Assembly: GCF_029350945.1 (NCBI RefSeq)
Contig: NZ_JARKMS010000004.1
Coordinates: 124,001-188,000 of the forward strand
Origin: Maribacter huludaoensis
Lineage (GTDB): Bacteria > Bacteroidota > Bacteroidia > Flavobacteriales > Flavobacteriaceae
Direction of reading: 5' to 3'
DNA: 64,000 nt
In this document: one piece after another, positions 1-64,000 of the stretch
How positions within the stretch are numbered: position 1 is the stretch's first letter
Layout: each line of letters starts with the position of its first letter
Made by a program: the position numbers and the translations under genes
Notes under the pieces: model-generated
Seen by the model: the letters and a program-made list of their open reading frames with translations, nothing else
The model's database searches: none
What the model was told of the DNA's origin: nothing

Positions 1-492
1 TTTAATATCATTTAGACCGCCCAAACCGGTTACGTTACTTTCAAATGAATTTGTAGACCCTTCAATGTTGCTACTTACACCAAGTAGGGAATATCCAACA
101 TCACTATAAGGTACCATGGTTATGCCTGCACCAAAATTTTCTGCAATTCTAAAACCAAAGGCGATATTGGAAAAATTGACATTTGATTTTTCTTCAGTGT
201 CCGAGGTATTGCTGTAATTATTAAATTCTCCGGTAACCCCAATATCATACAGGAAAGAGTTTTGGGGTATTAAGGCGTAATTGGCAGGGTTTAAGTTATT
301 CAACTCGTAAGACGATTTAATACCAATACCGCTATAGCCTAAACTATTGAACTTTCCAATACTGGTTTGGTTAATAACACCTAGTCCGTATAAGGAATAA
401 GGAGAACTGGTTAATGCTTCTGATTGTGCTGAAATTTGCTGTATGCCAAGAAAAGCTCCTATGGTGACCACTATAATTTGGTTAATCTTCAT
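1..492 (-). CDS. Outer-membrane beta-barrel protein, 3' end missing (cut by window edge)
   Basis: The reading frame starts at the ATG at 492 and runs off the window after 164 codons, so the C-terminal part is not visible. The first ~23 residues form a signal peptide ending in SAQ. It is followed by SPYSLYGLG and later NPANYA, a pattern I associate with Bacteroidota outer-membrane barrel proteins of the FadL/PorV-like type, then alternating Gly/aromatic strands. The start overlaps the end of the DUF4270 gene by 11 bases, so the two are probably co-transcribed and translationally coupled. The substrate is unknown. The family assignment is by motif impression only. Confidence 0.6.
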   Translation of the reverse strand, partial: MKINQIIVVTIGAFLGIQQISAQSEALTSSPYSLYGLGVINQTSIGKFNSLGYSGIGIKSSYELNNLNPANYALIPQNSFLYDIGVTGEFNNYSNTSDTEEKSNVNFSNIAFGFRIAENFGAGITMVPYSDVGYSLLGVSSNIEGSTNSFESNVTGLGGLNDIK

Positions 493-1822
493 CGTAAATA
501 CCGTATGTTAATTCTAAAATTGTTTCGTTTTCCCCATTACCGTTTCCGCTCATAATAAATCGATCTACAGTAGAATTATAATCAACAGGAAGTAAGATTA
601 AAGCATCATCAATATCCCTGTCCTTTAGGTAAAGCTCTTCTAAATAATAAGACAAGGATATTTCATAATAGATGTCGTTAAATTCTTGATTGTCCCTGTT
701 TAAAATAGCATAGGAAGTAGAGGACAGGGTTTCGGTCAAATCATTGTTTTGGTCAACGACATATACCGCAAGGGTGTCTCTTAGTTTTAGGTTATCGTTA
801 TAAGATTGGGCAACTGGTTTTATTTTAAGGGTGCCGTCCAATATGGTGCCACTGCCAGGTATGTCGTAAAGACTCGTAATACTTGGAAATTGTACTCTCA
901 TGGCTATTCCTACACCAGATTGAATGTAACTCTCGTTGTTAGAATCCGAACTTTCTAAGTTGACCTTACTATCTGTTAAGCCCTGTAGCGGTGTAATAGG
1001 GTCTTCTGCGGTTATGCTATTAAAGAAAGGAATTGGTGTGGTTGTTGCGTTTATTTGAATATCAAAATATTCCTGTTCAGATTCATATTCGGTTTCTGTA
1101 CTGTAATATAAGCGCATGTAAGTATTCTCGGAAGATTTTGAAAAACCGATGATTGAGCCATTGTCGGTTTCGTCAGGTAAGAGCGCTATGCCTTTAAAGT
1201 AATCCCTATATTCATCAGAATTTACAATGTCTTTCTCCTGTAGTTTGGAGAATATATCCGTACCAAAATCGTCTATCATTTTTATGGTTATAGAGTCTCC
1301 TGCCAAAGGTCTTGGGTTGTATTCGTAAAAACCCAGGTCATCTTCATCATAGCTGATTTTACTCGTATTGTAGAAATAATCATCACTTTCTGGATTCAGG
1401 TTTTCTATAATTTTTTTAATGTGAATGGTGTTTTTCTGTAGCGTGTCATTGTAGTAGTAATTATCATAGCCCAAGACCATTACCAAACTATCAAATACCG
1501 CCTCAGAATCTATGGTATAGGTCTCTGGTAAAAATTGCATGTAGCTAGATGCCCTAACGGTACCAAAAACAGCATCTGAATATTTTCCTGTAAGAATTCT
1601 TGTAGATTCAGAAGTAGCTAAACTATCGAACTTCATGGTGGATGTACTCACCGTTAATGTATCGATCAATATGAGGCGAATGTTACTATCGGTAAATGTT
1701 TCACCGGCTACAAAATCGGTATCATTATATATGTCATCACTGCAAGAGATAACGACTATTGTAAATAAACCACTGATCATTATGATGTGGAGTGCACGTA
1801 GTTTGTTTAAGAACACCTTCAT
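482..1822 (-). CDS. DUF4270 family lipoprotein
   Basis: This 446-residue protein has a lipoprotein signal peptide: basic N-terminus, hydrophobic core at about residues 12-26, and lipobox VISC followed by SDD. The Cys at about residue 27 would be lipidated. The rest is a secreted beta-rich domain with recurrent TRIL..SSYMQF and LLP...-like strands typical of the Flavobacteria DUF4270 family, which often lies between glycogen synthase and glmS. No enzymatic motif is visible, and the function of the family is unknown. It is followed on the same strand by an overlapping outer-membrane protein gene, which suggests a shared role at the outer membrane. Confidence 0.8.
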   Translation of the reverse strand: MKVFLNKLRALHIIMISGLFTIVVISCSDDIYNDTDFVAGETFTDSNIRLILIDTLTVSTSTMKFDSLATSESTRILTGKYSDAVFGTVRASSYMQFLPETYTIDSEAVFDSLVMVLGYDNYYYNDTLQKNTIHIKKIIENLNPESDDYFYNTSKISYDEDDLGFYEYNPRPLAGDSITIKMIDDFGTDIFSKLQEKDIVNSDEYRDYFKGIALLPDETDNGSIIGFSKSSENTYMRLYYSTETEYESEQEYFDIQINATTTPIPFFNSITAEDPITPLQGLTDSKVNLESSDSNNESYIQSGVGIAMRVQFPSITSLYDIPGSGTILDGTLKIKPVAQSYNDNLKLRDTLAVYVVDQNNDLTETLSSTSYAILNRDNQEFNDIYYEISLSYYLEELYLKDRDIDDALILLPVDYNSTVDRFIMSGNGNGENETILELTYGIYDED

Positions 1823-2020
1823 TTAAAATTTAGTTTTCAACAAAGCTAAATACCCAATGCGGTTGTAAAAACCTGAATAGACGAATCCGTAATGTTAAGG
1901 GATGAAATCTATTATTTAAACTATTAATGAAATGTTTGTGTTCGTAGATGAAAACCTAGGATTGGTATGTTAAAAATCAATCTTAATCTATTGTGTTTTT
2001 TAGAACCCTGGGGTCTCTAG

Positions 2021-2028
2021 TAGATTTG
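2021..2028 (+). promoter_or_regulatory. Candidate -7 box upstream of the Kelch gene
   Basis: TAGATTTG matches the Bacteroidota housekeeping -7 consensus TAnnTTTG and lies 36 bases before the ATG at 2064. A clean TTTG -33 element at normal spacing is not visible, so this is a weak call. The rest of the 241-base divergent gap shows no gene or structured RNA. Confidence 0.35.
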
Positions 2029-2063
2029 ATTTCTCAAAGAAAGAACCTTAAAACAAAAAAGTA

Positions 2064-3053
2064 ATGAATAAAAGAAAATCGTATGTATACAAAATTACCG
2101 GTTTGGCGCTTTTGGCCATGGTAGTTACAAGTTGTTCAAGTGATGATGACGACGATTTAGGTAACTGGGTAGATAAATCTGTATTTGATGGTAGCCCAAG
2201 AAGTAGTGTATCTGGTTTTACAATAGGTAATACTGGGTATATGGGTGTTGGTTATGATGGAGACGATTATTTGGCTTCCTTTTGGGCATACGATATTGAA
2301 GGTGACTACTGGTCTCAAAAAGCTGATTTTCCTGGAGCTGCTAGAAATGCGGCCGTAGGTTTTGAGATTGACGGTACTGGTTATATAGGTTCTGGGTATG
2401 ATGGTGTAGATGAATTGACGGATTTTTATAGCTATGATACTGCCTCTAATACATGGACGGAAATTGCCTCTTTACCAACAGCAAGAAGAAGTGCTGTAGG
2501 TTTTGGAATTAACGGCTATGGTTATGTGGGTACAGGATATGATGGCGAGAATGATAGAAAGGATTTCTATAAGTATGACCCTGCAACCGATTCTTGGACT
2601 GAATTAGTAGGTTTTGGAGGAAATAAAAGAAGATCTGCCACCACTTTTACTATAGATGGTTTAGTGTATTTAGGTACTGGAGTGTCCAACGGGGTATACT
2701 TAGATGATTTTTGGGTATTTGATCCTGCTACTGAAAGTTGGACTTCAAAGTTAGACCTTGATGAAGAAGATGATTATGCTATTGCAAGAAGTAATGCTGT
2801 TGGATTTACGTTAAACGGATACGGTTATATAGCAACCGGAGAATTAGGTGGTGCTACCAATACAGTTTGGGAGTACGATCCAGCTTCGGATGAATGGGAA
2901 CAAAAAACATCTTTTGAAGGAGCTACAAGGCAAGATGCCATTGCTTTTTCAAATGGAAGTCGAGTATTTATAGGAATGGGTAGAACTGGAACATTATACC
3001 TAGATGATTTAGATGAATTTTTTCCATTGGATGAGTACGATGACGAAGATTAA
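2064..3053 (+). CDS. Kelch-repeat surface lipoprotein
   Basis: The 329-residue product has a lipoprotein signal peptide with lipobox VTSC (Cys at about residue 24), followed by an acidic SSDDDDD tether, a common surface-export-like signal in Bacteroidota lipoproteins. From residue 40 on there are about six ~50-residue Kelch-like units with the recurring pattern R..A..F.I.G.GY.G.GYDG......FY.YD......W, so it should form a six-bladed beta-propeller. No catalytic residues of galactose oxidase are evident. The C-terminus is very acidic (DEYDDED). A hairpin terminator follows, then a DUF4907 gene and a two-component pair. A binding or scaffold role is inferred. Confidence 0.85.
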   Translation: MNKRKSYVYKITGLALLAMVVTSCSSDDDDDLGNWVDKSVFDGSPRSSVSGFTIGNTGYMGVGYDGDDYLASFWAYDIEGDYWSQKADFPGAARNAAVGFEIDGTGYIGSGYDGVDELTDFYSYDTASNTWTEIASLPTARRSAVGFGINGYGYVGTGYDGENDRKDFYKYDPATDSWTELVGFGGNKRRSATTFTIDGLVYLGTGVSNGVYLDDFWVFDPATESWTSKLDLDEEDDYAIARSNAVGFTLNGYGYIATGELGGATNTVWEYDPASDEWEQKTSFEGATRQDAIAFSNGSRVFIGMGRTGTLYLDDLDEFFPLDEYDDED

Positions 3054-3084
3054 TTTTTCATAGTGAGTGCAATTGTTAATTTTT

Positions 3085-3116
3085 TGGGTCAATCTGTGAA
3101 GGTTGGCCCATTTTTA
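3085..3116 (+). terminator. Hairpin terminator or attenuator after the Kelch gene
   Basis: TGGGTCAA (3085-3092) pairs with TTGGCCCA (3103-3110) with one G-U wobble and a 10-base loop, followed by ATTTTT. It could reduce transcription into the DUF4907-lytS-lytTR genes that start 12 bases later. Confidence 0.5.
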
Positions 3117-3127
3117 AACATTTATTT

Positions 3128-3469
3128 ATGAGTTCTACTGTAAAATACTCGCTTGCTATTGTGCTATTTTTGGTACTTGGCTTTGGCATTGTTATGTATA
3201 TCCAATCTGAGCCCAGCCAAAACCAAATATTTGAAAGTCAAATAGTAAGTCTAGATGATGGATTTGGTTATAAGATTTTGAGAGGAGAAAAGATAGTGAT
3301 TGTACAAGAGTTCGTTCCCGGTCTTCCAGGTAAGCAACAATTTGTTTCTAAAGAAGAAGCTCAGAAAACGGCAAACTTGGTACTATCTAAATTAGAAGAG
3401 GGGAAATCGCCAATTTTATTACCGACAGATCTGGCGAAATTGAATATTTCAACCCAAGTAGGTCATTGA
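3128..3469 (+). CDS. DUF4907 family membrane-anchored protein
   Basis: This 113-residue protein has one N-terminal membrane segment (about residues 7-25) and a small soluble domain facing the periplasm. The body carries GFGYKI, then QEFVPGLPG and F.S.EEA.K.A.LV..KL, the pattern of DUF4907, and ends with a short prolyl segment. Members of this family are commonly found beside Kelch-type lipoproteins in Flavobacteria, as here. No function is established. It starts 74 bases after the Kelch gene and ends 6 bases before the sensor kinase, so it is probably in the kinase operon and may couple the Kelch protein to signalling; that link is inference. Confidence 0.7.
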   Translation: MSSTVKYSLAIVLFLVLGFGIVMYIQSEPSQNQIFESQIVSLDDGFGYKILRGEKIVIVQEFVPGLPGKQQFVSKEEAQKTANLVLSKLEEGKSPILLPTDLAKLNISTQVGH

Positions 3470-3475
3470 TAGTAT

Positions 3476-4510
3476 ATGAGATCGATAATTAATAATAGAA
3501 TTCAGATAGTTGTCCATATCAGCATTTGGATTCTGTTTTATGGACTCACATTTTATCCTGTACTAAATGATGCAAGACCTATTCCTTCAGATGTGTTTCC
3601 AAAGCTCATTGTAATTATAGTACTATTCTATTTCAATTATTTTTACTTGGTACCAGAGTATTTACTGAAAAAGACTGTGCTCTTTTATTTATTTCTTTCA
3701 CTGGGACTTTTGATTTTTTCGGTGTATTTGCTCAATCATTTTTTTCCGCCAAGAATACCCGATAATTTCTTTATGGAACAAGAAAGACCAAGAGGTCTTG
3801 GTTTTATGCCGTTTTATAGAACGTTCGTAAATCTTGGAATACCTTATGTGATCAGTGCCATTTTAAGAATGTATGTTGAATGGAAACGTAATGAGAATTT
3901 ACGTTTATCAGTTGAAAAGGAAAATATTAAGTCTGAGCTACAATTTTTAAAGGCGCAATTAAATCCACATTTTTTGTTCAATTCACTTAATACCATTTAT
4001 GCCTTATCTGTAAAAAAATCTCCAGACACCTCAGAGGCGATAGTTGATTTATCGGAACTTATGAGGTATATGATCTATGAGGCAGATAAAGACTTGGTGC
4101 CTTTAAATAAAGAACTAGATTATATAAAAAGTTATATACAGTTACAGCGATTAAGACTATCTGATAGTGAAAATGTATCCTTAAAGATTACGGGGGAAGA
4201 TAGAGGGCGTGCGGTGCCGCCTTTGCTATTCATCTCGTTTATAGAAAATGCCTTTAAATACGGTACGGATTACAAGGGTAAGACCTATGTGAAAATTTCA
4301 TTGATAATTACAGATGCCTCTATCTATTTGAACGTTAAGAATAAAATTGGAATTTTTAGAGAACCCACCAAGAACTCGGGTATCGGACTTGAGAATATTA
4401 GAAATCAATTAGAATTAATATATCCAGGTCTGCACAACTTAGAGGTTAGTAATGACGGCCAAGATTATGAAGTTTCTTTGACCATTTACCAAAAACAATC
4501 AAGCTTATGA
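3476..4510 (+). CDS. LytS/YehU-type sensor histidine kinase
   Basis: This 344-residue kinase has four predicted membrane helices in the first ~135 residues, a short coiled linker, and a His_kinase (PF06580) domain. The phosphoacceptor His lies in QLNPHFLFNSLNT (about residue 162) and the ATP-binding part has IENAFKYG (N box) and GIGLENIRNQL (G box). There is no extracytoplasmic sensor domain beyond the short loops, so the signal is probably sensed in or at the membrane, or supplied by the neighbouring DUF4907/Kelch proteins. Its last four bases overlap the start of the response regulator (ATGA), which identifies its partner. Confidence 0.93.
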   Translation: MRSIINNRIQIVVHISIWILFYGLTFYPVLNDARPIPSDVFPKLIVIIVLFYFNYFYLVPEYLLKKTVLFYLFLSLGLLIFSVYLLNHFFPPRIPDNFFMEQERPRGLGFMPFYRTFVNLGIPYVISAILRMYVEWKRNENLRLSVEKENIKSELQFLKAQLNPHFLFNSLNTIYALSVKKSPDTSEAIVDLSELMRYMIYEADKDLVPLNKELDYIKSYIQLQRLRLSDSENVSLKITGEDRGRAVPPLLFISFIENAFKYGTDYKGKTYVKISLIITDASIYLNVKNKIGIFREPTKNSGIGLENIRNQLELIYPGLHNLEVSNDGQDYEVSLTIYQKQSSL

Positions 4511-5235
4511 AATGTATAATTATAGATGATGAGCCTTTGGCGATTGAAATACTAACGGGCTATTGTGAAAAGCTAGACTTTATAGAGTTAGTGAACTCAT
4601 ATACCAATCCGCTCGATGCTATTACGGAAATCAAGGAAAAGAAAATAGATTTGATCTTTTGTGATATAGAAATGCCCCAAATAAACGGTATAGATTTTAT
4701 GGGCACTTTAGATAACAGACCATTGTTCATATTTACCACTGCTTATTCACATTATGCGGTAGATGGGTTTGAGTTGAATGCAGTAGATTATTTGGTGAAA
4801 CCTATACCTTATCATCGTTTTATAAAATCAGTATCAAGAGTACAAGATTTAATTTCAAAAAAACAAAAGCCAATTATGGAAGCAAACGTTTTCTCATCTA
4901 CCGGTGATAGTACAGTAGAAAAAAAGTTCATTTTTGTGAAGGCGGAATATGAAAGTATAAAAATAGATTTGGACCAAATTGAATATGTACAAGGTTTAAA
5001 AGATTATTTGAAAATTCATATTGCCAACACCAATAAAACCATTTTAACGTTAATGAGCTTTAAGGAGATTATGAGTAAGTTACCTGCAAATCAATTTCTT
5101 AGGGTGCATAAATCCTATGTGGTCAATGTAAATTACATTAAAACGGTACAGCGTAACAGAATAGTTATTAATGACATGCGCATACCTATTGGTGAAAGCC
5201 ATAAAGAAGCCTTCTTTTCTATCTTGGGCTTATAG
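4507..5235 (+). CDS. LytTR-family response regulator
   Basis: The 242-residue protein has an N-terminal receiver domain (residues ~1-120) with acidic pocket DDEP and phosphoacceptor Asp in FCDIEMP, plus the switch Thr/Lys region (FTTAYS, LVKPI). The C-terminal LytTR DNA-binding domain (about 140-240) shows the characteristic FLRVHKSYVVN motif. It overlaps the kinase gene by four bases, so the pair is translationally coupled. Targets cannot be read from this window; the Kelch and DUF4907 genes are the obvious candidates. Confidence 0.94.
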   Translation: MKCIIIDDEPLAIEILTGYCEKLDFIELVNSYTNPLDAITEIKEKKIDLIFCDIEMPQINGIDFMGTLDNRPLFIFTTAYSHYAVDGFELNAVDYLVKPIPYHRFIKSVSRVQDLISKKQKPIMEANVFSSTGDSTVEKKFIFVKAEYESIKIDLDQIEYVQGLKDYLKIHIANTNKTILTLMSFKEIMSKLPANQFLRVHKSYVVNVNYIKTVQRNRIVINDMRIPIGESHKEAFFSILGL

Positions 5236-5349
5236 ATTTCACGTTCATTGATCTAAATTTATTTTTTTTGATTTTACTTCCTTATTTTGGCTGTCAAAGT
5301 TTAGATAGAATTATCTATTTTTGTTAAGCTAAAAGCACGGGTGCCCATT

Positions 5350-5889
5350 ATGAGTCAAAAAGTTTTACTCTCTTCCAAAGAAATACATATCATCCTGCAC
5401 AGATTGGCTTGCCAATTGCTTGAAAACCATTTAAATTTTGAAAACACAGTTTTAATTGGAATTCAACCAAGGGGAAAATTTCTTGCTGAACGCTTGAATA
5501 AGATTTTAAAGGAGGAGTATAAGGTAAAGAAGATAGACTTAGGGTTTTTGGATATTACTTTTTATCGTGATGATTTTAGAAGAGGGGAAAAGACCCTAGA
5601 GGCCACAAAAACAAAGATAGATTTCTTGGTAGAGGACAAAAATGTTGTTTTAATTGACGATGTGCTGTACACAGGTAGAAGTATAAATGCGGCCTTAACT
5701 GCTTTGCAATCTTTTGGCAGACCAAAAGATGTAGAGTTGTTATGTTTAATAGATCGTAGATTCAGTAGACATTTGCCTATACAACCCAATTACAGAGGTC
5801 GCCAGGTAGACGCCATTAATGATGAGAAGGTAAAGGTGATGTGGGAAGAAAATGACGGGGAAGATATAATATACTTAGTAAATAGATAA
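5350..5889 (+). CDS. pyrR: PyrR-type phosphoribosyltransferase
   Basis: This phosphoribosyltransferase-fold protein (179 residues from ATG 5350; a GTG at 5341 would add three) carries the PRPP-binding loop VVLIDDVLYTGRSINAAL and LIGIQPRGKFLAERL, diagnostic of PyrR (uracil phosphoribosyltransferase/pyr regulator). MSQKVLLSS is the more family-like N-terminus, so I prefer ATG 5350. It lies 4 bases before pyrB, which fits a pyrimidine operon. I looked upstream for a PyrR attenuator and found only a weak AT-rich hairpin, so regulation by RNA binding is not supported here. Confidence 0.92.
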   Translation: MSQKVLLSSKEIHIILHRLACQLLENHLNFENTVLIGIQPRGKFLAERLNKILKEEYKVKKIDLGFLDITFYRDDFRRGEKTLEATKTKIDFLVEDKNVVLIDDVLYTGRSINAALTALQSFGRPKDVELLCLIDRRFSRHLPIQPNYRGRQVDAINDEKVKVMWEENDGEDIIYLVNR

Positions 5890-5893
5890 GAAA

Positions 5894-6820
5894 ATGAGCG
5901 AACTGAGTGTTAAACACTTACTGGGAATTAAATACCTAAAGGAAACCGATATTCAGCTTATTTTTGAAACTGCCGATCATTTTAAAGAGGTGATCAACCG
6001 TTCTATTAAAAAAGTGCCTTCGCTTAGAGATATTACTATTGCCAATATATTTTTTGAGAACAGTACTAGGACTAAACTGTCTTTTGAATTGGCGGAAAAG
6101 CGTTTATCTGCAGATGTGCTTAATTTTTCCGCAAGTCAGTCTTCGGTTAAAAAAGGTGAAACCTTAATAGATACGGTAAATAACATTCTATCTATGAAAG
6201 TAGATATGGTGGTGATGAGGCATCCTAACCCTGGTGCGGGCATATTTTTATCCAAACACGTAAATGCATCAATCGTAAATGCTGGCGATGGCGCACATGA
6301 GCATCCAACACAAGCATTGTTGGATTCTTACTCCATACGTGAAAAATTAGGAGACGTAGCAGGCAAAAATGTAGTGATAGTTGGTGATATTCTTCATTCA
6401 CGGGTTGCCCTTTCAAATATTTTTGCGCTAAAATTACAAGGAGCAAATGTTAAGGTGTGTGGTCCTAAAACATTGCTTCCTAAGTACATAGAATCTCTAG
6501 GGGTCGGTGTAGAAACCAATTTAAGAAAAGCGTTAGAGTGGTGCGATGTAGCTAACATGCTGCGCATACAAAACGAAAGATTGGATATAAGTTATTTCCC
6601 GACCACACGAGAGTATACCCAACAATTTGGGGTGAATAAAAAATTGCTTGATAGCTTGGATAAGGAAATTGTAATAATGCACCCAGGTCCTATAAATAGA
6701 GGTGTGGAAATTACAAGTGATGTGGCAGACTCCAAGCAATCTATAATATTAAATCAGGTAGAAAACGGAGTTGCCATTCGTATGGCGGTAATTTATTTAT
6801 TGGCCTCTAAAATAAAATAA
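5894..6820 (+). CDS. pyrB: Aspartate carbamoyltransferase catalytic chain
   Basis: The 308-residue protein catalyses carbamoyl phosphate + aspartate to carbamoyl-aspartate, the first committed step of pyrimidine synthesis. The carbamoyl phosphate site is visible as ENSTRTKLSFE (about residues 54-64), the HPTQ motif appears as EHPTQALLD, and the C-terminal HPGPINRGVEI motif is intact. The length is typical. It follows pyrR by 4 bases. No pyrI regulatory chain is in the window. The next gene starts one base after its stop, so the operon continues. Confidence 0.97.
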   Translation: MSELSVKHLLGIKYLKETDIQLIFETADHFKEVINRSIKKVPSLRDITIANIFFENSTRTKLSFELAEKRLSADVLNFSASQSSVKKGETLIDTVNNILSMKVDMVVMRHPNPGAGIFLSKHVNASIVNAGDGAHEHPTQALLDSYSIREKLGDVAGKNVVIVGDILHSRVALSNIFALKLQGANVKVCGPKTLLPKYIESLGVGVETNLRKALEWCDVANMLRIQNERLDISYFPTTREYTQQFGVNKKLLDSLDKEIVIMHPGPINRGVEITSDVADSKQSIILNQVENGVAIRMAVIYLLASKIK

Positions 6821-6821
6821 T

Positions 6822-7154
6822 ATGATTTTCACTAAAGAAGAATCGTTGATTATTGTATCTCAAGAAGAAATTTCAATTGAGCGTTTTTTAGAGAATTTGC
6901 AGAAGGAATATGCAAAATTAAAAAACGATAATTTGGTGTTAGACTTGTTAAGCTTCTCAAAGTTGACACCTTATAATGTTATCTCATTTTTAGAAGTAGC
7001 AAAAATGCATAAAAAGAACGGACAGTCGTTCGTTTTGGTATCGGATAAAGTGTCTTACGATGATGTTCCTGAAGAAATTAATCTTGTGCCAACCCTTCAA
7101 GAAGCTAGAGATGTTGTTGAAATGGAAGAAATAGAACGTGATTTGGGTATATAA
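6822..7154 (+). CDS. STAS-like protein of unknown function
   Basis: This 110-residue protein has no signal peptide or membrane helix. Its pattern of alternating strands and helices, with LVLDLLSFSKLTPYNVISFLEVAKMHKKNGQSFVLVSD in the middle (read as two consecutive segments), resembles STAS/SpoIIAA-type anti-anti-sigma domains. The conserved phosphorylatable Ser of that family is not clear. It sits between pyrB and rnz. Homologues in this position are sometimes labelled ribonuclease Z, but the protein has no metallo-beta-lactamase motif, so that name would be an error carried over from the neighbour. Confidence 0.65.
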   Translation: MIFTKEESLIIVSQEEISIERFLENLQKEYAKLKNDNLVLDLLSFSKLTPYNVISFLEVAKMHKKNGQSFVLVSDKVSYDDVPEEINLVPTLQEARDVVEMEEIERDLGI

Positions 7155-7196
7155 CAATACGCAAAGCACAGATAAGAAAACTTAAGTACTTATTTT

Positions 7197-8102
7197 ATGC
7201 GCCTTACTGTATTGGGTTGTTATGCGGCAACACCAAGAACGCTTACGAATCCTACGTCACAAGTTTTAGAAATTAACAATCAAGTTGTATTAATTGATTG
7301 TGGTGAGGGTACCCAAGTAGAGCTTAGAAGGCATAAAATAAAGTTCTCAAGAATAAACCATATTTTCATTTCTCACCTGCATGGAGATCACTTTTTTGGA
7401 CTCCCAGGTTTTATTTCTACCATGAGATTATTGGGTAGGGAGAAAGCACTTCATGTATACGGCCCCAAAGGAATTAAAGAGGCTATTACATTGCTTTTGA
7501 AATTGGGAGATTCTTGGACAAACTACCCATTGTTATTTCATGAACTTACCAGTAAGGAACAGGAGCTTATCTTTGAAGATGAAAAGATAAGTGTAACTAC
7601 CATACCATTAGATCATAGGGTATATACAAATGGCTACTTGTTCAGAGAAAAATTAGGCAAGAGAAAGCTGAATGTTACTGCGGCAGAAAAGTATGGGATT
7701 GACAAAGTTTACTATAACAATATAAAAAACGGAAAGAATATAACTTTGGATAATGGTACTATTGTACCCAATAGTGAATTAACCTTTGATCCGCCTGAGC
7801 CAAAATCTTATGCATTTTGTAGTGATACCATTTATGATGAAAGTTTGGCTGAAAAGATTAAAAATGTAGACGTTTTATATCATGAATCCACATTTTTAGA
7901 AACAGAGACAGATCTTGCCGTGAAAACTAAGCATGCTACCGCTAAACAAGCCGCTATGGTTGCAAAAGAAGCTAATGTAAAAACCTTAGTGTTAGGTCAT
8001 TACTCTACCCGTTATAAATCAATAGCATTGTTTAAAGAAGAAGCTTCAACTATCTTCAATAATGTGCTTCTTGCTGACGACGGAAAAACATTCGAATTTT
8101 AA
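7197..8102 (+). CDS. rnz: Ribonuclease Z (tRNA 3'-processing endonuclease)
   Basis: This 301-residue metallo-beta-lactamase-fold enzyme removes 3' trailers from tRNA precursors. The Zn-binding motif HLHGDH (about residues 61-66) is present, with further ligands in SDT (about 208-210) and GHYSTRY (about 262-268), and the PxKxRN-like substrate arm region GLPGFISTMRLLGRE. The length is typical of the short RNase Z form. It would process the tRNAs that lack an encoded CCA, such as the tRNA-Ser in this window. It lies 42 bases after the STAS-like gene. Confidence 0.96.
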   Translation: MRLTVLGCYAATPRTLTNPTSQVLEINNQVVLIDCGEGTQVELRRHKIKFSRINHIFISHLHGDHFFGLPGFISTMRLLGREKALHVYGPKGIKEAITLLLKLGDSWTNYPLLFHELTSKEQELIFEDEKISVTTIPLDHRVYTNGYLFREKLGKRKLNVTAAEKYGIDKVYYNNIKNGKNITLDNGTIVPNSELTFDPPEPKSYAFCSDTIYDESLAEKIKNVDVLYHESTFLETETDLAVKTKHATAKQAAMVAKEANVKTLVLGHYSTRYKSIALFKEEASTIFNNVLLADDGKTFEF

Positions 8103-8177
8103 ACCTTTTAATACGTTTTTATAACGTTTATTTTCCTTTCTTTTTAGAACTTTGTTTATCTTGTTTTTAACACGAAA

Positions 8178-8828
8178 ATGATGCAGAAAGATTTAGGTAA
8201 TTATAGAAAATCCTATGAGAAAAGTGCGTTGGTAGAAGACAGTATATCTGATAATCCAATACAGCTGTTTCAAACATGGTTTTATGAGGTTGAAAATTCC
8301 GATGGGGTAGTTGAACCTAATGCTATGACGGTTTCTACGGTAGGTTTAGATGGTTTTCCCAAAAGTAGGGTAGTACTTCTTAAGAAATATACGCATGAGG
8401 GTTTTATCTTTTATACGAACTACAATAGTGAAAAGGGGAAAGCTATTAGTGAAAACCCAAATCTCTGTCTGTCCTTTTTTTGGGCAAACTTAGAGCGCCA
8501 GGTAATCATAAAAGGTGTTGCCGAAAAATTGCCCGAAAATCTTTCTGATGGTTATTTTGAGTCAAGACCTGAAGGAAGTAAATTAGGGGCATTGGTATCG
8601 GATCAAAGTACTGTAATAGATTCCAGAGCCGTATTGGAAGATAAATTGGCTAAGTTGGAAAAAGAATATAACGGTAAAGAAATAGAAAGGCCTAAGCATT
8701 GGGGTGGCTATTTGGTAAGACCGCAATCTATAGAATTTTGGCAAGGTAGACCTAACAGACTACATGATAGAATTAGGTACACACTTACCAGTGAATATGA
8801 TTGGAAAATAGAGCGTTTGGCTCCTTAA
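8178..8828 (+). CDS. pdxH: Pyridoxamine 5'-phosphate oxidase
   Basis: The 216-residue flavoenzyme oxidises pyridoxamine or pyridoxine 5'-phosphate to PLP. FMN-binding motifs are present: SRVVLLKKY, FYTNYNSEKGK and the substrate/FMN residues in WGGYLVRPQSIEFWQGRPNRLHDR (two adjoining motifs). The C-terminus ends WKIERLAP, the canonical ending of the family. The start could be either ATG 8178 or 8181. It is 75 bases after rnz. Confidence 0.97.
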   Translation: MMQKDLGNYRKSYEKSALVEDSISDNPIQLFQTWFYEVENSDGVVEPNAMTVSTVGLDGFPKSRVVLLKKYTHEGFIFYTNYNSEKGKAISENPNLCLSFFWANLERQVIIKGVAEKLPENLSDGYFESRPEGSKLGALVSDQSTVIDSRAVLEDKLAKLEKEYNGKEIERPKHWGGYLVRPQSIEFWQGRPNRLHDRIRYTLTSEYDWKIERLAP

Positions 8829-8838
8829 CTATTTGAAA

Positions 8839-9327
8839 ATGAAGAATCTATTTTTAATGCGTCACGGTAAGTCTTCTTGGGAGCTTAATGTAAGTGATCA
8901 GGACAGGGCTCTTTTACAAAGAGGAATTTCTGATGCCCGTTTGGTAGCCGAAGAGATGCAAAGATTAAATTTGAAAATAGATCATGTTTATACCAGCCCG
9001 GCAAATAGAGCTTTTCATACGTGTATGATTTGCTTACGAGTACTATATTATCCACTGGAGAATTGTAATGTTACCGCAGACCTGTATGATTTTTCAGGAA
9101 ATCAAGTGTTTCAGTTTATTCAAGATTTAGACGATAAATTAGATAATGTACTTCTGTTTGGGCACAACCATACTTTTACTCATTTGGCAAATTCTATGGG
9201 TAATAAGCATATTGACAATGTGCCAACTAGCGGATTCGTTCATTTGCAATTCAACGAAAATACCTGGGCTAAAGTTATAAAAGGCTCAACGATACAAACC
9301 ATTTTTCCTAAGCAACTAAAAGCATGA
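8839..9327 (+). CDS. SixA-like phosphohistidine phosphatase
   Basis: A small histidine phosphatase (162 residues from ATG 8839; a TTG at 8833 would add two). The RHG catalytic motif is in FLMRHGKSSW, the second His in LFGHNHTFT, and the intermediate Arg/His motif in YTSPANRAFHT, so all core residues are present. It resembles SixA, which dephosphorylates phosphohistidine. It overlaps the ppk1 start by four bases, so it is coupled to polyphosphate synthesis. PPK1 works through a phosphohistidine, which makes a functional link plausible but unproven. Confidence 0.85.
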   Translation: MKNLFLMRHGKSSWELNVSDQDRALLQRGISDARLVAEEMQRLNLKIDHVYTSPANRAFHTCMICLRVLYYPLENCNVTADLYDFSGNQVFQFIQDLDDKLDNVLLFGHNHTFTHLANSMGNKHIDNVPTSGFVHLQFNENTWAKVIKGSTIQTIFPKQLKA

Positions 9328-11390
9328 TTAAAAATAACAACCAGTACGTAAATAGAGAAATAAGTTGGTTATGGTTTAACGAGCGTGTACTGCAGGAAAG
9401 TGCGGACAAAAATGTTCCGTTAATTGAAAGATTACGTTTTTTAGGTATTTTTTCCAACAACTTAGATGAGTTCTTTAAGGTTAGGTATGCAACCGTTAAA
9501 CGTATAGTTGAAGCCGGTAAAACTGGTAAAAGTGTATTGGGAGGAGAAAAAGCAAAAGACCTTCTGGAAGAAATTACGAATATTGTAATTGAACAACAGA
9601 CTAAGAGTTTAACAATTCTGAGAAGAATTGAGCATGAACTTGAGGGTAAAAACATTTTCATTTTAAAGGAAACCGAATTAAACGATAATCAAAAGGAATT
9701 TGTAAAAGCCTATTTCCTAAAAGAGGTTAGTCCGCAATTAATGACCATAATCTTAAATGATCTAACCGGTTTCCCTACCTTAAAAGATACTGCAGCGTAT
9801 CTGGCGGTTAAAATGGTTATTAAAAGTGATGAAAGTAAGAAAGAAAAACGATATGCACTTATTGAAATTCCAAAGGGTATAGATCGTTTTGTGGTATTGC
9901 CTGATGAAGGAGAAAAAAGCTATATCATTATTTTAGATGATTTAATAAGATACTGCCTAGGTAATATTTTTACCATGTTCGAATATGAATCTATTTCTGC
10001 CCACATGATAAAAATTACTAGAGATGCAGAGTTAGATATAGATAATGATTTAAGTAAAAGTTTTATCGAGAAAATATCTTCTAGTGTTGAACATAGAAAA
10101 ATAGGTGATCCTGTACGCTTTGTATATGATAAGAGTATTGGCAGGGATACTTTGACATTTTTGAAAGAGAAAATGAATATAGAGGATACGGATAGTGTAA
10201 TTCCTGGAGGAAGATATCACAATCGTAGAGATTATATGGGTTTTCCAAGCTTGGGTAGAAAAGATTTGTTGTATGACAAAATAACTCCGCTACCGGTTAA
10301 AGGGCTTAGTGTAGAAGGTAGTATTCTTGAAAGTATCGCTAAAAAAGATTATTTACAATATACACCTTACCATACGTTTACCTATGTACTGAAATTTTTA
10401 CGAGAAGCCGCACTTGATCCAAAAGTGCGTACCATAAAGATTACGGTTTATAGACTGGCAAGTAACTCGCAAATAGCGGCAAGTTTGATCAATGCGGTTA
10501 AAAATGGTAAACAGGTAACCGTTCAAATTGAACTTCAGGCACGTTTTGATGAGCAGGCAAATATTGAATATGCAGAGCAGTTACAGTCAGAAGGGGTTAA
10601 ATTAATATTTGGTGTTCCAGGGTTAAAAGTACATAGTAAAATATGCTTAATTGAGCGCGAAGAAAATGGAGCTTTAAAGCGATACGGTTTTGTGAGTACA
10701 GGTAATTTTAATGAATCTACCGCAAGAATTTATACAGATTTTACTCTTTTTACAGCAGATGATTCTATACTTAAAGAGTTGAATAAAGTCTTTGACTTTT
10801 TTGAGACTACCTACAAGATCAACAAGTATAAACATCTTATAGTATCTCCGCATTATACCAAAAATGCGTTCATGAAATTAATTGATAATGAGATAGCAAA
10901 TGCCAAGCAGGGCAAAGTGGCTTTTATCAAAATAAAAATGAACAGTTTTACCTCTTACAAAATGGTAGATAAACTGTATGAGGCTAGTAGGGCAGGGGTA
11001 AAGATCCAGTTGATCATAAGAGGTATATGTTGCTTAATACCAGGGGTTGAGGGTATGAGTGAAAACATAGAAGCCATAAGTGTTATAGACAAATTTTTAG
11101 AGCATACTCGTTTCTTTGCGTTTGCAAACGGTGGCGATACTAAAATGTATATATCATCTGCAGATTGGATGACGAGAAATCTTGATTACAGAGTAGAAGT
11201 TGGTTGTCCTATTTATGACGAGGATATTAAAAAAGAATTGATGGATACTTTTGATATCTGTTGGAAGGATAATACGAAAGCCCGTGTGTTCAATGCTGCA
11301 CAAGATAATGCCTATAGAAAGACTACGTTGCCTAGAATTAGGTCTCAATTTGCAACATATGAGTACTACGCGAATAGACAGGAATTATAA
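9324..11390 (+). CDS. ppk1: Polyphosphate kinase 1
   Basis: The 688-residue enzyme polymerises the gamma-phosphate of ATP into polyphosphate. It has the four PPK1 domains: N-terminal (REISWLWFNERVLQE), head, and two C-terminal phospholipase-D-like domains. The autophosphorylated His is in GLKVHSKICLIER (about residue 437), and the second conserved His is in FLEHTRFF (about 594). STGNFNESTARIYTD and SADWMTRNLD are also intact. It lies in a three-gene operon with the SixA-like phosphatase and ppx. Confidence 0.97.
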   Translation: MIKNNNQYVNREISWLWFNERVLQESADKNVPLIERLRFLGIFSNNLDEFFKVRYATVKRIVEAGKTGKSVLGGEKAKDLLEEITNIVIEQQTKSLTILRRIEHELEGKNIFILKETELNDNQKEFVKAYFLKEVSPQLMTIILNDLTGFPTLKDTAAYLAVKMVIKSDESKKEKRYALIEIPKGIDRFVVLPDEGEKSYIIILDDLIRYCLGNIFTMFEYESISAHMIKITRDAELDIDNDLSKSFIEKISSSVEHRKIGDPVRFVYDKSIGRDTLTFLKEKMNIEDTDSVIPGGRYHNRRDYMGFPSLGRKDLLYDKITPLPVKGLSVEGSILESIAKKDYLQYTPYHTFTYVLKFLREAALDPKVRTIKITVYRLASNSQIAASLINAVKNGKQVTVQIELQARFDEQANIEYAEQLQSEGVKLIFGVPGLKVHSKICLIEREENGALKRYGFVSTGNFNESTARIYTDFTLFTADDSILKELNKVFDFFETTYKINKYKHLIVSPHYTKNAFMKLIDNEIANAKQGKVAFIKIKMNSFTSYKMVDKLYEASRAGVKIQLIIRGICCLIPGVEGMSENIEAISVIDKFLEHTRFFAFANGGDTKMYISSADWMTRNLDYRVEVGCPIYDEDIKKELMDTFDICWKDNTKARVFNAAQDNAYRKTTLPRIRSQFATYEYYANRQEL

Positions 11391-11401
11391 AATAGAATCT
11401 T

Positions 11402-12292
11402 TTGAAGGTTAGAAAATTTGCAGCAATAGATATTGGCTCCAACGCCATAAGGTTACTCACACATAACGTGATTGAAGATAAGGGTAAAAAGACCCAATTT
11501 AGAAAAAGTGCCTTGGTTAGGGTTCCTGTAAGACTGGGTGAAGATTCGTTTACGGTTGGTGAAATATCAGAAGTAAACGAAACAAGGTTGATAAAAGCAA
11601 TGAAAGCCTTTAAGCTTTTGATGGAAGTCGCTGGAGTGGAGAAATATAGAGCCTGTGCCACCTCTGCAATGAGAGAAGCGAATAACGGAAATGAGATTAT
11701 AGAGAAGGTCTCCAAAGAATCTGGAATTCAAATTGATCTCATAGATGGTAAACAAGAAGCAGCTATAATAGCTTCAACAGACCTAAAGAATCTTATTACC
11801 AAGGATCAATCTTACTTGTATATTGATGTTGGTGGGGGTAGTACGGAATTTACCGTATTTTCTCAGGGCAAGATTCAAGTATCAAAGTCCTTTAAACTAG
11901 GTACGGTAAGGCTGTTAAATGATATGGTAAAGCCAGAAACTTGGAAAAAATTAGAAGAATGGATAAAGGTAAATTTAAAGGATAGGCCTAAAATATCTAT
12001 AATCGGTTCTGGCGGTAACATCAACAAATTACATAAATTATCTGGTAGAAAAGAGGGTGAGCCATTATCGTATATTTGGTTGAATGCGCAATATCATTTT
12101 TTGGATAGCTTAAGTTATGATGATAGAATATCGGAACTGGGCTTAAATCCAGATAGGGCAGATGTAATAATACCGGCAACCAAAATTTTCCTTTCGGCTG
12201 CAAAATGGAGCGGTGCAAAAAAAATACATGTACCCAAAATAGGACTGTCCGATGGTATTATTAAAGATTTGTACAATTCTGAAAATAAGTAG
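11402..12292 (+). CDS. Short exopolyphosphatase, Ppx/GppA family
   Basis: This 296-residue protein has the ASKHA fold of Ppx/GppA: phosphate 1 loop AAIDIGSNAIRLL, the ATSAMREANN segment, and phosphate 2 loop YIDVGGGSTEF. It lacks the C-terminal HD domains of E. coli Ppx (~510 residues), so it is the short form. It hydrolyses polyphosphate or guanosine pentaphosphate; which one cannot be decided. The start is a TTG 11 bases after ppk1: no in-frame ATG gives the conserved N-terminus. The pairing with ppk1 supports a role in polyphosphate turnover. Confidence 0.9.
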   Translation: MKVRKFAAIDIGSNAIRLLTHNVIEDKGKKTQFRKSALVRVPVRLGEDSFTVGEISEVNETRLIKAMKAFKLLMEVAGVEKYRACATSAMREANNGNEIIEKVSKESGIQIDLIDGKQEAAIIASTDLKNLITKDQSYLYIDVGGGSTEFTVFSQGKIQVSKSFKLGTVRLLNDMVKPETWKKLEEWIKVNLKDRPKISIIGSGGNINKLHKLSGRKEGEPLSYIWLNAQYHFLDSLSYDDRISELGLNPDRADVIIPATKIFLSAAKWSGAKKIHVPKIGLSDGIIKDLYNSENK

Positions 12293-12300
12293 ATAGATAT

Positions 12301-12882
12301 TTAACCGTGAATAGATTCTTTGGTTCCTAAATCTTTCATGATCTGGGCTTCGTATTCTAGAAGGCTGTCCCATTTTTTATTGACCTCTTCAAGATCCCCG
12401 TATTTACGTGCAAACTTTAAGAACATGGTATAATGACCTGCCTCGCTGACCATAAGTTTATGGTAGAAGTCCGCTAATTTTTTATCTTCCAACTCTTCAG
12501 AAAGTAGTCTAAAACGTTCGCAGCTTCTAGCCTCTATTAATGCCGCATAAAGTAAACGATGTACCAATTGTGTAGTTCTGCTTCCTCCTTTGGGGAAAAA
12601 TTTGATCAACTCAATTACGTAGTCATCCTTTCTGTCTCTGCCTAATGTATTGCCGCGTTGTAAAATAAGGTCATGCACCATTTTAAAATGCCCCATCTCC
12701 TCTCTAGATAACGCGACCATTTCAGTAACAAGGTCGGTATATTCGGGAAAAGATACAATTAGGGATATTGCCGTACTAGCAGCTTTTTGCTCGCAATATG
12801 CATGGTCTGTTAATATTTCGTCTATATTTTTTTCGACAATATTCACCCATCTTGGATCTGTAGGTAGTTTTAATCCTAGCAT
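12301..12882 (-). CDS. miaE: tRNA-(ms2io6A37) hydroxylase
   Basis: The 193-residue ferritin-like di-iron monooxygenase hydroxylates 2-methylthio-N6-isopentenyl-adenosine at tRNA position 37. Two ExxH iron motifs are visible, EEMGH (about residues 85-89) and SEAGH (about 149-153), plus the Glu in YCEQKAAS. The length fits the short MiaE form. It converges on ppx, with only 8 bases between the stops, and is divergent from the ebo operon. Confidence 0.92.
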   Translation of the reverse strand: MLGLKLPTDPRWVNIVEKNIDEILTDHAYCEQKAASTAISLIVSFPEYTDLVTEMVALSREEMGHFKMVHDLILQRGNTLGRDRKDDYVIELIKFFPKGGSRTTQLVHRLLYAALIEARSCERFRLLSEELEDKKLADFYHKLMVSEAGHYTMFLKFARKYGDLEEVNKKWDSLLEYEAQIMKDLGTKESIHG

Positions 12883-12896
12883 AATTTTCTTTTTTT

Positions 12897-12924
12897 CAAA
12901 ATTAGAAAGATTTTAAAGATCAAA
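12897..12924 (-). promoter_or_regulatory. Candidate promoter of miaE
   Basis: Read on the minus strand, TTTG (12924-12921), 16 bases, then TAATTTTG (12904-12897) matches the Bacteroidota -33/-7 pattern. The predicted transcript would have a leader of only about ten bases before the ATG at 12882. Confidence 0.4.
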
Positions 12925-12969
12925 CGAATTTTAATCAAAAACCTAGGCGTCTTACTGCTGAATAATAAT

Positions 12970-12977
12970 TATTTTTG
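12970..12977 (+). promoter_or_regulatory. Candidate -7 box of the ebo operon
   Basis: TATTTTTG fits TAnnTTTG and ends 24 bases before the ATG at 13002. It overlaps a TTG (12975) that could extend eboA by nine codons, which argues that this TTG is not the start. No TTTG -33 element is seen at normal spacing. Confidence 0.35.
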
Positions 12978-13001
12978 AGATACCATCGATCAAACATCAA
13001 A

Positions 13002-13853
13002 ATGCATAATAGACAGGATATTCAGAATATTTTAATCCAATACGGACCGGCAGAAAGTGTCGCTTGGTTAATGGGCAAAACTGAAAAGTTAGCTTTAGAA
13101 AAATCTTCAAAAGATTTGTTCATGGCTTACAGTTTAATAAATATGAAATTTGACGGTGTAGAACCACTAGTATTTAAAAGTCAAAAATGTAAAAGTGCAT
13201 ATTACTTTAGCGAACATAAAGCCAATGTTTTGGAAATAGCGCGAATTTTTTTGTTGTCAGAAGTACTCTCACAAGATTTGGATTTCTTTACGCCTAAAAT
13301 AGCAAATATCATTCAGGTGGCTGATACTGGAGAGCTAAAGACCTTTTTAAAATATTTGATATTACTGCCAAACCCAGAAGCTTATAAGAATGCGGCAGTA
13401 GAAGCTTTGAGAACGAACATAGCTACTGTTTTTGATGCCATATCAATGAACAATCCATATCCGGCTGAATATTTCAATGATCAACAATGGAATCAAATGT
13501 ATTTAAAAGCCGCATTTATGGAGCGTGACCTTTCAAAAATAGAATCTGTGGACGAAAGGGCAAATGAAGATTTAGCTAGAATAATATCCGATTATGCACA
13601 TGAAAGATGGGCTGCAGGCAGAAAAATAGATCCATTGTTCTGGAGACCTGTTTCAAAATTTTTAAATGAGCAGCTTTTAGGTGATATGAAGACCTTACTT
13701 AACAGTAGTGATGTTGTAGAAAATTTAGCCGGAGCTCTTTGCTGTTATTATTCAGAAAACGAAAAAGCCCTTGCGCTATTAAATGGAAAGCCAGAGCTAA
13801 AACATAAAATTGCCGACGGGCACACCACTTGGAATACGATAAAACAACATTAG
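13002..13853 (+). CDS. eboA: EboA domain protein
   Basis: First gene of a six-gene ebo operon. The 283-residue all-alpha protein has no signal peptide, membrane helix or known catalytic motif. Recognition rests on features I associate with EboA (FSEHKANVLEIARIFLL, then an NPEAY..AAVEALRTN segment, an AFMERDLSKI segment and FWRPV near the end) and on the fixed gene order eboA-B-C-D-E-F. Its biochemical role is unknown; in cyanobacteria the ebo genes are needed to move the scytonemin monomer to the periplasm. I chose ATG 13002 because a candidate -7 box overlaps the upstream TTG. It ends one base before eboB. Confidence 0.85.
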   Translation: MHNRQDIQNILIQYGPAESVAWLMGKTEKLALEKSSKDLFMAYSLINMKFDGVEPLVFKSQKCKSAYYFSEHKANVLEIARIFLLSEVLSQDLDFFTPKIANIIQVADTGELKTFLKYLILLPNPEAYKNAAVEALRTNIATVFDAISMNNPYPAEYFNDQQWNQMYLKAAFMERDLSKIESVDERANEDLARIISDYAHERWAAGRKIDPLFWRPVSKFLNEQLLGDMKTLLNSSDVVENLAGALCCYYSENEKALALLNGKPELKHKIADGHTTWNTIKQH

Positions 13854-13854
13854 A

Positions 13855-14763
13855 ATGGAAGATAAAATGATGATTATAGATCCGCATGTACACATGACTT
13901 CAAGAACGACCGATGATTATGAAGCTATGGCTGCTGCGGGGGTTGTTGCGATTATAGAGCCTTCATTTTGGCTTGGTCAGCCTAGAACCCAAGTAGGGTC
14001 TTTTCAGGATTACTTTAGTAGTTTGGTAGGTTGGGAGCCATTTAGGGCCAGCCAATTCGGAATTAAACATTACTGTACAATTGGTTTAAATTCCAAAGAA
14101 GCTAATAACGAAGCTTTGGCTGAACAAGTAATAGAATTATTGCCTTTATACTTACATAAAGAGAATGTAGTTGCTATTGGGGAAATAGGATATGATGATC
14201 AAACACCTGCAGAGGATAAGTTTTTTAGAATGCAGCTAGATATGGCCAAAGAACTTAACATGACCGTACAGGTGCATACACCACACCGAGATAAAAAAGC
14301 AGGAACCATAAAGAGTATGGAGGTTTGTTTGGAACATGGTTTGGACCCATCGAACGTTATAATAGATCATAATAATGAAGAAACCGTAAAAGAGGTTCTT
14401 GACCGTGGTTTTATTGCTGCTTTTACCATTTATCCTAAAACAAAAATGGGCAACGAGCGTATGGTAGAAGTTGTTAAGAAGTATGGAAGTGATAATATTA
14501 TAGTGGATAGTTCTGCAGATTGGGGTGTGAGTGACCCTTTAGCAGTGCCAAAAACAGCATCCTTAATGTTGAAAAGAGGTATAGCTTTAGAAGATGTTAG
14601 AAAAACCTGCTATCAAAATGCCTTGGATGCTTTTAGTAAAAATGGTAAAATGAAAGAAGCACATTGGTTACAACCGGATAGTATTAATCAATCACAGCTT
14701 TTTAACGATAATAGTGTTCTTAGAGGGCAAAAACCTCGTATTGACGAAGATCAAATCATTTAA
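13855..14763 (+). CDS. eboB: EboB, TatD-like metal-dependent hydrolase
   Basis: This 302-residue amidohydrolase-fold protein keeps the TatD metal ligands: HxH in DPHVHM (about residues 9-11), Glu in GEIGYD, His in QVHTPHR, His in IIDHNNEET, and Asp in VDSSADWG. It is therefore probably an active hydrolase, but its substrate in the ebo pathway is not known. It lies one base after eboA and three bases before eboC, so it is in the same transcript. It is somewhat longer than TatD nucleases (~260 residues) because of an insert after the first strand. Confidence 0.85.
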   Translation: MEDKMMIIDPHVHMTSRTTDDYEAMAAAGVVAIIEPSFWLGQPRTQVGSFQDYFSSLVGWEPFRASQFGIKHYCTIGLNSKEANNEALAEQVIELLPLYLHKENVVAIGEIGYDDQTPAEDKFFRMQLDMAKELNMTVQVHTPHRDKKAGTIKSMEVCLEHGLDPSNVIIDHNNEETVKEVLDRGFIAAFTIYPKTKMGNERMVEVVKKYGSDNIIVDSSADWGVSDPLAVPKTASLMLKRGIALEDVRKTCYQNALDAFSKNGKMKEAHWLQPDSINQSQLFNDNSVLRGQKPRIDEDQII

Positions 14764-14766
14764 CAA

Positions 14767-15666
14767 ATGAAAGAGAAGTTAATGGGTTTTGCCCGTTTGG
14801 CAAGACCTGCGAATTTGCCAACTGCCGCAGCGGATATAATGGCGGGATTCGCTATTGCCTTGTATCTAAAGAACATCGTTGTAATTGATTTTTTAAAGGA
14901 GCATAATGTTGATCTTTTGCTATTGGTAATTTCATCTGTAAGTTTATATGCAGGCGGTGTGGTATTTAACGATGTTTTCGATGCAGATCTAGATGCGGTC
15001 GAAAGACCGGAGAGGGCAATTCCAAGCGGACTTGTGCCCAAAAAGGAAGCTATTTATTTTGGGACAATTCTCATGCTGATCGGTATAACATTGGCATTTA
15101 AAACTACTGTATTATCAGGTTTAATATCCGTTGCTCTGACTATGGCAATCTTAACTTATGATGGCTATTTTAAGAAATTTAATTTTTTCGGACCCTTAAA
15201 TATGGGGATTTGCCGTGGATTAAACCTTCTAATGGGTATGTCTATTCTGGGAAGTTTAGATCAGTGGTACATTTCATTGGTTCCTGTAGTTTATATTTTT
15301 GCCATTACTTTGATAAGTAGGGGCGAGGTGCATGGCAACAATAAAAAGCACATTGTATGGGCGGGTATTTTGTATGCATTGGTTATAACTTCTATATTGT
15401 TCACGGTAATGTGGCAAACTTCTCAAATTTTAGCTATAGTTCCATTTTTATTTTTGTTTGGGTATTTGATTTTTAAGCCCTTGATTAAGGCATATAAAGA
15501 AAATTCGCCTAAAAATATTAAAAGTGCGGTAATGGGTGGTGTTTTGTCGCTAGTAGTAATGAACGCTTGTTGGGTGGCCGGTTTTTCTAATTGGTATTTG
15601 GCATTGGTCGTTTTATTATTGTTACCATTATCCATGCTTTTGTCAAAATTATTTGCAGTAACATAA
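14767..15666 (+). CDS. eboC: EboC, UbiA-like membrane prenyltransferase
   Basis: The 299-residue protein has eight to nine membrane helices. The first prenyl diphosphate/Mg2+ motif is intact, NDVFDADLD (about residues 60-68), followed by the expected RPERAIPSG. The second Asp-rich site is shortened to TYDGYFKK, as in many UbiA-related proteins. UbiA enzymes attach isoprenoid chains to acceptors in the membrane, so EboC may produce a prenylated carrier or product; that is inference. It starts three bases after eboB and ends one base before eboD. Confidence 0.87.
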   Translation: MKEKLMGFARLARPANLPTAAADIMAGFAIALYLKNIVVIDFLKEHNVDLLLLVISSVSLYAGGVVFNDVFDADLDAVERPERAIPSGLVPKKEAIYFGTILMLIGITLAFKTTVLSGLISVALTMAILTYDGYFKKFNFFGPLNMGICRGLNLLMGMSILGSLDQWYISLVPVVYIFAITLISRGEVHGNNKKHIVWAGILYALVITSILFTVMWQTSQILAIVPFLFLFGYLIFKPLIKAYKENSPKNIKSAVMGGVLSLVVMNACWVAGFSNWYLALVVLLLLPLSMLLSKLFAVT

Positions 15667-15667
15667 A

Positions 15668-16834
15668 ATGAATATGCAATTACAACCTATAAAACAGTCT
15701 TTTCAAGTACAGTATGATTATCAATTATATTTTACTTCTGGACTATTTGCTTTAGAAAATCCTTTATTCGCAAATCTTATTTCGGATTATAAAGATTTTG
15801 GGCCAGTTAAACTTCTCTTTGTGTTGGATGACGGAGTTAAAAATCATCATCGAGCTCTAGTAAGCCAAATTGAAAATTATTGCAATAAACATAAGCAAAC
15901 TATAAAATATACCGACACTTTAGTGTTGCCAGGGGGAGAACGAGTAAAGAATAGTGATAAGGCTATTGAAACAGTTTTAAAAGGGGTAAACGATAATAAA
16001 ATTTGTCGTCATTCTTTTGTGGTAGTCATTGGTGGTGGTGCTGTAATTGATATGGTCGGTTATGCGGCAGCTATAGCACATAGAGGCGTTAAATTGATAA
16101 GAATACCTACAACGGTATTATCACAGAACGATTCTGCAGTAGGGGTAAAGAACAGTGTAAATGCATTTAAGAAAAAAAATTTTTTAGGAACATTTGCACC
16201 GCCGTTCGCCATAATTAACGACAGTGATTTTCTTGAAACCTTAGAACAGCGCGATTGGATTTCCGGAATTTCCGAAGCCATTAAAGTGGCATTGATCAAG
16301 GATAAAACTTTTTTTAAATATATTGCCGATAATGCAGTTGCATTAAAAAATAGGGAAATGGAGCCCATGCAGTATGTTATTTACAAATGTGCCGAAATGC
16401 ACATGCATCATATTGCACAAGGTGGAGACCCATTTGAATCAGGATCGTCTAGACCTCTGGATTTTGGGCATTGGGCTGCACATAAAATGGAATTCATGAC
16501 CAATTATGAGTTGCGACATGGTGAAGCTGTAGCTAAAGGCATCGCATTAGATGTTACCTATGCGCAGTTAGTTGGATTGATTTCTGAAGAGGATTTACAG
16601 CACATTTTGGATGTAATGATCGCTATTGGTTTTGATTTATCACTCCCGGTGCAGAGCAATGATGAAATTGAGCAGTTATTAAACGGTATAGAAGAGTTTA
16701 GAGAGCATTTAGGGGGACAATTAACAATAACCCTTATTTCTGATTTGGGCGTAAAGCACGACGTACATACTATTGATATGGAGTTAATGTCCAAAGCCAT
16801 TACTAAACTTAATCATCAATTCGCATTAAATTAA
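15668..16834 (+). CDS. eboD: EboD, 3-dehydroquinate synthase-like protein
   Basis: This 388-residue protein belongs to the sugar phosphate cyclase/dehydroquinate synthase fold. NAD site GGGAVIDMVGYAAA, the PTTVLSQNDSAVGVKNSVN segment and the three Zn ligands (Glu in GISEAIKVALI, His in DFGHWAAHKME, His in LRHGEAVAKG) are all kept, so it should be a working cyclase. It is not the shikimate enzyme by context: it sits inside the ebo operon and no aromatic synthesis gene is near. The substrate may be a sugar phosphate other than DAHP. It lies one base after eboC and five before eboE. Confidence 0.9.
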   Translation: MNMQLQPIKQSFQVQYDYQLYFTSGLFALENPLFANLISDYKDFGPVKLLFVLDDGVKNHHRALVSQIENYCNKHKQTIKYTDTLVLPGGERVKNSDKAIETVLKGVNDNKICRHSFVVVIGGGAVIDMVGYAAAIAHRGVKLIRIPTTVLSQNDSAVGVKNSVNAFKKKNFLGTFAPPFAIINDSDFLETLEQRDWISGISEAIKVALIKDKTFFKYIADNAVALKNREMEPMQYVIYKCAEMHMHHIAQGGDPFESGSSRPLDFGHWAAHKMEFMTNYELRHGEAVAKGIALDVTYAQLVGLISEEDLQHILDVMIAIGFDLSLPVQSNDEIEQLLNGIEEFREHLGGQLTITLISDLGVKHDVHTIDMELMSKAITKLNHQFALN

Positions 16835-16839
16835 ATGCA

Positions 16840-18033
16840 ATGCAACTGAAAAAAAACTATCACCTAACATATTGTACAAACATTCACCCTGGGCAAGATT
16901 GGAAAAATACTTTTGAAAGTATTGAGCATCATGTGCTAGGTATCAAAAAAGAAGTTTCAAAGAATCAAGCTTTTGGTTTAGGACTGCGTCTATCAAATAA
17001 AGCCAGCGAAGAGCTTGACATGGGCAATAATTTGACCGACTTTAAAAAGTGGTTAAATGATAATGATTTGTACGTGTTTACAATGAATGGTTTTCCTTAT
17101 GGAAATTTTCATGACGAGCGTGTAAAAGATTTGGTACATGCGCCAGACTGGACTACAGATGACCGCTTAAATTATACCAAAAGACTGTTTCGTCAACTTT
17201 CAGAATTAATTCCCGCGGGATTGAACGGCGGAATTTCAACATCTCCAATCACTTATAAATACTGGCATAAGACCCTTTCGGAAACAAAAAATGCATTTGA
17301 AGCCGGTGCTAAGAATATGCTTGAAGTTGCCAAGCAATTGTTCAAAATTGAACAAGATACAGGAAACTATTTGCATATGGATATTGAACCTGAACCAGAT
17401 GGTTTGCTAGAAAATAGCGATGAGGTTTTGTTGTTTTATTCGGATTACTTGGTTCCTATAGGTAGAGCTTATTTTAAGCAGGAATTAGATTTAAATGCAG
17501 ATGAAGCAGAATCTTTAATTAAAAAATATATTACAGTTTGTTATGATGTTTGCCATTTTTCATTGGCCTATGAGGAGCCGACCGTTACATTTGCAAAGTT
17601 TAAGGCGAATGATATTAGGGTAGGAAAAATTCAAATAAGTGCCGCGTTGAAAATTCTTTTCAATAGTACCGATGATGAACGTATTTGGGAAGAACTTTCA
17701 CAATTTAATGAGCCTACCTATTTACATCAGGTAACCGAAAAAGTAGACGGAAAGGTTAAGACATATAGTGATTTGCCTTTGGTATTGGAAGGGGAAAGAA
17801 ATCACACGGAACTTAGAGCACATTATCATGTTCCTATTTTTTTAGAAAAATATGGCAAGTTGTTTTCAACGCAAGATCATATTCTAAAAACGATGGAATA
17901 TTTAGAAACTGATCCTATATCGGAACATCTAGAAATAGAAACTTATACATGGGATGTGCTTCCGGCAGATTTAAAACAGGATTTATCGGTATCAATAATA
18001 CGAGAACTAGAGTGGCTTAAGTCACACATGTAA
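16840..18033 (+). CDS. eboE: EboE, TIM-barrel metabolite traffic protein
   Basis: The 397-residue protein has the xylose-isomerase-like TIM-barrel pattern. Candidate metal ligands are the Glu in HMDIEPEPDG, Asp/His in CYDVCHFSL and the Glu residues in LEGERNHTEL and IETYTWDVLP. The N-terminal YHLTYCTNIHPGQDW segment is typical of EboE. It has no signal peptide, so it acts in the cytoplasm. The reaction is unknown. It lies five bases after eboD and three before eboF. Confidence 0.88.
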   Translation: MQLKKNYHLTYCTNIHPGQDWKNTFESIEHHVLGIKKEVSKNQAFGLGLRLSNKASEELDMGNNLTDFKKWLNDNDLYVFTMNGFPYGNFHDERVKDLVHAPDWTTDDRLNYTKRLFRQLSELIPAGLNGGISTSPITYKYWHKTLSETKNAFEAGAKNMLEVAKQLFKIEQDTGNYLHMDIEPEPDGLLENSDEVLLFYSDYLVPIGRAYFKQELDLNADEAESLIKKYITVCYDVCHFSLAYEEPTVTFAKFKANDIRVGKIQISAALKILFNSTDDERIWEELSQFNEPTYLHQVTEKVDGKVKTYSDLPLVLEGERNHTELRAHYHVPIFLEKYGKLFSTQDHILKTMEYLETDPISEHLEIETYTWDVLPADLKQDLSVSIIRELEWLKSHM

Positions 18034-18036
18034 AAT

Positions 18037-19410
18037 ATGAAGAAAACGGTTGTCATAAATGTAGTTGGGTTAACAAAACGATTGATAGGTGAACATACAC
18101 CGTTTATAAAATCATTTTTAGAGAGAGGGCAGGCATCATACATAGAGCCTGTGCTACCTGCCGTTACATGTGCTGTACAATCTACCTATGTAACCGGTAA
18201 ATGGCCATCTGAACATGGTATAGTTGGTAATGGTTGGTATTTTAAAGATGAGTGTGAAGTAAAGTTTTGGAGACAGTCTAACAAACTGGTAGAACAACCA
18301 AAAATATGGGACGATCTCAAAGAAAAATACCCCAATTTTACCTGTGCCAACCATTTTTGGTGGTACAATATGTATAGCAACGTTGATTTTAGTATTACGC
18401 CAAGACCTAATTATTTGGCAGATGGTAGAAAAATTCCAGATGTATATTCTTATCCTGCTGAATTAAGGGACGAAATGCAAAGTACTTTAGGAACATTTCC
18501 GCTCTTTGAATTCTGGGGGCCAAAAACTACCATCAACTCATCTAAATGGATCGCAAATGCAGCTTTGTTGACGGATAAGAAACATAATCCTAATCTAACA
18601 TTGATTTATTTACCCCATTTAGATTACAACTTACAACGTTATGGTCTTGATTTTAAAATAATTTCTAAGGATTTAAATGAAATAGATGCTGTGGTAAAAC
18701 AATTGGTACAACATTATGAGTCTTTGGACACCAGGGTGATACTTCTTTCCGAGTATGGAATTACAAATGTAAACAAGCCAATTCATCTCAATAGAATTTT
18801 AAGAAAAGAAGGATATATAGCCATACGTGAAGAGCGTGGACTGGAGCTTTTAGATGCCGGAGCAAGTGATGCTTTTGCTGTTGCAGATCATCAAATTGCC
18901 CATGTGTATTGCAAAAATGAAAAAGATATTGGTAAGATAGCTGCATTGATAAAAGCAGTTGAAGGTGTGGAGAAAGTTTTATATGGAGATGATTTAAAAG
19001 ACTACCACATTGATCACGACCGCTGTGGTGATATTGTAGTAGTAGCTGATAAAGATTCTTGGTTCACATATTACTTCTGGTTAGATGATGCCAAGGCACC
19101 TGATTATGCCAGAATGGTGGATATTCATAAAAAACCAGGTTATGATCCAGTTGAAATGATGACTGATCCAAAAGATAAATTGGTTATGGCAAAAGTTGCC
19201 GGAAAGCTCATAAAGAAAAAATTGGGTTTTAGAACAGTGATGGATATTATACCAATTGATGCCAGTTTAATAAAGGGTTCTCACGGTCGTTTGACTGAAG
19301 ATCAAGAAGATTTTCCAATCTTTATAAGCAATTATGTAACTGGTGATAACGATCAGAGAATTAGTGCAGTACAAGTGCGTGATCTTATTGAAGATCACTT
19401 ATTAAACTAA
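18037..19410 (+). CDS. eboF: EboF, alkaline-phosphatase-fold protein with altered metal site
   Basis: This 457-residue protein has the nucleotide pyrophosphatase/phosphodiesterase-like fold. The nucleophile Thr is in PAVTCAVQSTYVTGKWP, followed by SEHGIVGNGW, and a late metal His in GSHGRLTEDQ is kept. Other expected ligands are changed: the first DG is VG (NVVGLT), the DxxxH pair is DYNLQ, and SDHG reads SEYG. It may be a non-canonical or inactive family member, or the change may be general for EboF. It has no signal peptide. It is the last ebo gene and is followed after 6 bases by a TMEM220-like gene. Confidence 0.85.
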   Translation: MKKTVVINVVGLTKRLIGEHTPFIKSFLERGQASYIEPVLPAVTCAVQSTYVTGKWPSEHGIVGNGWYFKDECEVKFWRQSNKLVEQPKIWDDLKEKYPNFTCANHFWWYNMYSNVDFSITPRPNYLADGRKIPDVYSYPAELRDEMQSTLGTFPLFEFWGPKTTINSSKWIANAALLTDKKHNPNLTLIYLPHLDYNLQRYGLDFKIISKDLNEIDAVVKQLVQHYESLDTRVILLSEYGITNVNKPIHLNRILRKEGYIAIREERGLELLDAGASDAFAVADHQIAHVYCKNEKDIGKIAALIKAVEGVEKVLYGDDLKDYHIDHDRCGDIVVVADKDSWFTYYFWLDDAKAPDYARMVDIHKKPGYDPVEMMTDPKDKLVMAKVAGKLIKKKLGFRTVMDIIPIDASLIKGSHGRLTEDQEDFPIFISNYVTGDNDQRISAVQVRDLIEDHLLN

Positions 19411-19416
19411 ATTCAA

Positions 19417-19770
19417 ATGAATCTATTATTTAAGATATTAGGCTACGTTTTTGCATTGTTATTTACTGTGGGTGCAGTCTTGCAGTACAATGATCCAGAC
19501 TCTTTACATTGGATCGTTATTTACGGAACTGCCGCTGTGGTATCGTTATTATTTGCGTTAAATAAGATAGGATATATTGTGCCGTTAGTTTTAGGAGTAC
19601 TTGCGTTTATTGGTTTTGTATATCTATATCCTACAAATTTCCAAGGATTTGATTTAACTGATGGAGACATTGTTACTGTAGAATTGGGGAGAGAGGCTTT
19701 TGGACTTCTAATAATTTCAATAGTGCTATTGGTGTTTGCTTTTTTAAGCAAGAAAAGATTACAGGAATAA
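19417..19770 (+). CDS. TMEM220-like small membrane protein
   Basis: The 117-residue protein has four predicted membrane helices and a conserved LQYNDPDSLHWIVIYG segment characteristic of the transmembrane protein 220 family. Its function is unknown. It starts six bases after eboF, so it is probably the seventh gene of the ebo transcript. Its 3' end overlaps the end of the convergent dnaX gene by 12 bases. Confidence 0.82.
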   Translation: MNLLFKILGYVFALLFTVGAVLQYNDPDSLHWIVIYGTAAVVSLLFALNKIGYIVPLVLGVLAFIGFVYLYPTNFQGFDLTDGDIVTVELGREAFGLLIISIVLLVFAFLSKKRLQE

Positions 19771-21618
19771 ATCGAATTCCTGCCTCAATAAATCTATTAC
19801 CGGATTTTTTTCTCTTAACTTCTCGTATTTCTCTTCAGGTGTAAAAGCAAACTTTGTTGCGGTGGTTTCATTTACCTTAATGTCTAAATGAATGAAGTGG
19901 TTGTTCAGCTTAGCACGTAGATACTCCATTAATTCGAACTGTTCACGTTCTATTTCCTTTTTCATGGTGCTGTTAGGTAGCTCTAAATAAATAGCGAAAC
20001 CTTCTTTTAATTTTGGAACGTCTGAGTGTAGGTTAGATGCTAGAATTTTTTGACCTTTCTTATCAATGATTTCTATAAAGTTTGCCCAATGTTTACGTAG
20101 TTCTTCTTCTGTAAAATTCTCTTTAGGCAAATTATTTTCGTCAATAACGACCTCGATTTTATTGAGTTCGTGCTGTTTTTTAGCATTTAAGCTAGAAATT
20201 GAAAGGCCTGACACCCGTTTTGTAGGCCTATTGATAATAGGTTTTTTAGCATCGGTACTTATTTCTGCAGACGTTGAGGTCACAACCTTTTTTTCAGGAT
20301 CATAAGTTTTTACCGGTGCAACTTCTTTTTCAATATTTCCTACAGCAGATTTGAATTCAACCTGTGCATCGGTAGTTTCGTTTATAGAACTTGTTTTTTT
20401 AGGAATATCGGTTTGGGTTACGGCAGGTTGATTTCCGGTAACCGGTTTAACATCGGATTCTTTTTTTGATGTTCTTGGTACTTGATTGTAAAATGCCGAG
20501 GGAGCAATAAAATCAACAGTCTTATTGTTAAGGGCTACGGATTCAGGATTTTTTTTTTCTCCATCAAAATTGATAGAGGCAAGTTTCATAAGTGTAAGTT
20601 CAACAAGTAAGCGCTGATTTTTGCTTGTTTTATATTTTAGATCGCAGTCGTTTGAAATTTCCAATCCTTTAAGCAGGAAGGAGGGAGCGGTCTTTTTACT
20701 CTGGTCTCTATATAATTGTTGTGCAGCTTCGCCAACTTCCAATAAGTTGATGGTGTCAGGATGTTGGCAAACCATTAAATCCCTAAAATGGGAGGCAAGG
20801 CCAGATATAAAATGATGCCCGTCAAAACCAAGTGATAGGGTTTTGTTGAACAACAATAATAACCCTGGTATATTATGCTCTAATATTAAGTCTGTTGCCT
20901 CAAAATAAGTATCGTAGTCTAAGACATTTAAGTTTTCGGTTACCGCTTTACGCGTAAGTTCTGAACCGGAAAAACTTACTACCCTATCAAAAATGGACAA
21001 GGCATCTCGCATGGCACCATCAGCCTTTTGGGCTATGATATGTAGTGCATCATCTTCGGCATTGACACCTTGGCTTTCGGCAATATATTTTAAATACTCG
21101 GCAGCATCTTTGACCGTAATTCTTTTAAAATCAAAAATTTGACATCTAGAAAGAATAGTAGGTATTATTTTATGCTTTTCTGTTGTGGCCAAGATGAAAA
21201 TAGCATGCTTTGGTGGCTCTTCTAGGGTTTTTAGAAATGCATTAAAAGCAGATTGGGATAACATGTGTACCTCATCAATAATATATACTTTGTATTTACC
21301 AACTTGTGGCGGTATACGAACTTGATCGATAAGGTTACGAATGTCGTCTACCGAGTTGTTAGAAGCGGCATCAAGTTCAAAAATATTAAAGGCAAAATCT
21401 TCATTTTCCTTTTCGGTACCATCAGAATTTATCTGTTTTGCCAAAATACGGGCACAGGTAGTTTTACCCACACCTCTTGGTCCGCAGAATAATAAAGCTT
21501 GTGCCAAGTGATTTTGGTCTATTGCATTTTGTAAGGTATTGGTTATAGATTGCTGGCCCACAACATCTTTAAATGTTTGGGGTCTATACTTTCTGGCCGA
21601 TACAATAAATGGTTCCAA
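19759..21618 (-). CDS. dnaX: DNA polymerase III subunit gamma/tau
   Basis: The 619-residue clamp-loader ATPase has the Walker A motif GPRGVGKTTCAR, Walker B IIDEVHML, sensor 1 ATTEKHKI and the SRCQIFDFKRI segment (Arg finger SRC). Domain III follows, then a low-complexity linker (about 380-490) and a C-terminal tau-like region. The usual four-Cys zinc module between Walker A and the ELDAASNNSVDDIRNL segment is missing and replaced by an acidic stretch. The start is a TTG at 21618, since it gives the family N-terminus VSARKYRPQTF and no in-frame ATG does. It is divergent from rnpB. Confidence 0.96.
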   Translation of the reverse strand: MEPFIVSARKYRPQTFKDVVGQQSITNTLQNAIDQNHLAQALLFCGPRGVGKTTCARILAKQINSDGTEKENEDFAFNIFELDAASNNSVDDIRNLIDQVRIPPQVGKYKVYIIDEVHMLSQSAFNAFLKTLEEPPKHAIFILATTEKHKIIPTILSRCQIFDFKRITVKDAAEYLKYIAESQGVNAEDDALHIIAQKADGAMRDALSIFDRVVSFSGSELTRKAVTENLNVLDYDTYFEATDLILEHNIPGLLLLFNKTLSLGFDGHHFISGLASHFRDLMVCQHPDTINLLEVGEAAQQLYRDQSKKTAPSFLLKGLEISNDCDLKYKTSKNQRLLVELTLMKLASINFDGEKKNPESVALNNKTVDFIAPSAFYNQVPRTSKKESDVKPVTGNQPAVTQTDIPKKTSSINETTDAQVEFKSAVGNIEKEVAPVKTYDPEKKVVTSTSAEISTDAKKPIINRPTKRVSGLSISSLNAKKQHELNKIEVVIDENNLPKENFTEEELRKHWANFIEIIDKKGQKILASNLHSDVPKLKEGFAIYLELPNSTMKKEIEREQFELMEYLRAKLNNHFIHLDIKVNETTATKFAFTPEEKYEKLREKNPVIDLLRQEFDLFL

Positions 21619-21643
21619 AATGTTATCTCTGATTAAACTTATA

Positions 21644-21651
21644 CAAATATA
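21644..21651 (-). promoter_or_regulatory. Candidate -7 box of dnaX
   Basis: TATATTTG on the minus strand fits TAnnTTTG and lies 26 bases before the TTG start at 21618. It shares the 112-base gap with the divergent rnpB promoter. Confidence 0.4.
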
Positions 21652-21716
21652 AATATAGCCTTTAATTATAGCGAGAATTAAGAAAAGAGATCATCTATAG
21701 TTATCAACAATTGCCT

Positions 21717-21724
21717 TACATTTG
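21717..21724 (+). promoter_or_regulatory. -7 box of rnpB
   Basis: TACATTTG fits TAnnTTTG. It ends six bases before the first paired base of the RNase P RNA (21731), exactly where transcription should begin for that RNA. Confidence 0.55.
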
Positions 21725-21730
21725 CGCACA

Positions 21731-22030
21731 GCAGGCCACCTTATCGCTGCCAAGTAATTGGGAGAGGAAAGTCTGGACACCATAGTGCAGTATAGCGGGT
21801 AACGCCCGTCCGCAGAGATGTGAGGACAAGTGCAACAGAAAGCAAGTACAGTTAGGCTGTAGTGAAACCAGGTAAACTCTATACGGTGAAACGTCATGTA
21901 AATCGGTGTTTGAGGGCTGCACGCCCAAATCGAAGGGTAGGCGGTTAGAGCTTAGGGGTAACCCTTTGCCTAGATAAATGATAAGGAATTCTGATTTTTC
22001 AGAATACAGAATCCGGCTTATGGCCTGCTT
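21731..22030 (+). ncRNA. rnpB: RNase P RNA, class A
   Basis: This is the catalytic RNA that removes 5' leaders from tRNA precursors. The helix P1 is formed by GCAGGCC (21731-21737) and GGCCTGC (22022-22028). The conserved core is recognisable: GAGGAAAGTCTGGAC (CR I), ACAGAAAGCAAGTACAG, the GATAAATGATAAGGAATTC block (CR IV/V region) and ACAGAATCCGGCTTAT near the 3' end. Its length is about 300 nt. The two ~70-codon antisense reading frames here are shadows of the RNA. The ends are accurate to a few bases. Confidence 0.93.
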
Positions 22031-22064
22031 TTTTATTAAGATAGTAAATCTTTAATTTACCTAA

Positions 22065-22101
22065 TGTAAAAAACCTTGAGCATAGTCGACGGTTTTTTAC
22101 A
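22065..22101. terminator. Bidirectional terminator between rnpB and rsmD
   Basis: TGTAAAAAACC (22065-22075) and GGTTTTTTACA (22091-22101) form a perfect 11-bp stem with a 15-base loop. A/T runs on both sides allow use from either strand: rnpB (+) and rsmD (-) converge here. Confidence 0.6.
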
Positions 22102-22131
22102 CTTTAATAATTGGGTCTATGCTTTTAGAAT

Positions 22132-22668
22132 TTACTTTTCAAAAAAGCTAAAAACACTTCCGCCGTATTTTCTAGAATTTTTATAGTGGGGAAATTCGGC
22201 CAAACTAGTTCTGTTGGAATGTTCTATAATCAATACCCCATCTTCCAGAAGAAGGTCATTTTCAAAAACCAGTTGTGGCAGTTTTTCAAAATCGGCTAAT
22301 TCCATATCATAAAAAGGATCTGCAAATATAATATCGAATTTTTCGGTATTTCTTTGTAGAAAGGTAAATACATCACTCTTTAAAGTGCGAATATCCATAT
22401 CTAGCATTTCAACCGTTTTATCAATAAATTGTATGCATCCGGAGTGAGCATCAATAGCGAGTATATCATCAACGCCCCTAGAAGAGAATTCGTAACTTAT
22501 ATTACCGGTACCTGCAAAAAGATCAAGGACTTTAATGTCTGGAAAATAATAGCTATTATTTAAAATATTGAACAAGCTCTCTTTGGCCATATCTTTCGTG
22601 GGCCTAACAGGTAGTTTTTTAGGAGCCATTAGGTTACGTCCTTTATGTTTTCCAGATATGATGCGCAT
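22132..22668 (-). CDS. rsmD: 16S rRNA (guanine966-N2)-methyltransferase
   Basis: The 178-residue Rossmann-fold methyltransferase modifies G966 of 16S rRNA. MRIISGKHKGR at the start, VLDLFAGTGNISYEF (SAM site) and the target-base motif are visible. The motif reads DPFY where most RsmD proteins have DPPY/F; the aromatic residue is kept. The TAATG junction with DUF3822 (one shared base) couples translation. Confidence 0.93.
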   Translation of the reverse strand: MRIISGKHKGRNLMAPKKLPVRPTKDMAKESLFNILNNSYYFPDIKVLDLFAGTGNISYEFSSRGVDDILAIDAHSGCIQFIDKTVEMLDMDIRTLKSDVFTFLQRNTEKFDIIFADPFYDMELADFEKLPQLVFENDLLLEDGVLIIEHSNRTSLAEFPHYKNSRKYGGSVFSFFEK

Positions 22669-23504
22669 TATATAGTATTGATAAGGGTGAAATCTATGGA
22701 GCCTGATGAAGGTTCTCCAAGTTTTAATAGTTGGGCCGCCGATGGTTCAAAAATGCTTATATGTTGAATGTAATTATAGCAAAGTTGAAAAGTTTCGTCG
22801 TCTTCTTCAATATCCCCAAATAATTTTACAATTACGTTTTTAGGGTCTAGTTCCAATTGTTCAATTACAAAAAGTAAGTAATAGGCAAAGTCTTCTTTTG
22901 TCTGATATTTAAAACTATTGTACAATAGTAGTTTACGCTGGTTTAGAACCGTAATATCCAGTTGATCCTTATTCACATGTACAAAACACGTAATCTCTTG
23001 GTTTTGTGTTTGGTTGTTTAATAAAGATTGCAATAATACCGTGCCATTATGCATAAAATCAAACTCCCCAAAAAGATCATAGATATAGTTGTTAATGTTT
23101 ACATAGGGTACATATACATTAACTAGATCATGGTTTTCTACCTCGTCATAAGCTAAAACATCATTAGCCAATACCTTGGTGTTAAATTTTAGGTATTCAT
23201 TTAAATGATCTGTATTGAACAAAGATTTTGGGACCAGGCCAAAAAGGGTATTTCTATGAACGGCTACCACTTCATCAAACTGCATGTTTTCAATATCATG
23301 CCTTTGAAAAAGCTTTTCCAATTCATCTTTAGCGGTCATTGGATTTTTTTCTTCAGAAAAATCAATTCTGTCAGAAATCAACAATTTTTGCGAAACAGTG
23401 TCTGCTACACAAAAAGAAAGTCCATTCAAGCTAACCTGAATGGACAATTTTTTAAAACTTTTATCCGCTATGTTTAAGCTACTATTGTTTAACTTTTTTG
23501 TCAT
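22668..23504 (-). CDS. DUF3822 family protein
   Basis: This 278-residue protein has no signal peptide or membrane helix. Its pattern (SIQVSLNGLSFCV at the start, VPKSLFN.DHLNEYLKFNTKVLANDVLAYD, read as two segments, and NQRKLLLYNSF) matches DUF3822, which is common in Flavobacteria next to rsmD and has a fold like actin/ASKHA-type proteins. Its function is unknown. Its start lies inside the end of the upstream gene (23-base overlap) and its stop shares one base with rsmD, so all three are one transcript. Confidence 0.8.
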   Translation of the reverse strand: MTKKLNNSSLNIADKSFKKLSIQVSLNGLSFCVADTVSQKLLISDRIDFSEEKNPMTAKDELEKLFQRHDIENMQFDEVVAVHRNTLFGLVPKSLFNTDHLNEYLKFNTKVLANDVLAYDEVENHDLVNVYVPYVNINNYIYDLFGEFDFMHNGTVLLQSLLNNQTQNQEITCFVHVNKDQLDITVLNQRKLLLYNSFKYQTKEDFAYYLLFVIEQLELDPKNVIVKLFGDIEEDDETFQLCYNYIQHISIFEPSAAQLLKLGEPSSGSIDFTLINTI

Positions 23505-24132
23505 ATATGGAAGGCCAGTTACCGCTTGTACTAACTTCGTCTAAAGAACCTACGTAAATTGATGGTCCATTTACTTCTTCTACACTTAATGCAGCTTTTT
23601 CACGAGATAACAAATCTTTTGGCTGATCATAAAGAACAACATCTTTGTCCACTTTTGCTTCAAAAACAGGAGCTTTGTAGCCACTCTTTTCAACAAAACC
23701 AGCTTTCATCGTAAATTTTTCACCATTTGCTGCGGTAGGTACGTCCATTAAGGTTTTGTATCTGGTATCCGCTTTAAAAAGTGAATCTTTTACAGAAACT
23801 GTCCCTAAAGTATCAATGATCTTAACTTCTTTCAGCATATCTATACCGTAAGCTTTATCAAACTCCATAAAAGAAGAATCTCTTTGTTGTGTAATAACAT
23901 ATTTACCAGTGTCGATAAAACGAATAAGACTATTGAAGTCATTGGCGTATTTACCGTTTACGGTTTTATAAGCTTCTTGAGAGTTTTTAATATCTTTCAA
24001 TTTGGCAATAACCTGCGAATAACGCTCTATTTTTACTTCTTTAAATTTGATTGGTCCAGTAATGGAGTTGTAAATAAAGTATCCTAAAGCGATACATCCA
24101 ATCCAAAGTACAATTTGTATAATGGTCTTCAT
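23482..24132 (-). CDS. Membrane-anchored protein of unknown function
   Basis: I do not recognise this 216-residue family. It has one N-terminal membrane segment (about residues 5-23) and then a periplasmic or cytoplasmic soluble domain with a helix rich in Lys/Glu (KLKDIKNSQEAYKTVNGKYA), which recalls the N-terminal part of pilin-like proteins that follow a membrane helix, then VNGKYANDFNSLIRFIDTGKY. The resemblance to type II/IV pilin-like segments is only superficial: there is no prepilin cleavage motif. It is co-transcribed with DUF3822 and rsmD. Confidence 0.7.
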   Translation of the reverse strand: MKTIIQIVLWIGCIALGYFIYNSITGPIKFKEVKIERYSQVIAKLKDIKNSQEAYKTVNGKYANDFNSLIRFIDTGKYVITQQRDSSFMEFDKAYGIDMLKEVKIIDTLGTVSVKDSLFKADTRYKTLMDVPTAANGEKFTMKAGFVEKSGYKAPVFEAKVDKDVVLYDQPKDLLSREKAALSVEEVNGPSIYVGSLDEVSTSGNWPSIYDKKVKQ

Positions 24133-24218
24133 TTCGTATGTGTTATTTTTATTTAGTGGTCTTCACAAATCTACAATTTTTTTTTAATCGTAAAAGTTTT
24201 TAGGCTAAAAATCATCTT

Positions 24219-24226
24219 TATCTTTG
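24219..24226 (+). promoter_or_regulatory. Candidate -7 box of the RecD-like helicase gene
   Basis: TATCTTTG fits TAnnTTTG, with TTTT 18 bases upstream (24197-24200). It ends only 7 bases before the ATG at 24234, so the mRNA would be nearly leaderless. Confidence 0.4.
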
Positions 24227-24233
24227 AAGGCAC

Positions 24234-25667
24234 ATGAAACCAACAACACCCGCATCATTCTATAGTATACTAGAAAACAAATTTCCTCATACACCAACTG
24301 CCACACAATCAGTGGCTTTGCAAAAATTGGCGGAGTTTACCCTTTCAACGGTCAAAGATGAAGTTTTTTTATTAAAAGGTTACGCAGGTACTGGTAAAAC
24401 TACTTTAATAGGTACTTTGGTTAATAGTTTATGGAAGGTTCAAAAGAAAGCTGTGCTTATGGCACCAACTGGTAGAGCGGCAAAAGTGATGTCAAATTAT
24501 TCAAAAACACAGGCATTTACCATCCATAGAAAAATTTATTTTCCCAAGAAGCAGAGCGGTGGTGGGGTGCAGTTTGTTATGGCACCTAATAAGCATAGGG
24601 ACACTTTGTTCATTGTTGATGAGGCATCAATGATACCGGATACCGCGGCCGATTCTAAATTATTTGAAAACGGATCTTTATTAGATGATTTAATGATGTT
24701 CGTTTATTCTGGTCACAAATGTAAGTTGTTGTTAATAGGCGATACTGCACAATTACCTCCGGTGCATTTGGTATTGAGTCCGGCTCTGGACGGTGATAAA
24801 CTTTCTTTAAATTATAATAAAGAAGTGGTTCGTTTAGAATTAAATGAAGTAGTAAGGCAAGCTGGCGATTCAGGAATTCTGGCAAATGCTACCTTATTAA
24901 GGGAGCAGTTGCAAAGTGAATTTTTTGAAGACTTTAAATTTGATGTTGATCCGTTTACCGATATAGTAAGATTAATAGACGGTAATGAGATTCAAGAAGC
25001 CATTGATAGCTCGTATTCGGAAAACGGAAAAGAAGAAACTGCATTTATCGTCCGCTCCAATAAACGGGCAAATCTTTATAATCAAAATATTAGGGAACGA
25101 ATTTTATTTCTTGAAAACGATATTGCCGTAGGCGATTTTATGATGGTGGTCAAGAATAACTATTATTGGTTGAAACCAAGTTCCGAGGCTGGATTTATAG
25201 CGAACGGAGATATCATAGAGGTTCTTGAAATATATGATATTAAGGAAATTTACACTTTTAAGTTTGCTGAGGTCAAGGTTAAAATGGTCGATTATCCGAA
25301 TATGGCACCATTTGAAACCGTTTTGTTACTTGATACTATTACGGCAGAATCGCCTTCATTGTCTTATGAAGATGGTAATAGGTTGTATCAAGAAGTAATG
25401 AAAGATTTTGCGCATGAAAGTTCTAAGTATAAGAAATTTTTGGGTGTAAAGAATAACAAATATTTTAATGGGTTACAGGTGAAATTCTCTTATGCCATAA
25501 CCTGTCATAAATCTCAAGGAGGGCAGTGGAATACCGTTTTTGTGGAACAGCCATATTTGCCCAATGGTATAGATAAAGAATATCTGCGTTGGTTGTATAC
25601 CGCGGTGACCAGGGCCAAGAGCAAGTTGTATCTTATTGGTTTTAAGGACGATTTTTTTCTTGATTAA
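24234..25667 (+). CDS. RecD-like ATP-dependent DNA helicase
   Basis: The 477-residue superfamily 1 helicase has Walker A GYAGTGKTTLIGTL, a Walker B-type FIVDEASM, a motif III-like LLIGDTAQLPPV and the C-terminal UvrD_C_2 segment SYAITCHKSQGGQWNTVFVE with VTRAKSKLYLIG. It is like the short RecD2-type helicases found in Bacteroidota, which lack the N-terminal RecD2 domain. It may act in DNA repair or replication. It is divergent from the rsmD group and followed by a DUF4126 gene after 62 bases. Confidence 0.9.
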   Translation: MKPTTPASFYSILENKFPHTPTATQSVALQKLAEFTLSTVKDEVFLLKGYAGTGKTTLIGTLVNSLWKVQKKAVLMAPTGRAAKVMSNYSKTQAFTIHRKIYFPKKQSGGGVQFVMAPNKHRDTLFIVDEASMIPDTAADSKLFENGSLLDDLMMFVYSGHKCKLLLIGDTAQLPPVHLVLSPALDGDKLSLNYNKEVVRLELNEVVRQAGDSGILANATLLREQLQSEFFEDFKFDVDPFTDIVRLIDGNEIQEAIDSSYSENGKEETAFIVRSNKRANLYNQNIRERILFLENDIAVGDFMMVVKNNYYWLKPSSEAGFIANGDIIEVLEIYDIKEIYTFKFAEVKVKMVDYPNMAPFETVLLLDTITAESPSLSYEDGNRLYQEVMKDFAHESSKYKKFLGVKNNKYFNGLQVKFSYAITCHKSQGGQWNTVFVEQPYLPNGIDKEYLRWLYTAVTRAKSKLYLIGFKDDFFLD

Positions 25668-25729
25668 GAAAAGGTTATTTTAGTGATTATTGAAGCAGTA
25701 AAAAATGTTTAGCAAACGGTACATATAAT

Positions 25730-26299
25730 ATGACAACAGATACGGTATTAAGTATATTTTTAGGGGTAGGTCTAGCGGCATCTGTAGGTTTTAGGGTTTT
25801 TTTGCCATTGTTCGCTTTGAGCTTGGCTTCTTATTTTGGAGTATGGGAACTAAATGACAATTGGCAATGGATAGGAAGTTTTGTGGCCGTATTGACTTTG
25901 GGTGTAGCTACATTTTTAGAAATATTCGCCTATTTCATTCCTTGGTTCGATAATTTATTGGATAGTATTGCAGTGCCTTTGGCAGCAATTGCGGGTACAG
26001 CGGTAATGGTTTCAACGGTAGCGGATTTAGATCCGGTAATAACCTGGTCATTGGCCATTATAGCCGGTGGCGGTACTGCCACGGCCATAAAAGGAGCAGG
26101 TGCAACAGGTAGGTTGGCATCTACTGCCACAACAGGCGGTTTGGCAAATCCTGTGATTACTACGGTAGAGACAGGTACTGCTGCAGTGGTATCGGTCGCG
26201 TCAATATTTGCACCTATCTTAGCGGCAGTTTTGGTCATTATCATCTTAGTTGTCATTTTTAGGATATACAGAAGCTTACGACCAAAGGCAAAAACATAA
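25730..26299 (+). CDS. DUF4126 family membrane protein
   Basis: This 189-residue protein has four or five membrane helices with a Gly/Ala-rich core (GVGLAASVGFRVFLPLFALS, and KGAGATGRLASTATTGG between helices). The family has no known function. It lies 11 bases before kdsB and is probably in its transcript. Confidence 0.8.
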   Translation: MTTDTVLSIFLGVGLAASVGFRVFLPLFALSLASYFGVWELNDNWQWIGSFVAVLTLGVATFLEIFAYFIPWFDNLLDSIAVPLAAIAGTAVMVSTVADLDPVITWSLAIIAGGGTATAIKGAGATGRLASTATTGGLANPVITTVETGTAAVVSVASIFAPILAAVLVIIILVVIFRIYRSLRPKAKT

Positions 26300-26310
26300 A
26301 ATAAAAGTAG

Positions 26311-27039
26311 TTGAAGAAAATAGCAATGATACCTGCTCGTTATGCGGCATCTAGATTTCCTGCAAAATTAATGCAAGATCTAGCTGGTAAACCGGTCATT
26401 TTAAGAACATACCAAGCTGCGGTACACACCAAATTGTTTGATGAAGTTTATGTAGTTACGGATAGCGATGTAATCTATGATACTATTACTAATGCGGGCG
26501 GCTTGGCTATCATGAGTCAAAAAGAGCATGATTGTGGTAGTGATCGCATTGCGGAAGCGGTGATGCAAATGGATGTGGATATTATAGTTAATGTGCAAGG
26601 TGATGAACCATTTACAGATAGAGAGAGTTTGGAAGGTGTAATGAAGGTTTTTGAAGATGATATTCACAAAGAAATAGATTTGGCTTCTCTAATGGTCAAG
26701 ATAACGGATGAAGAGGAAATAAATAATCCGAATACCGTAAAAGTTATAGTTGATAATAGAGACTTTGCATTGTATTTTTCAAGGTCGCCCATACCTTACC
26801 CAAGAGCAAAAAGTGATCAGACCATATATTATAAGCATAAAGGTATTTACGCTTTTAGAAAAAGTGCCTTAATGGATTTTCAGCGGTTGCCCATGTTACA
26901 ATTAGAAGCGACCGAGAAAATTGAAGCAATACGTTATTTGGAATATGGCAAGAAGATTAAAATGGTAGAAACCAATGTTCAGGGCATAGAAATTGATACT
27001 CCTGAAGACCTAAAGAAAGCCCAAGCAGCATGGAAATAG
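26311..27039 (+). CDS. kdsB: 3-deoxy-manno-octulosonate cytidylyltransferase
   Basis: The 242-residue enzyme activates Kdo with CTP for lipopolysaccharide core synthesis. [14 protein letters not shown] (nucleotide-binding), VNVQGDEPF and [14 protein letters not shown] motifs are intact. The start is a TTG at 26311, giving [11 protein letters not shown], which fits the family; the next ATG would cut the first strand. Because kdnB lies two genes on, the true substrate could be Kdo or the 8-amino sugar Kdo8N, as in Shewanella, where KdsB acts on Kdo8N. It overlaps the HAD gene by 10 bases. Confidence 0.95.
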
Positions 27040-27728
27040 ATTTTGAAGGAATAAATGTTATCGGTTTTGATGCAGATGATACCTTATGGGTAAATGAGAC
27101 CTATTTTAGAGATACTGAAGATAAGTTTGCCAATTTATTGGAGAAGTATGAAACTAAGAATAAAATTGATCAAGAGCTTTTTAGAACAGAAATAAAGAAT
27201 TTAGATCTATATGGATATGGCATAAAAGGCTTTATGCTATCTATGATAGAATGTGCTTTAGAACTTTCAAATAATCAGATTTCATCAAAAACTATCGGAG
27301 CGCTTTTAGAGCTGGGGAAGGAAATGATAACGCAGCCTGTAGAATTATTGGATGGGGTGGAAGATGTATTAAAAAGTTTGAAGGATAAATACCGGTTAAT
27401 TGTCTTGACAAAAGGAGATCTTTTAGATCAAGAAAGAAAATTGGAACGATCAGGTTTGTCCCAATATTTTCATCATGTAGAAGTGTTGAGCGATAAAAAG
27501 GAAAAGAATTACAGTGATTTGTTAGAACATTTACAAATAAAGCCAAGCGAGTTTTTAATGATAGGAAATTCATTAAAATCTGATGTTTTGCCTTTAGTGG
27601 AAATAGGAGCGCGAGCAGTTCATGTTCCTTTTCATACAACATGGCAGCATGAAGAGGTTACAGGTGTGGTAGAGAATAAAGGATATACTACAATGAGTTC
27701 ATTGGTAGATATTTTGAAGCATGTTTAA
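27030..27728 (+). CDS. HAD-superfamily hydrolase
   Basis: This 232-residue phosphatase-like protein has the catalytic motif [10 protein letters not shown] (nucleophile Asp and general acid DxD), motif II Thr in IVLTKGD, and a C-terminal [12 protein letters not shown] that provides the acidic motif IV. A helical cap lies between motifs I and II. It is larger than KdsC (about 170-190 residues, tetrameric, no cap), so it is not an obvious Kdo 8-phosphate phosphatase. It overlaps kdsB by 10 bases and kdnB by one base (TAATG), which ties it tightly to Kdo metabolism. Confidence 0.85.
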
Positions 27729-28861
27729 TGACTATGGAGGTGAATAAAAAGATGGCGAAAGAAAATATACCCACTAAGGCTACACAAGAGTTCCGTAACT
27801 TTCCTATGGTACCCAGGGTGGTCTATGGCAAAGGAAGTTTTGATACCCTAGGTGATATTTTGATGCCAAAGAGAAAACACTCAGAAGCACCCATGATTTA
27901 TTTGGTCGATGATGTTTTTGAAAACGCAGACCTTATAAATAGAATACCAAATATCTTTTGTGACCAGATTGTATTGATATCTGCCGAAGAAGAGCCAAAA
28001 ACAGAACAAGTGGACGCTCTTGTTAAAATGATACGGGAGAAGTACACTGAAATGCCATCAGGCATTATTGGCATCGGTGGCGGTACTTTGCTAGACCTGG
28101 CAAAGGCGGTTGCTATCATGCTTACCAACAAAGGTAGTGCATCAGATTACCAAGGATGGGATTTGGTAAATAAACAAGCTATCTATCACGTAGGTATACC
28201 AACTATAAGCGGCACAGGAGCAGAAGTCTCAAGGACAACGGTCTTAATGGGGCCCGAAAAAAAATTAGGGATAAACTCGGACTATACCACTTTTGATCAG
28301 GTCTTGTTAGATCCAGATTTAACCAAAGGAGTATCAAAAGAACAATGGTTTTATACTGGTATGGATTGTTTTATACATTGTATAGAATCGCTAAATGGAA
28401 CATTTTTAAATGCCTTTAGCCAAAGTTATGGCGAGAAATCGTTAGAACTTTGTAAAGAGGTTTTTTTAGAAGATTTGGAAGAATCGGATAGTAGAGAGAA
28501 GCTAATGATGGCATCTTGGCATGGTGGTATGAGCATAGCCTATTCACAGGTGGGTGTAGCACATGCCATGAGTTATGGTCTAGGTTACGTTTTAGGTGTA
28601 AAACATGGCATAGGCAATTGTCTTGTTTTTCAATATTTAGAGGAGTTTTATCCAGAAGGAGTATTATTATTTAATAAGATGCTCAAAAAGCATGATATAG
28701 AATTGCCAAAAGGAATTTGCGCAAACCTGTCAGACGGCGAAATGGACACCATGATTACCGTTGCTATGGGTATGGAACCGCTATGGGAAAATGCCTTAGG
28801 TGAGGACTGGAAGTCCACAATTACCCCCGAAAAGCTTAAAGCTATTTATCAAAAAATATAG
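27728..28861 (+). CDS. kdnB: 3-deoxy-manno-octulosonate 8-oxidase, KdnB-like
   Basis: The 377-residue iron-dependent alcohol dehydrogenase is close to Shewanella KdnB from memory: FPMVPRVVYGKGSFD at the start, EEPKTEQVD, GIGGGTLLDLAKAVAIMLTN (read as two segments), SGTGAEVSRT, WFYTGMDCFIHCIESLNG and AMSYGL..VLG.KHGIGNC. The metal ligands Asp, His, His, His are present. KdnB oxidises Kdo at C8 to an aldehyde, which KdnA then aminates to make Kdo8N. No kdnA-type aminotransferase is in the window. It overlaps the HAD gene by one base; three ATGs are possible starts. Confidence 0.85.
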   Translation: MTMEVNKKMAKENIPTKATQEFRNFPMVPRVVYGKGSFDTLGDILMPKRKHSEAPMIYLVDDVFENADLINRIPNIFCDQIVLISAEEEPKTEQVDALVKMIREKYTEMPSGIIGIGGGTLLDLAKAVAIMLTNKGSASDYQGWDLVNKQAIYHVGIPTISGTGAEVSRTTVLMGPEKKLGINSDYTTFDQVLLDPDLTKGVSKEQWFYTGMDCFIHCIESLNGTFLNAFSQSYGEKSLELCKEVFLEDLEESDSREKLMMASWHGGMSIAYSQVGVAHAMSYGLGYVLGVKHGIGNCLVFQYLEEFYPEGVLLFNKMLKKHDIELPKGICANLSDGEMDTMITVAMGMEPLWENALGEDWKSTITPEKLKAIYQKI

Positions 28862-28921
28862 TTTATTTCAATTATTTATTTAGTAGTATTTCTCAATTAG
28901 GGGAATCTACAATCATATTAT

Positions 28922-29449
28922 ATGCAACAATTAGCAAAATTTATATATTTTAAAATTTTAGGATGGAAATTGAACGGAGCCTTTCCTTCCCATCTTGATA
29001 AATTTGTGGCTATCGTAGTGCCGCATACCAGTTGGTGGGATTTCCTCTTAGGATTGTTAATTCGTGCAGTCTGGCAAGAAGAAATTAATTTTGTTGGCAA
29101 GAAGAGTTTATTCAAACCTCCTTTTGGTTGGTTTTTTCGATGGACAGGTGGTGCACCAATAGATCGTACTAAAACCAATGATACCGTAAAAGCTACAGCG
29201 GAGATATTCAGTGAACGAAAAAAGTTCAGATTAGCGCTATCACCGGAAGGTACCAGAAAAAAAGTAGAAAAATGGAAAACAGGTTTCTACTACATTGCTA
29301 AAACCGCCAATGTACCTATTGTATTAGTAGCGTTTGACTACGGCAAAAAAGAAATAAAATTATCAGAACCTCTTATCCCAACAGAAGATAAAGAAGCCGA
29401 CTTCAAAAAATATCATGCTTTTTTTGAAGGAGTGGAGGGGAAGTATTGA
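28922..29449 (+). CDS. Short 1-acyl-glycerol-3-phosphate acyltransferase family protein
   Basis: This 175-residue PlsC-like protein has the HX4D catalytic motif (HTSWWD), the second block GGAPIDRTKTND and the acyl-acceptor block SPEGTRKKVEKWKTGF. It is shorter than the usual PlsC (~240 residues) and lacks a clear N-terminal membrane helix, like the short acyltransferases seen in many marine Bacteroidota. The substrate is unknown; its place behind kdnB suggests a role in lipid A or another membrane lipid. A terminator follows. Confidence 0.85.
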   Translation: MQQLAKFIYFKILGWKLNGAFPSHLDKFVAIVVPHTSWWDFLLGLLIRAVWQEEINFVGKKSLFKPPFGWFFRWTGGAPIDRTKTNDTVKATAEIFSERKKFRLALSPEGTRKKVEKWKTGFYYIAKTANVPIVLVAFDYGKKEIKLSEPLIPTEDKEADFKKYHAFFEGVEGKY

Positions 29450-29482
29450 TGAATTCATTTTTGTATTCTAATCTTATAAACA

Positions 29483-29515
29483 AAAAAAAGGAGACCAAAT
29501 AGGTCTCCTTTTTTT
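29483..29515. terminator. Bidirectional terminator
   Basis: AAAAAAAGGAGACC (29483-29496) and GGTCTCCTTTTTTT (29502-29515) form a perfect 14-bp stem with a 5-base loop and flanking A/T runs. It ends both the kdnB transcript (+) and yebC (-). Confidence 0.85.
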
Positions 29516-29531
29516 ATAGAATATGTAAAGT

Positions 29532-30242
29532 TTATTCTTGCATAGAGTGATATACATTTTGTACATCATCGTCCTCTTCTAATTTTTCTAGCAGCTTTTC
29601 AACATCTGCGGCTTCTTCTTCGTTAAGTGCTTTTGTCACTTGTGGTATACGTTCAAAGCCTGAAGATAAAATTTCTATTTCACGGTTTTCCAATTCTTTC
29701 TGTAGAGCGCCAAAACTCTCAAAAGATCCGTAAATTAATATTCCGTCATCATCAACAAATACCTCTTCTGCACCAAAATCGATCAATTCCAGTTCCAATT
29801 CTTCTGGGTCAATACCTTCCGCTGGAATGCGAAAGTTGCAAGTATGATCAAACATGAATTCAACAGAACCTGATGTGCCTAGGTTACCGTTACATTTGTT
29901 AAAGTAACTTCTAACATTGGCGACAGTTCTAGTATTATTGTCGGTAGCAGTTTCTACTAAAACAGCTATTCCGTGAGGGGCATAACCTTCAAAAAGAACT
30001 TCTTTGTAATCTCCAAGACTTTTGTCACTTGCTCTCTTTATTGCACGCTCAACATTGTCCTTTGGCATGTTGACCGATTTGGCATTTTGTATAACTGCTC
30101 TTAGTCTTGAATTGGAATCTGGATCCGGTCCGCCTTCTTTTACGGCCATTACAATATCTTTGCCTATACGTGTAAACGCTTTGGACATTGCGGACCATCT
30201 TTTCATTTTACGTGCTTTTCTAAACTCAAAAGCTCTTCCCAT
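29532..30242 (-). CDS. YebC/PmpR family transcription factor/translation factor
   Basis: The 236-residue protein has the typical N-terminus MGRAFEFRKARKMKRWSAM, the long DNMPKDNVERAIK-type helix (here MPKDNVERAIKRA) and the Asn-rich ATDNNTRTVANVRS segment of YebC proteins. Known members bind DNA or assist translation of proline runs; which applies is not clear. It is a short two-gene unit with the dehydratase upstream gene on the same strand, separated by 96 bases. Confidence 0.93.
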   Translation of the reverse strand: MGRAFEFRKARKMKRWSAMSKAFTRIGKDIVMAVKEGGPDPDSNSRLRAVIQNAKSVNMPKDNVERAIKRASDKSLGDYKEVLFEGYAPHGIAVLVETATDNNTRTVANVRSYFNKCNGNLGTSGSVEFMFDHTCNFRIPAEGIDPEELELELIDFGAEEVFVDDDGILIYGSFESFGALQKELENREIEILSSGFERIPQVTKALNEEEAADVEKLLEKLEEDDDVQNVYHSMQE

Positions 30243-30338
30243 GGTATATTATTTTTAACAAATGTACAAAAACGGTCAATGTTCAGAAATCATAAAATGA
30301 ATTTCATGAATGCCATTTTTAACTATTTTTATCGGTTA

Positions 30339-30638
30339 TTAAAATTCACTCTCTATTATGTCTTCAATTGTTCTTGCTAGAACAAAATCTTTTTCAGTAA
30401 CGCCGTTGGCATCATGAGTGTTTAAACGAATATTTAAGGTGTTGTACACATTGCTCCAATCTGGGTGATGACCTTGGGCTTCGCATTCAAATGCAATTCT
30501 TGTCATTACAGAAAATGCTTCTTTAAAATTTTTAAATTCAAAAGTGGTTTCTATGGCTCCATCCACATATTCCCATCCGTCTAGTTGACCCAAATAGTCC
30601 GCTATTTGCTGATCCGTAAATTTTTCCATTTCTTTCAT
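30339..30638 (-). CDS. 4a-hydroxytetrahydrobiopterin dehydratase
   Basis: This 99-residue pterin-4a-carbinolamine dehydratase dehydrates the oxidised cofactor of aromatic hydroxylases. The active-site motif EAQGHHPDWSNVYNTLNIRL is complete (two His, then Asp and Trp), followed by THDANGVTEKDF. Either of two Met codons (30638 or 30629) can start the protein. Its hydroxylase partner is not in the window. Confidence 0.94.
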   Translation of the reverse strand: MKEMEKFTDQQIADYLGQLDGWEYVDGAIETTFEFKNFKEAFSVMTRIAFECEAQGHHPDWSNVYNTLNIRLNTHDANGVTEKDFVLARTIEDIIESEF

Positions 30639-30646
30639 AATTGTTA

Positions 30647-31474
30647 TTAATTTAAAACATGATGGTCAATAATTTCCTGAAAGTTAAATTGTAAATTTTT
30701 AGGTAAGGTATAGGTCTTTGGCAAAACAGCCAAATATCTATCCTCATTGGTAGTATACACCCTTTTTATAATAGGATTAAAATTACCGACACGCTCTAAT
30801 ATTTCTTTTATAAAATCTTCATGATGAGTAAGGTCATTGCTGCCTAAGTGATAAATACCCGTTTTATTTCTATTTATAAGGTAGTGAATTTGTTGCGTTA
30901 ACTTGTCATCATTGGTAACATTCAATATCAAATTAGGAAACACTTCTACCGGTTCATTTTCTAGGATGGCCTTTTTCATATCCCTAACCCTTGGAGAACT
31001 GTTGCCAAACACCATAGGTACCCGTAGTATTGCCATTTTGTTTTTTGGTAACCTAAGTAGCATATTCTCAATTTTAATTTTAAGTCTGCCATAAATGCTT
31101 TCGGATAAAGTCTTGTCCAGTTCGTAAGATGGATACTTGCTATATGCATCAAAAACATTGGCAGAAGAAATAAAGAATATCTTGCAGTCCTCTTTTAAAA
31201 CATATTCTACAATATGATTATGGGCAATGACCAAAGCGGCAAAATTTCCCCTAACGGCTGAAATGATTACTTGTGGCTTAATTTCTTCTAAAATTTCAAC
31301 GATATCGTCTTCTTCAAGGTTATAATGTACAAATTGCTTGTTTGAGGAAAATGAATTCGCGGCATGGCAATAGGTACCATAGGTATCGAAATAATTACAA
31401 AGTTCCTTGTAAATTGCATTACCTATGAATCCGCTTCCGCCAAGAATCAATATTTTTTTAGAGTCTAATTTCAA
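30647..31474 (-). CDS. RmlD-like NAD-dependent epimerase/reductase
   Basis: The 275-residue Rossmann protein carries the nucleotide-binding GGSGFIGNAI at the N-terminus and an SYELDK segment where the Tyr-Lys pair of extended SDRs is expected. It resembles dTDP-4-dehydrorhamnose reductase-like proteins, but the sugar substrate is not determinable. I chose the TTG at 31474 (MKLDSKKILILGG), which overlaps the glsA stop by four bases. An upstream Met at 31564 would run far into glsA and give a non-family extension. Confidence 0.8.
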   Translation of the reverse strand: MKLDSKKILILGGSGFIGNAIYKELCNYFDTYGTYCHAANSFSSNKQFVHYNLEEDDIVEILEEIKPQVIISAVRGNFAALVIAHNHIVEYVLKEDCKIFFISSANVFDAYSKYPSYELDKTLSESIYGRLKIKIENMLLRLPKNKMAILRVPMVFGNSSPRVRDMKKAILENEPVEVFPNLILNVTNDDKLTQQIHYLINRNKTGIYHLGSNDLTHHEDFIKEILERVGNFNPIIKRVYTTNEDRYLAVLPKTYTLPKNLQFNFQEIIDHHVLN

Positions 31475-32385
31475 AAAATAGAAAGTTCTGTATCTGTAGT
31501 TAATTTTTCTAGGGCTAGCATTCCTAATTTGGAATTCCCTTTGGCATTGAGTCCTGGAGACCATGTGGCTACACAGAATTTATTTGGTAGCAATGCTACA
31601 ATGCCACCGCCAACGCCACTTTTGCCAGGCAGACCAACTTCAAAAGCAAATTCACCTGCTTCATCATAGAATCCACATGTTAGCATTATGGCATTAATAC
31701 GTTTTACCTGGGATAAGGTCAAGTATGATTTGTTTCTTCTACATTTACCATGATTCATGAAAACATAGAATATATGCGTTAGTTGTGCGCAATTCATGGC
31801 TAGTGAACATTGATGAAAATAGAAGTCTAAAACAACATCTACCTCATTATTTAAATTGCCATAAGATTTTAGAAGGTTGGCAGCTGCAAAATTTCTGAAC
31901 CCTGTTTTCTTTTCAGAAAGTGCTACGGTTTCATCATAATCTATTGTATTATCACCTGCAATATCCCTAACGTAGGTTAGAAAATCTTCTTTCGGGTTTT
32001 CTAATTTGGAAACCAAAATATCCGTAATGACAATTGCACCCGGATTTATTAGCGGATTTCTAGGTATTCCATTTTCAAGCTCCAATAATGATAGATGGTT
32101 AAATGGGTCGCCGGAAGGCTCTACATCTACACGTTCCCAAACATTTTCACCAATAAGGCTCAATGCCATGGATAATGTTAAAACCTTTGAGATACTTTGA
32201 ATTGAAAACAGTTCATTAGAATCTCCTGCAGCATAGTCGTTCTGTTGACTATCAATAAGGTGTATACCAAAATTGTTTACATCTACTTTTGCCAATTCTG
32301 GAATATAATCAGCAATTTCTCCCCTTTCCTTCTCGTTGGATGCAGCTTCATTTATAGCGGTGAGAACACTTTGAAAATCTATCAT
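31471..32385 (-). CDS. glsA: Glutaminase
   Basis: The 304-residue serine-dependent glutaminase converts glutamine to glutamate and ammonia. The SxxK catalytic motif is in FSIQSISKVLTL (about residues 63-66), and the Asn- and Tyr-containing motifs NPLINPGAI and CGFYDEAGEFA are present, as is the closing GKSGVGGGI. It begins on the base after the gcvT stop and is probably co-transcribed with it. No signal peptide is visible. Confidence 0.95.
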   Translation of the reverse strand: MIDFQSVLTAINEAASNEKERGEIADYIPELAKVDVNNFGIHLIDSQQNDYAAGDSNELFSIQSISKVLTLSMALSLIGENVWERVDVEPSGDPFNHLSLLELENGIPRNPLINPGAIVITDILVSKLENPKEDFLTYVRDIAGDNTIDYDETVALSEKKTGFRNFAAANLLKSYGNLNNEVDVVLDFYFHQCSLAMNCAQLTHIFYVFMNHGKCRRNKSYLTLSQVKRINAIMLTCGFYDEAGEFAFEVGLPGKSGVGGGIVALLPNKFCVATWSPGLNAKGNSKLGMLALEKLTTDTELSIF

Positions 32386-33471
32386 TTATTTTTTGTAAAA
32401 TGGTAATTTAACCACAGTTGCAGGCACAGCTTTCTTTCTAATTTGAATATTGATTTTACTACCTATTTCAGTAAATACAGGAGGAACGTAACCTAATCCT
32501 ATTCCGGTTCCCATAGAAGGAGACATAGTACCGGATGTTACCACGCCTATGGTTTTTCCGCTACTATCTACAATATCGTAACCATGTCTAGGTATACCAC
32601 GTTCATCTAATTCAAATGCTACTAATTTACGTGCTGGACCTTGTTGTTTTTCTTTTGCTAAAGCTTCAGAGTTTACAAAGTCTTTGGTAAATTTTGTAAC
32701 CCATCCTAAACCGGCTTCAAACGGAGAGGTGTTGTCGTCAATATCATTTCCATAAAGGCAGTAGCCCATTTCTAGGCGTAAAGTGTCCCTTGCAGCTAAT
32801 CCGATCGGTTTAATACCAAAATCAGCTCCGGCTTCAAAAACCTTGTCCCATATTTGTTTTACTTCTTCATTTTTGCAGTAAATTTCAAATCCACCAGAAC
32901 CTGTATATCCTGTAGCTGAAATAATTACATTCTCTATACCGGCAAAATCAGATACTTCAAAATGATAGAATTTAATATCGGCTAAATTAATGGAGGTCAA
33001 TGATTGCATAGCTTCCACTGCTTTTGGTCCTTGTATTGCCAAAAGGGAATAACCTTCGGACAAGTCTCTCATATCTGCTTTTAAATCCGCATTGTATGAA
33101 GAAATATGGTTCCAGTCCTTTTCAATGTTAGAGGCGTTTACCACCAACAAATACTGCTCTTCTTTTATTTTATATATGATAAGATCATCTACAATACCAC
33201 CCGTTTCATTAGGTAAGCAGCTATACTGTGCTCTGCCAATAGTTAATTTTGAGGCATCGTTAGAAGATACTTTTTGAATCAAGGCTAACGCGTTTGGTCC
33301 AGAAATTAAAAACTCGCCCATGTGAGATACATCAAAAACCCCAACAGCATTACGTACTGTTTCATGTTCAGCATTTACACCTTCGTAAGAAACAGGCATA
33401 TTATAACCGGCAAACGGTACCATTTTGGCACCAAGAGATTCGTGTGTTGTGGTAAGCGCAGTATTTTTCAT
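32386..33471 (-). CDS. gcvT: Glycine cleavage system aminomethyltransferase (T protein)
   Basis: The 361-residue T protein transfers the methylene unit from the lipoyl-bound aminomethyl group to tetrahydrofolate, releasing ammonia. The folate pocket residues appear in FDVSHMGEF, YTGSGGFEIY, and LAARDTLRLEMGYCLYGND (catalytic Asp of the RDTLR segment). GYVPP and TSGTMSPS match the C-terminal domain. The gcvH and gcvP genes are not in the window. It has a good promoter at 33494-33522. Confidence 0.97.
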   Translation of the reverse strand: MKNTALTTTHESLGAKMVPFAGYNMPVSYEGVNAEHETVRNAVGVFDVSHMGEFLISGPNALALIQKVSSNDASKLTIGRAQYSCLPNETGGIVDDLIIYKIKEEQYLLVVNASNIEKDWNHISSYNADLKADMRDLSEGYSLLAIQGPKAVEAMQSLTSINLADIKFYHFEVSDFAGIENVIISATGYTGSGGFEIYCKNEEVKQIWDKVFEAGADFGIKPIGLAARDTLRLEMGYCLYGNDIDDNTSPFEAGLGWVTKFTKDFVNSEALAKEKQQGPARKLVAFELDERGIPRHGYDIVDSSGKTIGVVTSGTMSPSMGTGIGLGYVPPVFTEIGSKINIQIRKKAVPATVVKLPFYKK

Positions 33472-33493
33472 TTTAGTCTATTTATTAGCGATA

Positions 33494-33522
33494 CAAATTT
33501 ATCGAAAATAAATAGAAGCAAA
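33494..33522 (-). promoter_or_regulatory. Promoter of the gcvT-glsA unit
   Basis: On the minus strand, TTTG (33522-33519), 17 bases, and TAAATTTG (33501-33494) match the Bacteroidota -33 and -7 elements with ideal spacing. The ATG lies 23 bases after the -7 box. No glycine riboswitch-like structure is seen in the 97-base gap. Confidence 0.6.
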
Positions 33523-33568
33523 TGTGGCTAAACCTTGAATTGGGAAAATATTATTCTTTAAGTAAGTT

Positions 33569-34864
33569 CTAAGATTTTAATAGAAAATCCTTGAGTCCGC
33601 CATAGGTAGAAATCTTAATTGATTTTTTAGTTTTACCCATTACTTTCTGGATTTGATAAGGGATTTCTAATTTCTCATTTAGGGTTTCTTCCACGACGTC
33701 CAAGAATTTTACCGGGTGGGCAGTTTCTAAAAAAATACCATAAGTATCAGGATATTGTTCTTGATATTTTTTCAATCCCAAGTAGCCTACAGCGCCGTGA
33801 GGATCAGCAATGTACCCTTTTATATCGTAAATTTCCTTTAAAGCATCTTTGGTTTCATTATCGTTAAACGAAAAAGAAGAAAGGTGCTCTTTCAGCTCTT
33901 CAAAATTATCTTGAAACAGATGTCTTATTCTTATAAAGTTGCTAGGGTCACCAACATCCATAGCATTTGAAATTGTCGCTGTAGAAGGTTTGGGAGTGTA
34001 CTCTTTTGTAAGCATAAACTGTGGTACGGTGTCGTTCACGTTTGTAGAGGCAACAAAGTGCTTAACGGGCATACCCAATCTTTGAGCAACTAATCCTGCG
34101 CAGATGTTACCGAAGTTGCCCGAAGGAACAGAGAAAACAATTTCTTTATCTTTTGATTTTGCTTGCTTATATGCGAAAAGAAAATAAAATAATTGTGGTA
34201 ACCAACGGGCTACATTTATAGAATTGGCAGAAGTCAGCTTCATATGGTCAAGAAGTTCCTTATCTAAAAAGGCATTCTTTACCATAGCTTGGCAATCATC
34301 AAAAGTACCATCTACTTCTAAAGCAGTAATGTTTTTTCCTAAAGTAGTAAGTTGTCTTTCTTGAAAATCGCTCACTTTTCCGCTAGGGTAAAGAATAACG
34401 ACATTTACTCCGTCTACGCCAAGAAAACCATTGGCTACGGCACCGCCGGTATCACCGGAAGTAGCTACGAGTACGGTAACCTCATTATCGCTAGATCTAG
34501 AGAAATAACCTAGACATTGCGCCATAAAACGAGCGCCAACATCCTTAAAGGCCATGGTAGGACCGTGAAACAGTTCTAATGTAGCAATATTGGGAGTAAT
34601 CTCAACTACCGGAAAAGCAAAATCCAATACCTCCTTTAATATATCTTTCAATACATCATTGGGTACAATCCCTTCTACAAATTGCTGTATTGCCTTAAAT
34701 GCAATTTCTTCATTCGATAAATTTTCAATATTTTCAAAAAAAGAGCTTGATAATGGACTGATTTTCTCTGGAAAATACAAACCTTTATCAGGTGCTATAC
34801 CGTTAATTACGGCAGTATCAAAGGAAACTTCGGGTGCTTTGTTGTTTAGACTATAGAATTTCAA
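33569..34864 (-). CDS. thrC: Threonine synthase
   Basis: The 431-residue PLP enzyme makes threonine from O-phosphohomoserine. The PLP Lys is in FHGPTMAFKDVGARF (about residue 107), with the phosphate-binding ATSGDTGGAV and SVPSGNFGNICAG motifs. It lies 41 bases after thrB and is the last gene of the thr operon. It is of the longer Bacteroidota/E. coli type. Confidence 0.97.
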   Translation of the reverse strand: MKFYSLNNKAPEVSFDTAVINGIAPDKGLYFPEKISPLSSSFFENIENLSNEEIAFKAIQQFVEGIVPNDVLKDILKEVLDFAFPVVEITPNIATLELFHGPTMAFKDVGARFMAQCLGYFSRSSDNEVTVLVATSGDTGGAVANGFLGVDGVNVVILYPSGKVSDFQERQLTTLGKNITALEVDGTFDDCQAMVKNAFLDKELLDHMKLTSANSINVARWLPQLFYFLFAYKQAKSKDKEIVFSVPSGNFGNICAGLVAQRLGMPVKHFVASTNVNDTVPQFMLTKEYTPKPSTATISNAMDVGDPSNFIRIRHLFQDNFEELKEHLSSFSFNDNETKDALKEIYDIKGYIADPHGAVGYLGLKKYQEQYPDTYGIFLETAHPVKFLDVVEETLNEKLEIPYQIQKVMGKTKKSIKISTYGGLKDFLLKS

Positions 34865-34905
34865 GCTGAATATATTTTAATGTTATTTATGTACTACTGG
34901 CCAAC

Positions 34906-35832
34906 TTATATAAGTTTTACGCCTTCCATATTAATTTTGGATATATGTATTTCATAAGCAATTCCAATTTTATCATAAACGGTTTTCATTGCATTGCCCA
35001 CTTTTATTGCAGTATCGTTTCCTTTGCTAAATGCAAATATGGAAGGTCCTGAGCCAGAAATTCCAGAACCTAGGGCACCGGCATCTAGAGAAACTTTTTT
35101 AACTTCATCAAAACCTGGTATTAAGATAGAGCGAATAGGCTCTACTATATGGTCTTCAAGAGATCTGCCAATAAGTTCGTAATCTTGTTTGAATAAACCT
35201 GCCAAAAGACCGCCTACATTTCCCCATTGCTTAATTCCGGTTTCCATAGAAATAGTCGTCTTTAAAATCTTTCTAGAATCTGAAGTTTTTATTTCTATCT
35301 GTGGATGTATTACCGTTACATAAAGCTCCGTTGGGGCCGGTATTGCAATAATATCCAAAGGATCATAACTACGTACCAGTGTAAAACCACCAAAAAGGGC
35401 AGGGGCAACATTATCTGCATGGGCAACATCACTTGCCAAACGTTCACCTTCCATTGCAAATTTAACCAACTCTGTTTTGCCGAAAGGGTTGCCCAACAAT
35501 TGGTTCATGGCCCAAACGGCACCCGCAGAACTTGCTGCACTACTACCTATACCGCTACCGGGTTTTATTCTTTTGTCAATTTCAATTTCAAATCCGCCAT
35601 CATAATCAGACGCCAATAAAAAAGCGTTACCTGCCACACCGGCAACATTGTTCAAGGTCTCTTTTGGTAAATCTTGTCCGGTAAGTTTGGTGATCTTAAT
35701 TCCTTTTTGAGGCACTTTTCTAACCACCATTTCATCACCGACCGAGTCAAGTGCAACGCCAAGAACATCAAATCCGCATGAAACGTTTGCAACAGTTGCC
35801 GGACAAAAAACTTTTATTTCGCTTTGGTTCAT
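34906..35832 (-). CDS. thrB: Homoserine kinase
   Basis: The 308-residue GHMP kinase phosphorylates homoserine. The N-terminal CPATVANVSCGFDVLG and the ATP-binding loop PGSGIGSSAASSAGAV are intact, and SGSGPSIFAF ends the GHMP fold. I chose ATG 35832 (MNQSEIKVFCP); an ATG at 35868 adds 12 residues that overlap thrA by 14 bases and have no family match. It ends 41 bases before thrC. Confidence 0.95.
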   Translation of the reverse strand: MNQSEIKVFCPATVANVSCGFDVLGVALDSVGDEMVVRKVPQKGIKITKLTGQDLPKETLNNVAGVAGNAFLLASDYDGGFEIEIDKRIKPGSGIGSSAASSAGAVWAMNQLLGNPFGKTELVKFAMEGERLASDVAHADNVAPALFGGFTLVRSYDPLDIIAIPAPTELYVTVIHPQIEIKTSDSRKILKTTISMETGIKQWGNVGGLLAGLFKQDYELIGRSLEDHIVEPIRSILIPGFDEVKKVSLDAGALGSGISGSGPSIFAFSKGNDTAIKVGNAMKTVYDKIGIAYEIHISKINMEGVKLI

Positions 35833-35854
35833 AATGAGACTGTTGTTGTGAAAT

Positions 35855-38296
35855 TTAGAAGTTTCCAATACGTATTATATCCGCAAAAATACCAGAGGCT
35901 GTAACCGCTGCACCGGCACCTGCCCCTTTTATGATCATTGGTTGGTCAGGGTATCTTTCCGTATAAAAAAGAACAATATTGTCACTACCTTCTAAGTTAT
36001 AGAAATCATGGCCTTTAGGTATTTCCTGAAGACCAACACTAGCCTTGCCATTATCAAATTGCGCCACATACTTTAATTTACTATTTGCATTTTCGGCGCT
36101 GGTAAATAAAGATTGAAAATGCGCTTCATGCTTTATTAAAGAAGCAAAAAATTCTTCGTTATTTTTTGTATTTAAACTCTCTTCAGGTAAAAACGGATTG
36201 TTGGTAATGTCACTAATTTCCAATTGATTTCCACTCTCGCGAGCTAAGATCAAAATTTTACGCATTACGTCAACGCCACTTAAATCAATTTTTGGATCAG
36301 GTTCCGTATAGCCTTCTTCCTGAGCTTGTTTTACCACGTCATGAAAGGTAGTTTGGTCATTAAAATTATTGAAAACAAAATTTAAACTTCCAGAAAGTAC
36401 AGCTTGTATTTTTAATATTTTATCGCCAGAAGCTATTAAATGTTTAAGTGTATCAATTATAGGTAGACCGGCGCCAACATTGGTTTCAAATAAAAACGGT
36501 GCGTTATATGTTCTCGCTAAAGATTTTAAATGTGAATAGTTCTCAAATGCAGAGGAACATGCAATTTTATTACAGGTTACTACAGAAATGCTGTTGCCCA
36601 AATACTCGCTATACGTTTTAGAAACCTCTTCACTTGCAGTATTATCAACAAAAATGCTATTTCTATAGTTTAAATTATTTACCAACTCTAAGAATTTGAC
36701 TTTATCGGCTTTTTCTCCCTCGGCAAGTTTTGCAGACCAATTATTTAAATCAATCCCTTTTTCATCAAAAAGCATGGTTCTTGAATTGGACATTCCTATT
36801 ACTCGAATATTCAACTTTAAGTTTTCTTTCAAGAACTTACGCTGCTCCTTAATTTGCTCTAAAAATTTAGCGCCAACATTACCAACACCCATTACAAATA
36901 GGTTCAATTGTTTAATGTTCTCCTCAAAAAACTCTTCATGCAGTGCGTTAAGCGCTTTTTTGACATCCTTTTCATCTATAATACAAGAAATATTTCTTTC
37001 AGATGCACCTTGGGCAATTACTCTAATATTTACATTGTTCTTACCAAGTGTGCTGAACATTTTTCCGCTTAAACCTTGATGGCTCTTCATGTTGTCACCA
37101 ACCAAAGCAACAATTGCTAAATTATTTTCAGGAATTACCTGCTTAATACGACCTCTTTCGATCTCATATTCAAAGGCTTCGTTAACTATGCTTACTGCTT
37201 TTTCAACATCATCGGCAGAAATACCTACACAGATAGAATGCTCAGAAGAAGCTTGCGTAATTAATACTACGCTAATATCAGCTTGAGAAAGTACTTCGAA
37301 AAAGCGTTTTGAAATTCCCGGAATACCTACCATGCCAGATCCTTCTAAAGAAAGCAGCGCAATATTTCCTATATGGCTTATTCCACGAACAGTCTTACCT
37401 TTTTCGTTCTTGGATTTTGTAATTAATGTTCCGGCTTCATCAGGACTAAAAGTATTCTTTATAACTATTGATATTCCTTTGGTCAATACCGGCTGAATAG
37501 TAGGTGGGTAAAGTACCTTGGCGCCAAAGTGGGACAACTCCATGGCTTCCTCGTACGAAATATGCGGAATTGCTTTGGCTTGCTTCACCATTTTAGGATT
37601 TGCGGTGTACATTCCACTAACGTCTGTCCAAATTTCTAGAACTTGGGCATCTATGGCGGCAGCGTAAATAGCGGCCGTATAGTCAGAGCCACCCCTACCT
37701 AATGTAGTAGAAATACCCTCTTCTGATGTGGCTATAAAACCAGGACATACGATTACTTGTTTGGTTGAAGCTTTAAAATAGTTGATGCAGTTTGCATTGG
37801 TTTTAGCAAAATTAACCACATTTTTACCATTAAGTTTATGTGTAACAATAAGCGATCTACTGTCTTTAAATTCAGCATCTAGTTTTTCGCTGATAAGGTA
37901 TTCGCTAATGATGTATGAGGAGAGAAGTTCTCCGTAACTCACAATTTTATCTGATAATTTTGGGGTGATTTCCCCAATAAAAAAAGCACCTTCTAAAAGG
38001 GTTTCTAGCACATTGAACTCACTTTTTACTTTGCTGAGCACTTTACTTTGTGCCGTAACCGGCATCAATTCTTTTATAGTAGATAAATGTCTTTCTTCTA
38101 AAGTGTTTAAAATTTCTTTATAGGATTGATTTTGGTTAGCAGCTAATGTGCCGGCTTCCAATAATAGATCGGTAACACCTCCTAAAGCTGAAACGACCAA
38201 AATTATAGGGTCGTTGTATTTGGAGATTATATTTTTAATTTTAACTATATTTTCAGGCTTGGCTACAGATGAACCACCGAATTTTAGAACTTTCAT
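35855..38296 (-). CDS. thrA: Bifunctional aspartate kinase/homoserine dehydrogenase I
   Basis: The 813-residue fusion performs the first and third steps of threonine/methionine synthesis. The kinase domain starts with KVLKFGGSSVAKPENI and contains TLGRGGSDYTAAIYAAA. Two ACT domains (roughly residues 320-460) are expected to bind threonine. The dehydrogenase domain has VMGVGNVGAKFLEQI (NAD(P)) and TNVGAGLPIIDTLKHL. This is the head of thrA-thrB-thrC, so threonine feedback acts on the protein, and the leader peptide upstream suggests a second, transcriptional level. Confidence 0.97.
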   Translation of the reverse strand: MKVLKFGGSSVAKPENIVKIKNIISKYNDPIILVVSALGGVTDLLLEAGTLAANQNQSYKEILNTLEERHLSTIKELMPVTAQSKVLSKVKSEFNVLETLLEGAFFIGEITPKLSDKIVSYGELLSSYIISEYLISEKLDAEFKDSRSLIVTHKLNGKNVVNFAKTNANCINYFKASTKQVIVCPGFIATSEEGISTTLGRGGSDYTAAIYAAAIDAQVLEIWTDVSGMYTANPKMVKQAKAIPHISYEEAMELSHFGAKVLYPPTIQPVLTKGISIVIKNTFSPDEAGTLITKSKNEKGKTVRGISHIGNIALLSLEGSGMVGIPGISKRFFEVLSQADISVVLITQASSEHSICVGISADDVEKAVSIVNEAFEYEIERGRIKQVIPENNLAIVALVGDNMKSHQGLSGKMFSTLGKNNVNIRVIAQGASERNISCIIDEKDVKKALNALHEEFFEENIKQLNLFVMGVGNVGAKFLEQIKEQRKFLKENLKLNIRVIGMSNSRTMLFDEKGIDLNNWSAKLAEGEKADKVKFLELVNNLNYRNSIFVDNTASEEVSKTYSEYLGNSISVVTCNKIACSSAFENYSHLKSLARTYNAPFLFETNVGAGLPIIDTLKHLIASGDKILKIQAVLSGSLNFVFNNFNDQTTFHDVVKQAQEEGYTEPDPKIDLSGVDVMRKILILARESGNQLEISDITNNPFLPEESLNTKNNEEFFASLIKHEAHFQSLFTSAENANSKLKYVAQFDNGKASVGLQEIPKGHDFYNLEGSDNIVLFYTERYPDQPMIIKGAGAGAAVTASGIFADIIRIGNF

Positions 38297-38365
38297 GATG
38301 TGTAATATTGACTTTGTAATTTAAGATATGGTGTAATTAAACACGGGTACGGAGATATATAGTTT

Positions 38366-38458
38366 TTAACCCCAAAGGGTGAAACGCGCCGTAGCTGTAC
38401 CATAAGTAATAGTAGCTGAAGTGAAATCTAATGTTATGTCTGTTATTGAGCAGTCCAT
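38366..38458 (-). CDS. thrL: thr operon leader peptide (candidate attenuator)
   Basis: A 30-codon reading frame starts with ATG at 38458 and ends with TAA at 38366, 69 bases before thrA. It encodes eight threonines and three isoleucines (MDCSITDITLDFTSATITYG followed by TATARFTLWG), using all four Thr codons. It sits directly behind a good promoter (38479-38509). This is the classic composition of an operon attenuated by threonine/isoleucine supply, as in enteric thrL. Downstream, CCGTACC can pair with the GGTAC or TACGG parts of the leader, but I see no clear GC stem with a U run, so the termination step is not proven. Confidence 0.6.
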   Translation of the reverse strand: MDCSITDITLDFTSATITYGTATARFTLWG

Positions 38459-38478
38459 AAATACTAATGGTTGAAAAT

Positions 38479-38509
38479 CAAATGTAGTACATTTGATATC
38501 TTAATCAAA
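38479..38509 (-). promoter_or_regulatory. Promoter of the thr leader and thrABC
   Basis: On the minus strand, TTTG (38509-38506), 19 bases, and TACATTTG (38486-38479) match the Bacteroidota consensus well. The leader ATG begins 21 bases after the -7 box. The -7 box is half of the palindrome CAAATGTAGTACATTTG, whose other half is a -7 box on the plus strand. Confidence 0.6.
38488..38495 (+). promoter_or_regulatory. Candidate -7 box of nnr (other half of the palindrome)
   Basis: TACATTTG on the plus strand fits TAnnTTTG and lies 69 bases before the nnr ATG. A TTG at 38471-38473 is only 14 bases upstream, so the -33 spacing is poor. Confidence 0.35.
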
Positions 38510-38564
38510 TGATTCCACAATTTTTTACGGAATCGTTACTTTTTAGCTATAAAAAAAATAAAGA

Positions 38565-40112
38565 ATGAAATTATATAGTGCAAAACAGATTTATAAGGCA
38601 GATCAAATTTCTATAAAGAAAGAAGAAATAGGTAGTAACGAATTAATGGAACGTGCTGCCATACAAGTATTTAATTGGATGCATTTGCGCATGCAAGGGG
38701 CGCCTGTTAAAATACATTTGTTCTGTGGTATAGGTAATAACGGTGGCGATGGAATAGCGCTTGCAAGACATCTTGTGGATCATGGTTACAATGTAGAAGT
38801 CTATGTTGTTAATTACAGCGAAAAGCGATCAAAGGATTTTCTGATAAATTTAGATAGACTGAAAGATCGTAAGGTGTGGCCTAATTTTATGAATTGTGAT
38901 GATGAGTTACCGGTAATAGGAAGGGAAGATATAATTGTGGACGGAATTTTTGGAATAGGATTAAATAGAACTCCAGATGAATGGGTCGTTAAAGTAATTC
39001 AGCATTTAAATAATTCTCAAGCATTTATTCTTTCTATAGATATTCCTTCAGGATTATTCACCGATCAAGGACCTAAGGATTTTGATGCCATCATCAAGTC
39101 TAATTTTGTATTGAGTTTTCAAACTCCCAAACTAGTTTTTTTCTTGCCGGAAACCGGAAAGTATGTAGAACAATGGGAAGTATTGGATATTGGCTTAGAT
39201 CCGGAATATTTAAGGGAAACGGAAACCGATTATGAATTAATAGGTAAGAATGAAGTCCTTACCATGTATAAACCTCGTGAGAAATACGGGCATAAGGGTA
39301 CCTACGGTCATTCATTGATCATTGGTGGTAGTTATGGCAAAATGGGCTCTGTTTGTCTTTCGTCTAAAGCGGCGCTTTACTCAGGTAGTGGTCTGGTAAC
39401 ATCGTTTATACCTAGAATAGGTTACAATATTCTACAGACATCTTTACCGGAAGTTATGGTGTTAACTGATGTTAACGAAAAAGAACTAACGGATATTAAA
39501 TATGATATAGAGCCATCTGTCATTGGGGTAGGAGTAGGTATGGGTACTAGTGAGGGCACTGTGAATGCATTATCGGCTTTCCTAAAAAGTAATGAGCAAC
39601 AATTGGTGCTCGATGCGGATGCTCTTAATATTCTATCACAAAACAAAGTCTTATTAAAAGATTTACCAGGAGATGCAATTTTGACTCCGCATCCAAAAGA
39701 GCTGGAGAGATTAATTGGTAAATGGAAAGATGATTTTGATAAACTGGCAAAGGTCAAGAAATTTTCTAAAAAGCATAAATGTATCGTGGTAATTAAAGGA
39801 GCACATACTATGGTAGTTAAGAATGACAAGGGTTATGTGAATACGACCGGTAATCCTGGTATGGCAACCGCAGGAAGTGGTGATGTTTTAACGGGTGTAA
39901 TTACAGGTTTGTGCGCACAAGGCTATGCTGCTTTAGATGCGGCAATATTTGGAGTTTATTTACATGGTAAATCTGGTGATATTGCTGTAGAATCTACAGG
40001 ATTTCAATCTTTAACGGCCTCTCATTTAATTGAAAATATAGCTGGTGCATATTTAGATTTATTTAAAATGCCTGAACAGCCTGTTGTAGAGGAAGAAAAT
40101 CAACAAAGTTGA
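38565..40112 (+). CDS. nnr: Bifunctional NAD(P)H-hydrate epimerase/dehydratase
   Basis: This 515-residue fusion repairs hydrated NADH/NADPH. The N-terminal YjeF epimerase domain has LFCGIGNNGGDGIALARHL, and IVDGIFGIGL. The C-terminal ADP/ATP-dependent dehydratase domain (from about residue 230) has the KGTYGHSLIIGGSYGKMGSV loop, LTPHPKELERL and the catalytic NTTGNPGMATAGSGDVLTG (about residues 425-443). It is divergent from the thr operon and converges on an unknown gene with six bases between the stops. Confidence 0.96.
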   Translation: MKLYSAKQIYKADQISIKKEEIGSNELMERAAIQVFNWMHLRMQGAPVKIHLFCGIGNNGGDGIALARHLVDHGYNVEVYVVNYSEKRSKDFLINLDRLKDRKVWPNFMNCDDELPVIGREDIIVDGIFGIGLNRTPDEWVVKVIQHLNNSQAFILSIDIPSGLFTDQGPKDFDAIIKSNFVLSFQTPKLVFFLPETGKYVEQWEVLDIGLDPEYLRETETDYELIGKNEVLTMYKPREKYGHKGTYGHSLIIGGSYGKMGSVCLSSKAALYSGSGLVTSFIPRIGYNILQTSLPEVMVLTDVNEKELTDIKYDIEPSVIGVGVGMGTSEGTVNALSAFLKSNEQQLVLDADALNILSQNKVLLKDLPGDAILTPHPKELERLIGKWKDDFDKLAKVKKFSKKHKCIVVIKGAHTMVVKNDKGYVNTTGNPGMATAGSGDVLTGVITGLCAQGYAALDAAIFGVYLHGKSGDIAVESTGFQSLTASHLIENIAGAYLDLFKMPEQPVVEEENQQS

Positions 40113-40118
40113 TTTTCT

Positions 40119-40517
40119 CTAAGAATTAACTCTTCTTTTTACCCATTTTAAGGCATTATCAAATTCAATGAAAAATTTCATTGGTTTTTTATAGAACAGT
40201 TTTTCAATCTTAAAGTTATGCATATCTATCTCTTTTACAGATACAATTGCAAAAGCTTTAAGGTTGTCTAATTGTTTAAGATAGTTATAGATGGTAGGAT
40301 CTATGGCAAAGGAATTTTTGCGTAAACTGATAAAACCAAAATTTCTGTCCCTAAAATGAATCTCTGATATACCAATTATTTGATATGCTCTCTCTAAAGT
40401 TAGTGTAGCTCCCTCATCAAAAATTGATACCATGTAATTATCATATACTTGAATTTTTCCAGTTTCTAATTCGTACTCCCGCACAATTACCTTTTTCTTG
40501 GTAGATCCTAACTTCAT
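40119..40517 (-). CDS. STAS/SEC14-like protein of unknown function
   Basis: I cannot name this 132-residue family with certainty. It shows alternating strands and helices with YQIIGISEIHFRDRNFGFIS and AIVSVKEIDMHNFKIEKLF ending in FDNALKWVKRR, an order I associate with small STAS/SEC14-like proteins of Flavobacteria that may sense or bind a small ligand. There is no catalytic motif, signal peptide or membrane helix. The ATG at 40517 (MKLGSTKKK) is preferred to 40568, which adds an unlikely hydrophobic tail. Confidence 0.6.
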   Translation of the reverse strand: MKLGSTKKKVIVREYELETGKIQVYDNYMVSIFDEGATLTLERAYQIIGISEIHFRDRNFGFISLRKNSFAIDPTIYNYLKQLDNLKAFAIVSVKEIDMHNFKIEKLFYKKPMKFFIEFDNALKWVKRRVNS

Positions 40518-40671
40518 TCTTAAATTTATTATATAGTGTGTCTGAAGCGAAAGTAAAAGGAACTCCATTTTCTAGGTAAATTTTTAGTTTAAACGCTAAA
40601 ATATCGTTCGTACTGCGTATGCTTACCTAACAGTGTATTTGTATTCTTACAATAGAAAATGAATTGTACGA

Positions 40672-40699
40672 AAAAGGAGCCCTACAAAGGGCTCCTTTT
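40672..40699 (-). terminator. Terminator of clpC
   Basis: AAAAGGAGCCC (40672-40682) and GGGCTCCTTTT (40689-40699) form a perfect 11-bp GC-rich stem with a 6-base loop and a T run on the minus strand. It lies 25 bases after the clpC stop. Confidence 0.85.
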
Positions 40700-40723
40700 C
40701 AAATATTAATAAAGTGGGAATAC

Positions 40724-43276
40724 CTATGTTTTAGGTGATTCTTCTTCTGCTTTTTCAATTTTAATGGTCAATTCTTCACTTTTTTTATCCAGGTCTATGT
40801 AAATACTATCCCCTTCCTTAAGTTTAGAATTCACTATTTCTTCCGCAAGTGCATCTTCAATATATTTTTGAATTGCTCTTTTTAACGGTCTAGCTCCATA
40901 CTGTTTGTCAAAACCTTTCTCGGCGATATAATCTTTAGCCTCGTCAGTAAGGTTCAAATGGTAACCAATATCTTTGATTCTCTTGAACAACTTCGCTAAT
41001 TCTATATCAATGATTTTGTGAATGTCTTTTCTTTCTAGCGCGTTAAAAACGATTACATCATCAATTCTATTTAAGAATTCAGGGGCGAAAGCTTTTTTCA
41101 AAGCATTTTCTATGACACTTTTTTGATGTGCATCTTCTTGTGACTTTTTGGCAGATGTACCGAAACCGACACCCTGGCCAAAATCTTTTAATTGTCTGGC
41201 ACCGATATTAGAAGTCATTATAATAATGGTATTTCTAAAATCAATTTTACGTCCTAGACTATCCGTCAAGAAACCATCATCCAATACTTGCAAAAGCATA
41301 TTAAATACGTCTGGATGCGCTTTTTCAACTTCATCTAAAAGAATTACAGAGTAAGGTTTTCTTCTAACTTTTTCGGTCAGCTGACCACCTTCTTCATAAC
41401 CTACATACCCTGGAGGTGCACCAACCAATCTAGAAATGGCGAACTTCTCCATGTACTCACTCATATCAATACGAATAAGTGCATCTTCAGAATCAAATAG
41501 CTCTTTTGCCAATACTTTTGCCAGTTGTGTTTTACCAACTCCCGTTTGACCTAAGAATATAAACGAACCAATTGGCTTGTTAGGATCTTTAAGTCCGGCT
41601 CTATTACGTTGTATCGCTTTTGAGACCTTTGCGACCGCGTCATCCTGACCAATCACGTTAGATTTGATAAGCTCTGGCAATCCTGCAAGTTTGTTACTCT
41701 CGGTCTGCGCAATTCTGTTGACAGGAATGCCGCTCATCATGGAAACTACGTCTGCAACATTATCTTCGCTAACGGTTTCTTTGTTGAGCTTGCTATCATC
41801 TTCCCAACGTTCTTGGGCAATGGCCAGTTCCTTTTCTAGACTTTTTTCATCGTCACGTAACTTTGCGGCTTCCTCGTATTTTTGTTTTTTGACAACGCTG
41901 TTCTTTAGCTCGCGTACATCTTCCAATTTCTTTTCCAATTCAAGAATTTGTTTTGGAACGTCCATATTTACAATGTGTACTCGAGAACCCGCTTCATCAA
42001 GGGCATCAATAGCTTTGTCCGGTAAAAAACGATCGGTCATGTACCTATTTGTCAATTTAACACAAGCTTCAATAGCTTCGTCCGTATAGGTTACATTATG
42101 GTGATCTTCGTATTTACCTTTTATATTGTGTAAGATTTCAATTGTCTCATCAACAGAGGTAGGTTCAACAATAACCTTTTGAAAACGTCTTTCTAAAGCA
42201 CCGTCCTTTTCAATGTACTGTCTGTATTCATCAAGGGTAGTGGCACCTATACATTGAATTTCACCTCTTGCAAGAGCTGGTTTAAACATGTTTGAAGCAT
42301 CTAAACTTCCTGTAGCACCACCTGCGCCTACAATAGTATGAATTTCGTCAATAAATAAAATGACATCATCATTTTTTTCCAGTTCGTTCATTACGGCCTT
42401 CATTCGCTCTTCAAACTGTCCACGATATTTTGTACCGGCAACTAATGAAGCTAGATCAAGGGTAACAACTCTTTTGTTATAAAGAATTCTAGAAACTTTT
42501 TTGTTGATGATCCTTAGGGCAAGACCTTCTGCAATGGCACTTTTACCAACACCGGGCTCACCTATAAGTAATGGGTTGTTCTTTTTTCTTCTACTAAGAA
42601 TTTGAGAAACCCTTTCTATTTCTTTTTCTCTACCAACAACTGGGTCCAATTTATTTTCCTCTGCCATTTGGGTAAGGTCCCTACCAAAATTATCTAACAC
42701 CGGGGTTTTGGATTTCTTGGTGCCTTTTTGGCTAGAAGAAGCTCCGAAAGTACTTTCTTTACCTTCATTAGCGTCTTCAGAATCACTAGGGAAAGACTCG
42801 GCCGTAGGCCCGTCAACCATATCGTCGTCGCTTGTAATCATAAATTTAAACTGTTCCTTAACTCCGTCATAATCCACCTTTAATTTGTGTAAAAGCTTCG
42901 TAGTAGGGTCGTTTTCGTTTCTAAGAATACAAAGTAATAGGTGTGCTGTGTTGATTGAGGAACTTTGAAAAAGCTTGGCTTCTAAAAAGGTTGTCTTCAA
43001 TGCACGCTCTGCCTGCCTTGTTAGGTGTAAATTCTTTTTATCTTTTTGTACGCCACTGGCGTTAGGGTTAGAAGGACTAAGTATTTCTACTTTTCTACGT
43101 AGGTGTTCAAGATCAACTTCTAAAGCATCTAAAATGCTTATAGCCTTCCCGTTTCCATCTCTAAGAAGCCCTAGCATGAGGTGCTCGGTACCGATAAAAT
43201 CGTGACCAAGACGCAATGCTTCCTCTTTGCTATAAGCAATTACATCCTTAACTCTTGGGGAAAAATTATCATCCAT
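40724..43276 (-). CDS. clpC: ClpC-type AAA+ unfoldase
   Basis: The 850-residue Hsp100 protein feeds substrates to ClpP. It has two N-terminal Clp-N repeats (residues ~1-140), AAA1 with Walker A GEPGVGKSAIAEG, a middle domain with a UVR motif (KKQKYEEAAKLRDDEKSLEKE), and AAA2 with GQTGVGKTQLAKV and the ClpP-contact region. The UVR motif and length identify ClpC rather than ClpB. No mcsA/mcsB/ctsR genes are beside it, as usual for Bacteroidota. Confidence 0.96.
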   Translation of the reverse strand: MDDNFSPRVKDVIAYSKEEALRLGHDFIGTEHLMLGLLRDGNGKAISILDALEVDLEHLRRKVEILSPSNPNASGVQKDKKNLHLTRQAERALKTTFLEAKLFQSSSINTAHLLLCILRNENDPTTKLLHKLKVDYDGVKEQFKFMITSDDDMVDGPTAESFPSDSEDANEGKESTFGASSSQKGTKKSKTPVLDNFGRDLTQMAEENKLDPVVGREKEIERVSQILSRRKKNNPLLIGEPGVGKSAIAEGLALRIINKKVSRILYNKRVVTLDLASLVAGTKYRGQFEERMKAVMNELEKNDDVILFIDEIHTIVGAGGATGSLDASNMFKPALARGEIQCIGATTLDEYRQYIEKDGALERRFQKVIVEPTSVDETIEILHNIKGKYEDHHNVTYTDEAIEACVKLTNRYMTDRFLPDKAIDALDEAGSRVHIVNMDVPKQILELEKKLEDVRELKNSVVKKQKYEEAAKLRDDEKSLEKELAIAQERWEDDSKLNKETVSEDNVADVVSMMSGIPVNRIAQTESNKLAGLPELIKSNVIGQDDAVAKVSKAIQRNRAGLKDPNKPIGSFIFLGQTGVGKTQLAKVLAKELFDSEDALIRIDMSEYMEKFAISRLVGAPPGYVGYEEGGQLTEKVRRKPYSVILLDEVEKAHPDVFNMLLQVLDDGFLTDSLGRKIDFRNTIIIMTSNIGARQLKDFGQGVGFGTSAKKSQEDAHQKSVIENALKKAFAPEFLNRIDDVIVFNALERKDIHKIIDIELAKLFKRIKDIGYHLNLTDEAKDYIAEKGFDKQYGARPLKRAIQKYIEDALAEEIVNSKLKEGDSIYIDLDKKSEELTIKIEKAEEESPKT

Positions 43277-43294
43277 ATACTATATTATCTACTA

Positions 43295-43328
43295 TAAAAT
43301 TACTAAATATGATTCAATCAATGGCAAA
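43295..43328 (-). promoter_or_regulatory. Candidate promoter of clpC
   Basis: On the minus strand, TTTG (43328-43325) is followed after 22 bases by TAATTTTA (43302-43295), one mismatch from TAnnTTTG. The rest of the 259-base gap to gyrA is AT-rich and holds no gene that I can see. Confidence 0.4.
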
Positions 43329-43535
43329 TACCGTACCTATAATCGTTAAAGTTATTGTAAAACCCATTAAATACGGCTTTTATAGTGTCTAAATACGCTT
43401 AGAAAGTAAAAATTAACATAACTATGCCCAGTGTTAATAAAAAATAATATTATTAAATCCACTTATTCTTAAAACGCTCAGGATTTAAGTATATTGGCAT
43501 GCTTTTTTACTAATTAAAAAACAGAAGATTTTAAA

Positions 43536-46094
43536 ATGGCTGACGGTGAAAAATTGATTCCCATTAATATTGAAGAGGAAATGAAATCTGCCTACATTGA
43601 TTACTCAATGTCGGTCATAGTGTCACGTGCCCTGCCAGATGTCAGGGATGGGTTGAAACCCGTGCACAGAAGAGTTCTTTTCGGAATGCATGAATTAGGA
43701 GTTAGAAGTAATAGCTCACATAAAAAATCTGCACGTATTGTTGGTGAAGTTTTAGGTAAGTACCATCCACACGGCGATACTTCGGTTTATGATGCCATGG
43801 TTCGTATGGCTCAAGAATGGAGCTTGCGTTATATGCTTGTAGATGGTCAAGGTAACTTTGGTTCTGTTGATGGTGATAGCCCTGCGGCAATGCGTTATAC
43901 AGAGGCTAGAATGCGCAAGATCGCAGATGATATGCTTATTGACATTGAAAAGGAAACTGTAGATTATCAGTTGAATTTTGATGATTCTTTAAAAGAACCA
44001 ACGGTACTACCTACTAGGGTGCCAAGTTTGTTGGTTAACGGTGCTTCCGGTATTGCTGTAGGTATGGCTACCAATATGCCTCCACACAATTTATCAGAGG
44101 TTATAGATGGTACGGTTGCATATATTGATAATAATGACATAGAAATAGATGAGTTAATAACACATATTAAAGCTCCAGATTTTCCTACAGGAGGTATTAT
44201 TTATGGTTATGATGGTGTAAAAGAGGCTTTTCATACCGGTAGGGGGCGTGTAAAAATGCGAGCAAAAGCAACTTTTGAAGAAGTTCAAGGGCGTGAGTGT
44301 ATCGTTGTTACCGAAATTCCATACCAGGTTAACAAAGCGGACATGATCAAGAAAACGGCGGATCTTGTCAATGATAAAAAATTAGATGGTATCTCTAGTA
44401 TTAGAGATGAATCTGACCGTAACGGTATGCGTATTGTGTACATCTTAAAGAGAGATGCTATACCAAATATCGTTTTAAATATGCTTTTTAAGTATACGGC
44501 TTTGCAAACTTCCTTTAGTGTCAATAACATAGCTCTGGTCAATGGAAGACCGCAGTTGTTGAATGTGAAGGAGATGATACACTATTTCGTTGAGCATAGA
44601 CACGAGGTTGTGGTAAGACGTACTCAGTTTGAGTTAAAGAAAGCTGAAGATCGTGCGCATATATTAGAAGGGTTGATTATAGCATCGGATAATATAGATG
44701 AAGTAATTGCCATTATTAGGGCTTCTAAAAATGCTGATGAGGCAAGAACCAACTTAATTGAAAGATTTAAATTAAGTGAAATTCAGGCCAAGGCGATCGT
44801 AGAAATGAGACTTCGTCAACTTACCGGTCTTGAACAGGACAAGTTAAGAACGGAGTATGATGAAATTATGCTTCTTATTGCCGATTTGAAAGATATTCTT
44901 GATAAGAAGGAGCGTAGAATGGAAATCATTAAAGATGAACTTCTTGAAATCAAAGATAAATATGGAGATGAAAGAAGATCTGTAATAAATATAGCGGGTG
45001 GTGATTTAAGCATGGAAGATATGATACCCGATGAGCAAGTGGTTATTACCATTTCTCACGCAGGTTATATCAAAAGAACTCCATTAAGCGAATATAAAAC
45101 ACAAAATAGGGGAGGAGTCGGTCAAAAAGCGTCCTCAACCAGAAATGAAGATTTTCTAGAGCATTTATTTGTAGGAACCAATCACCAGTATATGTTGTTC
45201 TTTACGCAAAAAGGAAAATGTTTCTGGATGCGGGTATTCGAAATTCCTGAAGGTAGTAGAACATCAAAAGGTAGGGCAATTCAGAACCTTATAAATATTG
45301 AGCAAGATGATAGTGTAAAAGCATTCATTTGCACGCAAGATTTAAAAGATGAAGAGTATATCAATGCGCATTATGTAATAATGGCTACCAAAAAAGGTGT
45401 TGTTAAGAAAACATCGTTGGAGCAATATTCAAGACCACGTCAAAATGGTATTAATGCCATTACCGTGCGTGATGGTGATGAATTGTTAGAAGCTAAATTA
45501 ACTACAGGTTCAAGTGAGATTTTCTTAGGACTTAAATCCGGTAAGGCAATTCGTTTTGAAGAGAGCAAAACTAGGCCAATGGGTAGAAATGCATCTGGTG
45601 TACGTGGTATTACTTTGGCTAACGACGATGATGAGGTAATTGGTATGGTTAGCGTTCATAATTTTGAAGATGAAATATTAGTTGTTTCTGAAAAAGGTTA
45701 TGGTAAACGTTCAAGTATTGATGATTATAGAGTAACCAATAGAGGAGGTAAAGGTGTTAAGACTATTAGCGTAACCGATAAAACGGGCGGACTAGTAGCT
45801 ATTAAAAACGTTACCGATTCTGATGACTTAATGATTATCAATAAATCTGGAATTGCAATTCGTATGAGCGTAGAAGATCTACGTGTTATGGGTAGGGCAA
45901 CTCAAGGTGTACGTTTGATCAATATTAAGGGTAATGACTCTATTGCTGCCGTTGCCAAGGTGATGAAAGATGAGGATGATTTGGAAGAAGCTGAAATACT
46001 TGATATTGAAGTGAAAACTGAAAATGGCACGGAGGTTGATACTAATGATGCAGAAGAGGGGACGAAAACAGAAAACCCAGATACGGAAGAATAA
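43536..46094 (+). CDS. gyrA: DNA gyrase subunit A
   Basis: The 852-residue protein cuts and rejoins DNA in the gyrase tetramer. The catalytic Tyr is in [13 protein letters not shown]. The quinolone region reads [15 protein letters not shown]: the position equal to E. coli Ser83 is Thr, and Asp87 is kept. The C-terminal pinwheel starts after residue ~500 and holds NRGGVGQ (GyrA-box variant) and a second NRGGKGV repeat. It ends in a long acidic tail ([14 protein letters not shown] onward). Divergent from clpC, 40 bases before the TPR gene. Confidence 0.97.
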
Positions 46095-46133
46095 AAAATT
46101 AAATCTTAAACACTAATAATTAATATAATTAAA

Positions 46134-47396
46134 ATGAAAAATAGGTTATTACTTGTGGCGGCACTGACATTTACAATGGTCAGTTTTGCTCAAAAAAATG
46201 AAATAAAGGCTGCAGAGAAGGCGTTGAAAGGTGGAGATGCTGCTGCTGCTCAAACTGCCTTAGAGGCTGCTTCAGGTACAATTGCTGCTGCAGACGAAAA
46301 GACCCAAGCTCAATATTATTTTACCAGAGGTAAGATATATAATGACCTTGCCAAAAAAGGAAACAACGATGCATTTGAAAAAGCGGCAAATTCTTTCAAG
46401 AAAGTCGTAGAAATAGAAGAGGCTTCAGGTAAGCAGAAATATACTGCAGAAACTAACCAATATATGGCGGCATTAACCGCTGATCTGGTAAACTCTGCTG
46501 TTAGCGATAACGGTAACAACAAATTTAAAGAAGCTGCTGAAAAATTGTATATGAGCTACACGCTTAGTCCAAAAGATACTTCTTACTTGTATTATGCAGC
46601 AGGTAGTGCGGTAAACGGTGGACATTACGAGATGGCGCTTGATTATTATAATAAACTACAAGAAGTTGGTTATGATGGTGGTGGTATGGTTTATAAGGCT
46701 ACCAATGCGGCAACTGGTGAAGTTGAAGAAATGGATAAAGTTCAGCGCGACCTTATGGTTAAGTCAGGTACATATTCAAATCCTGTAGATGAAAAAACAC
46801 CATCCAAAAAAGCTGAGATCGTTAAGAACACTGCATTGATCTACACACAATTAGGTCAAGATGAAAAGGCTTTAGAGGCTTATCAAGCTGCTAGACAGAA
46901 TGATCCAGAAGATGTAAACTTAATTTTGAACGAAGCTAATCTATACTTTAATCAAGGAAATAAAGATAAGTTCAAGGAATTAATGGCTCAGGCAATTGCA
47001 TTGGCTCCGGACAATCCAGATTTACATTACAACGTTGGTGTAATTAGTATGGAGCAGGAGAATTACGAAGATGCACGTGTATCTTATAAAAAGGCAATTG
47101 AGCTTAACCCTGAATATACGAATGCTTATTTAAACCTTTCTACTACATATGTAAATGAAGGTAACAAGTTAATTGATGAAATGAATTCATTAGGTAACTC
47201 TAGAGCGGATATTGCTAGATATGATGAGTTGAAAGAGAAAAAAGATGGTTTGTTCAAGCAAGGTGCAGATGTATTGGAAGATGCGTTAAAGAGCAGCCCT
47301 GATAACGAAAATATCATGACCCAGCTAAAGAATATTTACGGAGCAATGGGTGACAATGAAAACTTCATGAAAATGAAGAAGATGTTAGGAGAATAA
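46134..47396 (+). CDS. Secreted TPR-repeat protein
   Basis: The 420-residue protein has a signal peptide (residues 1-19, ending SFAQ) and no lipobox, so it is periplasmic or at the outer membrane. Several TPR units are visible, such as TALIYTQLGQDEKALEAYQA and NYEDARVSYKKAIELNPEYT, which predicts a superhelical protein-binding scaffold. It follows gyrA by 39 bases, a conserved pairing in Flavobacteria as far as I recall. No enzymatic motif is present. Confidence 0.88.
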   Translation: MKNRLLLVAALTFTMVSFAQKNEIKAAEKALKGGDAAAAQTALEAASGTIAAADEKTQAQYYFTRGKIYNDLAKKGNNDAFEKAANSFKKVVEIEEASGKQKYTAETNQYMAALTADLVNSAVSDNGNNKFKEAAEKLYMSYTLSPKDTSYLYYAAGSAVNGGHYEMALDYYNKLQEVGYDGGGMVYKATNAATGEVEEMDKVQRDLMVKSGTYSNPVDEKTPSKKAEIVKNTALIYTQLGQDEKALEAYQAARQNDPEDVNLILNEANLYFNQGNKDKFKELMAQAIALAPDNPDLHYNVGVISMEQENYEDARVSYKKAIELNPEYTNAYLNLSTTYVNEGNKLIDEMNSLGNSRADIARYDELKEKKDGLFKQGADVLEDALKSSPDNENIMTQLKNIYGAMGDNENFMKMKKMLGE

Positions 47397-47420
47397 TCCC
47401 TAGCTCGTCAATAAAAATTA

Positions 47421-47446
47421 AAGGCCCTTTTAAGGGCCTTTTTTTA
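47421..47446. terminator. Bidirectional terminator
   Basis: AAGGCCCTT (47421-47429) and AAGGGCCTT (47432-47440) pair with a tight two-base loop, followed by a T run on the plus strand and preceded by A residues. It ends the TPR gene and lies at the end of the C40 gene. Confidence 0.8.
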
Positions 47447-48196
47447 TACTACCTTTTTAATGACCCGCAATTTATGGGTATAGGTTCTAAGGTCATTATT
47501 GAAGATGCCTGTATGATCAAGACGGTCTATTCTAACCTTACCGTTAACATGAATAATGTAGTTGTCATTCATTATGATGCCTACATGATCAATTTCTCCG
47601 CTGGCATTGTCAAAAAAAGCTAAGTCTCCCGCTTCGCTTTCTTCAACAAAACTCAAAGCAGAGCCTTGTGTAGATTGTTCCTCTGCCGTCCTTAAAAGAT
47701 GATAACCATTTATTTTATAGACCATTTGCGTAAAACCGGCACTATCAATACCGAAAGGAGATTTACCTCCTTTTAATTCAGGGGAGTTTAGGTATAGCAA
47801 CGCTATTTTAACAAGGCTTTCCTTTATTTGAGGTTTGCTGATTGCGGTGCCATTAAAATTTACTGGCATTGATGGTGTATTCGGTATGCAGGAGCCAATT
47901 AAAATTGGGGTTAAAATTTGATTGGAATCTTCAACAAACGATATTAATTCTGCAACATGGTTTTTTGTTTGGTTTGCTTGTATGGTGGTAAACTCGTCTT
48001 CTGCTATAAAGTTTAGTTGGCTGTTTAATATCCACCCTTCACATTTATCTGCAATAGTCTTAATTCTAGACCAGTTTTTTCTGCTTTCCAACACCTTGTA
48101 ATGTTCACCGAACAAAAGTTGGGTAATTAGTTCAGATACCTCATCGGCTGAGCTTCTTACAGGAACAATGCTTAATTGACAAATACCGTATTGCAT
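47444..48196 (-). CDS. NlpC/P60 (C40) family protein with catalytic Cys replaced
   Basis: This 250-residue protein has an N-terminal SH3-like domain and a C-terminal NlpC/P60 domain (about residues 115-240) with DHVGIIMNDNYIIHVNG (His) and SEAGDLAFFD. The canonical DCSGF motif with the catalytic Cys reads GIDSAGFTQM (bases near 47737-47755), so Cys is Ser and the next Ser is Ala. The His residues are kept. It may be a non-hydrolytic peptidoglycan-binding protein. No signal peptide is visible. The thiolase gene is 17 bases upstream on the same strand. Confidence 0.82.
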   Translation of the reverse strand: MQYGICQLSIVPVRSSADEVSELITQLLFGEHYKVLESRKNWSRIKTIADKCEGWILNSQLNFIAEDEFTTIQANQTKNHVAELISFVEDSNQILTPILIGSCIPNTPSMPVNFNGTAISKPQIKESLVKIALLYLNSPELKGGKSPFGIDSAGFTQMVYKINGYHLLRTAEEQSTQGSALSFVEESEAGDLAFFDNASGEIDHVGIIMNDNYIIHVNGKVRIDRLDHTGIFNNDLRTYTHKLRVIKKVV

Positions 48197-48213
48197 AGAA
48201 TTATTTTATGCGC

Positions 48214-49389
48214 TTAAGCTTTTTCAATAATTATAGCGGAAGCACCACCACCGCCATTACATATTGCGGCAGCACCTAATGTAGCATTGTTTTGTTCCAA
48301 AACGTTCAAAAGTGTAATTAAAATACGTGCGCCAGAACAACCTAACGGGTGCCCCAAAGATACAGCGCCACCATTTACGTTCACATTTTTATCGTTCAAG
48401 CCCAATATTTTCATATTCGCAAGACCAACAACTGAAAAGGCTTCGTTAAATTCAAAAAAGTCTATTTCTTCTAATTTAAGGTTTGCCTTTGCCAAGGCTT
48501 TAGGCAGTGCTTTAGCTGGGGCCGTGGTAAACCATTCGGGTTCGTGTGCGGCATCGGCATAACTTTTAATTGTAGCCAGTGGTTTTAAACTTAGTTCTTC
48601 CGCCTTTTCCTTGCTCATTAATATTAATGCAGCGGCACCATCGTTTATGGTAGATGCATTGGCAGCGGTAACTGTTCCGTCTTTTGAAAATGCGGGTCTT
48701 AAATTTGGAATTTTTTCAATAAATACATTACTGAATTCCTCGTCTTTTGTAATCATTTTAGGTTCTCCGCGTCTTTGTGGTACGGCAACGGGTATAACTT
48801 CATTATCAAATTTGCCATTTTCCCATGCATCTGCAGATCTTTTGTAAGATTGAATAGCGTAAGCATCTTGATCTTCTCTGCTGAATTCATATTTAGTAGC
48901 ACATGCATCTGCACATACTCCCATGGCATTTTCATCATATGCATCTACAAGACCGTCCTTTTGCATACCGTCTATCAAAGAAGTGGGACCAAATTTTGTA
49001 CCGGTTCTCATATGAACATAATGTGGTATTAAGCTCATGTTTTCCATGCCGCCGGCAATAACTACATCTGCATCGCCTAGAGCAATTGCCTGTGCCCCTT
49101 GCATTACGGATTTCATGCCCGAGGCACATACTTTATTAATGGTAGTACAAGGTACTGTATTTGGTATGCCGGCATATATAGCGGCTTGTCTGGCAGGTGC
49201 TTGACCTGTGCCTGCTTGTACTACATTTCCCATTATAACTTCATCGACTAAAGTTGGGGATAAGTTTATTTTTTTTAATGCGCCTACAATAGCGATCGCC
49301 CCTAATTTTGGAGCGGTAACTGTTGATAATCCACCCATGAAACTACCTATTGGAGTTCTAACGGCTGATACAATAACGACTTCTTTCAT
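48214..49389 (-). CDS. Acetyl-CoA C-acetyltransferase (thiolase)
   Basis: The 391-residue thiolase condenses or splits acyl-CoA units. The nucleophile Cys is in NKVCASGMKSVM (about residue 88), with FEFNEAFSV and the His/Cys pair in GHPLGCSGARI. The length and CASGM motif fit the biosynthetic/degradative acetoacetyl-CoA thiolase type. It lies alone with the C40 gene; the larger acyl-CoA cluster is 3 kb downstream on the same strand and may use it. Confidence 0.95.
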   Translation of the reverse strand: MKEVVIVSAVRTPIGSFMGGLSTVTAPKLGAIAIVGALKKINLSPTLVDEVIMGNVVQAGTGQAPARQAAIYAGIPNTVPCTTINKVCASGMKSVMQGAQAIALGDADVVIAGGMENMSLIPHYVHMRTGTKFGPTSLIDGMQKDGLVDAYDENAMGVCADACATKYEFSREDQDAYAIQSYKRSADAWENGKFDNEVIPVAVPQRRGEPKMITKDEEFSNVFIEKIPNLRPAFSKDGTVTAANASTINDGAAALILMSKEKAEELSLKPLATIKSYADAAHEPEWFTTAPAKALPKALAKANLKLEEIDFFEFNEAFSVVGLANMKILGLNDKNVNVNGGAVSLGHPLGCSGARILITLLNVLEQNNATLGAAAICNGGGGASAIIIEKA

Positions 49390-49485
49390 GTTTTATATTA
49401 TTTGATTACACGAAATTACTAAATTCTATAGCAACCCAAGGGATATCGGTTAAATTACTAGTTATCAGTTTATAATTTTCTATTT

Positions 49486-51546
49486 TTGAAGAACCTAATA
49501 AATTTTCTTTTGGATAATCTTTACAAACAGCAATCGCTCATTTTCAAGTATATACTCTATTTTGCAGCGGTGGCATTTATAGTGTTTTTCTTGCCTAAGG
49601 GAGGGAAGTTTAAATACGAATTTCAAAAAGGGAAACCTTGGCAGTTCGAAAACTTGTATGCACCCTTTGATTTTTCAATTCAAAAAACCAATGCAGAAAT
49701 TGAGAAAGAAAAACAGGTTATTGAAAGTAATCAGTTACCCTACTATAGATATGATCAAGCTGAAGTAAATAGGGTAGAAGAAGAGTTTGAGGAGAAGTTT
49801 CAGGATATATGGAGGCAAAGCGTTCTTAGTGAAAACCAGAAAACTCGTTTAAAGTATTATTCCAAGATAGTGCTAGATTCTGTCTATGCCAAGGGCATTT
49901 TACAAAACAATGGAAAACAAATTCAGCGTAACTTTATTTATTTGGTAAAGGACAATGAAGCAAGAAAAGTAAGGGTTTCAGATTTTTATAGGGTAAATGA
50001 AATTACCAGTTTGGTGAGTAAGGTGCTCTCCGAGAACAACCTATTTGAATTTGAGAAAGAAATACAGGCTTTGTTCTTTGATATTATTTCGCCAAATGTA
50101 AGTTTTGATAATAGTCTTACACAAAAAGCCAGAGCAGAAGCTTTGTCCAAATTATCCTATACAAGAGGTACTGTTGATCAAGGTAGATTGATTATTGCCA
50201 AGGGAGAAGTCGTAGAGGCTGAAAATCTAAAAATATTAGAATCTTTAAAGTCCGAGTATGAATCTGAACTATGGACTGCCAATAACTATTATTATATACT
50301 AATTGGGTATACGGTGCTAGTTGCTTTAGTGCTAATTATGCTTTTCTTGTTCTTGAAAAAATATAGGAGAACGGTATACGAAAATAATGTAAAGGTCACT
50401 TTTATATTTTTCAATATTCTCTTGATGGTATTCATTACCACCATGGTTATAAAGTACAATGATCAACTGGTATTTGTTGTACCGCTATGTATACTTCCGC
50501 TTATTTTAAAAACGTTCTTTGATGCCAGATTGGGGCTATTTGTACATGTATTGACCATTCTGATCTTAGGTTTTGTAGTGCCTAATAGTTTTGAGTATAT
50601 ATTTCTCCAAATTATCACAGGTATCGTTACTATTTTGACTGTATCGGAATTGTACAAAAGAGCAAATCTTTTTGTTAGTGTGGGTCAAATTACTCTTATT
50701 TATATTGTTGGGTATTTAGCTTTTCATACCATACATGAGGGAGATTTAAGCGATATTGAATGGTACACATTGGGACTTTTTCTTTTAAATGGTATGATTA
50801 CCCTTTTTGTACAGCCATTGATCTACATTTATGAGAAGGTTTTTGGGCTGGTGTCAGATGTGTCGTTATTGGAATTGTCAGATACAAATTCAAAGCTTTT
50901 AAAGGAATTATCGAACAGAGCACCGGGAACTTTTCATCATTCGTTACAGGTGGCCAATTTAGCTGAAGCCGCCGCTAATGAAATTGGTGCAAATGCAATG
51001 CTGGTAAGGGTAGGGGCATTGTATCATGATATTGGCAAAATGAACGACCCTACGTACTTTACAGAGAACCAGGTGACCAATGTTAATCCGCATGATGAAC
51101 TTACGCCTAAGGACAGTGCCCGTATTATAATTGATCATGTCATTAAAGGAATAGAAATAGCTAGAAAGAACAATGTACCTGACCGTGTAATAGATTTTAT
51201 ACGATCTCATCATGGTACCACGTTGGTATTTTATTTTTATAAGAAACAGAAAGAATTGGAAGAAGAGGTAAATGAAGAAGATTTTAGGTACCCCGGTCCG
51301 TTGCCATTTTCTAGGGAGACCGCTATTCTTATGATGGCAGATTCTGTTGAAGCGGCATCTAAAAGTTTAAAGAACCCAACTTTTTTAATTATTGATGAGT
51401 TTGTTGACAAAATAATTTCTGGTCAGATGAAGGCAAACCAATTTTTAAATGCAGACATTACGTTCAAAGAAATTGAAACGATAAAGAAAATATTCAAGCA
51501 AAAGCTAATAAATATTTATCATTTGCGTGTGGAATATCCTGAGTAA
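49486..51546 (+). CDS. 7TM-HD phosphodiesterase, PgpH-like
   Basis: The 686-residue membrane protein has an N-terminal extracytoplasmic domain after one helix, a seven-helix 7TMR-HD region (about 270-450), and a cytoplasmic HD domain with ALYHDIGKM and FIRSHHGTT, then DSVEAASKSL. PgpH-type proteins hydrolyse cyclic di-AMP. The start is TTG 49486 (MKNLINFLL), but TATTTTTG at 49481-49488 overlaps it, so a TTG at 49510 (MDNLYKQQS) is an alternative. No c-di-AMP synthase is in the window. Confidence 0.88.
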   Translation: MKNLINFLLDNLYKQQSLIFKYILYFAAVAFIVFFLPKGGKFKYEFQKGKPWQFENLYAPFDFSIQKTNAEIEKEKQVIESNQLPYYRYDQAEVNRVEEEFEEKFQDIWRQSVLSENQKTRLKYYSKIVLDSVYAKGILQNNGKQIQRNFIYLVKDNEARKVRVSDFYRVNEITSLVSKVLSENNLFEFEKEIQALFFDIISPNVSFDNSLTQKARAEALSKLSYTRGTVDQGRLIIAKGEVVEAENLKILESLKSEYESELWTANNYYYILIGYTVLVALVLIMLFLFLKKYRRTVYENNVKVTFIFFNILLMVFITTMVIKYNDQLVFVVPLCILPLILKTFFDARLGLFVHVLTILILGFVVPNSFEYIFLQIITGIVTILTVSELYKRANLFVSVGQITLIYIVGYLAFHTIHEGDLSDIEWYTLGLFLLNGMITLFVQPLIYIYEKVFGLVSDVSLLELSDTNSKLLKELSNRAPGTFHHSLQVANLAEAAANEIGANAMLVRVGALYHDIGKMNDPTYFTENQVTNVNPHDELTPKDSARIIIDHVIKGIEIARKNNVPDRVIDFIRSHHGTTLVFYFYKKQKELEEEVNEEDFRYPGPLPFSRETAILMMADSVEAASKSLKNPTFLIIDEFVDKIISGQMKANQFLNADITFKEIETIKKIFKQKLINIYHLRVEYPE

Positions 51547-51586
51547 CAGGGATGTATTTTTTTATTGAAAAAAAACATTAAAAATA

Positions 51587-51619
51587 GTTGTGTATAATCA
51601 GTAATACTTACTACATTTG
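51587..51619 (+). promoter_or_regulatory. Promoter of the tRNA-Ser-tRNA-Pro unit
   Basis: GTTG (51587-51590), 21 bases, and TACATTTG (51612-51619) fit the Bacteroidota promoter pattern, with the mature tRNA-Ser starting about 40 bases on. Confidence 0.55.
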
Positions 51620-51658
51620 CATCCGCTATTTAGAGCAACAGTTCATTGAAGAATTACT

Positions 51659-51747
51659 GGAGAGGTGCCTGAGTGGCCGAAAGGAGCGGTTTGCTAAATC
51701 GTCGTAGGTGGAAACACTTACCCAGGGTTCGAATCCCTGTCTCTCCG
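51659..51747 (+). tRNA. tRNA-Ser (anticodon GCT)
   Basis: A ~89-base tRNA with acceptor stem GGAGAGG/TCTCTCC (one G-T pair), anticodon loop TTTGCTAAA, a long variable arm typical of class II tRNAs (GTCGTAGGTGGAAACACTTAC region), and T loop GTTCGAATC. CCA is not encoded (the genomic sequence continues GCAA), so it must be added after RNase Z trimming. Confidence 0.95.
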
Positions 51748-51786
51748 CAACAATATGTTGAGAGACATATTTTTTGATAACCAATT

Positions 51787-51861
51787 CGGGGTGTAGCGTA
51801 GCCCGGTTATCGCGCCGCGTTTGGGACGCGGAGGTCGCAGGTTCGAATCCTGCCACCCCGA
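51787..51861 (+). tRNA. tRNA-Pro (anticodon TGG)
   Basis: A ~75-base tRNA with acceptor CGGGGTG/CACCCCG, anticodon loop TTTGGGAC around TGG, and T loop GTTCGAATC. The next three genomic bases are CCA (51862-51864), so the 3' end may be encoded here, unlike in the tRNA-Ser 39 bases upstream. Confidence 0.95.
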
Positions 51862-51873
51862 CCAATTTTAATT

Positions 51874-51908
51874 ACCCTCGTAAATCATAAGATTTACGAG
51901 GGTTTTTT
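51874..51908 (+). terminator. Terminator of the tRNA unit
   Basis: ACCCTCGTAAATC (51874-51886) and GATTTACGAGGGT (51891-51903) make a perfect 13-bp stem with a 4-base loop, followed by TTTTT. Confidence 0.9.
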
Positions 51909-52217
51909 CTTTTTAAGGGTTTATGAAATCTACAAAAATAGCTGGTAGATGTAATAAGAAATCGCAATAAGTCCAGATCTTATAAAACTAAAATTTCAGC
52001 TTCTTCTTGTAAGGAATTATGGTAATGATTATGATACACTCATTTAATCAACTCCATAATTAAATTTGTGAACTAGTTTTATTGGCGCAGCCAAAGGGTA
52101 TAATTCCCCCGAGGCTTGCCTCAAATTTAAAAGTTTGTTCACTTTGTTTGCTTCATGGGCTTGCCCTGAGGTATTTTACTTTAAAGCTCTTGCCAAAGTA
52201 TTCTATATCGATTTTTA
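51909..52217. repeat. Non-coding gap with a series of short palindromes
   Basis: This 309-base gap holds no credible gene. Its right half has small palindromes in a row: TTGGC-GCA-GCCAA (52082-52094), GAGGC-TT-GCCTC (52111-52122), GGGC-TT-GCCC (52157-52166) and another CTTGCC (52189-52194). They may be parts of a dispersed palindromic repeat or remnants of one. No tRNA or known RNA motif is seen. The left half is plain AT-rich sequence. Confidence 0.45.
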
Positions 52218-54038
52218 TTATTCGGCATAAATATCCAAAATTTCGGTACTGAACTTCTCTCTAATGACCCTACGTTTTAATTTTAGAGTAGGTGTTAGCT
52301 CTGCAGCTGCACCATCTGTATGTACCGGGAGCCATTCTCGGGAAATAAGTTTAAACTTCTTAATTTGTTCTACATGACTAAATTCTGGGTTGTATTTGTC
52401 AATAATCTTTTGGTAGCGTTTAATTACTTTGGGGTGCTTTATAATGTCATCTAAACTTGTCCATATAATATCTTTTTTATGGCAGTAGCTTTTTAAAGCT
52501 TCTACAGCAGGTACTATTAAAGCAGAGACAAATTTTTGCTTATCTCCAATTACCATCATCTGTTCCACTAAAAATTCTTCTTTTATTCTATTTTCTATAG
52601 GTGCAGGTGCTACGTATTTACCGCCTGAAGTTTTAAGTAGTTCCTTCTTTCTATCCGTTATTTTTAAAAATTCACGTCCCGTTGGTCCTTTTAACAAAGT
52701 ACCAATATCGCCGGTTCTAAAATAGCGTTTGCCATTAATTTGGCAAAAAACTTGGGCATTCACGTCTGGTTTCTTGTAGTAACCCATCATTACACTTGGT
52801 CCATGTGCTAAAATCTCACCTTCTCCTTCTCTATAATCCCCTCCTTCTTTATCGATCACTATGTCAATACCATTAATAAGTGGACCTGCGGAACCTAATA
52901 GTGCACCATCTGGACCCATGGTATTCACGCTTAAGGTAGGTGAAGTTTCCGTTAGGCCGTACCCTTCTCTAATAGGAATTCCTGCGGCGCAAAAAACACG
53001 CATAATTTTTACAGGACATGGTGCCGCTCCGGTAATTACGGCTTTTAAATTTCCGCCAAGTGCATCGCGCCATTTAGAGAAGATGAGTTTATCCGCAATT
53101 TTCCATTTTAGTTTAGAGGTAAAGGATAGTTTTTGATTCAATTCATAATCATCGGTCAATGCCAATGCCCAAAAGAATAGCTTCTTTTTTACGCCATCTA
53201 AGGCTAGGCCTTTATTATAAATAGCTTCGTAAATTTTCTCTAACAATCTTGGAACCGTAGTGAATGTAGCAGGTTTAACAGCTGCTAAATCGCCCTCGGG
53301 GCCACTTAGATTATCTGTACCTGCAAAGAAAATTTTAGCGCTTTTATAATAATATACAAAGGACACTGCGCGCTCATATATATGGCATAGGGGTAAAAAA
53401 CTAAGTACATTTTCGCCAGATTTTGCCTGTAAATGTGGAGAAGTATTTAAAACAATATGCATTATGTTTTTGTGTGACAACATTACACCTTTTGGATTTC
53501 CTGTAGTACCAGAGGTATAGATAATGGTAGCTAAATCTTCGGCCGTTGTAGCGTTTTTAATTTTTTCTATCTCATTCTTGTGCGAATCATTAAAAACATT
53601 TTCCCAATAAGGTTTGTCATCTTGCTTATCCAATGTGTATATCTGCTTTAAAGTCGCTACATTTTCCTGTGACGCTTTTAGCTTGGTATATAAATCCCCG
53701 GCACCGCAGAAAGCTATTTTTACCTCTGCCTCATTTAAAATATATTCATATTCGCCAACACTTATGGTTGGGTATAAGGGAATACTTATAATGCCGGCCA
53801 TTTGCATGGCAAAATCCAAAATCATCCATTCCGGTCTATTTTTATAAACTACCAATGCAACTTTATCGCCAGGCTTAAGGCCAAGGTGCAAAAGTCCAGA
53901 TGCCATACTTTCGGCGGCCTCTTTAACTTGCTGTGAACTATACGATTTCCATATACCAGCATCATCTCTACCGTTTATGGATTTTTCTAAAGGATAATTT
54001 TCAAGTTGATGGTATAAAAGGTCAAAAAGTCTGGTCAT
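52218..54038 (-). CDS. Long-chain acyl-CoA synthetase (AMP-forming)
   Basis: The 606-residue ANL-superfamily enzyme activates fatty acids with ATP and CoA. The P-loop IIYTSGTTGNPKGVMLSHKN, the adenylate-binding GYGLTETSPTLSVN and the hinge region with FRTGDIG are present, and TDRKKELLKTSGGKYVAP is the C-domain Lys motif. It is the last gene of the minus-strand acyl-CoA cluster and probably provides its entry substrate. It lies 79 bases after the MaoC gene. Confidence 0.95.
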   Translation of the reverse strand: MTRLFDLLYHQLENYPLEKSINGRDDAGIWKSYSSQQVKEAAESMASGLLHLGLKPGDKVALVVYKNRPEWMILDFAMQMAGIISIPLYPTISVGEYEYILNEAEVKIAFCGAGDLYTKLKASQENVATLKQIYTLDKQDDKPYWENVFNDSHKNEIEKIKNATTAEDLATIIYTSGTTGNPKGVMLSHKNIMHIVLNTSPHLQAKSGENVLSFLPLCHIYERAVSFVYYYKSAKIFFAGTDNLSGPEGDLAAVKPATFTTVPRLLEKIYEAIYNKGLALDGVKKKLFFWALALTDDYELNQKLSFTSKLKWKIADKLIFSKWRDALGGNLKAVITGAAPCPVKIMRVFCAAGIPIREGYGLTETSPTLSVNTMGPDGALLGSAGPLINGIDIVIDKEGGDYREGEGEILAHGPSVMMGYYKKPDVNAQVFCQINGKRYFRTGDIGTLLKGPTGREFLKITDRKKELLKTSGGKYVAPAPIENRIKEEFLVEQMMVIGDKQKFVSALIVPAVEALKSYCHKKDIIWTSLDDIIKHPKVIKRYQKIIDKYNPEFSHVEQIKKFKLISREWLPVHTDGAAAELTPTLKLKRRVIREKFSTEILDIYAE

Positions 54039-54117
54039 TGCTTCTGTTTGTTTTACTAGTTTAAAATACGAAAAAATTCAATCAGATTCTACTTACATAA
54101 CTATGATAATTAGGTGC

Positions 54118-54582
54118 TTATGAGAACATTAGGCTAATAAATTCTGCTACACAGGCCGGTTTGTCATTACCTTCGATTTCTACGGTACAGTTCCATATTA
54201 CTTTTAGGCCTTTGTCACCATATTCTTCTATATGGGCAATACTACCTACTAATCTTAAGCGACTGTCAACTAACACAGGACTTGGAAAACGAACTTTGTT
54301 TAAACCATAATTAACGCCCATTTTTACGGACTTGATCTTAATAAGGTCCTCTAGTAGTTTAGAAAGCATGGATACGGACATAAAGCCATGTGCTACAGGT
54401 TTTTTAAAAGGGGAATGCTTTCTTGCCTTTTCAACATCTACATGAATCCATTGGTGGTCCCCAGTTGCTTTTGCAAAATCATTGATCATTTCTTGGGAAA
54501 CGGTTATCCAATTACCTTCGGGCAAAGATTTGCCCTCTAGTGCTCTAAATGCCTCAAAATCTTCTATCTCTAATTTTGCCAT
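54118..54582 (-). CDS. MaoC/NodN-like hydratase
   Basis: This 154-residue hot-dog-fold protein carries the hydratase 2 motif ATGDHQWIHVDVEKA and the catalytic His in PVAHGFMSVSML, as in (R)-specific enoyl-CoA hydratases and NodN. It would hydrate trans-2-enoyl-CoA. ATG 54582 is preferred because it leaves a 4-base gap to the reductase gene; the longer ORF start at 54606 would overlap it. The pairing with the FabG-like gene upstream suggests an (R)-3-hydroxyacyl-CoA route. Confidence 0.85.
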   Translation of the reverse strand: MAKLEIEDFEAFRALEGKSLPEGNWITVSQEMINDFAKATGDHQWIHVDVEKARKHSPFKKPVAHGFMSVSMLSKLLEDLIKIKSVKMGVNYGLNKVRFPSPVLVDSRLRLVGSIAHIEEYGDKGLKVIWNCTVEIEGNDKPACVAEFISLMFS

Positions 54583-54586
54583 GTTT

Positions 54587-55324
54587 TTATCTTGAAGTTC
54601 CACCATCTATGGTTAAACATGTTCCCGAAACAAACCTAGCCTCGTCCGATGCCAGGTATAAATATCCATAGGCAATGTCTATAGGCTGAGCAACGGTTTT
54701 TAACGGTATACTTGCTTCTATTGCTGCAAAGTGCTCCTTAGGTATTTTGGCAACCATATCTGTCATGGTAAAACCTGGAGCGATTGCATTCGCGGTAATG
54801 CCATGCTTACCAAGTTCCATAGTCCAAGTTTTTGACATGGCTATTACACCTGCTTTGGTAGCTGCATAATTTGTTTGCCCAAAGTTTCCACGTAGACCTA
54901 CATTAGAAGCGGCACTAACAATTCGCCCATATTTGTTTGCTTTCATATATGGTGCTGCAGCTTGGGTGCACAAAAAGACACCTTTTAAGTTTACGTTTAC
55001 GACAGAGTCAAACTCCTCTTCGCTCATTTTTTCAAGAGTTTTGTCCCGTGTAATTCCGGCATTATTGATCAGGATATCCAATTTTCCGTACTTATCGTTA
55101 ATAGCGGCAAATAAGGTTTCTATAGCTGATTTTTCGGTTACGGATACCGAGTGAAACTCTGCCTTACCACCACTAGAATTAATACTGTCTGCAACTGCTT
55201 GCCCTTCTGGTAAAAGGTCAACTATAATTACGGTAGCGCCTTCTTTTGCAAATAGTTCAGAAATTGCCTGTCCTATACCTCTAGAGCCACCTGTTACTAC
55301 TGCTATTTTGTTTTCTAATCTCAT
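54587..55324 (-). CDS. FabG-like SDR reductase
   Basis: The 245-residue short-chain dehydrogenase has the cofactor motif VTGGSRGIGQAI, NNAGITRD, the catalytic Ser and YAATKAG, and the C-terminal GTCLTIDGGTSR. It resembles 3-oxoacyl-ACP/CoA reductases and PhaB. Because it is next to a MaoC-type hydratase in a CoA-metabolism cluster, it more likely acts on 3-oxoacyl-CoA than in fatty acid synthesis. It is 78 bases after the quinone reductase gene. Confidence 0.9.
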   Translation of the reverse strand: MRLENKIAVVTGGSRGIGQAISELFAKEGATVIIVDLLPEGQAVADSINSSGGKAEFHSVSVTEKSAIETLFAAINDKYGKLDILINNAGITRDKTLEKMSEEEFDSVVNVNLKGVFLCTQAAAPYMKANKYGRIVSAASNVGLRGNFGQTNYAATKAGVIAMSKTWTMELGKHGITANAIAPGFTMTDMVAKIPKEHFAAIEASIPLKTVAQPIDIAYGYLYLASDEARFVSGTCLTIDGGTSR

Positions 55325-55402
55325 ATTGTTCTATTTCTAAATTCTAATTATTTATTACTGACGTAAAGTTGACAGCGTTATGTTTATAATTTCCTTAGCT
55401 GA

Positions 55403-56377
55403 TTATATGGTAACGATCAATTTACCTCTTACCTTTCTATCGGTCATTTCTTCAAGAGCCGTGGCGGTATCCTTCAAATTGTAAATAGCATGAATATGTG
55501 GTTTTAGTTTACCTTCTGCATGCCATTTCATTAAAATCATAGTATTCTGCATATTAGCTTTACTATCTTTCATGGCAAAGGCACCCCAAAAAACTCCAAC
55601 TATTGCAGCTTCTTTAAGTAAAGGAAGGTTAAGCGGAATCTTAGGAATATCGCCAGCTGCAAAACCTACTACTAAATATCTGCCATTTCGGGCTATACCT
55701 CTAAAAGCTGGTTCTGAATATATTCCTCCTACTGGGTCATATATAACATCAACGCCTTTACCACCTGTAAATTCTTTTATAGATGCTTTAAGGTCTTGAG
55801 AAGTATAATTTATGGTTTCGTCTGCTCCATATTCTTTACATAAAGCCAGTTTTTCATGGGTGGAGGCTGCTGCAATTACTTTGGCGCCCATAAGTTTACC
55901 AAGTTCAACAGCTGCCAAACCAACACCTCCAGAGGCGCCTAGAACCAAAAGTGTTTCGCCTTTACTTAAATTACCCCTGTCCTTTAATGCGTGATATGAT
56001 GTACCATAGGCCATTAAGAAAGAAGCGGCTGTAGGGAAATCCATTTGTGGAGGTTTTGGGAAACATGCATTTGAAGGTATGAGTACTTCTTCTGCCAAGC
56101 CTCCATGGGCTACAAAGCCAAATACTTCTTGACCCACTTTTAAATGGGAAACATCCTCGCCAATTTTTTTAACGACACCGGCCACATCACTTCCAGGGGT
56201 AAAGGGCAGCTCTGGTTTAAACTGATATAAACCTTGGATAATCAAAGTATCTGGAAAATTTAAGCCACATGCTTTTACTTCTACTAAAACCTCTTTAGCT
56301 TTGGGGTTTAAATTGTCTACATCTTCCAATACCAAAGAGGACGGAGGACCAAATTTTTTACATCGTATAGCTTTCAT
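55403..56377 (-). CDS. NADPH:quinone oxidoreductase-like MDR protein
   Basis: The 324-residue medium-chain dehydrogenase/reductase has the NADPH-binding GASGGVGLAAVELGKL (about residues 147-162) and the N-terminal FPDTLIIQGLYQFKPELPFT segment of the quinone oxidoreductase family. No zinc-site Cys cluster is seen. It could reduce an enoyl or quinone substrate in the pathway. It has a second, different MDR protein as neighbour. Confidence 0.88.
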   Translation of the reverse strand: MKAIRCKKFGPPSSLVLEDVDNLNPKAKEVLVEVKACGLNFPDTLIIQGLYQFKPELPFTPGSDVAGVVKKIGEDVSHLKVGQEVFGFVAHGGLAEEVLIPSNACFPKPPQMDFPTAASFLMAYGTSYHALKDRGNLSKGETLLVLGASGGVGLAAVELGKLMGAKVIAAASTHEKLALCKEYGADETINYTSQDLKASIKEFTGGKGVDVIYDPVGGIYSEPAFRGIARNGRYLVVGFAAGDIPKIPLNLPLLKEAAIVGVFWGAFAMKDSKANMQNTMILMKWHAEGKLKPHIHAIYNLKDTATALEEMTDRKVRGKLIVTI

Positions 56378-56485
56378 TTGTAAGTTTTTAATCTTTAGTT
56401 TTTAGGTGGACAGAAAAAATGCATTATTAGCTACTGAACGATAACATAAGATTGGTTGTATAGCTAAATTTGCGCTATGTACTTC

Positions 56486-57490
56486 TTAATCCTCTATAAT
56501 TTTTAAAACCAATTTTCCCATTTTGTCACCAGAGAAAAGACGGCTGTAAGTTTCCGGAAAATTTTCAATTCCCTCATAAATGTCCTCTTTGCTTTTTAGT
56601 TTTCCTTGCGACATCCAGCCACCTAAGATTTTGGCTCCTTCAGCGTATCTGTCCGCATAGTCAAAAACGACCATGCCCGTCATGCTCGCCCTATTGACCA
56701 ATAGCGATAGATAGTTGCTTGGACCTTTTATCGCGGTCTTATTATTGTATTGGGAAATTGCTCCGCAAATAACAATTCTAGCGTTCATACGTAATCTACC
56801 TAAGGCGGCATCCAATATTTCTCCACCAACATTATCAAAATAGATGTCCAGACCTTTAGGGCATTCTTCTTTTAGCCGGTCCTTTACGTTTTCATTTTTA
56901 TAATCTATACACGCATCAAAACCCAATTCATCAACAACATATTTGCACTTCTCTGCACCACCTGCAATACCTACTACTTTACATCCTTTTATTTTGGCAA
57001 CTTGCCCAACAATACTGCCCACGGCACCAGCTGCGCCAGAAACTAAAACAATATCACCTTCTTTTAATTTGCCCACTTCGGTAATACCAAAATAAGCTGT
57101 CATGCCCGGCATACCTAAAGTGCCAATATATGTAGGTAATGGTGCCAGCTTTGGGTCTACTTTATAATAGCCATCTGCTTTTGTAGCAATATATTGTTGT
57201 ACGCCTGCGTAACCGGCAACGTAGTCGCCAACTTTAAAAATAGGGTGATTGTTGGCTTCTATTACCTGACCAACGGAACCGGCTCGCATTACCGAATTGA
57301 TTTCCATAGGTGGTATGTATGATTTGGCATCGTTCATCCAGCCACGCATTGCAGGGTCTAATGAAACATAATGCTGCTGAATTAAAACTTCACCTTCATT
57401 TATTTTTGGAATAGGATTGGTCGTTAACGACCATGTTGAAGCATCGGCATCACCAGTGGGTCTTTTTACAAATAATAATTGTTTGTTCAT
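56486..57490 (-). CDS. Prostaglandin reductase/CurA-like MDR oxidoreductase
   Basis: The 334-residue zinc-free MDR protein matches NADP-dependent 2-alkenal/15-oxoprostaglandin 13-reductase-like enzymes: YVSLDPAMRGWMND at the start, GMPGMTAYFGITEVG, VSGAAGAVGSIVGQVAK (NADP) and FDNVGGEILDA. Such enzymes reduce alpha,beta-unsaturated ketones or acyl groups. It lies 108 bases upstream of the quinone reductase gene in the transcription order and 65 after the isomerase gene. Confidence 0.9.
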   Translation of the reverse strand: MNKQLLFVKRPTGDADASTWSLTTNPIPKINEGEVLIQQHYVSLDPAMRGWMNDAKSYIPPMEINSVMRAGSVGQVIEANNHPIFKVGDYVAGYAGVQQYIATKADGYYKVDPKLAPLPTYIGTLGMPGMTAYFGITEVGKLKEGDIVLVSGAAGAVGSIVGQVAKIKGCKVVGIAGGAEKCKYVVDELGFDACIDYKNENVKDRLKEECPKGLDIYFDNVGGEILDAALGRLRMNARIVICGAISQYNNKTAIKGPSNYLSLLVNRASMTGMVVFDYADRYAEGAKILGGWMSQGKLKSKEDIYEGIENFPETYSRLFSGDKMGKLVLKIIED

Positions 57491-57555
57491 GAGTTTAATT
57501 TTTTATGTAGGTTCTAAACCTGTCTTTAGCTTATAGCTTTCTACTAATATTCTAG

Positions 57556-58326
57556 TTATTTTTTCTTGTTGGTAAAGCTTTCAACATAAGCCTTCATTTT
57601 GGAACGTATCTCTGGTTTCCACCAAAGTTCAGCGGCTTCTTTTAAAGAGTTTTGACCATTATTATCCAATTTTTCAAGAAGGTGTTTTCTAACTTTGGCC
57701 TTGGTATTCATCCAAATTTGTTGGTCAGCTTTCATGTACAGGCGCATTTGCTTTTCTGCACGCTCCAAAACATTTTCCAAGGGAACCAATTCATCTACCA
57801 GACCAGCGGACACTGCTTCTTTTCCGGTCAATAGTTTACCTTCTAAAATATATCTGCTAGCCAAACCATCACCCATCCAAAAAGCATAAACTTCTGTTAG
57901 GTTTTGACTAATTTGAATGTTTACGGCAACCTCATTAAGACCTATGACAAATTTATCTCCGTTGGCCATGTAACGATTATCACTGGCAACTGCCAATACA
58001 CATCCGCCGGCAGGAGAATAACCGGTAATTGCAGAAATAAAAGGCTTTTTAAATTGTACCAGTTCTAAGTATAATGTACCGAACGCTGCAAAGAAATCTT
58101 CTATTTGATTTTTGTCATATTGAAAAAGTTCTATTAAGTCTAAACCTGCGGAAAAGTAATTAGGTTGACCGAATAGTATTACACCTTTTACCTCATCATT
58201 TGCTGCTATAGACTTAAAAGTTTCTCGCAATTCTGCCACCATTTCAGCATTTATAGCATTTACTTTTCCACGGTTCATTTGTACAATGGCGTACTCGTTT
58301 TTGTATGTAATTTTTAATGTTTTCAT
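57556..58326 (-). CDS. Enoyl-CoA hydratase/isomerase, Delta3-Delta2 isomerase-like
   Basis: The 256-residue crotonase-fold protein has the oxyanion loop NYFSAGLDLIELF and YSPAGGCVLAVASD. The catalytic segment reads FVIGLNEVAVNIQIS, followed by FWMGDGLASRYIL, which resembles mitochondrial Delta3,Delta2-enoyl-CoA isomerase (GLNE) more than the hydratase Glu pair. If so, it shifts double bonds for unsaturated acyl chains or for 3-enoyl-CoA made from 4-phospho intermediates. It is 5 bases before the SDR start in transcription order. Confidence 0.85.
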   Translation of the reverse strand: MKTLKITYKNEYAIVQMNRGKVNAINAEMVAELRETFKSIAANDEVKGVILFGQPNYFSAGLDLIELFQYDKNQIEDFFAAFGTLYLELVQFKKPFISAITGYSPAGGCVLAVASDNRYMANGDKFVIGLNEVAVNIQISQNLTEVYAFWMGDGLASRYILEGKLLTGKEAVSAGLVDELVPLENVLERAEKQMRLYMKADQQIWMNTKAKVRKHLLEKLDNNGQNSLKEAAELWWKPEIRSKMKAYVESFTNKKK

Positions 58327-58331
58327 ATTAT

Positions 58332-59087
58332 TTATAAGGAAGTTCCTCCGTCTAATGTTAATGTTTGTCCTGTCATGAATTTTGAATTGTCAGAAGCCAG
58401 ATAGCAAATACCTTCTGCAATTTCTTCGGCCTCACCAAATCTTTTCATGGGAACCATCCTTTTTAGCAAATCTCCCATATCTGGTCTAGAACTAAGTAAT
58501 TGGTCCAATAATGCAGAATGTGTATAGCCCGGGCAAACTGCATTGATGCGAATATTTTTACTGCCATACTCCAGTGCGGCAGATTTTGTCATGCCTACAA
58601 CGGCAAATTTGCTGGCGCTGTAAGACAGATTGTTGCCAGAAGCTTTGAGTCCGGCCAAGGAGGCTATATTGACAATGTTGCCTTGGCCTTGTTTGGTCAT
58701 CTGTTTAAGCGCTACTTGCATACAATAGAATACCCCGGTCTGGTTTACGGCAATGACATGGTGCCAATCTTCATGGGTGTGCTCGGCAGTTTTCAAAAGA
58801 TTTTTACCTCCAATACCGGCATTATTCACCATTACATCTACGCGGTCATAATTTAAGACCGTTTGTGATATTAAATTTTGAACTTCATCAAATTTGGTTA
58901 CATCGGTTTTTAGGGCAATTGCGTTACCACCGTTGGACTTTATTTCTTCAGCAGTTTTTTGTGCATTTTCGAGGTCGATGTCCGAAACTACTACAGTTGC
59001 TTTTCGCTCACCTAAAAGTTTGGCCGCTGCAGCACCTATACCGCTTCCACCACCTGTAATGATTACTACTTTATCTTCTAAATTCAT
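58332..59087 (-). CDS. SDR family oxidoreductase
   Basis: This 251-residue classical SDR has the ITGGGSGIGAAAA cofactor motif, NNAGIGG, the catalytic Tyr-Lys in YSASKFA and GQTLTLDGGTSL at the end. It is close in form to 3-hydroxyacyl-CoA dehydrogenase-like SDRs. Its exact substrate cannot be read. It is preceded, 50 bases upstream, by the DUF1330 gene. Confidence 0.88.
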   Translation of the reverse strand: MNLEDKVVIITGGGSGIGAAAAKLLGERKATVVVSDIDLENAQKTAEEIKSNGGNAIALKTDVTKFDEVQNLISQTVLNYDRVDVMVNNAGIGGKNLLKTAEHTHEDWHHVIAVNQTGVFYCMQVALKQMTKQGQGNIVNIASLAGLKASGNNLSYSASKFAVVGMTKSAALEYGSKNIRINAVCPGYTHSALLDQLLSSRPDMGDLLKRMVPMKRFGEAEEIAEGICYLASDNSKFMTGQTLTLDGGTSL

Positions 59088-59137
59088 CTATTGTATTTTT
59101 ATTGCCTTAGGTTTATTTGATTTTTTTTTTTTGAATT

Positions 59138-59521
59138 TTAATTACATTGAATCAACCTTGAGTCTAACAAAGCTTTATCTCTTAAGTGAGTAGGATAGCC
59201 TTTTGCCGTAATCATTTCCAAAAAATCAACGGGAGTTTTATATTTTACAAGTAATATTTTGTCCCATAAAGCTTCACTCTCTGGTCCGATCAATGTTCGT
59301 TGAGGTTTTCCTAAATAAAGAATTTCAGCATTGGCTTTTATAAAAAAGGGCATTGCAGCTTTCATGTAGCCTTTATAAGATTCCGTTCCGGATAATCCGG
59401 TTTCTGCAACCGTATCTTTGAATTTTAGCAAGTTCATCATTACTACAGGTTTGTCTGCAGGTAATAGCGAAAGGGCTTTTAACTGTTCTTTGTTGATTGT
59501 TTTATGGTATGTTGTTTTCAA
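59138..59521 (-). CDS. DUF1330-like small protein
   Basis: The 127-residue protein has the DUF1330 pattern, with VVMMNLLKFKD and SYKGYMKAAMPFFIKANAE, then GYPTHLRDKALLDSRLIQ. Its substrate is unknown; the fold is a dimeric ferredoxin-like barrel. A TTG at 59521 (MKTTYHKTI), five bases after the stop of the kinase gene, is my preferred start; an ATG at 59569 would overlap the kinase gene by 43 bases. It occupies the place of the small helper protein LvaB in the levulinate operon, but is not obviously related to it. Confidence 0.7.
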   Translation of the reverse strand: MKTTYHKTINKEQLKALSLLPADKPVVMMNLLKFKDTVAETGLSGTESYKGYMKAAMPFFIKANAEILYLGKPQRTLIGPESEALWDKILLVKYKTPVDFLEMITAKGYPTHLRDKALLDSRLIQCN

Positions 59522-59526
59522 CTTCT

Positions 59527-60594
59527 CTAAAATAAATTGTCTATTTGTTTCTTTTGTATCGCTTCCCACGCGGTTTTACAGCATAGCTCAGATGCTTTGT
59601 TCAGTTGAGCGAACTTTGGATCGCTCGTGTGTCCATGTTTATAGCGATAGTAAATTTGCTGTGCGATTACGGCAATTTTGAACAATCCGTAGGCATAATA
59701 AAAAATTAGGTTATCTACATTTCGTCCACTTTTTACTGCATACTGCTGTACGATTTTTGCACGAAGAGGATTGCCTTCCATAACCGTTGGAGACTGTAGG
59801 CCTTGCTTCATGAAATCTGGATCTGCGTACGTAGTCCAATAGCCCAAAGAAGTACCTAGGTCCATTAAAGGATCACCAAGGGTACACATTTCCCAATCTA
59901 GAATAGCTGCAATTTCTTTCCAGCTATTGTCCTTGAAAACCACATTGTCATATTTAAAATCATTGTGTATTAAAGTGTGATCATATGTTTTGGGTTGATT
60001 TTCTGCCATCCATTTCATTACTTTCCCGGCAGTAGGGACATCATCTGTTGCGGCAGCTACGTATTGTTTGCTCCAATTGGTTACTTGTCGCTCCACATAA
60101 CCTTCAGGGCGTCCCAAGTTTTCTAATCCTGCTGATTTATAATCTATAGCGTGAAAAGCTACAAAAGAATCTAGCCAGGTATTGGAAATGGTCTTAAACT
60201 CTAGTGGAGTAATTTGTAATTTATGTGCTTCTTTAGCAGTCAGGATAATCCCTTTTACTTTACTCATGATGTAAAATGGGGCTCCAATAATTGTAGTGTC
60301 TTCAGTATATGTATATGCTTTAGGGGTTTTATCGAATAGGGTATTTAAGTTTGAAATAACCTTGTATTCTCGACTCATATCATGTCCTCGTTTTGGTGCG
60401 GCAAATGGAGGTCGACGTAAGACGTATTCCTTATTTTCAATTTTCAATAAATAAGTAAGATTAGAAAAACCATTGGCAAATTGTTCTACTTGAAGTGTAC
60501 TTTTGCTATCTGCAATTAAGTTGTGCTCAAGAAGAAATTTCCTAAGATTAATTTCTTGTAATTCTTCACCTTTTCTAACCGGTTTTATATTCAT
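59527..60594 (-). CDS. ACAD10/11-type APH-like phosphotransferase
   Basis: The 355-residue kinase-fold protein has RRPPFAAPKRGHDMSRE, the catalytic loop LIHNDFKYDNVVF (general-base Asp) and ILDWEMCTLGDPLMDLG (metal Asp). This is the acyl-CoA-type family that forms the kinase half of human ACAD10/11 and LvaA of the levulinate pathway, which phosphorylates 4-hydroxyacyl-CoA. It lies 58 bases after the acyl-CoA dehydrogenase gene. The split of the two halves into adjacent genes supports joint action. Confidence 0.9.
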   Translation of the reverse strand: MNIKPVRKGEELQEINLRKFLLEHNLIADSKSTLQVEQFANGFSNLTYLLKIENKEYVLRRPPFAAPKRGHDMSREYKVISNLNTLFDKTPKAYTYTEDTTIIGAPFYIMSKVKGIILTAKEAHKLQITPLEFKTISNTWLDSFVAFHAIDYKSAGLENLGRPEGYVERQVTNWSKQYVAAATDDVPTAGKVMKWMAENQPKTYDHTLIHNDFKYDNVVFKDNSWKEIAAILDWEMCTLGDPLMDLGTSLGYWTTYADPDFMKQGLQSPTVMEGNPLRAKIVQQYAVKSGRNVDNLIFYYAYGLFKIAVIAQQIYYRYKHGHTSDPKFAQLNKASELCCKTAWEAIQKKQIDNLF

Positions 60595-60652
60595 ATTGTA
60601 ATGTTCTTTCCCCAGTAGGAGGGAAGCTTTTAAATTTTGATTATCCTTCTAT

Positions 60653-61867
60653 TTATTTGGCATATCTTTTTATGACATTTTTACCAAGTTGACTCATATG
60701 CACCTCATCAGGTCCATCTGCTAACCTTAAAGTTCTTGCCGCTGCGTAAAAGTGTGCTAAAGGAGTGTCGTTGCTTACTCCTAATCCGCCTAAAATCTGA
60801 ATTGCCCTATCTATGACTTTAAGCGTCATTTTTGGAGTAACAATTTTAATCATTGCGATTAAATCTTTTGCTTCTTTATTTCCAAGTCTGTCCATTTTAT
60901 CCGCTGCCGACAATACCAATAAACGGGTTTGCTCAATTTCACACGCAGAACTGGCAATATCTTGGCGTACACTACTATAAGTGTCCAAGGTTCTGCCAAA
61001 AGGTTTACGCTGTGTGGTGCGCTCTGCCATAATTTCAAGAGACTTTTGTGCCATACCAATAAGGCGCATACAATGGTGTATTCTACCTGGTCCCAATCTA
61101 CCTTGGGCAATGGCAAAACCTTGGCCTTCGCCTACTAATAGATTTTCTTTTGGTACGCGAACATTTTCCAAAAGAATTTCTGCATGACCTTCAGGGGAGT
61201 CAGAATATCCAAAAACCGGTAAATGTCTTATGATTTTTAGGCCCGGTGTATCCATTGGCACTAAAATCATACTCTGTTGTTGGTGTCTTGGAGCATTAAA
61301 ATCTGTTTTTCCCATGACAATACTGATCTTGCAATTGGGGTCCATTGCGCCAGATGACCACCATTTTCTACCGTTAATAACATATTCATCGCCGTCGGCA
61401 ACAATAGAGGTTTCTATATTGGTTGCATCAGAAGAAGCAACCTCTGGTTCGGTCATTAAAAATGCGGAACGTATATCGCCGTTCATTAAAGGTTGTAGCC
61501 ACTTTTTTTGCTGGGTAGGATTACCGTACTTGGCAAGCACTTCCATATTGCCCGTATCAGGAGCGTTACAATTAAATATTTCAGGAAGCCATATGGTGCG
61601 GCCCATAATTTCGGCCAACGGTGCATATTCCAAATTGGTCAACCCTGCACTTAGATCACCGTAAGCTTTTGGTAGAAATAAATTCCATAAACCAGCATCT
61701 TTTGCTTTTTGCTTTAAGCCTTCTAATCCTGGCCATTTTTTCCAAGCATTATCCGGATGGTGATGAAAAGCATCAACCTCAGCTTCCACCGGAAGAATGT
61801 GTTCATCAACAAAGGCTTGTACTTTTTGCTGTAATGCTATTGCTTTTTCACTGTGTTCAAAATTCAT
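60653..61867 (-). CDS. Acyl-CoA dehydrogenase, ACAD10/11-like
   Basis: The 404-residue flavoprotein has the FAD/substrate motifs [31 protein letters not shown] and the C-terminal [36 protein letters not shown] (read as separate segments). The WW-containing substrate loop is characteristic of the group that follows APH-like kinases (LvaC/ACAD11). In that pathway the enzyme converts 4-phosphoacyl-CoA into an enoyl-CoA, an elimination rather than an oxidation; whether this applies here is inferred. Confidence 0.92.
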
Positions 61868-61905
61868 TAGCTTTTTCTTTTATCAACTTAATAATGAGTT
61901 TTCAC

Positions 61906-62679
61906 CTATCCGGAAATCAAGTAACCACCGTCAACGGTATACACACCGCCCGTCATATACGAACCTGCATCTGAAGCTAGAAGCATTACAACGCCAGCCA
62001 GTTCATCTGGTTCAGCTATTCTTTTTAGTGGTACGATACCGGTATAACCGGCAACCATTTTTTCGTTGGACCATAGGGCTTCGCTAAGTTTTGTTTTTAC
62101 CAGTCCCGGACAAACCGCATTGGAACGTATTCCATGTTTGCCCCATTCCTTCGCTTGGTTTTTAGATAACATGATCATTGCCGATTTGGTAACGCTGTAC
62201 AGGCCAAGGTTAAATCCTGGATGCACACCTTCAACGGAAGAAATATTGATGATACTGCCGCCGCCTTGTGTTTTCATGTGGGGTTGGGCCAAATTTGAAA
62301 GAATCCAGGGAGCTTTGACATTAACATTCATGATCTTGTCAAAAATTTCTTCATCTGAAGCTTCCAATGGTCCGTAATAGGGGTTGATTGCTGCATTGTT
62401 CACCAAAATATCTATTCTGCCATAGCTATCTATAGTTTTAGCTATTAGTGCTTCGCGCTGATCTGCTTCACCAATATGACATGCAATACCTATAGCTTCT
62501 AAACCTGCTTCATTGAATTCTTTAGCAATGGCATCTACGGCATCTTGCTTACGGCTACTGATAACCACTTTAGCTCCGTTTTCTGCTAGCCCTCTGGCAA
62601 TTGAAAGTCCTATACCTTTACTAGATCCTGTTATAATAGCTACTTTTCCAGAAAGATCAAATCTTTTTTTTATACTCAT
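61906..62679 (-). CDS. SDR family oxidoreductase
   Basis: This 257-residue SDR has ITGSSKGIGLSIA at the cofactor site, NNAAINPYYG, the Tyr-Lys pair in YSVTKSA and GGVYTVDGGYLISG at the end. It is similar to the dehydrogenases of the ACAD10/11-linked clusters (LvaD-like position). It is 38 bases before the ACAD gene in the transcript. Confidence 0.88.
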   Translation of the reverse strand: MSIKKRFDLSGKVAIITGSSKGIGLSIARGLAENGAKVVISSRKQDAVDAIAKEFNEAGLEAIGIACHIGEADQREALIAKTIDSYGRIDILVNNAAINPYYGPLEASDEEIFDKIMNVNVKAPWILSNLAQPHMKTQGGGSIINISSVEGVHPGFNLGLYSVTKSAMIMLSKNQAKEWGKHGIRSNAVCPGLVKTKLSEALWSNEKMVAGYTGIVPLKRIAEPDELAGVVMLLASDAGSYMTGGVYTVDGGYLISG

Positions 62680-62785
62680 TTTATAATATTGGTTCTTCTT
62701 GTTAGATATGTTTAATATTAGCTGTAGAAGTATCTATAATAGGTACTTCTACAGCTATTCTCACATTTGTGATCGTTATGGTATG

Positions 62786-64000
62786 TTAAGCAAGTACCTC
62801 TTTGTCGGTACCTATGGTCAGTGCCGTTTTGTTATCCATTAAAATTTCTGCCAAACCTGTGGTTTTTGGAAGTTCATACTTAAAGAAAAATTGCATGGTA
62901 TGTATCTTGCTTTCATAAAATGCGACACTATTTGTCTTATTGCCAGTCACTAGTGCATTGGTAGCTTCATTTGCAATATCTAACCATAACCAACTTATTA
63001 GAATAGTACTGAAAAATTCCATAAACGGGGTTGCATCTGCCAAAAAGCGCTCATAATCTCCTTTCATGGCAAAACCCATAAGAGATTGCAGCACCTCTTG
63101 TGTCAACTCTAATTTACTTGCCAATTTTTTGGCGAAGGGCACTAAAGATTCATGGGTCATACTGGCTTCAATAGAATTTTTAATTTCCGCCGAAAGTAAT
63201 TTCAAAGCTTCCCCATTGTTCATAGTAATTTTTCTGCCTAATAGATCTTGTGATTGAATACCCGTTGTGCCTTCGTACAGTGCAAAAATTCTAATATCCC
63301 TTAAATATTGTTGCAAAATATAATCAGAACAGAAACCATATCCTCCTAATACTTGAACACCGTTATCTACGGCCGTTTTTCCCATTTCAGATGGATATGT
63401 TTTTACAACCGGAGTCATTATTTCAAGTAAAAGTCTATATTTCTCACGTTCTTCTTTACTTGTAGCGGCCAAAGAAAGATCATGATATTTTGCTGCTAAA
63501 AAAATGAGGCTTAAAGATCCTTCGGATACCGCTTTTTGTAGCAATAACATGCGTCGTACATCTGGATGGTTTATGATTAAAGTTTGTTCCTGGTTTGCAT
63601 CTTTTTTTCCGGTACTGGTCAATTTACGGCCTTGCGGTCTTTCATTGGCATAATTCAATGAAGCTTGGTAAGCTGCGGTTGCAATGGCCGCGGCGCCTCT
63701 ACCAACACCAATTCTTGCACCGTTCATCATTAGGAACATATATTTAAGACCTTGATGGGGTTCGCCTACCAACCAACCTTTGCAATCTTCTTTATCTCCA
63801 AAAAATAAGTGCGTAGTACAATACCCTCGTTGTCCCATTTTTTGAAAATCCGCAACTGTGGTAACATCGTTCGCCGTTAAACCTCCATCTTCTGTAGGCC
63901 TTCTTTTTGGCACTACAAAAAGTGAAATTCCTTTGGTACCTGCGGGTGCACCTTTTATTCTCGCCAAAACTAGATGTACAATATTCTCTGCACCAACGTA
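62786..64000 (-). CDS. Acyl-CoA dehydrogenase, DmdC-like, 5' end missing (cut by window edge)
   Basis: The reading frame runs through the window end, and 404 codons are visible (the visible part starts with YVGAENIVHLV). It has the acyl-CoA dehydrogenase middle and C-terminal domains: FQKMGQRGYCTTHLFF, MNGARIGVGRGAAAIA, and the helical segment with QVLGGYGFCSDYILQQYLRDI. It then has a C-terminal extension of ~160 residues typical of the 3-methylmercaptopropionyl-CoA dehydrogenase (DmdC)/long-ACAD group. The N-terminal part is outside. It begins the visible part of the cluster. Confidence 0.9.
   Translation of the reverse strand, partial: YVGAENIVHLVLARIKGAPAGTKGISLFVVPKRRPTEDGGLTANDVTTVADFQKMGQRGYCTTHLFFGDKEDCKGWLVGEPHQGLKYMFLMMNGARIGVGRGAAAIATAAYQASLNYANERPQGRKLTSTGKKDANQEQTLIINHPDVRRMLLLQKAVSEGSLSLIFLAAKYHDLSLAATSKEEREKYRLLLEIMTPVVKTYPSEMGKTAVDNGVQVLGGYGFCSDYILQQYLRDIRIFALYEGTTGIQSQDLLGRKITMNNGEALKLLSAEIKNSIEASMTHESLVPFAKKLASKLELTQEVLQSLMGFAMKGDYERFLADATPFMEFFSTILISWLWLDIANEATNALVTGNKTNSVAFYESKIHTMQFFFKYELPKTTGLAEILMDNKTALTIGTDKEVLA

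Follow-up and report, generated by a model that had tools for sequence, protein, structure and literature searches.

What controls the threonine operon of Maribacter huludaoensis (Flavobacteriaceae), in which a short reading frame crowded with threonine codons precedes thrA and no intrinsic terminator follows it? Leader-peptide attenuation of amino acid operons is textbook knowledge, and its enteric example, thrL, is a short ORF with many Thr and Ile codons that lies upstream of the bifunctional thrA gene and whose regulatory codons adjoin an RNA hairpin. The enteric thr operon leader is described by what we take to be Rfam family RF00506. The window, by which we mean the whole stretch of 64,000 nucleotides analyzed here (contig NZ_JARKMS010000004.1, positions 124,001 to 188,000), resembles the enteric arrangement in that its leader is Thr/Ile-rich, lies upstream of a bifunctional thrA, and has codons that adjoin a hairpin. 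It differs from thrL in having neither a U-tract terminator, nor a supported antiterminator, nor an Rfam match at gathering score, and furthermore in its type of promoter and in a leader stop that lies about 70 nt from thrA.

The thr operon and its leader

The operon lies on the minus strand. Its thrA gene (35855 to 38296), which encodes a bifunctional aspartate kinase/homoserine dehydrogenase I (NCBIfam, 1045 bits against a cut-off of 726), is 88 to 99% identical to the thrA genes of twelve Maribacter relatives. Next come thrB (34906 to 35868), a profile match to homoserine kinase for which an ATG located 12 codons in is a likelier start than the listed TTG, and a 431-amino-acid ORF (33569 to 34864), the putative thrC, which by eye is probably a threonine synthase. 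The divergent neighbor of the operon is an NAD(P)H-hydrate dehydratase/epimerase gene for which two domain models pass their cut-offs while the full-length model fails.

The leader ORF (38366 to 38458, minus strand) consists of 30 codons plus TAA and encodes MDCSITDITLDFTSATITYGTATARFTLWG. A re-reading of the minus strand agreed with the first-pass annotation, which had counted eight Thr codons and three Ile codons in a 30-codon ORF and had placed its end 69 bases from thrA; the Thr codons are ACA, ACA, ACT, ACT, ACT, ACA, ACG, and ACC, and the stop is indeed 69 nt from the thrA ATG at 38296. Among 20,000 shuffles of the leader's own bases, eight or more Thr codons arose at a rate of 0.0001, and we therefore conclude that the eight Thr codons in the window leader are not there by chance. 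The annotation had also described a TTTG-N19-TACATTTG promoter 21 bases before the ORF. The promoter itself stands: TTTG, the -33 element of a Bacteroidetes-type promoter, is at 38506 to 38509, and the -7 element TACATTTG is at 38479 to 38486, 19 nt away (both minus strand). The spacing needed correction, as the leader ATG begins 20 nt past the -7 element rather than 21. Both elements were named after what we assume to be the Bacteroidetes promoter consensus. A promoter was located in 150 of 171 distinct thrA upstream regions and in none of the remaining 21. TTTG is found near -33 in 100 of these 150 promoters, and the leader ATG falls 16 to 21 nt past the -7 element in 99 of them.

Conservation of the leader in relatives

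Across Flavobacteriaceae, a Thr-coding leader is present in 173 of 190 thrA upstream regions. These 190 regions comprise 94 distinct ones (15 identical regions were merged and 3 loci were unusable) from a batch of 80 named relatives and 30 loci of 36 genus genomes, a further 88 from a sample of other genera, and 8 more, with some genomes entering twice. The sampling of other genera was even across the family: 160 genomes had a thrA match and 90 of these were read (30 loci and 60 fetched), two of which belong to the window's genus and were counted in the first batch. In this sample, the leader occurs in 75 of 88 regions and has an ATG in 71. Among the 80 named relatives, one locus (L049) is cut by a contig end, and 76 of the other 79 have a leader, 72 of them with an ATG. 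Leaders were found by an anchor, ACCC(C)...GGG, together with an in-frame stop, a procedure that builds the hairpin partly into the sample and misses leaders without a hairpin. The anchored scan found no leader in 17 of the 190 family regions; L149 was counted as missing, yet by eye it has a leader with a 6-nt-loop hairpin.

The content of Thr codons is kept throughout. At least three occur in all 173 family leaders and at least four in 166, leaving 7 with only three. Among 160 ATG-started leaders, threonine accounts for 21.4% of codons in the leader frame, whereas shifting the frame gives 5.5% and 2.1%. In 157 of these 160 distinct leaders neither other frame has as much Thr as the leader frame, and the other 3 are ties (the count covered 171 distinct regions, a few of them outside the family). 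An in-frame ATG is absent from 11 of 180 leader-bearing regions. In close relatives, 13 distinct 93-nt leaders have 7 to 10 Thr codons each, and the Thr positions and other residues turn over. Single-base codon differences between close leaders amount to 222 synonymous versus 364 nonsynonymous changes, which argues that codon content is kept without strong constraint on the peptide as a whole. Many near-relative leaders end in TTTPLG or a close variant, and the two codons preceding the ACC of the hairpin encode Thr or Ile in 78% and 63% of cases. The distance from leader stop to thrA has a median of 72 nt, with quartiles of 68 and 81 (n = 141).

The first-pass annotation had proposed an amino acid leader peptide and had predicted that relatives would keep its start, its stop, and its Thr/Ile codons while the rest varied. 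This is what we observed across Flavobacteriaceae, and the family-wide conservation of Thr codons supports the proposal. The window ORF is a genuine and conserved threonine leader. Its kind is known, and it represents a variant that lacks an intrinsic terminator. It is very probably a threonine-responsive leader-peptide attenuator of thrABC, and our results suggest that it senses isoleucine also.

Several individual leaders are worth describing. In Cerina litoralis (L070), an intact Thr leader has its stop 170 nt from thrA, compared with the usual distance of about 70. Three Pricia regions (L040, L042, and L044) have no intact leader hairpin, while the stretch preceding thrA is still C-rich; in one of these (L040), the reading frame ends after four codons. 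In addition, the leader alignment contains a conserved block, ACGGACATA, early in the leader.

Hairpins and blocks around the leader stop

Two hairpins can be drawn around the end of the leader. In the window, hairpin A (ACCC-UUUG-GGGU; 38369 to 38380, minus strand) begins in the last Thr codon and ends on the base just before UAA. Its general form is ACCC(C)-loop-GGGGU; its 3' end meets or adjoins the stop codon, or else the stop lies in the loop. All 148 distinct regions (141 from the family and 7 from outside it) have the four inner pairs, partly by construction given that CCC/GGG is the search anchor; the fourth pair is C-G in 115 regions and A-U in 33. For the counts of post-stop composition and of strict-scan terminators, regions more than 88% identical were merged. 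After the stop there is an AU-rich stretch in which CATAT and a TCCG block recur, followed by hairpin B and then by an AU-rich stretch up to thrA. The window copy of the (N)TCCG block that is common in alignments of relatives is CTCCG (38350 to 38354, minus strand). Hairpin B (GUGU-UUAAUU-ACAC; 38331 to 38344, minus strand) is short, with 4 bp in the window, and its sequence varies in relatives. Post-stop stems of at least 6 bp occur in 37% of the 148 regions versus 13% of shuffles. When 105 near regions were folded jointly with RNAalifold, only a three-pair core of hairpin A emerged.

A covariance model (R1) made from 65 leaders matched 32 of 120 family genomes, with a single hit in each, under strict filters that missed more distant genera. 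Set against thrA coordinates, 31 of these matches lie beside thrA and one (in G144, with an E value of 0.07) lies elsewhere. A pattern search of the window's own genome found no further copies of the element, a result that is little informative as the pattern also misses the window's own copy. Rfam yielded no match at gathering score near 38300 to 38500, with only chance-level snoRNA hits (E values of 7 and 7.7). The CATAT and TCCG blocks after the stop are traceable beyond Flavobacteriaceae. In another family (L222, L226, and L228), a different hairpin stands at the end of the Thr leaders; its loop contains the stop, and in L222 it reads ACGGG-GUAA-CCCGU in place of ACCCC-loop-GGGGU.

Intrinsic terminators in thr and his leaders

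No U-tract terminator was seen between the window leader and thrA. A strict scan (stem of at least 7, at least 4 G-C pairs, and at least 5 T in 8) passed 3 of 141 thr leaders, all of them weak and consisting of hairpin A itself with scattered T. These scans uphold the earlier remark that a plain U-tract terminator is missing and that the mechanism may differ from the enteric one. Among his leaders of the family, the same strict scan detected a terminator in 20 of 21, with a stem of 11 to 15 bp and a tail rich in U, so neither the scan nor the lineage is at fault where thr leaders show none. Of 30 family loci, 21 yielded a his leader, and that of the window's own genome (L254) has a textbook intrinsic terminator. 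It shares with the thr leader its short length and its run of the cognate codon (HHH), but differs from it in having this terminator and in having no excess of C over G. Many of the his leaders (L251 to L266 and L299 to L325), which carry the HHH run, end in QAR, QAS, or QAN.

Sister families of Bacteroidota (L229, L230, L232, L233, and L234) also have Thr-rich leaders before a thrA homologue, but strong terminators follow, with a stem of 8 to 15 bp and a U-rich tail. In these leaders, a segment at the leader end is by eye complementary to the 5' arm of the terminator; the leader of L232, read by eye, has few Thr codons. Seven other Thr leaders from outside the family are without a terminator, and a terminator-like hairpin is present in two leaderless regions from outside it (L223 and L238). 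As judged by these scans, the terminator is absent specifically from the thr leader of Flavobacteriaceae and nearer relatives.

Composition of the RNA after the leader stop

The 69-nt segment between the leader stop and thrA (38297 to 38365, minus strand) has 16 C, 4 G, and little structure, and is a candidate Rho-loading region. Its excess of C over G, 12, is the largest of 29 upstream regions of the window, among which the next largest is 5 and for which the joint C/G ratio, thrA included, is 0.96. The same skew marks thr leaders across the family: the 70 nt after the stop have a C/G ratio of 2.42, with C exceeding G in 139 of 141 distinct regions, and in the sample of other genera C exceeds G after the stop in 74 of 75. 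By comparison, the ratio is 0.76 for his leaders of the family (C above G in 2 of 21), 0.72 for those within the genus (0 of 12), and 0.81 for ilvD upstream regions (1 of 9). Thr leaders from outside the family have a ratio of 0.86 where they bear a terminator, as in the sister families (1 of 5), and 1.46 where they do not (6 of 7). Leaderless thrA upstream regions of the family have a ratio of 1.36 over 16 regions, with C above G in 9 (L149 was left out, and one genome enters twice); without the three degenerate Pricia leaders (55 C and 16 G), a count by hand gives 132 C to 122 G. For 26 leaderless regions outside the family, the ratio is 1.08, with C above G in 13. A leader upstream of ilvD in the genus was considered and rejected, as a strict promoter scan came back empty except for three matches on the other strand of L270.

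The excess has a defined position. In 15-nt bins, C/G is 0.7 to 0.9 far upstream of the leader, reaches about 1 to 1.2 near the leader start, and is 1.1 to 2.6 within the leader (1.27 over the leader with Thr codons left out) and 0.89 at hairpin A. It then stands at 1.8 to 2.8 for 60 nt past the stop, drops to 0.31 to 0.74 over the initial 30 nt of thrA, and is 1.1 to 1.3 thereafter. Furthermore, the post-stop RNA is barely more folded than shuffles (mean z of -0.26, n = 171).

According to one source, Rho-loading sites have high C, low G, and relatively little secondary structure, and prediction of Rho terminators beyond C richness is not feasible (PMC5021804). The genome of the window encodes rho (one match, 647.8 bits, cut-off 509.45). 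Because there is no U-tract terminator, because the RNA after the stop is C-rich, G-poor, and little structured, and because a rho gene is present, we took Rho as the putative terminator. Judged from these sequence features, there is an even chance that Rho is the terminating agent of the thr leader attenuator. An excess of C over G is a weak predictor of Rho, and it could also keep the thrA start region open.

Alternatives to termination by Rho

Termination might be intrinsic after all, occurring at hairpin A or hairpin B with a poor U-tract, in which case a ribosome stalled on the Thr codons would block it by masking the 5' arm of the former. The GC-rich hairpin A comes directly after these codons, a lax terminator scan passes 15 of 141 thr leaders (13 of them via hairpin A) versus 0.8% of shuffles of single letters, and a few relatives (L146, L147, L150, and L153) have T-rich tails. 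However, a proper U-tract is absent from the window and, by the strict scan, from nearly all relatives, in a lineage that uses ordinary U-tract terminators in its his leaders; moreover, the stop codon lies in or next to hairpin A, so a terminating ribosome would cover the hairpin too. On this evidence we consider intrinsic termination unlikely. An argument can also be made that the leader is a relic or a general upstream ORF and that the operon is controlled by a repressor at a dyad over the -7 element. This dyad is a 17-bp inverted repeat, CAAATGTA-C-TACATTTG (38479 to 38495, minus strand), which overlaps the -7 element and is a possible operator. Its pattern, CAAANGTACTACNTTTG, has a single match in the 4.24 Mb of the genome, at the thr promoter, and at least 6 of its 8 positions match in 121 of 150 located promoters versus 3.8% in a control that shuffles the letters of one arm and ignores kinship. 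Yet a promoter repressor leaves the enrichment of Thr codons, the hairpin, and their joint conservation unexplained, which makes it very unlikely as the sole control. The dyad may be an operator for a regulator, possibly one that acts besides attenuation.

The remaining alternatives depend on RNA pairing. A classical 1:2/2:3/3:4 attenuator would operate through CCGTACC, which the first-pass annotation had paired with either half of GGTACAGCTACGG in mutually exclusive structures. Both elements are where they should be on the minus strand (CCGTACC at 38352 to 38346 and GGTACAGCTACGG at 38401 to 38389) and the pairing is possible in the window, but the exclusive switch is unsupported beyond close relatives. 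Each half (GGTAC and TACGG) is fully paired with CCGTACC in 10 of 15 distinct 93-nt genus leaders; where it is incomplete, in 5 leaders for either half, the first half retains 3 to 4 of 5 pairs and the second 2 to 4, and two leaders (L007 and L009) each lose just one half. We rejected this switch, which is complete in only part of the close relatives. With a single-sequence fold of the window leader that is no better than shuffles (z of -0.49) and no terminator strand, a classical attenuator is extremely improbable. A rather unlikely reading, though a better one than either of these last two, is translational attenuation, in which the position of the ribosome on the leader would alter access to the thrA start without terminating transcription. 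By eye, the TCCGTT block after the stop can base-pair with two leader blocks, ACGGAC and AATGG, the segment at AATGG has a slight advantage with its own partner over swapped ones (-5.75 versus -5.15, median rank of 0.28, n = 50), and the neighboring TATGG:CCGTA is complete in 13 of 15 genus leaders. Across the leader as a whole, however, segments showed no consistent preference for their own over swapped post-stop RNA in 76 distinct near relatives, and for want of a consistent gain we rejected two long-range helices, ACGGAC:GUCCGU and AAUGG:CCGUU, in which a few genera seemed by eye to show compensatory changes. Sequestering of the thrA start was likewise rejected: on average the start is unpaired at 0.548 with the leader versus 0.585 without it (n = 64), although it is more open by more than 0.1 without the leader in 8 of the 64. 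Because the leader makes little difference, on average, to how open the thrA start is, translational control is less likely. The GGGG arm of hairpin A, tried as a downstream antiterminator, came out slightly worse than shuffles (-4.8 versus -5.2) and was discarded. Taken together, the swap, genus-pairing, and GGGG-arm tests found no antiterminator helix kept by covariation.

A proposed Rho-dependent threonine attenuator

The reading that we favor is a ribosome-mediated threonine attenuator on thrABC in which Rho has taken over the terminating step from an intrinsic terminator, and we would put the odds on it at about equal. With ample threonine, the ribosome would complete the leader and leave, and Rho would then load on the bare C-rich RNA and halt RNA polymerase in or just past the leader. 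When charged tRNA-Thr is short, ribosomes would stall at the Thr codons, covering hairpin A and the end of the leader. Together with the first ribosome on thrA, these stalled ribosomes would leave too little free RNA, and transcription would read through. A geometric estimate places the free RNA between parked leader ribosomes and the ribosome at the thrA start at about 55 nt. It is not obvious that a ribosome stalled upstream of a rut site keeps Rho off. The own-versus-swapped and GGGG-arm pairing tests found no stem that masks the rut site as in mgtL, and steric blocking is therefore left as the way to keep Rho off; that a stalled ribosome blocks Rho sterically is a guess.

Vitreschak and colleagues reportedly published a comparative survey of attenuators in 2004, which may already list thr leaders in Bacteroidetes. 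Among the matches listed in the open-access literature, taking titles and the openings of abstracts, none concerned a Rho-dependent threonine leader or thr leaders of Flavobacteriaceae. Related switches do exist. PMC5021804 presents tnaC of Escherichia coli and mgtL of Salmonella as Rho-dependent leader-peptide switches, and reports that a stall in mgtL favors a stem that masks the Rho region. Like these, the thr leader has a peptide predicted to be translated, C-rich and G-poor RNA after it, a rho gene in the genome, and no intrinsic terminator that we could find. Unlike them, the thr case involves a biosynthetic operon and its own end product, and the role of Rho is deduced from sequence; unlike mgtL in particular, no rut-hiding stem was found. 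Another likeness is to the leaders of Mycobacterium cys operons, for which PMC1262725 describes runs of Cys codons near the stop and no terminator, with the authors suggesting Rho and calling the prediction "rather weak." The thr leader similarly has a run of amino acid codons near its stop and no terminator. The mycobacterial leaders belong to another phylum and another amino acid, and their polyY motifs are not conserved (PMC1262725), whereas C exceeds G after nearly all thr leaders. Nearer to Maribacter, PMC9723704 reports strong clues for leader-peptide attenuation upstream of amino acid operons in Flavobacterium psychrophilum, with threonine and thrA absent from its main text. Among the matches listed, this rather general account was the one place where such attenuation was mentioned for Flavobacteriaceae. 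PMC7366714 mentions small ORFs of Bacteroides thetaiotaomicron that resemble leader peptides. Finally, PMC2965389 names as a limitation that a terminator-based attenuator scan misses Rho cases.

It is conceivable, if somewhat doubtful, that an old Bacteroidota threonine attenuator had its intrinsic terminator exchanged for a Rho-loading stretch in Flavobacteriaceae while the his attenuator kept its own. The family would then have one sensing module with two interchangeable ends, and a biosynthetic attenuator run by Rho family-wide. If this is true, it would represent a Rho-operated amino acid leader attenuator conserved throughout a large bacterial family, for which the his leader offers an internal control in the same genomes and the sister families offer the classical counterpart. 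An evolutionary change in the terminating end of a leader switch would thereby become directly testable. It would also account for the failure of searches based on premature intrinsic terminators to detect leaders of this sort.

Other features of the window

Two features of the window outside the thr region deserve mention. The only other occurrence of TACTACNTTTG in the window, at 51609 to 51619 on the plus strand, lies about 40 nt upstream of a tRNA gene at 51659 and is likely its promoter. Furthermore, the plus strand from 21728 to 22035 encodes a class A RNase P RNA (Rfam RF00010, 202.5 bits).
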